Positions 1-64,000 of a DNA stretch of 64,000 nucleotides are shown here, one piece after another. The stretch's first letter is position 1, and each line of letters opens with the position of its first letter. Made by a program: the position numbers and the translations under genes. Under the pieces are notes generated by a model, which worked only from the letters and a program-made list of their open reading frames with translations, ran no database searches and had not been told where the DNA came from. The stretch spans positions 944,501 to 1,008,500 of the forward strand of contig JAKNDB010000068.1 in assembly GCA_024305405.1 (NCBI GenBank). Direction: 5' to 3'. Source of the DNA: Dirofilaria immitis (lineage: Eukaryota; Nematoda; Chromadorea; Rhabditida; Onchocercidae).

Positions 1-3000
1 GACGAATTGATATTTGCGAAATGATTCGGAGATTAAAAATCTTTTATATAAGTTCATTATGCTACAGAGAGTTCAAACGTAAAATATTGACTATTTCGAA
101 AGTGACGCAAAAAACTGCAATGAGTGAGAACTAAAACGGAAAATTTATAATTATTTAATTTTTATAGTCATAGCAATAATCCGTTCACTTACTCTAACTT
201 GCGTGATGAACAGTGGTAATGCAGTTACTAGAAGGTAATAAGGCAGCGGCATATTCATTCGCGAGCAATTTCTGCGATAAATGATAATGACTGAAACAGG
301 GATTCTGCCTGTAATTCTGAAAGATATTTTAGATAAATATTTCACAAAATATGTAAATCAAAGAAAATTGAATCACAATAAATAATAAATGCTATACTGA
401 TCTGAAGTGTTATTTGGAGACTGATTTTAAACATTTCTATGAATACATCTATGATAAAATAAATTACATTGATTTTCATAAAAAAGCGAGCTTGAAAACC
501 TTCATAATCTTGAATACTATATATTTTTTGTGGAGTAATAACAAATTTTTTATGGTATCATCGAAAATCATAGTTTTATGTAAATTTATGCAAATAAAAG
601 TCATGATTATTACTATAATTTCAATGCAACGGATCAATCAACTCTTTTTTTGTGGAACATAAAGTAGAATTAATCAAATGATTTCTGTTAATGGATAATT
701 CATTTCCAACAGCTAGTTGTTAGCATCAAAGTTTTCAAAAATTGATTGCTTCAGGTATAAAATCTGACTTAAATTATTTTTGCGCAAATATAAATGTTTA
801 TTTATAACTTTTTCTATTCAAAGTCTGCTTTTGCGAAACATTAAGTTCTTTTTCCCGAATTAGCTGATTATTCGTAAATTTTATTCATAAAAGTAATATA
901 TTTTTTATTTTATTTATAAAAGTAATGCACTTTTTTTTACAATTATTTCATTGGAATAAAACACATTAAGTAGAATATTTTTGTTTTACTCCTTGTTTTA
1001 GAAATGTGAAACAAAACAAGCTATTATGAGATCACTTGTTTATCAAAATATTTAATAATATAAAAATATTTTGGTTATATCAATATATTTATTGCATTAC
1101 AAAATATTTTGGCAGTTACTAGAATATAAAGCCATTCTAAAAACATGAAAATTTGAAATAAGAAATTTAGAAATAATTGCACTATGCTATTATTTATCAA
1201 ACGTATTAAATAGAATTGTTCTTGTTTTTCAGCAACTTTTAAGAGATTTGATTAAAAAGAATTTGCTGATTGATGAATATGAATTATTCAATTGTTCAAA
1301 AAAATTTAATCATACTAAATATTTTGATAAATATAATTGTCGCTGAAATTATGAGGAAAACTAAGAAATCAGAAATTCAATGCTTCCGTTTATATTGGAT
1401 TTCACACGAATGGGTATATGTTGTACGTGCATATTTTGTGTTGCCTTTGTCTATGAATTGTTCTCCCCACATGCTAACGAAGACTCTATTCCTTACGATT
1501 GCAACTGTACCACGATTCTCTACTCACGAAAGAATAGGGTCTTGATCACCAAACATTATGTATGCATCGACGAGACTGGTTGTATTGCCTTTTCCTCACA
1601 TTACAATATTTTCTGATATTTATCCTCATATTATGATGGAAGAATCATTTTAGCTGGAATGATTAATTCACAAAATAAAAGTAAAAATTTAAATTATTTG
1701 AATCGATGTAATTGTCCAGGTTTAATAGAAAAACTCGTTTGAAACTGAGACGGATAATAACTCAACTGTTTCTAATTTTATGCAATCGTAAAACTCATTT
1801 CGAACATCAATAAATACTCAGCGTCGCAACCACATTACATCGTATTCGCTATTTCTTATGTTATATTTCGCTAGTTGCTTCTCGTAGTTTTTTTTAATAT
1901 CAATAATCAAAATTGCATGTTTAAGCGTTAATAGTTTGTAAACATCCACCCGTAATATTCTCCATTGATTTTCATTTCTTTTTCTTATATATCAATATTC
2001 GCTGTCTATTACACGCAAAGGAACAATTTAAATAATAATAATAATAATATATATATATATTTAAATTAAAAAATAATAGTGATATCTCGAATTATCAACA
2101 AAGAGATAATGAATTGATAGAAATGAAGTTGCACTTTTGCATTATTTTAGAATCTATTCCGTTAGATAATTTCTGACACTAATATTTTTGTACATATTGG
2201 TGTGGCACCAGAAATTTCAGTGAAGCTTAATAACTTTTCTCAATATTCGATAGTTCACAAAAAGCAAAAATAATATTATTTTATTGAAGTTAACAATTTG
2301 TTATCAATTTAATTTCATGAATTTAGAATTATGATCGATTTGGACCTACGTTTGATTTAAGTATTAAACAAATTTATTGTAGAAATAAATTTCGGCAACT
2401 TTAAAATATCTATAAAAGCACTTTCTAGATTGAATTCTCAGATGTTTTTAATCTATGTTATTTTTTCGAGATATTTCCATAGAACCAAGGCTTATCAAAG
2501 GAAAATATTTCTAAAGTTTTTTAGCGATAATAAAATTTGCGTGTAAGCAATGTTATTTTACACAGGAATCTATAACAAATTCGTTTTTGAATAAACATAT
2601 CGTTTCGTCTTTACATATTTACGTTTCCTAACCGAATATTTTAAGGAAAAAAATAAGTGATGGTGTTGGGATAAAGCCGAAACAAGTAATTATTTGGGTA
2701 TATATAAAAATATCGAGAAGATCGAGAGGTCAAAAAGTATAGTTGTAAATGGATCAATAGGCCAAAAAAGATGAGCATTTTTATTGCCAAAACATTTCAA
2801 TTCATAGGTTAGTGAAGTAAGATCGAAAATCATGAGATGACACGTTAGAGATCAAATAATGGAGATTGGAGCTGGAGAGCGTTAATACAGTTCAGTTCAG
2901 TTCAGTTCAATAATGCAGTTACAACACAGTACGATTCAGTAGTAGTAATTCAACAATTTTGATAATAATATCTATGAAGCGGATATATCTTCTATTGGCA

Positions 3001-6000
3001 TGGTTAAAATATCAGCGTTACCTATTATACCACAATATAATTCACCAGCTCAACTTGTTGCGGTATTTATCTAATTTTTTTTGGAAAAAAATTTATAATT
3101 AAATTAGTAAGAATACAATTCAAATTGAGCAATTAAACACTAATTAAGACAGAAGTGCATGTTGCGACACAGTTTAATCTGTAATTTATGCTTTAAGCTA
3201 TTTTGAAAATTTTATATGCTATTTCGCAGATACCACTGACGTGAATCCAGCAGATCTAGAACAAGCTCAGCATGGCGTACCATATATTTGATTGCTGTCC
3301 TTATTGGTCATCTTGGCACTTCTTATCTTGCGTCTTTGGAGGGTCAATTATTATTTCAGCCTTCCTAACACTAAAATTTACAGCATTTTAAGCTCATTTA
3401 TTTTATAACAAAATTCCTTAATACAATGTCAGTTGTAGCAAAATGCCATTAACTTTCTCTAAAAATTCATCAAATTAAAAGTTTTTTTATTAAAGTTTAT
3501 TAAGGTTTTTTTCCTCTATTAAAGTACCTTTTTTCGAACTCTATGAAGCTTTATTTGAATTCTGCGAATAAATCGTGTAATTTTTGATGCATTTTGATAA
3601 AATTTTGTTATTCAACCCCACTTAATATAGGAGCAGTTTAAAATAAATGAATAAAGCGTACAAAAATTGTTCTAGTTCCGTTGTTATTTTTTTATCAAAT
3701 AAATTTGTTACTGGTCTTTTTTACATCATTTGCTATTATGCTTTTCAAATATATTTGCATCAAAACGATTGATAATGTATTAAAAATTTAATCCATTTTT
3801 TATTTTAGAATTTAAAAAATTATTCAAACTACTCGGGATTCACTATTATCTCAACGAAATAGAAGTTTAATTTAAATTTGAATGAAATTCTTCAGCTGAC
3901 TTTTTCGGAAAATCAAAATTACATGTTATGAATTTTTGTGTCTTACAAATTTAACTGATTATTTACCCCATCCGTTTTCGTTTATTTGATTGTGCTCACT
4001 TCATATTTAATATCACCAAAAATCATTTCTCTGAAGCGATATTTCTCTTTCTCTTACTAATTTTATAGAAGATTCAAAAAAAAGGAGATGTTTTGGCAGA
4101 AAAGATGAAAAAATTTCAAATAATTTTAGAGTATTAATCGCAAATTGCTTCGGTGAACCTAATTTTATAGGACACTAATTAGATTGATTTAAGTAATTAA
4201 GGCTAGTCTCTTCATTGTTGCTGCTTTTTATTCAATTTTTTTGAAATTTTATTTTTTTTGCGCTGAATTCATAAAAATGATAATAATATTCTGTTGAAAA
4301 AATTTGATATCGATAGTTGATGTTCAATGAATTATGAGGTTTGAGAAGAGTTATCTTATGCACTTGACTGCATTCGTAAAATTGGTACCAAAGAATCGTA
4401 ATGTAAAAGATTTCTTTTAATTAATCTGATTTTCAGATTGTAATTATGATTCCCTAAATATTAATTATTATATTTTCTCTAAACATTATTTATAAATAAT
4501 TTACTTAGTTGTGGCATAAAGTTTAAAAATTACTTTATAAAATTTATTATTGAATTTTCAGTAAACTTTTGCATTTTTTCATTCAATCTATATAACAAGT
4601 TCACATATTTATTATGTATTTGATGATTATTGTGTCTCTTTCCTTCCTCTTAAGTTCAACGAGTTCCGCCATATTTTTCGTTATAAACTTGAGCATTTGT
4701 ATAAAACGGCATTGAGTGTATACTTAATTTAACTTTCATTGCCGTAGGATATCTACAAATATCAAACAAATATAAAATATATAATAATACAAATGTATCA
4801 AACATATATATAATAATGACAAATAATAAATAACAAATATCCATTGCTCTTTGTGTTACTGTTGTTATGTTATCTCTCCTTCCCTTTTGCACTTGCTGTT
4901 TTCTTTCCAAAACATAATTTGTTTGAGAGTAAATTAAATCATTAGAATCTAACCTCTCGTGAATTCATTGTTGCTTCCTCTTTCTCACCTATCGTTTTCT
5001 TTCCACAGTAAAACAAAGAGAAGTAGAATTTACCTATCGAGAAGTTACCATATATTCTGTAAAGATTCGCTCTCAGTTTTATCACACTTATTGTGCTATT
5101 TCTAATAATCAATAGTTTAATCCATCAGAGTGATAGATGCTAGTGATTTAATTCATTCTCAAGCACATCATGTATTGGTAAGAAAACGGTAAGTGGAAAG
5201 GAGAAAAGAAATACATGCATATATTAGGTGCGGAATATCATGCATTAATTATTCTATAGTCATTTCATTGGCTATTTAATGGCCGTTTAACTTTGAATAT
5301 ATATATTATAAAAGAAATCCATTTGATGAAACGATAAGAAATATTTCATATCAAATTAATTAATATATTCATATTTATCATTAAAAATTTTTAGAAAAAT
5401 TTAAAATTATCAATATTTCTTACCATTTTGATGTGTTTTAACAGCAACGTTTGTACAAAATGCACCAATAACTCTTGCTTATTGAGCTGCTACTCTATGA
5501 TAATTAACTATATTTGAATATACGAGTGTAAAATAATAATTAGCTACATTTAAATAGAAGTGTAAAATAATAATTAGCTATATTTAAATGCTGCTATAAA
5601 ATAATAATTAACTATATTTATAGTTAATAAATTATACTGATAAAAATGAATGATAAACTATGTTTAAGTACAGATGTAAAAATATTGCAATGGAGAAAGG
5701 AGAATGAAAGAAGAAATAAACAGTATTTTAAAAACCTTTCAAATATTAATTATTATCCTCATATTCAAATTTGTAGCTCTTTCCAAAACGATTAGATTTA
5801 TTGTAGTAGCCAATTTTAGTCATTTATGAAATTATTTCTTTTTACGAATAACTTTAATAATCAACTTTATTATAGCTAGCTTTAATCATCATTTTAACTT
5901 CTTTTGAATTAAATTGATTTCCTTAACTTATATTGGATAAGTTAATTTTTATTGTTAAAAAATACAATGATATTCCATTCCATATAGCTATAATTACTTA

Positions 6001-7675
6001 ACCAGGTTTCTAACAAAATTGATGAAATTTTGAAAAACTAACTTAAAAGATTCTATCCAGATCAGTGACAATAATTTTATTGTCTTTTTTACATTTGGGC
6101 TTACTTGTTTTTGCTTGAATGGTCTTTCGTCCTGAATTTTATGCAAAGACTTTATGAAGAAAATTTTACATATGAAAAACTTACTTAAAATTTTTAATTA
6201 TTCTTGGATTATTGAGTTAAAACTATTCAGAAATCACGCAATTAATAGGAAAAAAATATTTAGATAGATAGACAGACGCATGGTCAATAAGATTGCTATT
6301 TTTCTTCCATTTGTTTGTTTTTGAAAAACTAAAATTTTTAATAATATTTCGCAAAAATTTCATCCCAAACAAAATTAATATCGAAGGAATCAACAAATTT
6401 ATTTTATTTGCACAGCCAAAAAGTTCAAGTAGAAGTGAACTGACAGGCAAATAATCAGATATAAAATATAAATAATTTCGAAGTTTGAAGGTAAACAATT
6501 ATGCTTCGCTATAGTATGATTTTTTAAATAATGTTCAGAAGGTAAATAATGTTCAGAAGGTATAGAAATTTTTGAGAGTGGTAGTACCTCTGAGCGAAAT
6601 GAAATTTAGAAAATTGAAAAATTTCAATTTAGAAAACTCAATTTCTTTTATTTTGAAATAAATGTCATCGACCAATCTTGGTGGTTTTTGCATGCAGCAA
6701 CATTCAAGTTAGCATTAAGCTGATAGTTAATTACAAACTTGATATGCAATGCGAATATTTCAAATGCTAGTACAGAATCGACAAGTGAGTTAATAATGCA
6801 AGAAGTGAATCACGAATCAATTAATTTACTATATTAATTACTACTGATATTAACTTATTATAAATGGTCAAAGTATTGATTCAAGTTTAATAATTTACTC
6901 GATGCCATTAGTTGCAAAACACTGATGATAATAAGGTAGCAATACTCCTTCAAAAAAACACAGCAAATGAGTAAATAGATAAAAAAAAAAAGGCTAGATG
7001 AATGAGTCTTTGTTTACTGTTGTTTTGGTATTGTTTCACCATCTTTGTTCATTGTCTTTGTTCATTATCAAAATAAAACTAAACGTTCAATTTAAAATGA
7101 CTATTTTAGTTATTTAGCATAGCTTAATGATACTTCAAAACGAAACACCAACAATTGTGTAACATTAATTAGCTATAGAATAATCATTTCCTTCGATAAC
7201 GTTTATAATAGAATTAGGATCAATATCCATAATAGTAAAAGTTTTTCAGGAGGTACTAAAAATCGATATTGCGCTAATAATGACATTAAATTGTAGAATT
7301 CGATAAGAAAAAAAAACAGCAGATGAGTATCTAAAAAGTGAGAGTATCTTGCGTTTTTTCGTTCTATCATATTTCACGAATAGGCTTTATCGCTAATTGC
7401 ATAGATAATATATTTTATTAATGCTAAAGCATAAAGAAATCACAAACCGATAATAAACAAAGCGATACTTTATATTAATACTTAAGCTTCTGTAAGCTAC
7501 TCTAATATTTCTTACAATTGTCCTGAAAATGATCAAATCATGATATTATAGGAAGAGAGGATCTAGTTGAAGAGATAAAAAAAGATAGAAAGCTAGATGT
7601 TTTTTTCCTTACCTATTTAATTCCTTACCTAAGGCAATCAAATCCCGTTATCTTATTGAAAAGATGATTATTTAG
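1..7675. other. Intergenic DNA without a convincing gene
   Basis: I find no conserved protein or RNA gene in this A+T-rich stretch. It contains short simple repeats: an AAT/AT run near 2029-2060, a CAGTT pentamer run at about 2889-2909, and a three-to-four-copy repeat of about 37 bp at 5501-5625. Open frames here are short, lack credible starts and match no family I recognise. The only compositional exception is the less A+T-rich island at about 1380-1600, described under findings. Confidence 0.6.
5501..5625. repeat. Tandem repeat, about 37 bp, 3-4 copies
   Basis: Successive units share the phrase AATAATTAGCTA followed by TTTAAAT and GTAAAATAAT, with drift between copies. There are no coding features. 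Confidence 0.7.
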
Positions 7676-7855
7676 AAGTCGGTTCGCCAAAACTTCTGTA
7701 GCCATAAGAACGACTTGGACTTGACTGATCACGATCAACACGCATTTAAAAAAATTGTTGAAATAAATGATGTAATTATCTTATCTAGGAGAATAATAGA
7801 GGCGATGTTCGATAAGCACTTAGACTATTACGTTATTTCAAAACAGCGAACTTGA
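7676..7855 (+). pseudogene. Unidentified bacterial-looking ORF fragment (59 codons)
   Basis: An uninterrupted frame runs from just after a stop at 7673 to a TGA at 7853-7855. It has no ATG near its start, so it looks like the tail of a longer gene. The product is charged, with a stretch reading KIVEINDVIILSRRIIEA. I do not recognise the family. Its composition, and its position directly beside fragments of rpmJ, nusG and a receiver domain, suggest it belongs to the same bacterial insertion. Its last codons overlap the opposite-strand rpmJ relic. It is unlikely to be expressed in the nematode. It could instead be chance open sequence. Confidence 0.4.
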
Positions 7856-7981
7856 GAACTTTGACGAGCTTTACATCTGGCTTGACTTTGTTTATAATGT
7901 AAACTTTACTACCTCTTCTCACAACTTTACAGTTTTTATCCCTAACTGCGATAGGATTTTTACTGAACCTTTAACTTTCAT
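7850..7981 (-). pseudogene. rpmJ: Ribosomal protein L36 (rpmJ) relic of bacterial origin
   Basis: On the minus strand an ATG at 7981-7979 opens with MKVKGSVK, the typical start of alphaproteobacterial L36. After a frame change in the A run near 7957, the protein continues through the motifs RDKNCKVV, RRGSKVYIINKVKP and, after a second frame change, KARQSSQ. This is the order expected for the roughly 42-residue L36, which in bacteria is a zinc-ribbon protein of the large ribosomal subunit. The two frame breaks show it is not functional. Nematode cytosolic ribosomes have no such protein, and a mitochondrial L36 gene would have introns and a targeting peptide. Wolbachia is the natural donor because it lives in the germline of many filariae. 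Family identification is firm; the donor is inferred. Confidence 0.75.
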
Positions 7982-7987
7982 ATCTAT

Positions 7988-8119
7988 AGCAAAAACTAGT
8001 ATATCTTGCGAGTCGTTTCTAACTATGAAGAGAAAGTATGTCAACACTTATTAGAAAACTCTATGAGATTAGGGGTCAGTAATTATTTTAAGGAAGTTTT
8101 TATTCCATATGAAGAATCA
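7988..8119 (+). pseudogene. nusG: NusG N-terminal fragment of bacterial origin
   Basis: The frame encodes the N-terminal NGN-domain start of the transcription factor NusG: YILRVVSNYEEKV, then a helix ending GVSNYFKEVFIP, matching the family pattern of an aromatic strand, a YE-KV helix and a (V/I)P strand. The codon where NusG normally has its conserved tryptophan is TAG (7997-7999), one base from TGG. So the frame is closed by a nonsense change, and the longest open part begins at a TTG at 8006. After residues PYEES at about 8119 the NusG similarity stops abruptly and a different protein continues in frame. NusG is bacterial and archaeal only, so this is transferred DNA, most plausibly from Wolbachia. 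It is too short to act as NusG. Confidence 0.75.
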
Positions 8120-8215
8120 AATGAAGCAGTAAGAGAATTTACTACTAAGACGTTGCAAAGGAGAGGATTTGATATAATAGAAGTTAGCATGGGCAGTCAG
8201 GCATTGAAAATTCAA
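8120..8215 (+). pseudogene. Response-regulator receiver fragment (CckA-like)
   Basis: Continuing in the same frame as the NusG piece, residues NEAVREFTTKTLQRRGFD followed by a V-x-x-G-x-Q-AL pattern are the first helix, second strand and second helix of a CheY-type receiver domain. The acidic pocket at its start and the phosphoacceptor aspartate are both missing, so only about 30 residues of the roughly 120 remain. Among alphaproteobacteria this segment most resembles the receiver at the C-terminus of the hybrid kinase CckA; that assignment is from memory of the family and is tentative. Beyond 8215 the frame stays open to 8278 but no longer resembles a receiver. It is part of the bacterial mosaic. 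Confidence 0.6.
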
Positions 8216-8278
8216 ATTTTGTTAAGAATAATTTTAAATCTTCTTTGCTTCGCTATAATAATGCCTTTAAGAAAATAA

Positions 8279-11200
8279 ACTTTTTCTTAGCAATTTCAGT
8301 AATTCAACAATTTAATAATACATCTTTCTATTCTTCAAGCATATACAAAAGTTCAAATCTGTTATTTAACATTCAAACAAGCCATCATCTCATAGTTTCA
8401 CATTTTCAATTTTTAAATGTTTTTCATCTTGGCTATGTCCTGTTAATTTCCTGCATTGTGAAAACTGAAAAATAATTATTTACCGCTATTATGTTATAAT
8501 ATCTTTCTTCCATGTTAGAAATTAGAAGTGATTTTTCAGAAGTTTATTTTTGATATCTTATTCAGAATATAAAAACAATTTTTCAACTATATAGAATATA
8601 TTGAAATTCAAAGCAGACAAGTAATACGGCAACAATTTAAAATATCTAAAAATGATGAGAAACTTACTCCAAAAGACTGCCATCATTATTTCTCCATTGA
8701 TTAACTAACCACTGCGAGCAAATACATTATGGAACATTGTGAAGTTATTTTATTTTTCGCTGTAAAAATGCGAATTAAGAAGTGGAACTTTTGCTTGTTT
8801 CTAGACAACTGGGAAAACAGTTAATGCTGAGCTTTTTCATATTATATCTATGCTTTACTAAAACAAATAAATTAATTAATATATAATTCAATAATTAATG
8901 AAGTGAGCAATGCTCGGCTAAATTAGGTGGCTTACGATTTGCAGAGAGCAGTTCAACTCGCTTTCCAACTAAAACAATGAACAAAGACGTCAAGACTAGT
9001 CGTATTATGCGTCTTGGCTTATAACATCGACATATGTTAAAGAAATCAACATATATTATTAAAAATAAAGGGATAGATAGAAGAATAAGAAATGACAACC
9101 TGTGCTAAACGAAAGAAGGATACGTAATACTTGCAAATGTACATGAAACAAAAAGTTTTGTAACATTTCGTTGAATTCCTGGTTTTGATGGAGATTTGGA
9201 ATAAATATTTGAAGCTTGTTATCTAATGTGTTTATCATATCATTAATTTGTCACTTCTGATTGGTTTTCAGAAAAATCTCTAAAATTTCACATCATTGTT
9301 GTTAAATAAAATAGGTTGACATGACAGATTGTATCTGCATATATCAATAAATTTTCTCACTATTGCGATGCATTCTATAAAGAACCCATTCAATGTCTAG
9401 TAAGCTTAAAATACAAAAATTCTTTCGTGTTTTTTTTTTTTTTTTGTTCATATCATCTGGATTTCAATCTACACGGATAAGCGTGTAATGGTATCAGAAT
9501 CAGAATTTTCTATTATTGTATACACAAAAGATGAATACGGAATGGATATCATTAAGCAGTAAATGTTAGCGAATATTCTTCTCACGTTTTAGAATGCCCA
9601 ATTCTTTAATATTTTTAAATTGCATCTTCTTTTGAATGTTTTGAAGAATTAAGTCTCATTAAGAATTTAGTTTAAAAAAGTAGGAATAATAAAATATACA
9701 TATAAGCTAATCATTTGTAGTGCTTATAAGTTTTGCTTATCTTGCCATCTGTTAATAAACAAAATATTGTTGTTCTATTAGAACCAATTGTAAAATTGTT
9801 TTCAGTTGTTTCATTACGAATTTCTTAAAGATATTGATATCTGTCTTAATCGTCTAACTTGCTTGTGATAGATAATTTTTTTAGGTTATTATAAGATTAT
9901 CATACAAAGAATAGACGACTTAAAGCTTTCACAACTAAAAGTAAAATTTTCCAGTATCACTGATTTTCTATCCATCTTATATAGAGAAAAGTTCTGATTC
10001 TTCCAGAAATATAGAGCTTAAAGTTCGCGTTTTTAAAAAATTGAGCATATTTTTAAAATTATCAAATTAACTTCTGAAGGATATTGAGAATAATTTAGAA
10101 ATAAAACATTTTTCACAAAGAATTAAGCAAAAATAAAAATGTGATCGGAAAATGGGAATAATGAGGGATGGGAAAAAAAAACAATTAACGATTGACTCAT
10201 CACCATCACTTTATTTTTTTATCTATGGACAAATGAAGAACTTTAGAAGTCATGATCCTGTTATATTTCCTTGACAAGAATATAATAAAATGTATTAAAG
10301 AATAAGCATATGATAATCCCATATCAAGCTAAAGCCATTTTATATTTCAACATAGTTATTTGAAGTGTTTCATAGGACACACTTCATAAGCAACCAATTC
10401 TGAAGTCTGTCCTTTAAATTATTCTCAGAATCTTCTACATAACTTCTACTACGCTTCTTATCTACTTTTTAAAATATTTGCTTTAACGTTTCACAATCAT
10501 CCTGCTCCAGAATATCCTTCACTGCATTTATTCTTAATACGCCAATTGTTCGCTTTTTTAAAGCATTATTATCCGCTTCACATGCTATCATTAAATATGA
10601 ATTCAAATAAAAAGGAATGAATATAATTCCCTTGTTCATTTCTATGGAAGTAAATGGTATCGCTACCATTATTAAAATGATAAGAATTGCTTCCTTTCCC
10701 AATAATTTTTTTCTTTTATCTTTAGCAATTCCTTAATGATTTAAAATCTCCAAAACTCCGTTTCGTTATTTTGTTACTGTGGTTTTTTTTTTTCGATTAA
10801 TAATTGTAATATATTCGATCTGGACTCTTTCATCGTTATATGAGAATGGCATCAATCAGATGATTTTAAGCATTCCATCGGATAAGATATATTCGAAATG
10901 TGATGATTATAATAGGAAAAATTTGGAAGATACGCACATTCAAATGAAATTAGCTCCGATTCATTATCAACGTAGAGTACATACGCTCAATCCAACAAAA
11001 CTACACTAGCTGGCTAGTTTTTAATATTTTGGAGAAAAAAAATCATTTCAAGAAAACACATACGAACCGGATTATATTGAAGGCAGTCTACATTATATTT
11101 TCATGTATATTTGCAAGTATATTAAAGAAGATGAATTTCACGTATTATTCTTTCACATAGCAGATAATCATTTCTTACTCTTCGATTATCTCTCCTTTCA

Positions 11201-12147
11201 CTTTTAGTAAATATATGTCGATTATTTCATCACAAGCAAAAGCATAGGATACTGCTGATCCTGGAAATGTAAGCATTATTGTCTTATCGTAAATCCTTTC
11301 TGGATTTTCTCGCTAATAAAAATAATGCAGCATATTTAAAAATTGAAGCATATTAGCGTGTTTTTTAGAAATTTCCGTAGAGTATTAGCGCTACCCTAAA
11401 GAAATTTGGAAGGAACAGTATTCTGTAAGTAAATTGCTTTTATACAAATTTTTTTTAAATATTTAAATGCAGCGTATGTGATGCACAATTATGGAATGTG
11501 AAGTAGATGACGCTCCTAAACTTAATGGTATGGTAAAATAGTTAGAACAAATTATTGGAAAAGTGTTACTTGTTGGACAAACCAGAGCTGTTATCCGACC
11601 TAATTCTTCTTTTGAAACAAACAATTCTTATACCTATTTTACCGATTATGGAAAAAGAGTGGAGAGTTTTCTTGATTTATCGTTTTCAAGTGAAATTTTG
11701 GTCTTTTCGTGTCTATCAGTTATATATGTATATAATGCTGAATTGGAATAATTCCATACATATGCAATGGTTTAACAGGCTGGAATAGTTTTATATATAC
11801 AATGCCTTGGTAAGCTGGAATAATTCAGATATACATATATATATATATCTGAAATTATATATATATAGCCTGATAAGCTATGCATATACGCACTGATAAA
11901 TCACAATGATTCCACATGCAGTGCTTTGGCAAGTTGGAATAGTCTCATGTATATGCAGTTCTCTGATAAACTGGAATTGCTTTAGATTGATAAGGTTGAA
12001 ATAATCTCATATATATATATATATATATATTTATCACTTATCTCTTCAATATTGTCAGTTGATGAATAGCAGCTATAAGAAACAGAATATCTTCAACTGA
12101 TCAGAAGTGGCTGCAGACTTTATTCATCACATAGTTCTGAATGTGTA
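8279..12147. other. Intergenic DNA upstream of the sarcoglycan gene
   Basis: No gene is supported here. Several frames of 60-80 codons are open (for example 8895-9098 minus, 10469-10702 minus, 10779-11009 plus), but only the first begins with ATG and none shows a recognised domain. The 10779-11009 frame starts hydrophobic and then becomes polar, like a small secreted protein, yet it has no ATG. A degenerate repeat occupies 11750-12031. Confidence 0.5.
11750..12031. repeat. Degenerate tandem repeat with TA-rich tracts
   Basis: The phrase (A/G)(C/T)TGGAATA(G/A)T recurs about every 50-70 bp together with ATATGCA(A/G)T blocks, interrupted by pure TA runs near 11835-11875 and 12010-12032. It lies just upstream of the sarcoglycan start. 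Confidence 0.55.
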
Positions 12148-15100
12148 ATGCCAGCTGCTGGGCCAACATATCTTCGTAGCATTCTTACTACTGCTGATAT
12201 TGATGATAATGATGATAATCAACAGCATTTACGACATTTTCCGGATAATAAAGGATCATCACCGCCGATTATTCCGAAAGATATTGAGTATAAATTGCAT
12301 GTGACCGGATTACGCGAAAAACGTCTATGGCTTTTATTGATATGTTTAGCAGTACTGACGATTATTACACTCATCATATTGATTGTAAGCTTTTTCATAC
12401 TTTTTTGCCTAGAATATTAATTCTTTTACTTTTTTCGCTTCTTGTTTTTTTTTTTTTTTTTTTTGAGATCTTTGTTTATTTTTTTTGTTTTTGGAAATGA
12501 AAAGCAGCAAAATTGCTTTGATTAAATATTGTCAAAAGATTGAAAAAAAGTTAGCAAAAAAAAAGCAGTGCATTAAAAATATAGTAAAATAGATGATAAA
12601 TTTATATATAATTTTTCTTTTTTTTTTTATTTATTTATATCGAAGAATTAAATGTTTAATATATATCCTATAAAACTTTATCATATATTGCAAATTTAGC
12701 ACTTTTACTACGTTTTTTCTATTTTTGTTTCATCTGTTATTATTATTATTATCTGTCAATTATTTTCAATTTATTTTCAGGTAAATATCTTCATTATTCA
12801 TGTATTGGGTATGTCAACAAGAGGTATGAAACTTCTTCAATTTCATAGTCGATTTCATCCAAAAACCGGTAAAGAAGATACAGTTTTGCAATTTTCGGCT
12901 AGCAAAATACACCTGGGAAAAGTAATTGCAAAAAGTGGTACAGTTTATGGAAATATCGGGAAAGATTTGATAATTATAGGTTCCAGGGTAAGCTATATTT
13001 TTATTTGAGTAAAATATTTTAGCATTTAAAAAATTCAAAATATTCGAATTCAGAATATATTTTGAATTTTGACTTATTTAAATTAATAAGCACAAAACAT
13101 ATTTTGACAGTAAATCTTTGCCGAAATGATTTATTTGGATTATCGAAAATAAAATTTAAAAAAATAGAAATTATGATAGATGATTGCATTAATGGTAATA
13201 TCTGATTACTGATTAATCTGTTATAATCATGATAATATTATTCGATTGATTTCAAAAATTACCATTGAAAGCAATTCTTTTCGGAATTCTTTTATTTTAT
13301 TTTTATATTACTAATTTTTATCTACTAGTTTTATTCCATTTACAGCTTTTTTTTCCCTAAATTTTTAATCGATAACATTTCTCGACAAATTTCGTTCAAA
13401 TTTCTTCATTGTTCTTTGACACAAAAAAAGCCGTTATAAAAAATGTGGAAAATTTAAATTTAGGAAAAATTGAAATAAATGTTTGCAAAAAAAAAATAAA
13501 AAATGAAATGAAAATGAAACCGGCATGAAGTGAAGGATAGGTATTTTTGTGAGTTTATTTTTAGGTTATAATTGGCAATAACTCAAGTAAAAGTCGCCTA
13601 GTACTGCAAGATGGTATTTGTCGTTTTGAGAATAGCAGTCGATTTATCGTTCGTTATTAGTATTACCGTTTATTTCATAATTTTTTATCTTTAAATTTAT
13701 GAATTTTGAAATTTAAATTTAGAAGTTTTTTTTGGGCAATAAATTTATTTAAAATTAATTTTGGACGCAATTGTTTAAAGATTAATTTAATTAATTTATT
13801 TGAAGAAATACATGAAATTTAACAATATAAAATTATTTAACGAGTTATTCTATGGATCATTATTTAAGCAAGTAACTAAGAATGTATGTAATTTCAAAAT
13901 AAATTTACAGGTAAAAAACAAACTTCGACCCTATTTTAGTGCTCATCATCCATTGTTTCGTTTGGACAAAAAAATTAAAAAATTATCAGCTGCTCAAATT
14001 ATTACAGATAAGGTGCCTTTAAAAAAAATTTTTTTTTAAATTTCAGCAATTATTTATTTAGCAAAATTATAAAAACTCTTAAAATCGATGAATTTTATTT
14101 TTAACTTCAGTTGGAAATCATTGAAATTTGTAGCAAAAATTGAGACCAATTCTTGAATTTGTAATAAAATTTGAGGGTAATCTCTGGAAGCTGAAATTTA
14201 TCAAGAATTTTCGAAAAAATTAGTTCAGATTTGTAATTTTTGTTGATAATAATTTTTGAAATTCATAATCTTATTGCGAACAATCTTTCAGAATTGTTCG
14301 CTTTTTGTTGTTGTTGTTGTTGTTGTTGTTGCTTAAATTGTTTTACGATTTGAAATAATGTAGAAATACTGGAAATTATTGTTCTCAAGGCATTAAAGAA
14401 ATTTAGCAAATTTTATTTATATTTAATAATTGCTCTTTCTTTTTTCAAACGATTTAGTTATAGGAAAGAATTTCAATCTATTGAAATGATTCAAAGAAAT
14501 TTAGTTGACGTTACAATGCTTTTAGTTATTCAAATTTAATCAAATGAAAATTAATTTTTTAAGATTAAATTTTTTAGATTCGTTCACCAATTAACGATAG
14601 TTTACATCTGAATGTGACAAATCTAGGATTACGTGGCAATGAAGCGATACATTTCGAATCAAAACGAATAAATTTAAGCGGCAGAAATGGTATTACATTA
14701 ATTACAACGGTATGACAAAATTAATAATTTTCTACGCTATCATCTATTTCCATACATTATTCGTTTTAATGAAAATTTTAGAGCAGAAGATATTTGACAT
14801 TTAATCTATCTGTTCGGATAGAATATTTAGATCTATTTCTATTCATTCTCAATCTTTTCAACCTCAGATTCATCTCAAAGTTACAGTTCATCTTTTTCTC
14901 TCAAAAAAAAAAAAAAAAAAAAAAACAAAGATATTTTAGAGTGACTTATTTTTTTAATTTCGTCGATTTTTGCAATCAAATTTACAACTTTTTTTTTTTT
15001 GGGGAATTTTTAAATTTGAAAACTTTTTTCCCTAAGATTTTATCATATTTCTATTGGATAAAATATCTATCAATTCATCAAATAAATTGATAAAAGTTTT

Positions 15101-15404
15101 TGGAATATTTTTGGGTAAGTTTTAATTTTGCCATATAATTTTATGTTAAAAGACTAATTAATTATTCTTTATGATAATTTTAAACTTTTTATTTTTTTTC
15201 TTCCAGGCTGATGGTTCAATAACATTTTCGACTAAGAAACTATATTTTGGCAATAAGATGAAATTATTGCCACTAAGTTTATCACCATCATTAACTGCTT
15301 CCATAGATGCATTACGAGTTTGTATTTGTATGTCATCAAAGCCAAAGCTATTTACAGTAGCTGGTAATAAACCATGTTATGCACCGTTAGGTTTTTGTAC
15401 GTAA
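12148..15404 (+). CDS. sgcb: Beta-sarcoglycan, six exons, complete
   Basis: Exons: 12148-12384, 12781-12987, 13565-about 13648, 13911-14012, 14578-14709 and 15207-15404 (TAA). All introns are GT-AG and phases join at zero, giving about 319 aa, close to the usual 320. It is a type II membrane protein. A polar cytoplasmic N-terminus ends KRLWLLLICL, one membrane span covers about residues 60-86, and a long extracellular domain follows, rich in short beta-repeats (GKVIAKSGTVYGNIG). Four C-terminal cysteines (about 293, 295, 311, 318) form the cluster typical of sarcoglycans. The protein acts in the sarcoglycan subcomplex of the dystrophin complex at the muscle membrane. A putative AATAAA lies at 15474-15479. 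The exon 3 donor is uncertain: GTTCGT at 13649 keeps phase, while the better GTATTA at 13660 would not. Upstream noncoding exons cannot be excluded. Confidence 0.9.
14306..14331 (+). repeat. GTT trinucleotide microsatellite in a sarcoglycan intron
   Basis: About eight uninterrupted GTT units lie in the intron between exons 4 and 5. Confidence 0.9.
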
Positions 15405-18136
15405 TATTGAACATGAATGTAATTAAACTTGGTAAATTAGGCTCAAATTATTAAACATATTTGTTTGTTGCTGAATAAATATGGCTTCGATTATTAAAAG
15501 TAATCAATTTGATTAATTAGAATAAATAATTGTTGATAATTCTACAAATATTTTGATTCATTTTAAATGTTTGAACTTTTGTAATTTGTAATTTATTTAT
15601 TCATTTGTGATTTATGAAAATTTAAACAATACCCACAATTATCGATCAATTTGTCATTTAATTTCTACCCTTTTTTTTTTCGATGTAAATAAAGCAATAA
15701 AAAAAAACAGTTTGTAAATTTTAATGAATCGTTAAACATTAAGATTCTGTAACTTACGTAAAAGTCTCAAACGTCATATTGTTTTTCTATAGACGAACAA
15801 TTTGAATGTTTACATGAATAAGATTCTAAATTATAATGGATTATATATTTGTATGAAAGATCTAAAATCATACTATCATCTGGATTATCATCTGGATAAA
15901 TCGCATACTTACACAGAAGTACAAAATTGCATATTCATAGGCAAATTTCTGAATCAACGAATTAAATGGTTACGTAAAAATTCTAAATCGAATTATATGC
16001 TTTTTATTAATTTTTAATAGCGAATTTTTCTGATAGTCGCAAAAATTTTTCAATTCTATTAAATCATTTGAAAAATAGTCGCAAAAAATTTTTCAATTCT
16101 ATTAAATCATTTATCTTTTTTGTTATCAATTATTTATAGCGCATATCTCTTATTGATAATTTCCAATTTTTTTTTTTTAATGCAATATTTTTTCCAAAAA
16201 TGATATTAAGACAACCAAGTAATGCTTATTTAATCTTAAAATTCATTTGTTGATTGATAACTGTAAACTTTTTTAAATGTTAAAATTTGATCCTTTGAAA
16301 AAATGCAAGTTTTGAAATAGAAAAAAAAGCGAAAATGACAGGTCAAATTGTTTGTTGATAATCAAGTTGCTTTGTTTACAAAATAAAAATGGCGCGCTTC
16401 GCTAGATGGCATAAATAATATTCAGCATGGTTGACATATTCAAATATATTGAAATTTTCCAAATGTCGCCTTGCTGAATATTTATAACCTTGCTTGTCTC
16501 ATTTTCGTTTTACAAAATTTATTTCCTTTTTTAGTTTATAATTTCAAATTCTATTCAAATAAAATGCAATTAAGGAAGAGTAGTTTGAGAAATAATTAAA
16601 ATATCTAAAATGAAATGATAAAAAAATCAGATAAAATTATCAACTATTAATTGGATCATCCTAAATGCTAATCATTTTTAATCTTTCTTAACATAGCTGA
16701 AAATATTATGCGAAATAATTAATTTGTTCAAAAATATTCGAGAATAAAATTTCTATTTTTAATCGATCTCATAAGACGTTTTCATGTGAATTACAAAAAA
16801 AAAAAAAATTCAAATTAAATTATAAATGTTATTGTGATATTTCAGGTGAATAATTTTATTATCAAAATCATTAATCAAATGTTTACAATAATTTTAAATT
16901 TTGATCGAAATCAAAAAAAAACGATAAAGGTCGATTTTTCATTTATGCAAGAAAAATTGAATTAAATTGAAAAAAAAAGGAAATGATTATTGATGATTAA
17001 ATTAATCAATCTGAAAAATAAATCATTTGATATTCGGAAGGGAATGAAATTTCCTATTATGAAGCACATATCAAAAATTGTATCGTTGTTTCATTTATTT
17101 TTGCTAACGCTAAAAAATCATTGATATATTAATTATATGTCTATCTATTTGTTTCTTTAATTATTTCATTTCAATCGTTCCCACTTTTTTTTTATCATTA
17201 TTTCGCAATTTTTATCATTATTTCGCAATTTTTATCATTGCAATATTTTTTTCGCTTAAAAAAGAAAATTATTTTTTATTTGATTAATGATTTCTATTGC
17301 AATCAATCATTTCATTTTTTTTTAAACTTTTCTTGTTTCTTTTTTTTTTCTCTTTGTTCTATCCGTTCCGCATTAATTCTTCCGTTGAAAATGAACGATT
17401 AATATATATATATCTAAATTAGGTATCAAATTTGACGTTTTCTTTACCCAAATTGATGATGTGTACAACTGTTCCTTCGTTCCATTTTGATCAATTAATT
17501 CCTAATGTTAAATTCATTTTTTCCCCTGTGCTATATTTTCATTGCCGTACTTCTATCGCGTTTCCGCTTACCGCTGTAACCGTAAAATTGCTATCGTCGT
17601 TGCATCTAGTCGTTGCATCTACTCATTCCATCTATCAGAAGTTCATCGTTGTAGTGCAAGTCACTAATGGAATTGTATCGAATAAGATGAAAAAAAAAAA
17701 ATTTTTTCACCTTAATATTATATCTTTTTCTTGATATTTATTGTTCTAATATCATCCATGTGCTAGTAGGTAATCATAAATAACCTAGTAAAGAAGATTT
17801 GTTTAAAATGAATTCTATTTTCTATTTTTTTTTTTATCTTTAATATTCAAGAACTGATCTATTTTTAGCTCATTTATTTATATATTTCAATTTTAAAGAC
17901 TAAATTATATCTCTATAATAAGAGAATCCTAGATTTGTCCAATTTTTGTTGGTATTATAAATCATCGAATTCAGTTTAGATTGGCTTTAATATAATATAT
18001 TTATGAATCATAATTAAACCTAATATAACAGGTTATAAAATTATGTAAATATTTTCATCAATATTATAATTTAAAAAGCAAAAAACTTTTTCTGCTAACG
18101 TAAGCAATATTGTCGAAAAAATTTATTTGTAAACAG
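15405..18136. other. Spacer between sarcoglycan and TRPM genes
   Basis: This is mostly A+T-rich intergenic sequence. It holds a long imperfect hairpin at 16408-16489, a triple copy of TTTTTATCATTATTTCGCAA near 17190-17240, and a less A+T-rich segment at about 17430-17660. That segment sits where a promoter or first noncoding exon of the TRPM gene would be expected. The open frame over it resembles no channel sequence. Confidence 0.5.
16408..16489 (+). ncRNA. Candidate hairpin RNA (pre-miRNA-like), unverified
   Basis: The 5' arm contains ATTCAGCATGGTTGACAT and the 3' arm ATGTCGCCTTGCTGAAT. They pair with one mismatch, one bulged T and one G-U, around a loop of about 26 nt. The stem extends outward through GGCATAAAT and ATTTATAACC after a 3-nt bulge. 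Length and shape fit a microRNA precursor, but neither arm matches a conserved nematode microRNA I recall. A short inverted-repeat element is the alternative. Strand is assumed. Confidence 0.3.
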
Positions 18137-21100
18137 GTGAATTATTATCAATTGCTAATGGAAAACAATGAAGAAGCTTCACATAGTGATGAATTACATG
18201 CTACTACCGTGAAGCTATACGTGGAATCAACATATCGTAATAATCATGGTTTAACAGAACAAATTTGTCCAGCACTATTAATCAAATCACAGAAAGCAAT
18301 TCCTAAAGTGGTAAAATATATTTATAGTCATTTGGCTGCATATTCGTCTCGTATCGATGAAGGTATACCTGATATTATCATTTCATTAATTTCCGGTGAA
18401 AATATTATTGATTTGCAGGTAATTTTAAATTTTTGCAATCTTACATTTTTTTTTATTTCGATATAATATTTAAAACATTATATAGGAACTTTTTGGATCA
18501 TCCTTTTTTTTTTAATTTATCTAATTTTTGCTCTTCATTTTAATTCAATTTTAAAAAAAAACAATTGATTTAATTATCGATCAATTAAAATTAATCGATT
18601 TTTGTTAATTGATTAATTAAAATTAATTGATTTGCAATATTATCGCTCTTTTCAATTTGAACATTTTTTTTTGCATTTGGTTAAAAATTAAAATTTGCAA
18701 AAATTTCTGTTTCGTTTTCATTGTAAGCAAAATTGAATTGAATTGATAACAAGTCAAATATCACATTTCATGATAATAAGAAGAAATATTGAAAAAAAAA
18801 AAAAAACGATATTTTCTTTTTAAATGAAAGAATCAAATATATCTATCTATGTTTACTAAAAATTTTATAAATTTCTTTTAAACTAGAAATAAAATATTCT
18901 GTATACTTTTTTTTTCCAATTTCATTAGTACTTTTTATTAACATTTTTTGTTTCTTTTGTAATTTAACGGGGCAAAAACGGTCATCAATGATTATGCAAA
19001 AATTTATAAAATAATTTTTACAGAAACAAAAACAAATTGAGAAGGCTCTTTTACGAATTGTTTTAAATTGTAATTCATGGCTTATAATATCTGGTGAAGC
19101 ATATGATCCATTAGCTTGTGCTGCTGCTAAAATTGTACACGCTAAAGAATCTACTGTAAGTGAATTCAGAATTCAAAATATATGTCATAAAACATTTTAA
19201 ATAATTTAAAATCCATTTTAAATAATTTTTTATGAAATATAAAATTAAAATTGAACATGCATTTGATGCTATTCATTTTGAAATATATGATGAAATATTT
19301 AAATCTGAAAATGGATTCAGAATTCAAAAAACGTTGAAACACTTTTTGTTGGCAGTAAATGATATTAGTTGTGTGGCAGTAAACGATCAACAAACATGTC
19401 ACATACCGATGATTGACACGCAATGTAAAACAATGATGATACTATGGATGGAACGATTACTTCCGATCAAAAATTAGCATTATTCAAAACTCTTATCACT
19501 CTGAAACTCTCAACACCACCGCCTGGTAAAACTTTGAAAAATTCCCAAGACATGTACAATATAAAATTTGATTTGCTGAATATTCCGCGATAATTGATAT
19601 ATATTATACAGTAGCGCTTCAATGCGCTATCACTGAAAGAGATGATAGTTTTATCATTGATTCTTATCATACAAAATAATTTCTGCAAAATTTAGAATAA
19701 AATTTGAAACAAACAAATATTCCAGAAAATATTTTAGCGTTACTAATCGGAGTACCACAAGGTGGTACTACTTCACCATCACAAACTGTATTATTGCCGC
19801 CTAGTGAGCATGAAAATTTACCAATACCAGTAGCATTATTTTGTGGAAATGAATTATCATCACTTGCTGAACTTCGGGCACATTTGCAATGTGGCATACC
19901 GGTGATTGTTTTGCAGGTTGGTAAATCAGAAATTGAAAATATGTAACAGCAAATAAATGATCGAAAATAATTACGAAATAATAATTTATTGAATTTCTTT
20001 AAACATTCGACATTGACATCAATTTTTGATTTCGAAAATTTATATTTTTTTTTTTCGAAAAGGATTTCAGGATGGCAGTGAGCTTTGTGCCATTTTGAAT
20101 ATTTCCTGGTTGCTATATCGTAGTTCAGCATTCCATTTCGAGAAATGGTTAGAATGGTTGGATTTGGAATTGCGTACTTTGGCACCAAATAGTCTATTAC
20201 ACGGAAATGAATTAATTAATGAAGCAAAGAAAATATTATTGCTTCATTGGCTGCTGGTTGTAGCGAAGTACCATTATTAGCTTTTATACTTATTGAACAG
20301 GTTAGGTAATTTTTCCGTTTCTGATTCTAAACAAGATAATTTTCCTGCTATTAACTTTTATATTTATTGATTTTAAAAATTTTGAAAATCTGAGAGCTTA
20401 TCAATTATTTTTTAATTATTCAGAATCCTTGAAGTATGAAGCGATATTGAAGGTATATTTCAATCATCTACTATAAAATATCATATTTTCTTTTTATTCC
20501 AAATATTCTTATCTAATAATAATAATCGATTTCCATTTAACATTTTAAATTTCAGGTTAGTAACTTGTGTGACTATTTATTAAAATTATGCATGCAAAGC
20601 GCTATTGATAAGAATGATATTCAACGTTTGTTACGGCTTGCAATAAAACTTGACGTTCCATCAATTATTTTATCAACCGATCTTACGAAACTTCATACTG
20701 ATATGGTAAATGAAAGTATTTTAAAATAAAATTACAATAATTTGAGACTATTTGTTGTTGCAAATTGATTACTCTTCTGTTCTAATTAATCTTTGATTTA
20801 ATCTGTCCTGAATTTTGATTGAAAATTTAAAGCAGTCTAAACAGATGTATTTGTATTTATTTTCATTTGCTGAATCAGAAAAAAATTATAGAATTTTTTT
20901 GAATTTAGTAAATTCAAAAAAGCGAATCAAAAGTTTGACATTTAAAATAATCGATGAAATTTAATTTGCTAATTTAAACAATTTTTTTAAGGCAATCAGT
21001 GATCTTTTCGAAGAGACTTTATTATCGGATAATCGATTAATTATTTTAGCAGCCATATTGGAGCAAAATATTTCATTGAAAATTTCATTATATTTTTAAC

Positions 21101-24100
21101 AAAATTAATGCGGCATACTTCAGATCAAGTAAACAATTTTCAAGAATAATCTAATTTTTGACTAAATGATGCCAAAAATTTCAAGCGATAAAATTTTAGA
21201 AATTAAGTCAAAATATCAAAATAATTTTTAACAGAATAATAAATTTGACAGATGAATAAATATCATTCTATATCGGTGAAAAAAAAATATTTGTATTTGC
21301 TAAATTTTTAGGCATTTTTTCATAATATCATTGTTTCCCATTGTTTGGGAAGAAATTCTCCAATAGCAGAAATTGATGCAACATTCATCGAAGAATTAAA
21401 TCAACTATTGGTAATGGATCAGTTTAAATATTTGAAAATTTCAATTTAACTCAAAAATTGGTAATAACTCGAAATAGAAAACCTTATTGGATAGTTTGCA
21501 AAATTAATTTCAGGTTTATTTATCAGGTGGTGTCAAAAATTTGTTACCGGTGTCGTATTTTCATCAGCATATGCCTAATCAAAATCAATTATTTCAAATA
21601 CTAGCAATATGGTCGATACTGTTGAATCGTCTTGAATTAGCAAAATGTCTTTGCGCATATTCTTTTGAACCGATATCACTATCAGTAATCCTTGCACGGA
21701 TATGTAATTCTCTTGCTTTTGAGGTCAGATAATTTGGAATAATTTTAGAAATGGGCCTTAAAATTTGCCAAGTTTCTTGTTAGTAACAATAGAAACTTTT
21801 AAACAAAATATAATTTTATCAGCCGATTTGTTAGTATATTTTAGTATTGTCTACTGAATTATAATTAATATGGCTAATTCAGCACTATTCGTTTTAATTT
21901 TATCTTTTTCAACATTGTTCATTAAATTCATTAAATTTAATGAAGAGACTTTCTAATTAGTATAGCTGATATATGAATAATTGTTATTAATAGAATCGAA
22001 ATTATCCTTCAGAATATCTCTTATAGGTACATGACTATCTCCTATATGAAAATGATTTGAGGAAAGCAGCACGATGGTTTAGTACACATGCAAGTACAAT
22101 ATTAGATGCTGCAAATGATGAATCACCTTGTGAAACTTATCGTTTATTGTGTATGCCATTAGAATCATTCGATGGTTTAACATTAACGGAACTTGCACTT
22201 CAGGTGTTGCATTATTCTGAATAATTTAAATAATATTCTATTTTTCAATTCCTTTAGTTTTTTCATTATTATTATTATTATATTCGAATTATTTTGGAAT
22301 GAAATTTTCAGACGAACAATAAACAATTTGTAGCACATCGATGTTGCCAAAAATGGATTTATCGACTTTTGTACGGAAAATTACAGGTATAAATAATATA
22401 AATCATTGATAAAATTTTTTAAATAATAGTACTGAACATTAATTTTTTTTAATGATTATTAGATCAGTTGGCAACAATTTAAAATATATCTTTATGTTTA
22501 TAGTTATAATTAAGCTGATTACTGTATTTTGTACTACTGTATTTTGTATTACTTTCTTACTATATCGTCGTAAAATTTATATAGGTCGCTTGTTCGAAGG
22601 GTTTTGTATTTTTACCACATTGGTTAAAAATTTTGCTCGCATCAATATTAATAATTCCGATTCAATGGTGGATACGATATCGTGCGCCCGAACATCATCG
22701 CCATGATCGAAGTTCAACCATTAGTCCTACAGCAGCATTTTTACAATTTCATGGACAAGAAAGTACTAGAAGGAAATATTCCGCTCATAGGTAATAACGA
22801 AATAAATTCAGCCTGATACATTCTAAACATAATGCAGCAAAAAGATCATGCAAAAAAAAAAAATGAAAGAAAATAAGATGATAATTTAGTATGCAACGTG
22901 ATGAGTATATTATGCCAACTATTCATGCTGAACGATCTCCAGGTGAAACGTCAACAAATTCTTGTCTTCTAATGGAAGGTAAAATTTTGCTATTATATTT
23001 TAAATATTCTGTGTTTGATTTTTTAACTGATAAGTAATAATAATGCCAGGAATAAAAATTCAATTTTGATAATTTTACTGTAAAAGCGTCAAAGTTGTTA
23101 GAAACCTTTTAGGTCAACAAACAGTCGAAGGTTTAATGCTAAGAGAAATTGATCCATTTTCAATTTCGATACCGAAGCAAAAAGAACGAAGACGAATGCG
23201 ACAACATATCTCTTTATCAATTGGAGCATTCTATTCGACACCAATTGTCAAATATTGGCTTTCCCTTGCTTTTCGAATCATTCATATTATTTTATTTGCA
23301 TATACGGTTAGTGCAAGAATCAATAAGTTCTATTACATTCAAAAATATATTTTTGTTATTGTTTGGAAAATCCTAAGAAATCTTAAGTAAAAAAGATTTT
23401 ATTTAATGATTCATTTAATGATGATGGTATGTGGTAGAATAGAATTAGATAATATTATATCATGATTAGATAATATCATGATTAAAATTAATCATTTCCT
23501 TGCAGTAGAAATGAATTCAATTTAGCTCAGTTGGATTTAATTAGAGGATAATGATTGCTGGATGAGTTTAAATGATTATTTATTGATTGTCTCTGTAATC
23601 ACCGATTGAAATACTAACTTCTGAACATAAGAAACTCTTTTGTGTGTTGGTGATTCATTGTTTTTTATAGTGAGCAATGGCTTACAACATATTAAGGGTT
23701 ATCCGAAGGGTTTAATTATTAGAACAAAGAATGAAAGATGGACAATATTTGAAACATATGCAAAAGTTTTGATCGTTACAACGTATTACTACAATATGTC
23801 AAATAATCAGCATAGATTTTAGATAACATCTTAAGCAATGCACACATGCATATATTAGCAAAATAGAAGGTAAGAAAATAAGTTTCTACTGAGATTTGAA
23901 TAAATGATTCATTTTCTAAGAAATACTACACATTTCTGTTATACAAAAATCTTTAATTATTTCATCATAATTGATATCGTAAAATATTTCATAATATTTT
24001 CGGATTTTCCGATAATTTATTTGTCATCAGAATCAAGGAATTCAGTGCATATTTTTTTTTTTGCACGTTGATACTAATGATATATCATTTAGGATTGATT

Positions 24101-27100
24101 GCTTCAAAATTATCACCGATATATTTAAATATGCTACAAGCTACAAGAATTATTATTTTTTTTTGATTCCAATTTCATGATTAATTAATTCCAAATTACT
24201 GTAATTATTTTTGATTGATTTTAATTAGAATTTATAATATCAGATATCACTTCCTGGTTGTGGATCAATCATTTTGGATACTCTAATATGGTTTTGGACA
24301 TTTTTATCACTTATTGAATCAATTTGGGTATTTTCCATGCGTATTCAACGAGCACCCTTCGTCAAGTATAATTTAATTAATTTAAATTGAAATTCAAATA
24401 AGCATATTAAACTTTTAAAATTTGTAAGATAACTGAGCAACAAAATTATCATATAAAATGAATAATGGTGTTAAAAACTTCAAATAATTTTGCAAATCTT
24501 AATCAATTTGAATAATTCAATTATCATTGCAAAAACGAATAAAAAATTTCAAAAATTTTCAGCTTCGTTGGCGTTTTTTGATATTATTGTGATAGCATTA
24601 CATCTCCTAATTATTCTTATTTTGAAAATACTTTCTTTTACAATTTCTATCAGTTCTGTGGTTTGTTTTTTCATCTTTTTTTTAAAAAAAAAAATTTATT
24701 ATGTCAAAAGGCAGTGAAGAGAGATTCAGGAAGGCTTTGAATGTATGATCAGATGTATTGATTCTGTGATATCAAATGAATGACAGTTAGAAATTTATCA
24801 ATACCATCGAGAATCAGATTTTCGTCATTTTATGAAATAACTCTTCTCCGAATCGCAGTTATTTTTCATTTATGATTCAGATACATTGATATAAAATCTT
24901 CTATTTAGATATAATTGAAACAGAATCTTCTATTCCACTACATTAAATTCCAATACATCTTCCTACTCAAATATATGAAAAACAATTATAATAGCTATAC
25001 TATATTTTACACCTAACAATTTTCAAATAATTGTGAGAAATGTATCGATGCATATGTGTTGTGTTCAGATATTCGATTTATAAATGTTGACGAAAATTTG
25101 AGAAGATTTTCTTTGAAGAAAGCTGATTTCAGGGGATATCAAACGTGAAAATCAAAGGACATGAAACCATGAAATCTTTGAGTATTATTAATCCTTGAAA
25201 TTTAATGATGATTTTGAAAATTTTTTGTTGAATTCTGCATTTTAGCCATTTCATATACCGTATGCAATACGTATTTCGTCAGCATTTCTATTACTTTATT
25301 TGTGCTATTCAACACTATTTCATTTTGTCCCATTATCGCAAACATTTGGCGCATTTGTCGTACGTGTTAAACTTATGATTATCCGAGATTTTTCAATTTT
25401 TTAATACTTATCGCTTTAGTGATCGGAAGGTTTGTGTATATTTTTTTTTATCATAGCAAATTTATTATTTATCACAAAATTTTCATTAAAATAGTGATAA
25501 TTTACAAAATAGAAAAATGATAAATAAATTATCTGTGAAGTACAAGTATAATAATTGTGCAATTGCAACGATTGTTTGAATAATTACTTGTAAAAAATTA
25601 TTTAGTAGCGAAAAAATGGGAAAATTCTTTTCTATTACTGTAAAAATTATTTAGGAAAATTCTTTTCTATTACTGTAAAAAATTATTTAGGAAAATTCTT
25701 TTCTATTACTGTAAAAAATTATTTAGGAAAATTCTTTTTCTATATTACTGTAAAAAATTATTTAGTAGTGAAAAAAAAGAAAAGAATTTTCCTATTTTTA
25801 AGAGTCATCGAAACTATGCACAGTATTCTTCCATCTTCTGTTTTATAGCAATTTCAAATTTTCAGTAGTGCGATAGCAGTTCGTTCATTATTATATCCGG
25901 ATCAAGCTTTAACTTGGCTATTAATTTCAAAAACATTTTCTTGGGCCTGGTTTTCATTATTTCAAATTCAGTACAATGGTATAATTTATAATGTACTTCT
26001 ATTCTGTATCCCTCTGAAAATGGATTATTTCTATTTTTATATTTTAATTCAAAATAAACATGATTATATGTTTACTGGTATTCAACTTATCTTACTAATT
26101 AATTAAATTATCTGTCAATTGTCAATTCGCTGTCAATCTAACAAACTTATCTATCAATTAATAATTATCAATTATTAAAATCTAAACTACAGAAGAAAAA
26201 TCCTACGCAGAAATAATTATCGAATTTAAAGGCAGTATTTAAATTAGGATATGAGAAATCTAGCCAATTATAATTTTAAAATAATATCATAATATTTTGG
26301 CAATTGAATTTTCTTGTAGAACTTCATGAAACAGAACACTGTAAAAAGACATATCTCGGTGATTATCATAATCGTGATCGTTGTGTAGCAATTGGTGGCT
26401 TTAGTGATTATAATTGTCCAAGTCAAAATTGGATTGGACATTTAGCAGTATTGGAATATTTCATCGTGTTAAAATTAATCTGTTGGCCAATTCTTTTTGC
26501 GCTTTTTTCCAAAACAGCCAAAGAAGTAGATAACAAAGCGGATCAAATTTGGAAATATCAACTTTATTCAATGGTTGAAGATTTAAGGTTAGTTAATGTT
26601 TTTATTTATTTTTAAATTTATTCAAATAATCCTTAATAAATCAATAATAATCAATTTTACCATCATGTCCATGCTGAACTATTCTTGAACCCTAAAATTT
26701 TTTTATGATTTCATCAACAGAAAAAAAAGCTATTAATTAATTTTAATTTTTCAATCAATGAATAAAATTGATATTTCTAAATTTGATCCATTTCATTGTT
26801 GCTACTTTTTCTCTGTTATGAAAAAAGAACGCGAAAAAAAATGGCCAATAGATGATAGCTTTGGTTAAACTATCCGTCAAATCTTACTATATCTCATTGT
26901 ATGATAACATTGGAAGATTCTGCGTCAAAAACATCATATCATATTATGTGACAAAAATTTTCGATTCTATGGAAAGTTAAAATAGCTTGAAATATATACG
27001 TCCAATTTTCTATCATTTTGATTTTGTTGAAATTGGTTGATAATATATTTTTTACGTATCAGATTCCGTCCTCCATTACCGCCACCATTTACACTATTCT

Positions 27101-30100
27101 TCTTCCTCGGTGCTTCTTGTTGTCGACAATGTTCTTGTTTCGTTAATTCGTGTCGCAATTTAAATATGATCAATTTGGATCATCCAGATGTTGTTCGCAA
27201 TCAACCGATTTCGAAATTATTCAGCGATGTAAATCAGTTTGTTAGTATAAACAAAAATATGCTCTCAAATGGATGTATATTTTTGGATTCACAATTTAGG
27301 GTAAATTATGACAATTACGATTGTATTTTTTATCACTCTATAATGCTCCAATAGTTACTTCAACATATTTAAATGGTTCTAAAGTTCAAAGTTTCGTTAT
27401 CTTTCTATCTGTATTTCCAATTTATCCACAAGTATTGATATTAAATTCTAAACATTGCTTTGTACCATATTGTTTCTTTACACAAACAGTTTTCTATTAA
27501 TTATGAAAAAATTAGAGAATAATTAAGCTCTCTGAATATTTAGACGAAATCTATAAATCTGTGGAATGAAGCTTCAGTCAAGATGACAAATTCAGATGTG
27601 AATTTTAAGAATAACAATGAGAATTATCAGTTACGGGAACAAATACGATTATTGACTGTATCACAATATTTTTCAACAGCTTCTAAAAGTATAAATATCA
27701 TCAAAAGTCTCTTCTTCTTCATAACAAGAATCTTATGACCAAATATCTCATATATTTAGATAACTCTTTAATTTAGCTTTTATAAGCATGAATTAATTGC
27801 TTTACAATATAACAAAAAAATTATGTATAAAAATTATCCCAATTACTATATTTTGTAGATTCAAATGATGATTGGAATAATTCATTCGTAAGCGTACCAT
27901 ATGATCAGTCAGCAAATATTTGGAAATTAGTTATTGCTGAAAAATATCAATCTTATCATGTATTAATATCTAATTATTGTCCATCATTTTACTGCAAACC
28001 TATTAATGATTTCCCAAGTAATCTACAGGAATATGTTGATAATTCAACATCAGAGGTAAGTGATAGTTGAAAAGGTTCAACTGAATTAAATCTGTAATTA
28101 AGTCGTTAATTAACGGAATAACTAGCAACTAATTCAGAAATAACTAACTAAATGGCAAATTAATATGATAATTGATTATAAGATTGATCATTAAAGTGAT
28201 CGATTGATAAAAATCGAGATATTTAGCGGCATGAATATCTTGATTATTTCTAATATATTTCTATGTTATAAAAAACATTTCGGTTATTCGAATAATACAT
28301 ATGAAATTAAGATAAGGCTATCCATCGAACATTTCTGTGGATGCGCTTTTTTTTTTTATAAGAAATAATTTCTAGAAGTTTGGAGAAATTATAATTTAAA
28401 TTTTAGAACTTAATTTTGCTACGAAAATACTGGAAACGATGGCAACAGAATAAAATGTTGGAATTATTTGCGCTTTCATTACCGTTCACAGTTAATGCAT
28501 ATGGTTTACCATTGAATCCGAACGGTCGACAAGGTATTGCCGGACGTGGAAATCATCTAAAATTTGGCGCTAATTTATTGAATGTCTACATTTTAATGCG
28601 TACAACTAGTACCAATCAATTAATGGTACTTAATTTCAACATTGAATTTGTATTTTGGCAATTCTATTTTTTTAAGTTATCTGATAAACGGAAAATGTCA
28701 ATAATTTTAGAATATAGTTAATTATTCCATGCATCTATGTAATTGTTCAATTTTAAATCATTTGAATTTTCATAACTTCAATAAACTTTAGATTATACTA
28801 GAAGGGAATACATTTCCAATTCGTTGGCGATTAAATAATGGATGTTGCGACAAAGAACTTCAATTAATCCTACAAAATTATCCATTTAGCAATCTGGATA
28901 TTCAAGTAAGCAAAAAAAAATATTATGCATGATTTCATGATTTCAAAGATTCATTTCCACGTAATTTCTTCATTATCGAATACTCTAAAAAAATTGTATT
29001 CAATGATGCAATGAGAATTTTCAAAAAAAAAAAAAATTAACTTTTCTGATTTATATTCTTGTAGTTTTACATCTAATAGCATATGTAAATTTATGGAATG
29101 CAATCAGAAACTTTTCTGATCCCACCCTATCTGTGAGAATTATTCCTCATTAAAAAAAAAAATGTATTACTACGAAACAATGGCTAGGCTTAATTTGGGA
29201 CCAGAAAAAATAGATTATTGGTTTGCTTACTAGATTTTAGCAAAAATTCAATTCTTCCAGTGAACGTTGCACAAATGTTTTTGCATAACATTACAAAAAT
29301 TGCTTGCAAATTTTATTTCTCATTAATTATCTTTTCCAGAATTTAAAATGATATTATGATAGGCTATGCGTAAATTCTTTCGTCTAAGATACGAATCTTA
29401 ATGAAATGTTAAAAATATGCACAATTTTATGATAATCAAAAGAGAATGTTTTTTCTTCATTCTGTTATTAGTTTTATCCGAAATGGAATGATTCCTAAAA
29501 ATTTTCGGAAAATTTTGCTAAAAGTTATGCTGTAGTAGATCAATATTATTGGCTAGAATTTACCTTTTCCACTTATCCAATTCTTTAATTTATTTTTGAA
29601 TAAATTAATGTAAGATTTAATGTGCAGGTAATAGAATATGATATAGATAATAGAATATAATAATAGAAAAAATATCTATTATTTATAAAACGATAATTAT
29701 AGACCTTTTGCAATCAGAAACTATTAAATGTTGGTGAAACAAACAATGGTGTAGCACACGTGAAACGTGTACCAGTAGCGGATATACGTGATACGGACAA
29801 TGCATGGATGGAACATGATGTCTGGGCAATTTTTCTTGGGTATATTTTTTTGTACACCTTTTTGTTAAAATTTCATTTTTTTTTGGATATGTAACACAGA
29901 AACGATCCTAGATAATTCAGGGTACTGTATGGAATCTTAGATACTGTAGAAGAGTTTATCAGTCTTACGAATTATTGCTGGTACTTCGTTAATCTATTTC
30001 AGAACAGATAATATAATTTGTCACTCTTTATCACTTATATACTATCCATTTTTAAAGAAAAATTGACAATAAATATCATTTTCTATCACATCTCTTTCTA

Positions 30101-30346
30101 AACAATAATTTTTAGTTCATTTCATTCAACCACTAATAAATTTTGAAAAAAATTTTCAGATCATATTGAGAATCTTGAATTGTATTGCGAATTTTCAGAT
30201 CACAAGTACCCGAAACGACATCAGCAATATCTGGAACAATGATTTGGCGTAATTGTGATGAGAATATTTTATCGATTCGTGATCGAGAATATCTTAATGC
30301 TGCCTTGGAATTCTTTACCGATCTTCAACAATATAAAACCATATGA
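18137..30346 (+). CDS. TRPM-family cation channel with degenerate NUDT9-H tail
   Basis: Exons in order: 18137-18418, 19024-19155, about 19321-19424, 19478-19525, 19612-19647, 19726-19916, 20071-20300, 20556-20705, 20992-21128, 21312-21410, 21514-21723, 22027-22203, 22312-22386, 22585-22790, 22890-22978, 23113-23306, 24244-24365, 24563-24660, 25246-25429, 25866-25978, 26320-26587, 27063-27300, 27544-27688, 27859-28055, 28407-28625, 28792-28905, 29718-29839, 30199-30346 (TGA); about 1,440 aa. TRPM homology region ([28 protein letters not shown]), then membrane spans, pore loop (FSLFQIQYN), TRP helix region ([20 protein letters not shown]), a short coiled coil, and NUDT9-H motifs [14 protein letters not shown] and IRDTDNAW. 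The Nudix box is absent. The closest C. elegans candidate is CED-11, not verified. The 5' end is not located. One-base breaks at 20230-20233, 21093-21097 and 25389-25393, and phase mismatches entering 19321 and 24563, suggest sequence errors or decay. Confidence 0.8.
25589..25800. repeat. Intronic tandem repeat, about 36 bp x 4, with inverted end
   Basis: The unit GTAAAAAATTATTTAGGAAA followed by ATTCTTTTCTATTACT repeats four times with small changes. It is followed at about 25771-25797 by AAAAGAATTTTCCTA, the reverse complement of part of the unit, so the transcript could fold back. It lies in the intron before the pore exon. Confidence 0.8.
29530..30340 (+). repeat. Source copy of a segmental duplication (TRPM 3' end)
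   Basis: This stretch, covering an intron part, the exon 29718-29839, the last intron and the last exon, is found again in direct orientation near 49449-50340 with high identity at the exon and larger gaps elsewhere. Because the version here is intact and in gene context, it is taken as the parent. Confidence 0.8.
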
Positions 30347-32849
30347 CATTTACTTTTATCTGCTCAATTTATTCATAAATTAGTCGAGAGTTGAGTATTA
30401 ATCAGCAAATGAAATTTTCATCTAAAATAGATGTCATTAAGCCGTATAGAAAGACAATTCACTGAAATTTGAAGTTACGACCTGATATCTCAAATCACAT
30501 CGATTTCTTTCTTTTTTCTTTAATAGTAATCGATATTTGATATTGCATTTGATAATTATGGTTTCTCGTTTTTAAGAGAATATCTTTCATACATAGCAAT
30601 GATATTCAACGATTATTTAAAATATTTTCTCAATTTCACTAAAATATCATTTTCTCTTTTATTATTTATTTTTATCACAACGAATTTAATGCTCCTAAAT
30701 TAACATTTAGAATTTTCAAACTTGAAAATTGTTTGATCTGTTTTTGCAAATGTTATAATAAACTATGCATATTATAGCAATTGATTAAATTATCAGAATT
30801 TCGCTTTCGATATTATAAGAAGATTGAAATTTATTTCGAAAATTAATTTTAATCTTTATTTCCTTAAATTAGTTTCGCATTTTTTTTTTTTTTATTGTAA
30901 ATTAATATATTTGCAATGTTGCGACTCAGTTCAGCGCCATCTTTTTTTTTCCATCTTAATCAAACTTTTTCAACTCTGACTGATAAGCTTTTGCAACGAA
31001 TTTATACCATCAGTAAAGCGATCGAATTAATGCAAGACTGAAATCATTTTTTTTTATAAATACTTTCAAAAAATATTTCTCTTGCTTTGAATTTCTACGA
31101 AAACAATTTGATGCAAAGCAAGTAAATTAGTTTCGAAGAATTTTTTGAAAAATTCATAATTCTAATTTTATTGAAAAATGTTGCCATAACTAACTTTGAG
31201 CTGTAAATGCAAATTATAAAAAGTTTTTGATTTTAATTTTTAAATAAGACTTATTTTGCAAATGTATAAAATTGTAGTTTCCCATTTTTTAAAATTCTTC
31301 ATGAAGCATCTTTTAAAAATTAAAAGATCAGAAAGCGATTGCAATCAATTTTTTTTTTCATCCACTAATTTTAATAATTTTTCGTAAATATATACAGAAT
31401 GGAAATAATGACGCGCATAGGAAGAGAGGGAAATTTTGATCTATGACTATAAAATAATCAATTTATTTCAGCATTCAATAAATGATATGCTTAATTTTTT
31501 TCTCTCATCATGATATGATCTTAAATTCTGGAAAGATAATCAATGAGAAGTGAATTAATTTGGACAATGGTTTATTATTTATAGCAACTTTTTTACGGTA
31601 ATAAATTTATGATCAAGATTTAAAGACTTAATCTCATATTATAAATCGTTGAAGCTATTGATCAACTATATGATATTGTTTAATTATAAGTTTACTACTG
31701 TTTCTAAAATAATCATAAAGGATTGTATTTTATCAATTGTTGAAATTTTTCTTGTAAAAAAAATGCCATCTTTTATCGTATGATTCATATCAATTGAAAA
31801 TATCATGCTGGTCGAGGGTTTTTTTGATTATAAGAAAGTAATTCAATTTCATTTATGATTCGTAAAATCTGTTTTTTAAATATTTTTTTCAATTATCAGT
31901 TATGAGAAGTTAGATATGCAGTAAGCTTTAAATTATCTGCAAAACTAATAATGCTGATAATAATTTGTTCAAAATATTTATTGATAAAATTTTATGCATG
32001 AAATCGTAAACATACAATTTATCATTCAAAAAAGATTCAAGATGACTTAGATATGTTATTTAATGTGAATATCTGCCAATGATTTGCTCATGACGGAGTT
32101 ATTTTTTTCCTGAAAAATTATATTTAAAGCAAAAAACATTTATCAATATTTTATCAATATATATTAAAATTTATAATGTGACTAAATAAATTATCGCTTA
32201 AAAATATTTTACAGATTGCTAAGAATCAATTTAGATTATTCAACTTTTTATTATACATTCGATTCTTTTCATTCATTTATTACATTAAATTGTAAAATGG
32301 TTTACTTATCGATTACAAACAATTTTTAACAAAAAAAAAAAAAATTCGATATTTTTCTCATTTTGTTTCGTTTGTTTACTAATTTTCATCCATTTGATTT
32401 AATTATTGTCAATAGAAGAATATATAATGTCTACCTTTTTTTTTTTTGAAACTTATAGGATATTTTGATATTTGTCGACAAATGAAATTTTATGCAGTCC
32501 TTAAAGATAATAACTTTAACAATGTTAAAAATATGGAAATTTTTAGGCTTAATTCCATAAATGAGCTAGCAATGATTGTATTCATTCATTTTTACAATGT
32601 TGTTGAATTTTTCATTTTTCATACATATGGTAAAATTTTATTAAATAAAATAATTTTTCCCATGCGATAATATTGTATTGAATACAGTGATCTCTTTATA
32701 AAGTAATACGGTATTTGATACAGTGATTTCTCTTGCAGTGTTGTACAACAATTATTATTGGATATGGTAATGCAAAATAAGAATGTAAAAAAAAATTTGA
32801 TGGATAATTGTTGTCAATTTATTTTCTTTCCAACATTACATGGTCTATC
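30347..32849. other. Intergenic DNA downstream of the TRPM gene
   Basis: This contains the presumed 3' UTR of the channel, with a putative AATAAA at 30757-30762. Otherwise it is A+T-rich sequence with T and A runs. No gene, RNA or long repeat is visible. Confidence 0.55.
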
Positions 32850-33414
32850 AGAGCTATCACGCATTTTTGCATCTTATTTTACCAATGCCTTGGTCACCTA
32901 TTATTATATATAATTTTGTTATTATTTGTCTGTCGGGTGTTAGATATTATTTAAGTTGTTGTATACGGTTTCATTACAAAAATTTTATTATCCTGGTCAA
33001 TCATTTCTTTTAAGTTAATTTTATTTGAACAATACCTTTTAGAAGTGTTGATTGTTCTTCTGAGCGTTTTCTTTTCCTGTTTGAAGCTTCTGGTCGTGTG
33101 CCTATTTCTTGCAATATTTCTTCTTTGCTGCAATACTGATAGTTTTGATAGGGATTTCCTTTTGCTTTTTCAATATGTGTTCCTTGCGGTAATTTTGCTG
33201 CTAGTGTTGTGAATCGTACTGGCGAGTTGAATTTAAAATAACATTGATAGTGAAGCGTTGAAGTTGTTGGGCATGTTTCTTTTCCAATAATTCCATATTG
33301 TAATCCGTTTCCTATTGAATTAATCAGTTCGAAGGTGAAATTTTCGCAGTCGAATACTGTTGCGGTCCAGCACTTCGCGCGTGATGTCATCATGTATGAT
33401 AAAATGGTTATCAA
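32850..33414 (-). pseudogene. rep: Endogenous CRESS-DNA virus Rep relic
   Basis: On the minus strand a frame of 134 codons (33414-33010; likely start ATG at 33390) encodes most of a rolling-circle HUH endonuclease domain. Motif I corresponds to WTATVF (residues 16-21), motif II to HYQ (55-57) within HYQCYFKF, and motif III to YCSK (94-97) with the candidate nicking tyrosine 94. It ends in an EIGTRPE stretch and a basic patch, as circular Rep-encoding ssDNA virus proteins do before their helicase. A stop at 33012-33010 closes the frame, and further stops follow. A P-loop-like GDQGIGK remains near 32880-32900 with isoleucine where serine or threonine is expected. No Walker B, motif C or capsid gene was found. 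This is an inherited, non-functional viral copy in nematode DNA. The exact virus family is undetermined. It is intronless, unlike its neighbours. Confidence 0.85.
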
Positions 33415-33750
33415 TGTGCGTTCTATGTTTCTTTTTCATAGTTTTTTTTTTTTTTTTTTTTATTTTTTGCTCTACATTGATGCTGGTTGGCATTGATTGT
33501 TTGCTTGTAACTATTATCTTACCTTAAGCAATTTCTTCGATTATTTTTCAAAATTGTAAAATGTAAATTTTATTTTGTTTTTGTTTTTGTTTTTTTTTAT
33601 TGTGATATTATTTCGAAGCGAAGAAAAGTATAAAATTTCTTCGAATAAATAGGATGGAAATTTTTGATTGCTTCTTCTATAATATATGCATTTCTAAAAT
33701 TTCTTAACTTTATATAATTTCTAAAAATTCATTAATAGAATGATTTTAAT

Positions 33751-33771
33751 TTTGGGGAAAAAACCCCCAAA
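33751..33771 (+). other. G/C-run hairpin
   Basis: TTTGGGG and CCCCAAA form a 7-bp perfect stem around a 7-nt, mostly A loop. Four G and five C residues in a row are exceptional in this A+T-rich window. It lies about 340 bp beyond the 5' end of the Rep relic. The loop does not contain the NANTATTAC nonamer of a CRESS origin. Confidence 0.6.
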
Positions 33772-35249
33772 CATACTTATAACGAAAATTTTGTTAATAT
33801 TTTTGTTACCATTCAGATGTTTTCATTCCATTACTTGTTTATCTGATTTTAAGATTCCTAAAATTACAAGAAGAAAAAGAAATAAAAATTTTCTTTTTTT
33901 TTTTTTTTATTGATATTCTTGAATTTTCTATATTGATCTTCTCATTCTCATAATAAGTCATTACGTTAGCAAACAGATAATCTCATTTTGTTCTAAAAAT
34001 CTCAAGATCAATCGCTTAAATTTGTAATTTTAAATACTTTTGTACTTTAACACTCCATAACACAATGTGAATATAAAAAAATTTTTTTAAATCTAAGTTA
34101 CATTATGCTTAATACTTTTATTACTTCTATATTTTCTCTTTGCTTAAAATTGAAGATGTAAAATTATTTTTTTTTATTATCAAAATTATCAATTAAGTTG
34201 ATAGAATTGCTATCATTCTTCTTTGGTAATCTAGGATTTCATTTTGTTTTTTTCAATGCTCAAATCTTATTTGTGATGAAAAAGAATAAGAATTTTTGAT
34301 AGTAAAAGAAAGTTTGTTATTTAACAGATTTCTACGATAAGATTAATCATATAAGAAGTTCAATGATTGGATTTCGTTTCGAAAATATTTGTATTTCAAC
34401 TAAATTAGAGTGAAATTTAAGTAAACGATAATCTTCAATATTTGATTAATTTCATTAATTACTTTAATAACATACACATTCACGGAAAATCATTTGAAAT
34501 GTTAATTGAAATGTTAATTCGATATGAAAATTTTGACTAAAATATTTTGATCGCATATTTTGATCGATTTAAAAATGTTTTTTTAAGTATTCGAGTAGAA
34601 AAGATTTGAGAAAGAGATAAAACTGGGATCTTTTAATTGTAAATCTATTTCCAATCATATATAGAAAAGTTGAAATTATGATTGATTTGATCGATTGATA
34701 AGAAAAAAGACTTCATGATCTTCTAAACTTCAACTTCACCTTCACTTCGTATCATTTCTATTCTTTCTATCTTTGTTGCAGTCCATAAAAAAAATTGTGA
34801 TGCTTGATAGATCTGAATTTCTATTCTAAAAAATAATCTCAACTTTGGGAAGAATAAAAAATTGTCAGATTATCAACTCTGATAAAAAATTGTTAAAACC
34901 GAAAGTTCAATTTAATAGCAATTTATTTCGTTTAGTTAAGAATTAACTAATGAAAAATGTGATTGGATAGATTTATAGTAGAGAAGTTAAATTTAATTCT
35001 ACGAGATTACTGTAAAGCTGAAATAAATATTTCTTATTAGTGCAATTTCGAAGAGAGGACAAAAATATATCTTTCATTGTATTTTGACAAGTTTTAAAAT
35101 GGCAAAACAAAAAAATTATGATTGATAATTTGTTAGTGTTAATGAATGCTTCTATTATTATAGGATTTAGAAATGATTAACGATGTCTCGTTAATCATTA
35201 TTTACTTAGATTACAATTTTTTTTTTGTTTGTTTTTCAAGAAAACAATG

Positions 35250-35447
35250 AACATAATTCTGTTTCATAGCCAATAATTGAACTCTTTGATTATCATTATC
35301 GGTTATCATTATCGCAAATCTTCCTCCTTCTTAAAATCCTTAATATATATATATATATATATACATGCACATACAAAACATAATTCTGTTTCATAGCCAA
35401 TAATTGAACTCTTTGCTCATCATTATCGGTTATCATTATCGCAATAA
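35250..35447. repeat. Duplicated segment of about 68 bp
   Basis: A segment starting CATAATTCTGTTTCATAGCC and ending in two TATCATTATCG phrases occurs at about 35252-35318 and again at about 35380-35445. The copies are separated by a TA run. Confidence 0.75.
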
Positions 35448-35591
35448 TTATAGTTAAATAAATCTTTAGTAATAATATCAAACATAATTAATATATTTAA
35501 TTGAACTTTTACATATAGTTTAGTTGCTATAAACTTTGAATTTTATCACTATGATTCATTCAGTTTACATTAATAAAAACTCAGATTGAAT

Positions 35592-35837
35592 ACAATTCGA
35601 TGTTGAGAATTGATTGAAAATATTAGTTAAATCATAGCACAGAATATGACTTACAATTCGATGTCGAGAATTGATTGAAAATATTAGTTAAATCATAGCA
35701 CAAAATATGACTTACAATTCGATGTCGAGAATTGATTGAAAATATTAGTTAAATCATAGCACAGAATATGACTTACAATTCGATGTCGAGAATTGATTGA
35801 AAATATTAGTTAAATCATAGCACAAAATATGACTTAC
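35592..35837. repeat. Tandem repeat, 61 bp x 4
   Basis: Units begin ACAATTCGATGT(T/C)GAGAAT at 35592, 35653, 35714 and 35775, an exact 61-bp period with two or three substitutions between copies. Alternate copies share CACAGAA or CACAAAA, suggesting growth as a two-unit block. Confidence 0.9.
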
Positions 35838-35975
35838 TAATGTACAACAATATCAATTATGGAATTATTTTTCGCATTTGAAAAATAGGTGAGAACAAAA
35901 TAGGTAAAACGAAATAAAATGAAAGTATAAAAGAATGAGATAAGATGAAAGAAGTTGAAAAAAAAAAGAAAAGAA

Positions 35976-36527
35976 TTTCTACCGGTGGTACTTCATGCTA
36001 TCTTCTAAATTTCTACCGGTACTTCATGCTATCTTCTAAATTTCTACCGGTACTTCATGCTATCTTCTAAATTTCTACCGGTACTTCATGCTATTTTCTA
36101 AATTTCTACTGTACTTCATGCTATCTTCTAAATTTCTACCGGTACTTCATGCTATTTTCTAAATTTCTACCGGTACTTCATGCTATCTTCTAAATTTCTA
36201 CCGGTACTTCATGCTATCTTCCAAATTTCTACCGGTACTTCATGCTATCTTCTAAATTTCTACCGTACTTCATGCTATCTTCTAAATTTCTACCGGTACT
36301 TCATGCTATCTTCTAAATTTCTACCGTACTTCATGCTATCTTCTAAATTTCTACCGGTACTTCATGCTATCTTCTAAATTTCTACCGGTACTTCATGCTA
36401 TTTTCTAAATTTCTACCGTACTTCATGCTATCTTCTAAATTTCTACCGTACTTCATGTTCTAAATTTCTACCGGTACTTCATGCTATCTTCTAAATTTCT
36501 ACCGGTACTTCATGCTATCTTCTAAAT
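35976..36527. repeat. Minisatellite, 29-31 bp, about 18 copies
   Basis: The unit contains CTACCGGTACTTCATGCTAT followed by CTTCTAAATTT. Variants lose one G of CCGGT or change CTTCTAAA to TTTCTAAA, and one unit is internally shortened. It is nearly homogeneous, implying recent amplification. A 65-codon open frame across part of it is a by-product of the repeat. Confidence 0.92.
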
Positions 36528-38904
36528 GTTTAGGATATTTTTGTAAGCAGTCATCATGATATATATATATATTGAACTTTGATCTCGGAATTTGTAAGAT
36601 TATTTAAGCAAAATGACAAAAATTTCCGTTCATATTCCCTTAGCATATTTCTAGTGATTAAATGAATTTATTTTTTTTTATCAAATTATCTCAAATATCT
36701 TTAAAATTTAAAATTAATTATTGTTAATGCGATATTTTCTACGGTTCTTTCATTTATATCGATCAGCGGCGGCATTAAATGTATATTTTTAGCAATGATC
36801 ATTTTTTTCCATTGATAATTTGATAATAATTCGGCTTATCATAATACTTTATTCTTCCGCTAGAAGGGAAAAATTTTTTCGATAGGTCTTCAGCACAAAT
36901 TCTGCTTTCTATAGCAGATTCAGTAAGTTTAATATCATCTTGATTTTCAGCAATGATCTTCTTTTTTCCATTCATAATTTGATAATAACAAAAATTCGAT
37001 ATATACTTTTCAATCCATTGAACTAATCCACATAATCATTCCTCAATCAATTTTTCATCGATGTAAATATTTTTTTATAATACATCGTCTACCAGTTTTT
37101 CAATTAGAATCATAGTCCGATTTGTTCAGCTTTTGTTTGATTAATCCATCGATGAATTTATATCGATTTATTTCTATTATTCATATGATTGATTATTTAT
37201 TGTATGATAATTATTATTTAACATTAAATTTCACATCTGTTAGATTCGCTTTTTCATCGCTTTTATACTATAAGATTGCAATTATCATTTATATATTAGT
37301 TTGAAAATTCATTCTACAATTCGTCCGACCGTGTAATTATAATTATATAGTCGCTTTTTTTTTTTTGGATATTTCAATTAGCATCGTTTGAGTAGAAATT
37401 TAATTTCTGCCTAATATTTGTTGAAAAAATTAATTTGCGAAATTTTTAATTATATCATTTATCATTTATCATTTATTATGAGAAAGGATAAAAAAATTGA
37501 TGCTTCGTCTTCCACACATTATATTTTATGAATTAATTTGATTGATAATAAAATCTACAAAAATCTTTCTCTAATAGTAAACTTGTAATCATTCAATTTA
37601 AGTAAGTATTATTCATTTAAATTCAATCTTTTTCTCGTATTCCATTTTTTTTTTTTTTTTTTTATAACTCACTTGGCGATTTTAAAATAGATTATTCGAA
37701 CAATCCCCGATGATCAATGCTACCTATTTATAATATTTGTTTATTTTGTAATAATGCGTTAAAAAAAAAAAGGATAATTACGTTAGTTATATTTTATTAC
37801 TATGTTATCATTTGCAGGATTCATTATATAATTTCGGAACGCATATTTGATGAGCTTCGATTGAGAATCTGTAAATTATGATGAAATTATAATTCAAACA
37901 AAAGAACTAGAAAAGAAACGTTGAAGTGTTAAGAAGGAAGAAAATTGGTGTAAAAAAAAAAAGATGACAACGAAAAAAATATAAATATATTATCAAGAAT
38001 TCATATCAATCATCTTCATCATCATTTACTACTTTTTCATCCAATATTTTGAGATTTTTTCATATTCATCATGAAATTCTAAAAGCCGCACAATTTAGAA
38101 ACGGATAAAAAGAGAAAAATAAACAAAAATTAAGGAAAGAAAATAAAAACTTAGAGCAAAAAAAAATCAGAATAAATCATGTCTTCATGTGTGTTGTCTC
38201 AATAATTTATAATTTATTCTTGATTCAAATTTCATCCTTCAAATATAAAAATTGAAAATTTAAAAATCGATGAATGTTTGTTTCTATTATCATTGCCCTA
38301 TATGATCATAAATTATTATCATTATAACATCGATATATCAGAGAAAGCCATTAATTTTCACTCATTATGGCCGATAATGATGGATAAAAGATTTCATTCA
38401 TTGTTTACTATCATTTATTAAATAGTTTGAATTTTTAAAGCATAAAATTAATTTAGTAATGGTAGAAAAGGAAATCAACATTAAATATATTTGGGTATCA
38501 ATTTGATAAGAACATATCTTTCATATTTTCTTACTTTAACAGCATAAATTGATAATAAATTAATTCGCCAATTTTTTTACATCTTTTATTGCTTTTTCGG
38601 CATCCAATATTTTTAATTGTTTACATTTGTTTGAAAAAAAAACAAACAATCATTTTATCAGTCTATTAATTTGTATAATAAATCATTTAAATTTGCTATC
38701 TTCAACTAAGCGAAAATTTTACTTTCAAAATTCTTAGATTTATTTATTTATCAATTATCTTTTATTATCATTTTGTTAAACAAATATTACCATTATTTTT
38801 GATAATTCTTATTAAACTAATATAATCAAATAATATCTATCATAATTACCTGTATACCAAATAAGACGTATTAGATTTAAATTATAAAAAAAAAAAAAAA
38901 CAAC

Positions 38905-39205
38905 ACTCCAAAGAAATGCTTATTTTTATATGGAAGCAATCGACTGATAAAATTGCATTTTTCATTATCATTATTGAGCACAAACATTTATCAATTCCAA
39001 TTTAATGTTTTTAATTTATTTCGATACGTTTAATAATTATGAATTTTAAAGTAAAAAGTCACTCTAAAGAAATATTCATTTTTATATGGAAGCAATCGAC
39101 TGATAAAATTGCATTGTTCATCATTATCATCATCGAATACAAACATTTATCACTTCCGATTTAATGTTGTTAATTTATTCCGATATGTTAATAATTGTGA
39201 ATTTA
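38905..39205. repeat. Tandem duplication, about 153 bp x 2
   Basis: Both copies carry ATGGAAGCAATCGACTGATA followed by AAATTGCATT, then an ACAAACATTTATCA block and a CGATA(C/T)GTT block, with scattered changes. Confidence 0.75.
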
Positions 39206-40379
39206 AAAAAAAACAAACAAACGAACAACAACAAACAAACAAAAAAACAAAACAACAAACAAAAACAAAACGAAGTTATAATATTAAAAAGTTATAATAC
39301 CAAGCTTTAAAAAAATTTATTCTTCGCTTTCAATTCAGAAATAATTTATTTATTTTTTTAATTTACGATTATTTATTTCTCGTAAGAAAATCAACAAAAT
39401 CGATTATTTTCCTAAGAAAATTTAAATAAATCATATGATATAATAATGTTAAGTGATTATAGTTTTATTTTGTTTTTTTACATAAAATATTAATAAATGA
39501 AAATAATTATATAAGCGGAAAGAAGATCGCTTCTGCAAAATAGTATTTTTATTTTATTTCATTTCCAAAATTTTTACATAATTGAAAGATCGATGAATAA
39601 AAGTAAAAATTAATTGTACAAAATTTAATCATTGATAATTTCGAGAATCATGATAATTTTAAAAAATGGAAGCAAAAGCTATAAACTGATTAATAATGTT
39701 AAAAAAAAATACTTCTGATATAATAGATATGATTATAATAATCGCTGAAATAATCAAATCAAATAGTTCTAGATAAAAATTCTAATATAATATTATTATC
39801 ATTTGCAAAACTATGGAAATAATTTTTAAATGTGATATTTTGTTGGATAAAATTTTTGTAAGAAAATTTTGGAAAAAAAAAAAATTAAAAGATTATATGT
39901 TACATCAATCAATTGTATTGTATGTGAAACTTTTAAAAATATCAATATTTATTTATTTATTTATCTTTTTTTTTTTTTTGTATTACTATGCATAATACTA
40001 ATACAAATAATAATAATTCAAGGAAAAAATTGCTGATCAAAAATCATTTATGATGATCAAAAACAACAGGAATTGTAATAGTATATAGTGTATTGATATG
40101 ATTTTAGTAGTTTGTATTTCAGTCTTATGAAAATAAAAATGAGAAAAAAAAGTACCTTTCGTTATTTTTATTCATTCAATAAGAATAATGATGAATTGAT
40201 AAGTTCGAAGCATAATTTACTTCTCTTATATCAAATGATAAAATTAACTATGTCTGATATTTTATTTCAAATTAAATAAAAGTTATCAGAAATGGATCAT
40301 TTGCATTTTTACTTTTTTTTCATTTTAAAATTTTCTTCATTTTCTTCTATCTATCATATTGAACTAATAAAATATAAAT

Positions 40380-41262
40380 ATTATCATTATAAAGATTATT
40401 TCAATAGCTATATGATTGCCACCATTATCAATCTTTTATCATTATCACTATCTCTTATAAAGATTATTTCAATAGCTATGTGATTGCTATCATTATCAAT
40501 TTTTATCATTATCATTATCATCATCCTTATAAAGATTATTTCAATAGCTATGTGATTGCTATCATTATCAATCTTTTATCATTATCATTATCCCTTACAA
40601 AGATTATTTCAATAGCTATGTGATTGCTATCATTATCAATCTTTTATCATTATCATTATCATTATCCATATAAAGATTATTTCAATATTTATACCATTGT
40701 TAGCAATACTAATTTTTTCATACCTCCACATCCTCGTCCTATCCTTTAGTTTTATCATTATCACTATCCATATAAAGATTATTTCAATATTTATACAATT
40801 GTTAGCAATATTAATTTTTTCCTACCTCCACATCCTCGTCCTATCCTTTAGTTTTATCATTATCACTATCCATATAAAGATTATTTCAATATTTATACAA
40901 TTGTTAGCAATATTAATTTTTTCCTACCTCCACATCCTCGTCCTATCCTTTAGTTTTATCATTATCACTATCCATATAAAGATTATTTCAATATTTATAC
41001 AATTGTTAGCAATATTAATTTTTTCCTACCTCCACATCCTCGTCCTATCCTTTAGTTTTATCATTATCACTATCCATATAAAGATTATTTCAATATTTAT
41101 ACAATTGTTAGCAATATTAATTTTTTCCTACCTCCACATCCTCGTCCTATCCTTTAGTTTTATCATTATCACTATCCATATAAAGATTATTTCAATATTT
41201 ATACAATTGTTAGCAATATTAATTTTTTCCTACCACCACATCCTCATCCTATCTTTTACTTT
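40380..41262. repeat. Compound minisatellite upstream of the peptide transporter
   Basis: All units share AAAGATTATTTCAATA. At 40380-40690 they are 63-79 bp long and rich in ATTATC. From about 40697 the unit becomes 102 bp and is repeated five to six times almost identically (for example unit starts at 40801 and 40903). Because 102 is a multiple of three, one frame stays open for 214 codons and reads as a hydrophobic 34-residue repeat. This frame has no family resemblance and I do not regard it as a gene. The array ends only about 110 bp before the transporter ATG. Confidence 0.9.
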
Positions 41263-41375
41263 TCATTCGTTTTTAAATTTTGAAAAAAATTTTAAAATCA
41301 AATTAATAATATTCTCTACTAGCGCAGATAATATCATTTAACAAATTATAGTATCATTACAAAAATTATTACAAT

Positions 41376-44300
41376 ATGAATACCGGCAAACGTAAAGGAT
41401 TATTGGCCAGTCTTCGTGCCTATCCGCCAAGTGTATTTTTCATGTTGGGCAATGAATTCTGTGAACGTTTTAGTTTTTATGGTATGCGAGCCATCCTAAT
41501 ATTATACCTGATTACCGAACATCATTTTAGTGAAAGGTAACAAGAGCATCTGATGATGCATTTATCATCATTTTCTTGTTTATGATGAATTTAATTTTTA
41601 TCCTTAAATCAAAATACATTATTATCAATTGAAGTATTAAAATATATATACTTATAGTGAGGCATCATTTTTCTATCATTCATTTATTGCTTTTGCTTAT
41701 CTTTCGCCTTTATTTGGTTCCATTGCTGCGGATAATTATTTCGGACGATTTCGAGTAATCCTTTGGATGTCTGCTGTTTATGTAATTGGTCATATATTGC
41801 TATCAGTTGGTGCTATGCCAGATTTGGATCAAACTTTTCGCTTGATATTTGATTTTACTGGATTAGCTGTTATTGCTTTTGCTACAGGCGGTATAAAACC
41901 TTGTGTTTCTGCATTTGCTGCTGATCAGGTTGAATTTTTTTTTTTTTTGCAATATTTTAATAAGCCATTTGAAAAAAATTGAAGAATTCAAAATAGTTAT
42001 AAATAAAAATAATTTCACTTTCGCAATTATTTCAAATCTAAACGAGCAAATAAATTTTTTCAATTATATATAATAAATTTTGAATTACTAAAATCAAATA
42101 TTTAAATAATTCAAAATTTTTGAAAAATATAAAAATTAGATTTTTTCCTTTTTCTTTATTTTTTTTTGTTTTAAATAAAAATAAAATTATTCATTTTCTT
42201 TAATTAAATTTTCAAATTTAGAATTTTTATAAATTCGAATTTGAATGTAATTTTAGTTTGACGAAAAGCAAATAAATGAAAGGAATCAATTTTTTTCATT
42301 TTTCTATTTTTCTGTCAATGCTGGTTCATTGTTAGCAATTTTATTAACACCAATATTACGCGGTCGAGTGAAATGTTTTAATTCCGAATATTGTTTTCCA
42401 TTGGCATTTGGTAAGTAAATAAAACTTTGAAATGAGGTAAATATGACCTTATGGTCATAATATTTCTTTTTTTTTTTTTTCTCAGAAAGAATAGGATAAG
42501 TTTGTTATTTTAAAATTTTTCAAATGGCAATTTAACAAAATCGGAAAAAATTAAATTAACAAAATATTCTAATTTAGGTGTTCCTGGTGTGTTAATGTTA
42601 TTGGCTTTTATATTATTTCTTGCCGGTTGGCGATATTATCAAATTACACCACCTGCAAAAGGTAACATCGTTTTTAGCGTCTTCTGCTGTATTTGTTATG
42701 CAATGCGAGAAAAAATATGCAGCATTATAAGGTATTTACTTTTATTATCGTCAAAATAAATTTGGATTATTGGCTCTAAAATATACGTATATATATTTTA
42801 ATTTATAAGCGAATAAAAATGTCGAACAACTGCTAAAACTAAAGCTAATTTAAAAAAAAAAATGAAAAACTAAGATTAACATTCATAGTGAACAGCTAAT
42901 GGATTGTACCATTATCAATTGTATAATTTTGTTGATTAGACTATACCTGAAAAGTTCATCAGTTTATAAAAAAAAAAAAAAAAAAAGGTACGTTATCAGA
43001 AGATGAATTGATTGATATGATGATGATAAATACAGTTTTTCATATGTTGATTGAAAAGTTGAAATGAACGAAAATTTTTCATGACTAACTGATACTAATC
43101 GATGAATGATAAAATTAAATGCATTTTGCAGACGTCATGATAAAGCTGAACATTGGCTTGATTATGCTATACCCAAATATAGCAATAATTTTTGCGTAGC
43201 GTTAAAAGTTTAGTAGCTGTTTCAATTTTATTTACGCCAGTTGTACTATTTTGGGCATTATTCGATCAGCAAGTAAATAATTGCTAATTTTTTTTTTTTT
43301 TTTGACAAATATTACAGTGACTGAATAAATTGTTGCTCTGCTCTTAACAGCTTAATTATTAGTTCAAATTTCTGTCGAAATATTCGCTGAAATTCAATAG
43401 CTTAAAATAGCATTAGTTATAGGGAATAGATCTTTCCATAAATGTTTAGAAAATAGAAAGTACCACATTTCTGATATTCTTAGATCGTTTATATTTGTAG
43501 CATTGCAGGATTCTATGCATTTATCCTTCCTTAACTGTCGAAAAAAACAGATGCAATTTTTTATTCTAAAAATTTTTCAAACATCCAAATGAGTTGTATC
43601 ACAAAAATAGCAAAAATAAATCGAAAAGAGAAAGAGAGGCATTAATATAGCAAATAAATAAGATTCAAATTAAAGTTGGATTTTTTTGATTATTTGAAAT
43701 TCTCAATTATTTAAATATTTTTTTTTTTTGCAAGAACGAAGACATTTATGAAATTGTAATTTAGAAATAATTTCAAAATTTTTTTTCCATGGATTCTCAA
43801 CTCCTATATTTGTTTTTGACTACACAGAATTCTTCAATATTTATCCTTACTTACAAAATACAGAATCTAACTTTTGCAATAAATTTTTTAGGGTAGCACA
43901 TGGATATTGCAAGCTCGTCGTTTGGATGGTCGTGTTGGTCCATTTATGATACTACCAGATCAGATGAATGTTTTTAATCCACTCATTGTTCTTATCACTG
44001 TACCCATATTTGAAGCATGGATTTATCCATTAGTTGAGAGGATATTTAAAGTTACACCTCTTCGAAAAATGTCTCTCGGTGGTTGTCTTGCTGCTATAGC
44101 CTTTGTTATGGCAGGAATACTACAAGTAATACTTCTAACTTGATTTTTTAATTTCTTCGTAACAAATAGATTTCAAGAATTGAAAGTTTTTAGATGGTGT
44201 TTTCAACTACTGGAATATATATCACGGTGAAACTATGATTCAGTTCAATCTTTTTTTTTGATAGATTGAAGTGAATAAAACGATGGAAGCATGTCCGGAA

Positions 44301-45746
44301 CATGGTAGAGTGATTTTGCAAGCATTTGGTGATTCGTTGCATTCCTATGAAATCAATGGAACAAAACTTACTGATGGAAAGATTGATTTACCAGAAGGTC
44401 TTTATACCGTAACATCGAATTCAATTGAAAATGCGCAAAATTTCCAAATGAATTTATCAAGTGTTGCATCTGGTTATGTGCTCGGATTATTTGAATCATC
44501 TCAAAATAAGTCAGTCTATTTTTAAGTTTTCAATAGCAGCAGCTGTCAGTATTTTTACTATTTCTGCAAATTTTTACAATTTCAGGAGTAGCTTTTCCTT
44601 TTCCCATACACATGTGAGAAAACCGAAAATGGAGCAACCCGATTATATTTTCTGGTATCGGATGATTCTATTTTAGCAAATGGAAATTTTTATATTATCG
44701 ATACTAATCAAAATATTCATAAAAATGCAATTATCAAATCAGGCATCTTTTTGCTCTTTCTATATTATTAAGTAATCATAATTCAAGTTCAAGTGTAGAA
44801 CAATCATTCAATCTGAATCTTTTTTGATTCATTTTTTTCATTACATTTCATCATCTTGCATAATGTATCTGAAAGCTAATCTGATAAAATATGATAATGA
44901 TAAAATATTTGTATAACTATAAATTCGGCATTAAATGTGATGTTTAATAAAAAATGATAGCATATTTTATTTTATCATTAGTGTCTAAAAATTGTTATCA
45001 ATTTTTATTAGGAATAATATTTACTGCAAATATTTCAATATATATGCCATCCTTTGTTGTTATTTCACTATTTTCAGGTAAATATTTGGATATTGAACCA
45101 GCACTGACCAGCTCACCAGAATATATGCTAAAAATTGGTCCTGGTAATTGTTCGGTTAATGATTGTCCATATAATTATACGATTTATGCAAAAGCTGGTG
45201 GTGCTCATGTTGTGTATATCACCGAGGATATTATTAATCTTTACACGGTGGTAAGACCAAATACGGTCAATATGCTTTGGCAACTACCGCAATTTTTGTC
45301 ATAACTATTGGCGAAGTGTTACTTTCGGTAACTGGATTAGAATTTTCATATTCACAAGCATCATCAAATATGAAATCTGTATTGCAGGTTAGTAGTTATT
45401 ATTATTTTGTTGAATCAAAAAAAAAAAAAGAAAAGAGTAAGTATAATCAAATTGGACAAATCAAATCTTCGTAATTGATTTGATTTTATAGGCTATTTGG
45501 TTGATGACCGTATTTTTGGGTAATGTGATAGCAATGCTGATTTCTGGATCACATATTATTACCGAACCGGCAACCGAATTTTTCGTCTATGCTTTTTTAA
45601 TGATTGTTGTAATGGGATTATTTATCATGCTTGCAATTAGATATAATTACATTAGTTATGTAGACGATGAAGATGCACAATTGAAAGATATCAGAAAAGA
45701 ATCATCTCAGGAAAATGCAATAATAGAAAGTGACAATAAACTGTAG
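41376..45746 (+). CDS. Proton-coupled oligopeptide transporter (SLC15/PTR2 family)
   Basis: Exons: 41376-41536, 41658-41928, 42257-42410, 42578-42731, 43132-43272, 43892-44125, 44265-about 44513, about 44592-44771, 45078-45387, 45492-45746 (TAG); about 700 aa. The protein imports di- and tripeptides with protons across the plasma membrane. Diagnostic features are the ExxERF motif in the first helix (NEFCERFSFYGMRAILILYL), the PTR2 signatures ATGGIKPCVSAFAADQ and FFYFSVNAGSL, FWALFDQQGSTW, and GEVLLSVTGLEFSYSQA. A large extracellular loop with several N-x-S/T sites lies between about 44265 and 45250. It is similar to C. elegans PEPT proteins; which paralogue is not decided. Three single-base breaks in T5 runs (43189-43193, 44748-44752, 45293-45297) interrupt the frame inside conserved segments, and one added T at each would reopen it. 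Borders of the eighth exon are uncertain. A putative AATAAA lies at 45834-45839. Confidence 0.88.
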
Positions 45747-46973
45747 TAATAGTAGATAAGACATTATTTTAATATCATCAATTAAGATGTTGAGAATTAG
45801 ATTTCATCATTTTAACATAACATATAAATGTGAAATAAATAGAGATTAGATATGATGAATTTAAATTTATCATTCATTTAATACCATAATCTTTATTATT
45901 ATTATTATCATCATCATCATCATACCTCAAAAGTTTTCTTTTGAATAGAATGGGCAAAAAATTTTTGTCTATTTTTGAATATAATTAATAAGTTTCCATT
46001 TAAATTAACCTACCCATCTTGTGCAGTAATATAATAATAAAGTAGTAATAATACATGAAGTGATTATTATGGAACCATTTCATCATTTAAATTAATTGTT
46101 ACTGAGGCACATTCTAACATTTCATTTTTAATCTCGATCATTGCATATCTCAATAATTCATATTTTCTACAATTATTTAACAAACAGGAATAAGCGATAG
46201 CCACAAAGCAACAATTTCTTGACAATCATTATCTCAATGATTGGACTTTAAAATTTAATATACTTATAGCCAAGACACAAACGCTGAATTAGATAATAAT
46301 AAATTTAACAGTATATGTATATCGTTGTATATATATGTATATACGTCCAAAATTCATCTTTAAATGCTAAAATGTATTTATAATTTTGTATTCAAAATAC
46401 AGAGTTTTTTTATGCTAATAAATATTTTCTGAATTGAATTTTTGATTGGATATTAAATTGCTCTGAAGTTTTCATAATAAGAAACTAAATTCAATTAAAG
46501 TTTTTATGCCTATACTCTTCATCTTTTCACTTATTTTTGCTTTGATGCTATATTCAAATCAAATAAATGATCTAAATCATTTCTCTAATATAATTTCAAA
46601 ACAAACATTTCGACAGATATAATTTTCACTTATTATTTGATTCATTTCATTTATTTGTTGTATGGAAAAAAAACAATTATTAAGATATTATATGTTGTAA
46701 TAGCATTTTAAAAATATGAATAAAAATCGATTTGAAAAGATTATAGCAAACATTTTACACATTTTTAATTGATAAAAGATATATTAGATTGGGATATAAA
46801 TATGATGAAATAATCAAAAATTTTGTATAATAAAATTTATAATAATATTTGTTAGCAAATGAATCATTTATTGAAATTTCAAAACAACGATTTTTTTTTT
46901 TTTTTGTTTTCTAATCACCGATCGACTTGATAGGAATTATGAGAATTTGATACATATTTTCATAATTGATTAT
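45747..46973. other. Spacer between transporter and 5S rRNA
   Basis: This is the 3' UTR of the transporter followed by A+T-rich sequence with short ATT, ATC and TA-type runs near 45895-45925 and 46318-46345. Nothing else is visible. Confidence 0.55.
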
Positions 46974-47091
46974 GTCCACGACCATACCATGTTGAAAACA
47001 CGATATCTCGTCCGATCTGTCAAGTTAAGCAACTTTGGGCCTGGTTAGTACTTGGATCGGAGACGGCCTGGGAATCCCAGGTGTTGTAGAC
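46974..47091 (+). rRNA. 5S ribosomal RNA (variant copy)
   Basis: This 118-nt sequence follows the nematode 5S RNA from end to end: CACGACCATACCA near the 5' end, TCCGATCTGTCAAGTTAAGC, then TAGTACTTGGATCGGAGAC, GGCCTGGGAATCCCAGGTG, and GTTGTAGAC pairing back to the start. TTTTT just after the end suits RNA polymerase III termination. Compared with the truncated neighbour at 47386 and with the usual 5S, it has T for C in CCATGTTG, T in GATATC, and CAACTTTGG in place of CAACGTTGG. The last change falls in the internal promoter (box A region), and the closing stem has C opposite A. It may therefore be a little-used or decaying copy of a repeat family whose main array is elsewhere. Confidence 0.92.
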
Positions 47092-47183
47092 ATTTTTCGT
47101 TTTTGAAAACTTTTCATCATTATTAGTCAAGCTATTTTTCGATGCACTACAGTGATATATGAATGAAGGAATGAATATTTGAC

Positions 47184-47286
47184 GGTTTAATTACCCAAGT
47201 TTGAGGTAATTGAATGTTTCAGCCCAGAATTATATCTGCTGTGACTTGAAATGAAATTTTGGAAAGTCCTACATTTGTGGGACAAC
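47184..47286 (+). ncRNA. SL1: SL1 spliced-leader RNA
   Basis: Positions 47184-47205 match the 22-nt nematode spliced leader, beginning GGTTTAATTACCC and ending AAGTTTGAG, followed at once by the GT splice donor (47206). Downstream is an Sm-binding site AATTTTGG at 47255-47262. A 7-bp terminal stem, GTCCTAC with GTGGGAC (47266-47272 and 47277-47283), encloses the loop ATTT. The total of about 100 nt and the order leader-donor-Sm site-hairpin are those of SL RNAs. The RNA donates its leader to many nematode mRNAs by trans-splicing. It lies 92 bp after the 5S gene in the same direction, the linked arrangement known in filarial nematodes. The middle stem is less easy to fold by eye, so activity is likely but not proven. 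Confidence 0.92.
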
Positions 47287-47385
47287 AAACGATCCGATAT
47301 GAGTAGTAAGCGGTACAATGGTGAGAATTTTTAAAGCATTGATAGAAAATATGGGAATTTGATAGATATTTTTGTAATTGATTAT

Positions 47386-47448
47386 GTCTACGACCATACC
47401 ACGTTGAAAACACGACATCTCATCCGATCTGTCAAGTTAAGCAACGTT
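47386..47448 (+). pseudogene. Truncated 5S rRNA (first 63 nt)
   Basis: GTCTACGACCATACCACGTT and the following bases through GTTAAGCAACGTT match 5S RNA positions 1-63, after which the sequence departs into unrelated A+T-rich DNA. Its 5' flank (GAATTTGATA, GTAATTGATTAT) repeats that of the full 5S at 46950-46973. The two therefore mark one complete 5S-SL1 unit of about 412 bp and the broken start of the next. Confidence 0.9.
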
Positions 47449-48778
47449 AATAAATGCTTGTGTGCATTGTTTACACGATATTGAAATCTGTTGTGCTAAT
47501 TGTATGAAATTTTGTAAATATTATGTTGTAATGATCAAAAAGCTTTTTATGCATGTTTTGAAATATTATTGTCCATTTCTCATTTTTTTTTCTTTTGATA
47601 CCTATACCTAAACTCTTTGTTAAATCGAAAATCACGGGATATAACAAGAAATTTCTCGTAGTTAAGGAATAATAATCAGTTAATCATTATCAATGCAACC
47701 ATTGAACTTATCTGACAACCAATAATTTCAAATTCAATCGAATTATCAAATTTATCTCTAACAATAGAGTCCTTTTCATCAAGATTCTTTCACTTCATAA
47801 TAGTGAAATATTTCATAGAGGAAGATGAAGCGAAATAATCATAATTCTTGTATGATAGAGAAACCCTTTGTTAAATCGAAAATCACAGGATACAAGAAGA
47901 AATTTCTCGTAGTTAAGGAATAATAATCAGTTAATCATTATCAATGCAACCATTGAACTTATCTGACAACCAATAATTCTCAAATTCAATCTAATTATCA
48001 AATTTATCTCTAACAATAGAATCTTTTTCATCATGATTCTTTCATTTCATAATACTGAAATATTTTATAGAGTAAGATGAAATGAAACAATCATAATTCT
48101 TGTATGATAGAGAAATATGTCATATACAATTAAACTTTTCACCTTTATGCTATATTAATTAGCATATTATAAATTGTCTATGCTATGGTGAAATAAACTA
48201 AACAAACTTTCTTTGTGCTATATTAACATATTGTAAATTGTGCTATAATTGATAGGTAAAAAATAAAATCTCTTTTAAAACTGCGGGACTGTATATTTAC
48301 ATTCTTTATGCTATAAGTTATAATCTATAAAATTATGTTAAATTGTATGTAACATGTTGTGTTTAAACAAATTGCCACTATGTAAAATGTTAGAATTAAC
48401 TGGAATGATCAGTGTTAAAAAAAAATGATCGCAGCGATCAGTAGTAATTCATCGTTTAGAGAAAATTCTCAGAAAATATCTCAGGATCAATTTGTTAACT
48501 GAACAATGGACGAAAAAGAAACGAATGATGATCAATCTACAAATAATCGGATAATTGCCAATCCTACTTCGATATGTTTGAATAATTGTCTGCCATATAA
48601 CCATTATCCGATAAATAAAGTTCTTCCTTCAATCAATAAACCTTTATAAGCACTGAAAAATTTTCACGATATGATAGGAACGAAGTAGTTCTAATGAACT
48701 TTTCATGAAAAGTATCATATTGTAAGAAATTGTTTGCTGATTAGATATCGTTCAACTTTTTACTGCTATCATTTGTTA
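47449..48778. other. Spacer with a 250-bp tandem duplication
   Basis: No supported gene. A direct duplication lies at 47614-48115. A 47-codon ATG-to-TAA frame at 48506-48649, starting MDEKETNDDQS, has a plausible hydrophilic composition but no recognised domain and no splice context, so it is left as a possibility only. Confidence 0.5.
47614..48115. repeat. Tandem duplication, about 250 bp x 2
   Basis: Both copies begin CTTTGTTAAATCGAAAATCA, include TTTCTCGTAGTTAAGGAATA and CAACCATTGAACTTATCTGA, and end with CTTGTATGATAGAGAAA. They are separated by only a handful of substitutions. Confidence 0.9.
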
Positions 48779-48959
48779 TCATTTATGCTGCTTTACCGAT
48801 TGTAAAGTGCTCCTATACTCAAGATATACGTAGCCATAATCTATGATTAAAGCCAGCTCCTCTACTACTGTATATCTTCGCCTCAAGTCTTTTTGTTATT
48901 TCAATTCCAGCTGAACATACTTCTACTACTGCACCGTCGAAAAATTTTCCGTTTGTCAT
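48779..48959 (-). pseudogene. MidA/NDUFAF7-type methyltransferase fragment of bacterial origin
   Basis: Reading the minus strand from 48959, one frame gives FFDGAVVEVCSAGIEITKRL, the G-x-x-VE-x-x-x-AG segment of SAM-dependent methyltransferases of the MidA (COG1565) family. A one-base frame change near 48863 leads to ALIIDYGYVYLEYRSTLQSV followed by KQHK. The ALIIDYG motif, then TLQ-x-VK-x-HK, is the most characteristic stretch of this family. A TGA follows directly. There are no introns, whereas the nematode orthologue (mitochondrial complex I assembly) would be split. Alphaproteobacteria including Wolbachia carry this gene, so a Wolbachia transfer is the best explanation. Only about 55 residues of roughly 400 survive. 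Confidence 0.7.
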
Positions 48960-49100
48960 CTGAGTAGTTGATAGTGAGATACATGATTCTTTTTCTGGAT
49001 CACAGTGTCAGTTAACTTTAGCCTGGTTGTTAAGAAATTTACCAAGTAGAGAAAAAGGCAAAGAAGCCCTAATCATTATTTATTTTTAGTATTAGCATTT

Positions 49101-49439
49101 TTATGTAGCCCTTCTCATAACAGTAGGAATAATTAAAGGAACACAGAATCTACGGCTTGATGAAAAGTGGTAAAAATTAGGGATATTTTTCCTAACCCTA
49201 ATTTTGCATAAACTGAGACTTCTCACTAACCAAAGTAATAAAGGCTTTTCAAAATTTAAGGTCATGTCATGATAGACTTGATGTAAATTCCCGTAAGATA
49301 CGGCCTTAATGAGGCATTCAAAATGTGCACACTTTAATATATTCAAAAGAAGTTTTTTTTTTAACAATTTTCTTCCTTTATCTTCTCCATTCATTCCACC
49401 TGAAACGGAATAATATTCTTGATTCGTCAGAGTTTTCAA
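49101..49439 (-). other. Unidentified open frame next to the MidA fragment
   Basis: A 112-codon frame on the minus strand begins with ATG at 49439 and ends at a stop at 49101. Its product is basic in the first 30 residues and mixed later, with no recognised domain, signal or membrane segment. It lies directly upstream, in the sense of transcription, of the bacterial methyltransferase fragment. It may be more of that insertion in decayed form, or chance. No function is proposed. Confidence 0.25.
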
Positions 49440-49448
49440 AAAGACTGG

Positions 49449-50340
49449 GCTGTAATTTGATATTATTGGTTAGAATTTATCTTTTCCACTTATCCAATTC
49501 TTTAATTTATTTTTGAATAAATTAATGTAAGATTTAATGTGTAGGTAATAGAATATGATATAGATAATAGAATATAATAATAGAAAAAATATCTCAATGA
49601 AATTTATTGATAAATGAAAGCAGTGTTATTTATAAAACGATAATTATAGACCTTTTGCAATCAGAAACTATTAAATGTTAGTGAAACAAACAATGGTGTA
49701 GCACACGTGAAACGTGTACCAGTAGCGGATATACGTGATACGGACAATGCATGGATGGAGCATGATGTCTGGGCAATTTTTCTTGGGTATATTTTTTGTA
49801 CACCTTTTTTAAAATTTCATTTTTTTTGGATACAGAAACGATCCTAGATAATTCAGAGTACTGTATGGAATCTTAGGTATTGTAGAAGAGTTTATCAGTC
49901 TTACGAATTATTGCTGGTACTTCGTTAATCTATTTCAGAACAGGTAAGTTCATTTCTATATATCTTAATGCTGCCTTAAATTTCTTTACTAATATTCAAT
50001 TGTGTGATACCATCATTTTACTTACAAATGTGGGTATCGAGAATTGAGTATTGATCAGCAAATGTGTTAAAAGAATTTCCTCTGAATGGATGTCATTAAA
50101 CTACATAGGATAATTGATTGAAATTTGAAAATACGGCCTGACATTATAAGTAACAGATTCTTTCTTCAATAATAATCGTTTATTGCGTTTACGAGAATAT
50201 CATTCATTGATAAACGGCAATGATAAATAAAAATTTGTTATGACAAAAGAGAAAATGAAATTTTCAAATTCACCGTAAAAATAACGATTATTTAAAATTT
50301 TTTCTTAATTTTATTAAAATATCATTTCCTTTTTTATCAT
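49449..50340 (+). pseudogene. Duplicated, broken 3' end of the TRPM gene
   Basis: This is a direct-orientation copy of 29530 to about 30560. The penultimate exon is retained almost unchanged at about 49661-49785, including IRDTDNAW and its donor GGGTATAT. The copy has about 30 bp inserted near 49593-49625. It has lost the segment corresponding to 30009-30287, which carried the last intron's acceptor and most of the last exon. It resumes at ATATCTTAATGCTGCC (about 49960) with added changes. With no upstream channel exons it cannot make a channel. Confidence 0.85.
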
Positions 50341-51701
50341 AATGATGATAAACTTCAACTTTCTCGCATTTATCAGTGCCAATTTATGCGATTAAGTTGT
50401 TTTTTTTTTTTTTTAGATTATCGTTGTATTTCCACTTGTTGTTTCATAAATATTATTATTTATAGATTTTCTATCATTTCCATTTTATGATATTATTTTG
50501 AGATAAATCGTTCGGTAAATATCGAAATGAATATAAAACAAATTTTAATATCATTTAAAGCAATCAATAATTATCATATCAATATCAAATCATTTACCAT
50601 TTCTTAGATAAATTATATTATTTTCTATGATAAAAATCACAACTTTAAAATGAACAATTTTTTAACGGAAATTTTAAATGTTATCAGGTATCCAATCCAG
50701 ACCGAGTTATACCGGGAGAAAAGAAGATTTCAAAACACTTACACTTTTAACCATAACTTTGCGAATAAATAATAGTAATACATTAACTAATATATTCTAT
50801 TGATGCATGCTGTTGACAACATATTTGAGAAAATTATGGTCTTTGCGTCTTCAAATTGAGCCTTAAAAGCTTTTATGTTAGAAAAAAAAATCGATATATT
50901 GATGTTGGATATCGTAAGAGAAAATTGAAGCTTAAAAAGATACATTATCGATTCCAAGGGATTCATCACTTAAAAAAATTAAATGAAAAGAATTTTTTTC
51001 CAATTTCAGGCTTTTCCTTGTTTTTTTTTTTATTCGTTTTACCTTTATATAAGTTTTAAATTGAATGCTTCAGAAATGTTGAAATTTCTTTTCTTCCGAT
51101 GAAATTATTTTCGTATTCATCAATTTCAGACAGAGTATGCTTGAAATTATTAAAGTATATTGTTTGTTCTTCGGAATATAGCGCTCTTATCACTTTCAAA
51201 AATAAGTATGAAATACTAAATTTTAAGCATACTTTAAATTTAATTTTCAACATTTCTGAAGCATAAATTTCAGTTCTCATAGCACCATTATACTTTTATT
51301 TATTATCATCAGTCAAGCACGAAGAAACTTTTTGCATTAAATTATCATAACTTATGAATTATAATATATTCTATTTGTTTAGGTATTTATTTTTTTAATT
51401 ACAATATTATAATTTTAAGATTTTTTTATTTCTGAATTTAGGCTAAAATTATTTGTATGTTATTTTTCTTCAAATTTCCATTTCATTCTTTAGTTGAAAA
51501 AAAAAGAAAAATCGTTATTTTTTTCTTTTTAAGTTTAATTTGGAATTTTGTAATGAAAGTCTTTGTAGAATTCGATAAATTTGTCTTTGTATCAAAAGAA
51601 TTTCAAATTAAATTATATCTTAATTTGAACTTTATTTATTATATGCATTTAATTAATTAAAATTTTCTTTTGATATATGTTATATGCGTAATTTTGCATC
51701 T

Positions 51702-52066
51702 AGGTATAATGTTATGGTGAACAACCAGGTATAATAATGTATGGTGAACAACTAGGTATAATAATGTATGGTGAACAACTAGGTATAATGTTATGGTGAA
51801 CAACTAGGTATAATGTATGGTGAACAACTAGGTACAACTAGGTATAATGTTATGGTGAACAACTAGGTATAGTGTTATGGTGAACAACCAGGTATAATGT
51901 ATGGTGAACAACCAGGTATAATGTATGGTGAACAACTGGGTATAATGTATGGTGAACAACTAGGTATAATGTTATGATGAACAACCAGGTATAATGTTAT
52001 GGTGAACAACTAGGTATAATGTATGGTGAACAACTGGGTACAACTAGGTATAATGCATGGTGAATA
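51702..52066. repeat. Minisatellite, 23-26 bp, about 14 copies
   Basis: The unit is AGGTATAATGTATGGTGAAC followed by AACT or AACC. Variants have GTTATGG or AATGTATGG, and two partial units read AGGTACAACT or GGGTACAACT. Confidence 0.92.
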
Positions 52067-52646
52067 AATGAATGGAATTTAATCATTGATAATTCGGTGA
52101 ATGAATAAATTAAGCGAGCAATCATTCGCATATCAATTGCTTCGAGAAAAATGATAGTTGAATGTAATATGTTAAGTTATTTATCAATGATATTGAATAA
52201 CAAAATAGAATATTAAAAAAATAAGATTGTTTTCTGAATTTTAATTAAGATTTTTATATTCAATATAGACTGACTGATAAATCATTTTTATAAAAATTTT
52301 ATGGAAATTATTTAAATTTTAAAAGAATTCCAAAATTATATATTTCATCTGACAGTATTATGCATATTTTATTCGATTGTCTTTTCTTATTTTTTTTTAC
52401 TCTTTATATAGTGTATACGTGATAGTATGCGTGAATTGCGTGAAATAAATATGAAATTAGTTATTATACAAAAATATTTTTGATATTTTCGTTGTTTTTT
52501 TAGTATTTTTTTAACGAAAAAATTATTTCAAAAAATAAACAAACAATTACTAGAGCTATAGTAATTGTTTATTTTTTTGTCGCTATCAAAATTTGAATTA
52601 AAACTTTGGAAAAAAAAATCAGTTAGCTTCGAATTTTTTAAATTTT

Positions 52647-52765
52647 GTGACTTGAAATTTTGGAAAGTCCTACATTAGTGGAACAACAAACGAACGATCC
52701 GATATGAGTAGTAAGCGGTACAATGGTGAGAATTTTTAAAGCATTGATAGAAAATTATGGAATTT
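52647..52765 (+). pseudogene. Displaced 3' half of an SL1 RNA gene with spacer
   Basis: This matches 47240-47355: TGTGACTTGAAATTTTGG (Sm site kept), the stem-loop as GTCCTAC-ATTA-GTGGAAC with one weakened pair, and then the spacer GATATGAGTAGTAAGCGGTA. The leader and splice donor are missing. Relative to the intact gene, 5 bases before the Sm site are lost and CGAA is duplicated. It stops just before the spacer reaches the next 5S gene. It cannot act as a trans-splicing donor. Confidence 0.9.
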
Positions 52766-53887
52766 GTGTTGTCGTTCGAAATTTCTAAAAAAAAAAAATT
52801 CGAGAGGATTACGTATTGATTTCATTAATAATGATATTCCTAAAAAAATTATTTCAACAATTAATTAATTGCTTATTTAGAATGAATTAATAAATATAAC
52901 CTTGCCGTGAAATTATTATCAGACAAATATTATTTTGCGAAAAATTTTATTAAACCAACTAATATCGATATATAGTTGGCAAAACTAAAATTCGATAAAA
53001 TTTCTAGCATACAAATAAGCCATTTCATTCAATTGTCGTGCATCATCAGTTGGAGGAAAATTGCAGAAATATTCTCATGAGAAAACATCAATATAATATA
53101 TTTGGCTAAAGGAAATAGAAACAAATATTACCGATCCATATATGATCGATTAATTGAATCAGTTGAATAATTTGAATGTGTAAATTTTTCACATTCGATC
53201 TATTTTAACATTTTGATTTCTTGCAAATTTTTTTCCTTTTTTTTTTTAAACTTATCAAAAATGAGCCATTGTTTATTTATTTATTTCTATATATATATAT
53301 AGGACAATTTTGAAATACGGAAATGTAAGTTAAACTTTGAACTTATAATTTAAGGTTTAATTTCATAATAATTTTATTTCAGGTATGTCGAAATTATTTT
53401 AAATTAATGAAATTCATTGATAAATTATCTTGAATGCTATCATTGATTTAGAATTATTTGATGGAAAAAAATGAGCTATCTTATTCCTTCTTTAAAAATA
53501 AAAAAAAAAAAAAAACATTTTTAATTCGAAGGATGAATCATAATTTGCTAAGGATTATATTAGAATCTTGAAGTATTATTTCTTAATTCAAATTATTCTT
53601 ATCCTTCCCTCTTTCTACAAATCAATCATTAATAGTACTTGCATAATTATTTATTTTGCTAAAAATTTGATAATAAAAAAGATTATTTCGTATGGTAGAC
53701 GTGTATAGATTCTATCTGAGAAGAAATTCTGAAGATTAACAGAATATTTGACGTGAATTTCGTAATTTCTATATTGTTTTGCATATTTCTATTTTGATAA
53801 TTAATAGTTATTTCAGATGTGCAAACATGTTTTAGCATTTTGAGCAATCAATCTATTGGATTAATAAAATCGTAGCATTTATTAAAT

Positions 53888-54122
53888 TGCAGCATAAAAA
53901 CGTGAAACTTCTGAAAGAACGATTTGATATTTTGAAGAGATTAATGGAATATTTTATGATCATTTACTAATTTTTTTATTATTTTTGCATATTCCTATTT
54001 AATAGTTGTTATTGAATTGCATAAAAACGTAGAAACTTCTGAATGAACGATTTGATATTTTGAGAATTGACGGAATATTTTATGATCTTTTACTAATTTG
54101 CATATTCCCATTTAATAGTTGG
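53888..54122. repeat. Direct repeat, about 115 bp x 2
   Basis: Both copies contain GCATAAAAACGT, GAAACTTCTGAA, GAACGATTTGATATTTTGA, GGAATATTTTATGATC and TTTAATAGTTG. The second lacks about 12 bp of T-rich sequence. Confidence 0.8.
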
Positions 54123-56783
54123 AAATTTTAAAAAGTTAAAATATTAAAAAAAAAAAGGAAAAAAAAATGGAACAATGCAATCATCCATCATCTAAAGAGT
54201 GTAAATTCTCCAAACGGACAGAATGATGCATCATAGATCGATTACTCTTCAAAATATTATTATTCATATGATACTTTCAACTAAAAAAAAAAAAAACTTT
54301 TTAAATGATAACTAAATTTGAAATTAAATTCTAAAATATTAGGAAATATCAGAAATGAAAAGAAATGAATTATCACTTATACAAATAATTCTAACATTTC
54401 ATTTTTCTTTTTTTTCTTCCGCAAAAAAAAAAATTAAATGATAGATTAATGTAAAAAGAAGAAAGGAAGAAAAAAAAGAGATATATTTTGGCCTATATAT
54501 ATATGTATATATATACATTTATCGATTATTTCATTCCTAGGCCAATTTAAATTTGTCTGTCTGTTTCGTTTCATAAATATATATATACTCTATTCATTTA
54601 TTTCTTTAATTCAGCTTTTTCAATCACCAACAACTTTTCTGCTCCTTACCAAGCCTTAGACTAGATAAAAAAAAAAAAAAAGCCTCGACAAATCGATTAT
54701 TATCACTGAATTGAATATGGAAAATGCTTTTGGATTATTTAGGCTTAATAATTAATCTTTTACTTATTATCAATTATTACTTATGATCAATCATTTGTTC
54801 TGTTTAATTATTTAACTTTTTTTTCCTCCTCTTAAAAGTTTTAATTAAAATCAATATATTCATAATATTATTTCAATTTTAAAATTAGCATATTACAAAG
54901 ATTATTTAAATTAACTTTAACATATTCATTTGATCGATAAGAAATGAATGAATGATCATTGAAATAATATCTAAAAGTTTCATATTATTAGCTTAAATAG
55001 CATCCATAATAATAATAATAGCTTTAGCATAATTAACGCCTCTTTTGACTCCTTCAAAAATTTTGGCATTCTTTCATATAATTCGTAGTAATTACTAAAA
55101 ATGTTATTTTTAGCATTTCAAAATTTTGCTGATTCATTTCAAATTTTTGATGATTCAATTAATTTCGCAAATTGAATTTAATTTTTTTATCCTGTCTGAT
55201 ATTCGTTTATCGAAAATTTTTTTTTTGATTTCATTGCTTGATCTAAATATTTCAAGAAATATGAATTGTACTGTTTAAGTTCTGCTAGACTATTATTAAA
55301 TTAAAATTGATTATATTCCTAATATTAGTCGCGGCCAATAGATCATTTTCATTCGAATAATCAAATTGATAAATCCCTATGAATTAATAATCATAGTGAT
55401 GACTTATCCAAGTATACATTACCAATATTGTTGTGCCTAAAATCATTCCGCTTCTTGGCTAGCTATCATTTTAGCCTTCCTAATTTATTAATTGAATCGA
55501 TGAAATAGTGGCTAGCAAATCATTTTCACTCTTTCCATTCGATATGCTTCATTTAAATAACGAAAAATTTCGTTTTCGTCGTTATCATCAGAATCAGTTT
55601 GTTCGTAATTTCTCTTGAAACGTGAAATATAATTATCAATTTACGTCGCTGATAACTTTTTTTGCTGAATTTCTTTTTTCTAAATTCTTTTATTACATTG
55701 ATAGAAGTTAGCTTGAAAATTTCATTTCATTATTCATACATTTAATAAATTTAAAAATAAAATAAACTAAACTATTAGATTAGTTGCATTTTATTTATCA
55801 TTTGATCAAGTTACATTGATCAGTTGCATTTTATCACTGTGCTGAATTGTTTAAAAGTTACAAAAATTCAATTCTGAAGTTGAGGATGTGCAGAGATTTT
55901 AATTTTTTCGAGAATTCAATTTAAAATTTTCTTTTTAAAAATTATTTATTCTTTGCTTTATTTCGTTTGCTTTTTCCATCCGAAATTTTCTTTATATAAT
56001 TAATTTTTCAAATGCTATACACATTTCTTCGAATTATTTGATTTTTAATTTTTAATTAAAATTTAGCAAATGGAATATTTTTTGGAATGTGTGTAAACAG
56101 CTGGCAATAAATAAACATTGCATAATGCATCGCAAACTAATTTTAGAAAATCAATTTTGTTTATATTTTTTGTCCGATCTCTCTTGTGATACTATTGCTA
56201 TGATATCAATATAGCAGTAAATGATTTATCGTATTTTCCATTTTCTAATTATTATTGATTTTTAATAATAAAAAAATTTACCTTTTAATTATTCATTTAT
56301 TTATTTATTTGTTTATTTGTTTGTTTATTGATTTGTTTATGCGTTTAATCTTCAATCGCTGTTAATTTTGAACAATTAACAATTTGCCGTTTAACTATTA
56401 AAATTAGTAATAAATTATTCCATCCCTATTTATTTATTTATTTGTTTACTTATTTATTTATTTAATCATTCATTTATTTATAGAATGCTTTACTTTATTC
56501 CTTCCTTTCTTGCTTATTGTTTGTTTATTTTTCATTTTATTTTCTTTCATTTATTTATGTTTATTGCTTAACGAATCTGTTCATTCTATTTTTTTAATCT
56601 GATTATAAGATGATAAGAGCTCAGACTGAATAATGATGTTTTTATCTTATCATTTTGATATCCTAACACTTTTTTTTTCGTATAGTGAAATATTGCATTT
56701 TTTTGAAAAAGTTTTCAATTAATTTGTAAAATTTTTGCATTTTCAGTTGTTTGTATTAACAGCCAAGAAATTGATAACGTGGA

Positions 56784-59700
56784 ATGAATAAATCTACAAG
56801 TGATAAGGTAATGATAAACTCTTATCTGTCATAAAAATAGTCTTATTTGTAATAATAAAATCTAACACATTACTGATCACTTAGATTCAGTGGTACTAAT
56901 TTTATCCAAAATATTTTAATATTGCATTATCAAAGCAATTCTTTTATTTAACTGATCTTATCAATTATAAAAGCATTTTAATGTTTCCAATCATAAGTTA
57001 TCATATATTACGTAAATTTAAAAATTCGTCATTATGAAATTTAAATTTCTCGACAAAAAATGATACGAATGCTTAGAGTATTTGAATGTGAACCATTTTG
57101 TTATTATTCTGGAATTGACAAGAGAATCATTATTATTGCCATTTCAATATCTTCAAGCTCATAAGGATGCTATTTGTTTTAAATATATACGAATCTATGA
57201 ATCTAACATCAAAAATTGAGTTTCATTTCCATATTACAATCATGCTAACATTGAAATCGAGAAATATGATAATGATTGATTATTGATAAATAATTTATAA
57301 TAATTGAGTTTCTACCTTCGTGCTGCTTAATTGTTTTAAGAAGAAGGATTGATTGATTTCAGAATCATACTTCTTGACCAATTCTTGATTGGGATTGAAA
57401 TGATTTTCAGAATCATATTTCTTGGCCAATTCTTGAGACTGAATGATTTTCAATTAGGAATGAATGATTTCAGAATCATATTTCTTGGCCAATTCTTGAT
57501 TGAAATTTTACTATCATTTTGACACCTAAATAAGAAATATGCTAATTGATTGCTGTTAGGATCATTTTAATGCATAATTATTTAATTTGGCTTTATGAAA
57601 TTAATTAAATGGATTAAATAATTACTGATTAGTGTTTGTTAGCCAAATGGACTAAATAATTACTGATTAATGTTTGTTAGCCAAATGGACTAAATAATTA
57701 CTGATTAATCTTTGTTAGCCAAATGGACTAAATAATTACTGATTAGTGTTTGTTAGCCAAATGGACTAAATAATTACTGATTAATATTTGTTAGCCAAAT
57801 TTTGTCGAAAGTTTTGTAACCAATTTTGATGGTTAAATTTCAAAAATGTTATATGGCGAAAATAAATAAGCCTAGGAAATTATAAGCCAAGGAAATTATT
57901 CAATAAAGCTTTTTAATGATATAAATTTTCATATATAATAAAATAGACATATATATGTATACATTTAGTCCATTTAGGCTGTCATTATTTAGTTATTAGA
58001 TTAATTTATTGATTAGGTTGTTAGCCTTGTTAGCCTTATTAGCCTGAAAAGAGCACATATCTGTCTTCAAATCATTATCTTTTTAGTAATCTTTTGATAA
58101 AGATTTTATTTTATTAATTTTTGTACATTTAGAAAAGTCTTGGAATAAGCGAAAATTAAATAATTTCTAATTTTCGCTTGGTAAACATGTGTTCGTGACC
58201 TGACCTGAAATTGGTTCCATTGATATAATTATTTCATTCATTCTACTTCAAGTTATTATCAGTATTTATACTTCATTTTTCAATTCAATTTTATTCCCAT
58301 CAATTTTTTTTTATCTTTCTAATGAGCCTTGTACAGATTCCTTCCTTCTCGATTTTCATTTTCATTTGCAATTGATGCTTACATTCATAGATGAAATTTA
58401 AATTGACAAGCCAAAATTAACATTTTAAATAGGCTATATCGAGAACGAAATTAGAATCATTGAAATTCTAGAAAGATGAATATACAAATATCTAAATAAT
58501 ACTGATAATTTGGAGCAGAATAAATGATAGTAGATATCGCAGTTCAATCACTAATAAATAGATCCGTTCATTAAATTTATTACAATAAATTATTTATAGG
58601 AAATAAGTTCCCGAAAAAAAAAAAAAAGATTGATGAGAAATAATAAGTTTCTGGAAGGAAATATTACCATCTTCATAATTGCCAGCCATACTTATATAAT
58701 AAGCCTTGCATATATATTTATTCGTTCTTTTTTAATTAATCAAAAATTATTTTCAAACTTCAAAAAACAAATTAGAAAAATGAATTTCATTAATTTGCAT
58801 AAAAAGTGAAAAATTTCATAGGCATTTTATGTGTAGTCTCGAAGGAATCGTACAATTTTGATTCTATCGATCTCTAAATGTGAATCAATGAATTCTTCCG
58901 TATATTTTTGAAAATATTTCATAAAATTGATAATATCTATTTTACATATTTTTGATATATTTAATATTTGATAATATTTTTCTCACGTATTTTACGAGAT
59001 AAATATCGATTATTTAAATTATTATAATCATTTTATAAACTTTCAAGTATTATGCAATCAATTCTCTTCGTCACTGATAAGAATGAGTAAATTTTCTTAT
59101 CTATTTTGATACTGTGTATCATATGTATCTTTAAAATATGTAATATTCGATAATATCTTTCTCTTATATTTCTGATATAAAATTGATACTTATTTTACGT
59201 ATTTTGAAGATTCTCGAAAAATGAGTAAATAATTAGTTACAGGAAAAAGGCAAAAAAAAAAAAAAGGATTTACTAGTTGGAAGAATAAATTTAAGACGTA
59301 TTTATTGCGTTTCTTAAATTTGCATAATTTTAGGCTTCAAATGAAGGACAATTGATCAGTAAGAAAGATTTGGGAAAAAAAGTAATCGTAGGACGAGTAG
59401 GTGCTGGTACATTATTGTATGTTGGACCAGTTGAAGGTAAAACCGGTATATTCTGTGGTATAGAATTAGATCGTCCCGAAGGTAAACATGATGGTACCTA
59501 TCAAGGTTTGTTGAATCATATTATATCAATATTCAAGCAAATTCTTCAATGAAAATTAAATAATATTTTAGCAAAATTTGAATTAGGATACGAGATAAGA
59601 ATTATCATCACAAGACTGAAACTATTTTGTATTGTTTATCTTTAACCTTTGACATTTTTCAAAATGTTAATTAATAATTGATTATAAAGAAAGCGACACA

Positions 59701-60509
59701 AGTTGAAAAAGAAAAAAAATGATTAAACGATACGCTTAAATTAAAAATAAAATCTAAAATAGAAATAAAATTTGAAATTCGTTTTCACAAATTTTATTTT
59801 ATTAATATAAATAATATTTATTATTCTCAAATTTGTCTAAAATATTCTTTTTTTTCTTCAAATATAATTAATGCTAATTAATTTAATTAATTTTATTAAA
59901 AACATATTTAAAGTATTCTTCATTTTTGAGTATTCTATACTCTTTCATCGAGAATTAATTGCCATCAATTAATTAAATATATTTAAATTAATTTATTCTC
60001 TATTCAGCGTTAATTAATATTAGCTAATTAGATCCTACTCTTTCATCGAGAATTAATTATCATCAATTAATTAGATACATTTATATTAAATTATTAGTAA
60101 TTTACTCTCTATTCAGAGTTAATTATTATTAGCTGATTAGATAATATATGTTTAAGTCAAATCTAAAATATGCTTTTAGAATCTTTTATAAACTTTCGAA
60201 ATTCTCCCAATTTTCTCTCTCTCTCTCTTTCTCTCTCTCAAATAAAAAAGAAATATGTTTAAGTCAAATTTAAAATATGCTTTTAGAATCTTTTATGTAT
60301 TTTCAGAAATTCTCCCAATTTCTCTCTCTCTCTCTCTCTCTCAAATAAAAAGAAATTTTTATAAAGTTGTTTGAATGAAAACAAAACTCTTTTTTTTTTT
60401 TTGTTCAGGTATTTCATATTTCCATTGTTCACCACAACATGGTATATTTGCACCGTTGTATAAGGTGGAATTATTACAGCAAATGCATATTTCATCGAGA
60501 CGAGAAGAA
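56784..60509 (+). CDS. CAP-Gly domain protein, 5' exons (partial)
   Basis: Supported exons are 59334-59505 and 60409-60509, joined in phase 1. Together they encode a CAP-Gly domain: VIVGRVGAGTLLYVGPVEGK, GIFCGIELDRPEGKHDGTYQ, then GISYFHCSPQHGIFAPLYKV. The GKHDG signature is the usual GKNDG with one change; it binds the EExxF-type tails of tubulin and EB proteins. A probable first coding exon, 56784-56807 (MNKSTSDK), joins in phase 0. It lies 38 bp after TTTTTGCATTTTCAG, a good trans-splice acceptor. The intervening intron is 2.5 kb. After 60509 the donor GTATGT opens an intron whose end I cannot find in the window, so the C-terminus and the identity within the family (CLIP, dynactin, CEP350 or other) are unknown. 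Confidence 0.75.
57352..57505. repeat. Tandem repeat, about 55 bp x 3
   Basis: Copies share TTTCAGAATCATA(C/T)TTCTTG followed by (A/G)CCAATTCTTGA. It lies in the long intron of the CAP-Gly gene. Confidence 0.8.
57605..57800. repeat. Tandem repeat, 38 bp x 5
   Basis: The unit CCAAATGGACTAAATAATTA then CTGATTA(A/G)TGTTTGTTAG repeats with an exact 38-bp period (starts at 57643, 57681, 57719, 57757). It is intronic. Confidence 0.92.
59926..60355. repeat. Two adjacent duplications in a CAP-Gly intron
   Basis: One unit of about 100 bp (CTCTTTCATCGAGAATTAAT, with an ATTCTCTATTCAG or TACTCTCTATTCAG block) occurs twice at 59938-60135. It is followed by a second unit of about 105 bp (AAATATGCTTTTAGAATCTT, AAATTCTCCCAATTT, a CT run, then CAAATAAAA) twice at 60150-60355. 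Confidence 0.8.
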
Positions 60510-62974
60510 GTATGTTTTTATAATATTTTGCATCTATTAGAAATATCGAAATCCAAATTTTTCATTTCATAAAATTAATAAAAATTAAAAGTTAAAAGGA
60601 AGTAAATGTGAAGAATTTAATGAACCGAATTTTTCGAGATTATTCCGAAATATTCGAGATTAATTCGATCATAAATAATATCATTTGTAAATGAGAAGGA
60701 AGAGATAATTTGATATATATCAATGAAATTTGAAAAAATTTTATCAATTAAAAAAAGCAATAAAACTTAACTAATAATCATTTTTCAAGATTAAACATTC
60801 TCATGTCATTATCATTCGATATCAATCGTATCCGAATTAATGAAATCAAAGAGATACAAACAGCTAATTACATCTTCTTCTCTTCTTCCGCTTTTACCTG
60901 ACAATTTTTATGAAATTGTCAGAATTTGTAAAAGTAAGATAAACATGGATATAATTCATTAACGTATTTTAAAAGTAATTTTTATTTTTATGAGGTTGTT
61001 AAACTGATAAAAAGATTGTCAGCATTGTTAAAGACTGATAAGGTGTTAAGACTATTGAACTTGTTGAAAACAGATAAGATTGTTTAATTTTAATCTGTTA
61101 AACTTTTTGCAATGAACATCAAAATTAAACCATCGTAATTTTCTCGACAATAAATTGATCCTCTCATTTTAACGCAAATTTTAATTCTCCATGAAATTTT
61201 TAAGCTTTTGAAAAAGAAATAAACATAGGAATTAAATTATCATAATTTTCTCGACAACAAATCCATTGAATTATTTTATTATCAAAATAGCTTTTTATTT
61301 TGTTAAAAAAAAAACAAAATGTTCACCGAAAAATGTGAGCTAAAAAATTAAATTTTACTTTTTTTTCCCTTTCGAAAACTTATCCATCAATTTACAACTT
61401 ATCAAAAACTTATCTTTTTCTTATTCTCTCTTGAGAATAAGAAAAGAGTGAAAAGTTTTTTTATCAACAAAATTTTCAACCGATTGTTATTTGTAAATAT
61501 TATATCTTTCTAGTGCTTTCCGTCATCTGTTTATCAGTTAAAAAGTTTTTTTTTTTTTTTTATTTTTAAACTATCAACTTTTTTTCTTTTTAATAATAAT
61601 TTGAATATAAGATTTTTAGCAAAATTAAATATTAAACCTATTTTATGCAAAACAGCTGATATCATTTCTTATCATTGCTACAATTTATTAATTTTCAAAA
61701 ATGAATTTTTAATTTATTATTATTATATGCATGCTAATAATAGTTGTTATTATCATTTGCCATTTCTATCAATTGATTTATTTGTACTATTATTCAAGGT
61801 ATACTGATAATCATTTAAAATTTTCATTCGTGTTTTTGAATTTTTCAACATATAGGATAAATTATTATTGGCAAAGTTATTTTCTCGGAAAATTGTTTAT
61901 CAGTTTTTGACGAAATCCTACTATTTAAGCTATTCAATATCATCATTTTCAAGTATTCAAGTAGGCCAAATTTCATCTCGAGAAAATAGAAAACTCAAGA
62001 AATTTGCTCTTCAAAATCTTTGAACGAAATGTTTAGTTAAAAGCTTTTAAGATATATTCATTTTTCGATTAAGTGTTAAGAGAAAAAAAAAAAAAGGAAA
62101 TCATAACTTGTTTATCAACGATCTTCCTTAAACTATTTGTAAATGTTAAAGTCAAATATACTGATAAATTGAAGAATTAAAAATAAATTTAAATTCGAAA
62201 TTTAATTATGAAAATTTACATTACAAAAATTGATGATGTTTGATGTTTGATTTAAAATGTCATTTTTGTAAAGAATATAAAAATTCGTAGAGGTCCTTTT
62301 CTTTTTTTTTTTTCTTTAAATCTCACTTTAAAGAAATTTAAATGAATTGAAACGATGCTTTATATTCGAGACTGGTTTTCTCATCAAAACTTTTTTTTTT
62401 TTGCCCTTTTGTTGATTGAGCATTCTTGAAAATGTATGACAATTTTCTAAGATGACATCATAATTAAAAGATTCCAAATTTTGTTTTTTTTTTGCCAAAA
62501 ATTTAGTAAAAATAAAAATTTACATTTCAAAATTATTTTTAAATAAAATTCTTTTTTTTGGAATGAAATTTGATAAGATAAGATAATATAATCAATTTTT
62601 GAAAGTTATTGATCAATCATTGATAAATTTTGATTTTTGAATTTTGATCAATCATTGATAAATTTTGATTTTTTCGAATATATGAAATAAAAAAAGAATT
62701 TTTTCTTGAATAATGAAAAGGATGGGATATTTAACTTGAAACTTATCCTTAATATCAAGTTAAATTTTTATGATGCCATTCTCGGCCTCAATTAGACATG
62801 ATCTTATCAATTAATTTATATATTCTCGATCTCAATTAGACATGATCCTATCAATTAATTTATATATATTCTTACGGAAACTTCATTCAGTTCTAATATA
62901 GTTTAAAATTTTTCATTAGTTCATTTTTCGTAGAGATTTTTTAATTCTGTTACATCCGGAAAATTTAATTAAAA

Positions 62975-63400
62975 TATAGTGCATCATCAGGAAAACCTGA
63001 TTAGAATATGATACATTATCAGGAAAACTTGATTAGAATATAGTATATTGTCAGGAAAACTTGATTATTATATAAATATTAACACGATAACTTGATTAGA
63101 ATATGGTATATTATCAGGAAAACTTGATTAAAATATCAAAACTTGATTAAAAAAGTATATCATCAGGAAATCCTGATTGAAATATGAAATATTATCAGGA
63201 AAACTTGATCAGAACATAGTATATTATCATGGAAACTTGATTAGAAGAACATGGTATATTATCAGGAAACTTGATTAGAAGAACGTGGTATATTATCAGG
63301 GAAACTTGATTAGAAGAACATGGTATATTATCAGGGAAACTTGATTAGTATATAAATATTAACACGATAACTTGATTAGAATAAAGTTTTTTTCGCCCAA
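62975..63400. repeat. Tandem repeat, 32-42 bp, about 11 copies
   Basis: Units read ATCAGGAAAACTTGATTAGA followed by ATATGGTATATT or an AGAACATGGTATATT variant. Two units carry ATAAATATTAACACGATAAC instead, showing a higher-order arrangement. Confidence 0.9.
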
Positions 63401-63645
63401 AAAACTGGTAATATAATAGTTGAAATCAATAATATTCCTTCATTATCCTCATTTAAAAAAAAATTTTCACTGCTTTATGATAAATATTAAAATCATTGAT
63501 AACAACAATATGATTTATTGATTTGTCCTTTCGAGATTTAATGAATTATTTGTTTTTCATATTTATGAAATTCTTTTTTTTTTTTGAGAGAGAGAAAGGA
63601 AAATGCAGCAATATTTTTTAATAATTCTTGATTAATTCTGTTACT

Positions 63646-64000
63646 GCGAATCATCCATTCGGCCGTATTTTATTTCTGTGGTCTTTATTCCGTTTTCATG
63701 AGCATGCATAATTTATTTGGCCGTATTTCATTCCTGCCGATTCTCATTCCGCACTTCATTATGATATTACTATAGCCGATCGATCTGGTCATATTTCCTT
63801 AGAGAAATGAGTTATAATCATTTATCCGGCCAAATTTTATTCCTGTAGTCCTCATTCCGGACATCTTTATGAAATGAGCGGTAATCTATCTCGCCGTATT
63901 TCATTCTTGCCATTCTCGTTCCGCTCTATCATATGAAAGAAATCATAATATTTACTTGGCCATATTTTATCCTTGATGGTCCTCATACCGTACTTATCTA
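63646..64000. repeat. Diverged tandem repeat, about 75-80 bp, runs off the window
   Basis: The phrase (T/C)GGCC(G/A)TATTT(T/C)ATT(C/T)(C/T)TG followed by TC(T/A/C)TCATTCCG recurs about five times, each followed by an AT-rich linker with CAT or ATGA. It is less A+T-rich than its surroundings and reaches the last base. Confidence 0.75.

What the first reader, a model, noticed from the sequence alone, without database searches (positions are those of the whole stretch)
32850..33414. Endogenous ssDNA-virus Rep in a nematode chromosome
A minus-strand frame holds the three rolling-circle motifs of CRESS-DNA virus replication proteins in correct order and spacing (motif I near residue 16, HxQ at 55-57, YCxK at 94-97). 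It sits between a TRPM channel gene and a peptide transporter gene, both clearly nematode, so it is integrated and not a contaminant contig. The frame has no introns, and stops follow the endonuclease part.
Basis: partly seen in the sequence, partly recalled or inferred. Interest (0 to 1): 0.9.

Follow-up and report, generated by a model that had tools for sequence, protein, structure and literature searches.

The report
Fossil ssDNA-virus gene in heartworm
A piece of the replication gene of an ancient small circular DNA virus sits in a chromosome of the dog heartworm, one of several such viral relics in that genome; relics of this kind were already reported from related filarial worms in 2011.

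The parts
33010..33393 (-). Open frame of the Rep HUH endonuclease domain (127 residues; ATG at 33393 or 33390)
33244..33252 (-). Motif II HxQ (HYQ)
   Evidence: H47 and Q49 invariant in 73 aligned Reps
33124..33135 (-). Motif III YCxK (YCSK) with the catalytic tyrosine position
   Evidence: Y86, C87, K89 invariant in 73 aligned Reps
32969..33022 (-). Rep linker, first piece, out of frame with the endonuclease
   Evidence: tblastn with the C61 helicase-side frame
32878..32967 (-). Rep linker, second piece, another frame, with one stop, ending in the Walker A motif where viral homology stops
   Evidence: tblastn; blastn matches to L009 and L011 end at 32877-32878, one to L010 at 32871
26280..26612 (+). 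Flanking host gene: TRPM-like channel coding sequence
   Evidence: PDB TRPM5/TRPM2 matches, best E 1.4e-4; no Pfam family at 0.01
41641..41979 (+). Flanking host gene: POT/PTR2 peptide transporter exon
   Evidence: PF00854 E 2.7e-20

Best explanation
The segment is a truncated, non-retroviral endogenous viral element: about 515 bp of the Rep gene of a circular ssDNA (CRESS) virus that infected filarial nematodes, captured in the germ line of the Dirofilaria immitis lineage between TRPM-like and POT genes. In the virus the domain would nick the origin through Tyr86 with a metal held by the HUH site to start rolling-circle replication (inferred from family knowledge; motifs and fold shown, activity not). 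Viral homology starts at the ATG and stops inside the Walker A motif. I found no convincing target-site duplication and no 3' poly-A tail, so capture of a DNA fragment during host break repair is the likeliest route (inferred). Since insertion it has been a decaying fossil; its still-open endonuclease frame is best read as too little time to decay, not as a host gene.
For: PF02407, circovirus Rep by sequence and by fold. A 12-row cluster with all filarial-named endonuclease rows is starred in both trees. Paralogous Rep, helicase and probable capsid segments elsewhere in the genome. Linker with two frame breaks and one stop, helicase lost. Against C61, dN 0.17 and dS 1.11 in the endonuclease (118 codons), dN 0.14 and dS 1.45 in the broken linker (46 codons): similar constraint, so it predates insertion. 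GC 0.365 in the frame against about 0.22 in the 1-kb flanks.
Against: No reads across the junctions. No orthologous empty or filled site in another filarial genome could be examined, so the age is unknown. All three lesions fall outside the endonuclease frame, which has odds of about 0.02 by length if they fell at random (worked out by hand, post hoc). dS above 1 is near saturation and the linker sample is small.
Confidence: 0.9

Rival explanations
1. Domesticated gene: the worm keeps the endonuclease domain as a functional protein (for example interference with related viruses), and the linker was free to decay.
For: Endonuclease frame open with the conserved residues present; it is annotated as gene DINM_001429; C61 also has an open endonuclease frame; an annotated endonuclease-only protein exists in O. 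volvulus (P0005, 118 aa); the three lesions lie outside the endonuclease.
Against: The broken linker looks as constrained as the endonuclease, so the constraint is inherited from the viral phase; the already broken C18a and C18d copies show the same low ratios. No expression data were available either way.
Confidence: 0.06
2. A Rep-bearing mobile element that spreads by itself in filarial genomes.
For: Six loci in one genome, one of them (C26) of another lineage; linked Rep and capsid-like segments repeat at C18.
Against: Copies differ in extent; no flanking sequence matched between window 30000-37000 and the C18 or C61 stretches; the only flanking direct repeat of 7 bases or more is one T-rich 7-mer; divergence between copies has dS of 0.88 or more with low dN, as expected of separately captured viral lineages.
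Confidence: 0.03
3. Assembly artefact or contaminating viral contig joined to host sequence.
For: Reads were not inspected.
Against: It lies inside a 12.5-Mb contig; the segment is already decayed; similar relics are published from four other filarial species.
Confidence: 0.01

Closest known systems
Endogenous circovirus-like Rep sequences of filarial nematodes (Liu et al. 2011, PMC3198968, Table 1: B. malayi 1, L. loa 10, W. bancrofti 3, O. volvulus 5)
   Same: Same host group and same gene; over all hosts they call most such sequences truncated and degraded
   Different: D. immitis is not in that table, and no nematode capsid is listed (their three capsid sequences were from tobacco and sloth)
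Nematode cluster of CRESS endogenous elements (Rosario et al. 2018, PMC6186406)
   Same: They report three of four elements from parasitic nematodes clustering and suggest a nematode-infecting lineage; the filarial cluster here agrees
   Different: Here more members, linked helicase and probable capsid in one genome, and an open full-length Rep on a contig of viral-genome size (P0008)
Circovirus Rep endonuclease domain (PDB 5xor, 6wdz, 7kii, 8h56)
   Same: HUH motifs and fold; about 30% identity to PCV2 and 21% to duck circovirus over the aligned residues
   Different: Lies apart from the avian circovirus rows in the tree; helicase missing in the window copy

Membership tests
CRESS-DNA virus Rep (Cressdnaviricota), endonuclease domain | Motifs I, HUH-type HxQ and YxxK in order within PF02407 | tested here: met
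CRESS-DNA virus Rep (Cressdnaviricota), endonuclease domain | Rep endonuclease fold | tested here: met
Full-length CRESS Rep | C-terminal superfamily 3 helicase domain | tested here: not met
   Window homology stops in Walker A; helicase segments are present at C61, C18 and C15
Endogenous viral element | Viral sequence with host DNA on both sides | tested here: met
   In the assembly: 12.5-Mb contig with TRPM-like and POT coding sequence on either side
Endogenous viral element | Reads spanning both junctions | not testable with these tools
   No reads held
Circoviridae | Rep placed inside the circovirus group | tested here: inconclusive
   The filarial cluster lies apart from the avian circovirus rows, but the deep forks are open and few classified circovirids are in the set
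Circoviridae | Capsid of the circovirus family | tested here: inconclusive
   No Pfam or PDB match supporting it for the capsid-like ORFs; model of P0093 too poor to use (pLDDT 37.8)
Circoviridae | Ambisense Rep and Cap with an origin stem-loop between them (definition recalled) | tested here: inconclusive
   20 of 26 matched Rep and Cap pieces at C18 run in one sense, but the array is rearranged; one TAGTATTAC upstream of a C18 Rep copy has no convincing stem
Bacterial plasmid Rep (pMV158 RepB-like) | Best match among plasmid Reps | tested here: not met

The most novel reading that the evidence does not exclude
Filarial nematodes host a still circulating, undescribed family of circular ssDNA viruses with a Rep of about 300 aa and a small arginine-rich capsid on a genome of about 1.7-1.9 kb. 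These viruses have entered the heartworm germ line repeatedly and piled up at preferred sites such as C18. Hints are an open 311-aa Rep (P0008) on a 1,884-bp contig and a capsid homologue (P0098) on a 1,786-bp O. flexuosa contig, both near the 1.72-kb spacing of two Rep copies at C18. Neither contig could be inspected.
Probability: 0.4. Interest if true: 0.65.

Novelty: new member of a known kind. Interest (0 to 1): 0.33.

Why it matters
It adds the heartworm to the filarial species with CRESS-virus fossils and ties Rep, helicase and a probable capsid together in one nematode genome, which makes a nematode-infecting ssDNA virus lineage more concrete. If such viruses still circulate, they would be the first DNA viruses of filarial parasites that I am aware of (recalled, not searched exhaustively). 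On its own this locus is a routine fossil.

Tried and rejected
Exogenous relatives in IMG/VR: three scans (Rep alignment A1, a capsid piece, P0008) gave 186, 600 and 4 pattern matches, none confirmed by tblastn; a fourth request with capsid alignment A5 ended in an error. Capsid identity by Pfam, PDB sequence and structure prediction: nothing usable. Origin stem-loop: none convincing. Target-site duplication: only one T-rich 7-mer. Domestication: considered, not supported. One insertion followed by duplication for the D. immitis copies: not rejected on the protein tree (AU p 0.207), and window and C61 are weak sisters (71/83); the low dN/dS between copies argues that most divergence predates insertion. 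A programmed frameshift was considered because three of eight inspected copies (window, C61, one C18 copy) break in the same short adenine run, while four are continuous, two of these being near-identical, and one is unclear; slippage is simpler, and database Reps P0007 and P0008 each carry endonuclease and helicase motifs in one protein. Eight literature searches (open-licence PMC only) listed no report that I recognised as a nematode capsid of this kind.

Full report
Observation. The minus-strand frame at 33010-33435 is open for 141 codons. Pfam finds one family, Viral_Rep PF02407, at E 1.8e-9. By sequence the nearest solved structures are porcine circovirus 2 Rep endonuclease domains, best E 2.2e-7. 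A first-order Markov simulation of the 2.5-kb neighbourhood gave a frame this long in 6 of 1000 runs, so homology and not length carries the claim.

Host. The closest database protein, P0001 (DINM_001429, Dirofilaria immitis), is on a contig of 12,535,412 bases, the length of contig C10 that holds the window. P0002 and P0097 match C61 and C18 in the same way. P0001's last residues are encoded at the Walker A remnant, so the public gene model appears to splice over the broken linker (read by eye). The window also holds an SL1 RNA gene and two 5S rRNA matches.

Anatomy. Similarity to the other copies starts at 33391, at the ATG, and ends at 32877-32878 (32871 in one pair), inside the helicase Walker A motif. 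The endonuclease part is open. The linker lies in two pieces in two further frames and contains one stop. No capsid similarity and no further convincing helicase similarity was found in the window. GC is 0.365 in the frame, 0.259 in the linker and about 0.22 in the flanks; the C61 linker is also lower (0.300) than its endonuclease (0.394). A 20-base A run lies upstream of the start on the coding strand, the wrong side for a retrotransposed mRNA.

Relatives. The first protein search gave six hits, five named as filarial and one unnamed. The profile search gave 90 hits: the best 11 are eight named filarial proteins and three unnamed (P0003, P0008, P0011); the next hit is at E 1.5e-19 and the rest are mostly unnamed CRESS-type Reps, with one more filarial protein, the helicase-side P0043 of B. 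malayi. In a quick tree of 90 rows the window, one C18 copy and P0002-P0011 form one 12-row group at SH-aLRT 99; the truncated C18d copy, P0001 (identical to the window over this domain) and P0043 were left out, and the tool warns of few columns. A careful tree of 21 rows supports the group at 98/96. Order inside the group is mostly unresolved.

Other copies in the genome. Rep endonuclease, helicase and capsid-like segments lie together at C18:243.5-253.9 kb and C61:1134.7-1136.7 kb. A helicase piece lies at C15:1257.7 kb, an open capsid-like frame at C10:5520456-5520833, and a broken PF02407 match that the tested Reps did not hit at C26:569.7 kb. Two Rep copies at C18 are spaced 1.72 kb apart. 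The capsid-like ORF has an arginine-rich start and 11 database hits, ten named filarial (one called capsid protein by UniRef) and one unnamed. Its identity as a capsid is probable, not shown: no supporting Pfam or PDB match and no usable model.

Selection. Between five endonuclease copies, ten pairs, dS is 0.88 or more and the seven finite dN/dS ratios are 0.10-0.20, including copies that are already broken; three pairs had saturated dS. Between the window and C61 the broken linker gives dN 0.14, dS 1.45 (46 codons) and the endonuclease dN 0.17, dS 1.11 (118 codons). Similar constraint on both sides of the break means that it dates mainly from the viral phase, so the open frame is no evidence of a host function. 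Against this, the three lesions lie in the shorter part, a weak hint of retention.

Prior work. Liu et al. 2011 (PMC3198968; sections 6 and 9 and passages read) list Rep-like sequences in B. malayi, L. loa, W. bancrofti and O. volvulus and no nematode capsid; they also mention related ESTs for two roundworm species. Rosario et al. 2018 (PMC6186406; passages read) report that three of four elements from parasitic nematodes cluster and suggest a nematode-infecting lineage. In Quek et al. 2024 (PMC11445058; passages read) the table row for D. immitis shows no RNA virus. The window finding is thus a new member of a known kind.

Noticed in passing
G000:C18:243519-253907 (L009, L010): Array of Rep endonuclease, helicase and capsid-like segments, 20 of 26 matched pieces in one sense, with an inverted pair (L010 204-878 and 1305-1980) 98.5% identical.
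   Followed up: partly
L010 4923-6335: Two adjoining ORFs; the second matches DUF1759 (E 3.7e-6) with a weak CCHC knuckle. They interrupt a capsid-like copy, suggesting a Bel/Pao-type retroelement insertion (type recalled).
   Followed up: partly
G000:C10:5520456-5520833 (L023): Open capsid-like frame, 70% identical to P0093, with no Rep or helicase match in the 3.4 kb or so held around it.
   Followed up: partly
G000:C26:569746-569973 (L015): Broken PF02407 match (26.5 bits) that none of the 14 tested proteins hit by tblastn; perhaps another viral lineage.
   Followed up: partly
window 33010-33080, L011 4860-4940, L010 6560-6650: Three of eight inspected Rep copies break in the same short adenine run between endonuclease and linker.
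   Followed up: partly
window 46974-48115: SL1 RNA gene with two 5S rRNA matches and a 252-bp direct duplication beside them.
   Followed up: no
window 35591-36527 and 40379-41263: Minisatellite arrays (units of 31, 61, 68 and 102 bp among others) between the element and the POT exon.
   Followed up: no
P0091, P0092, P0094, P0095, P0096, P0099: Capsid-like D. immitis proteins carry unrelated names in a public annotation (potassium channel, usherin, uridylate kinase and others).
   Followed up: no
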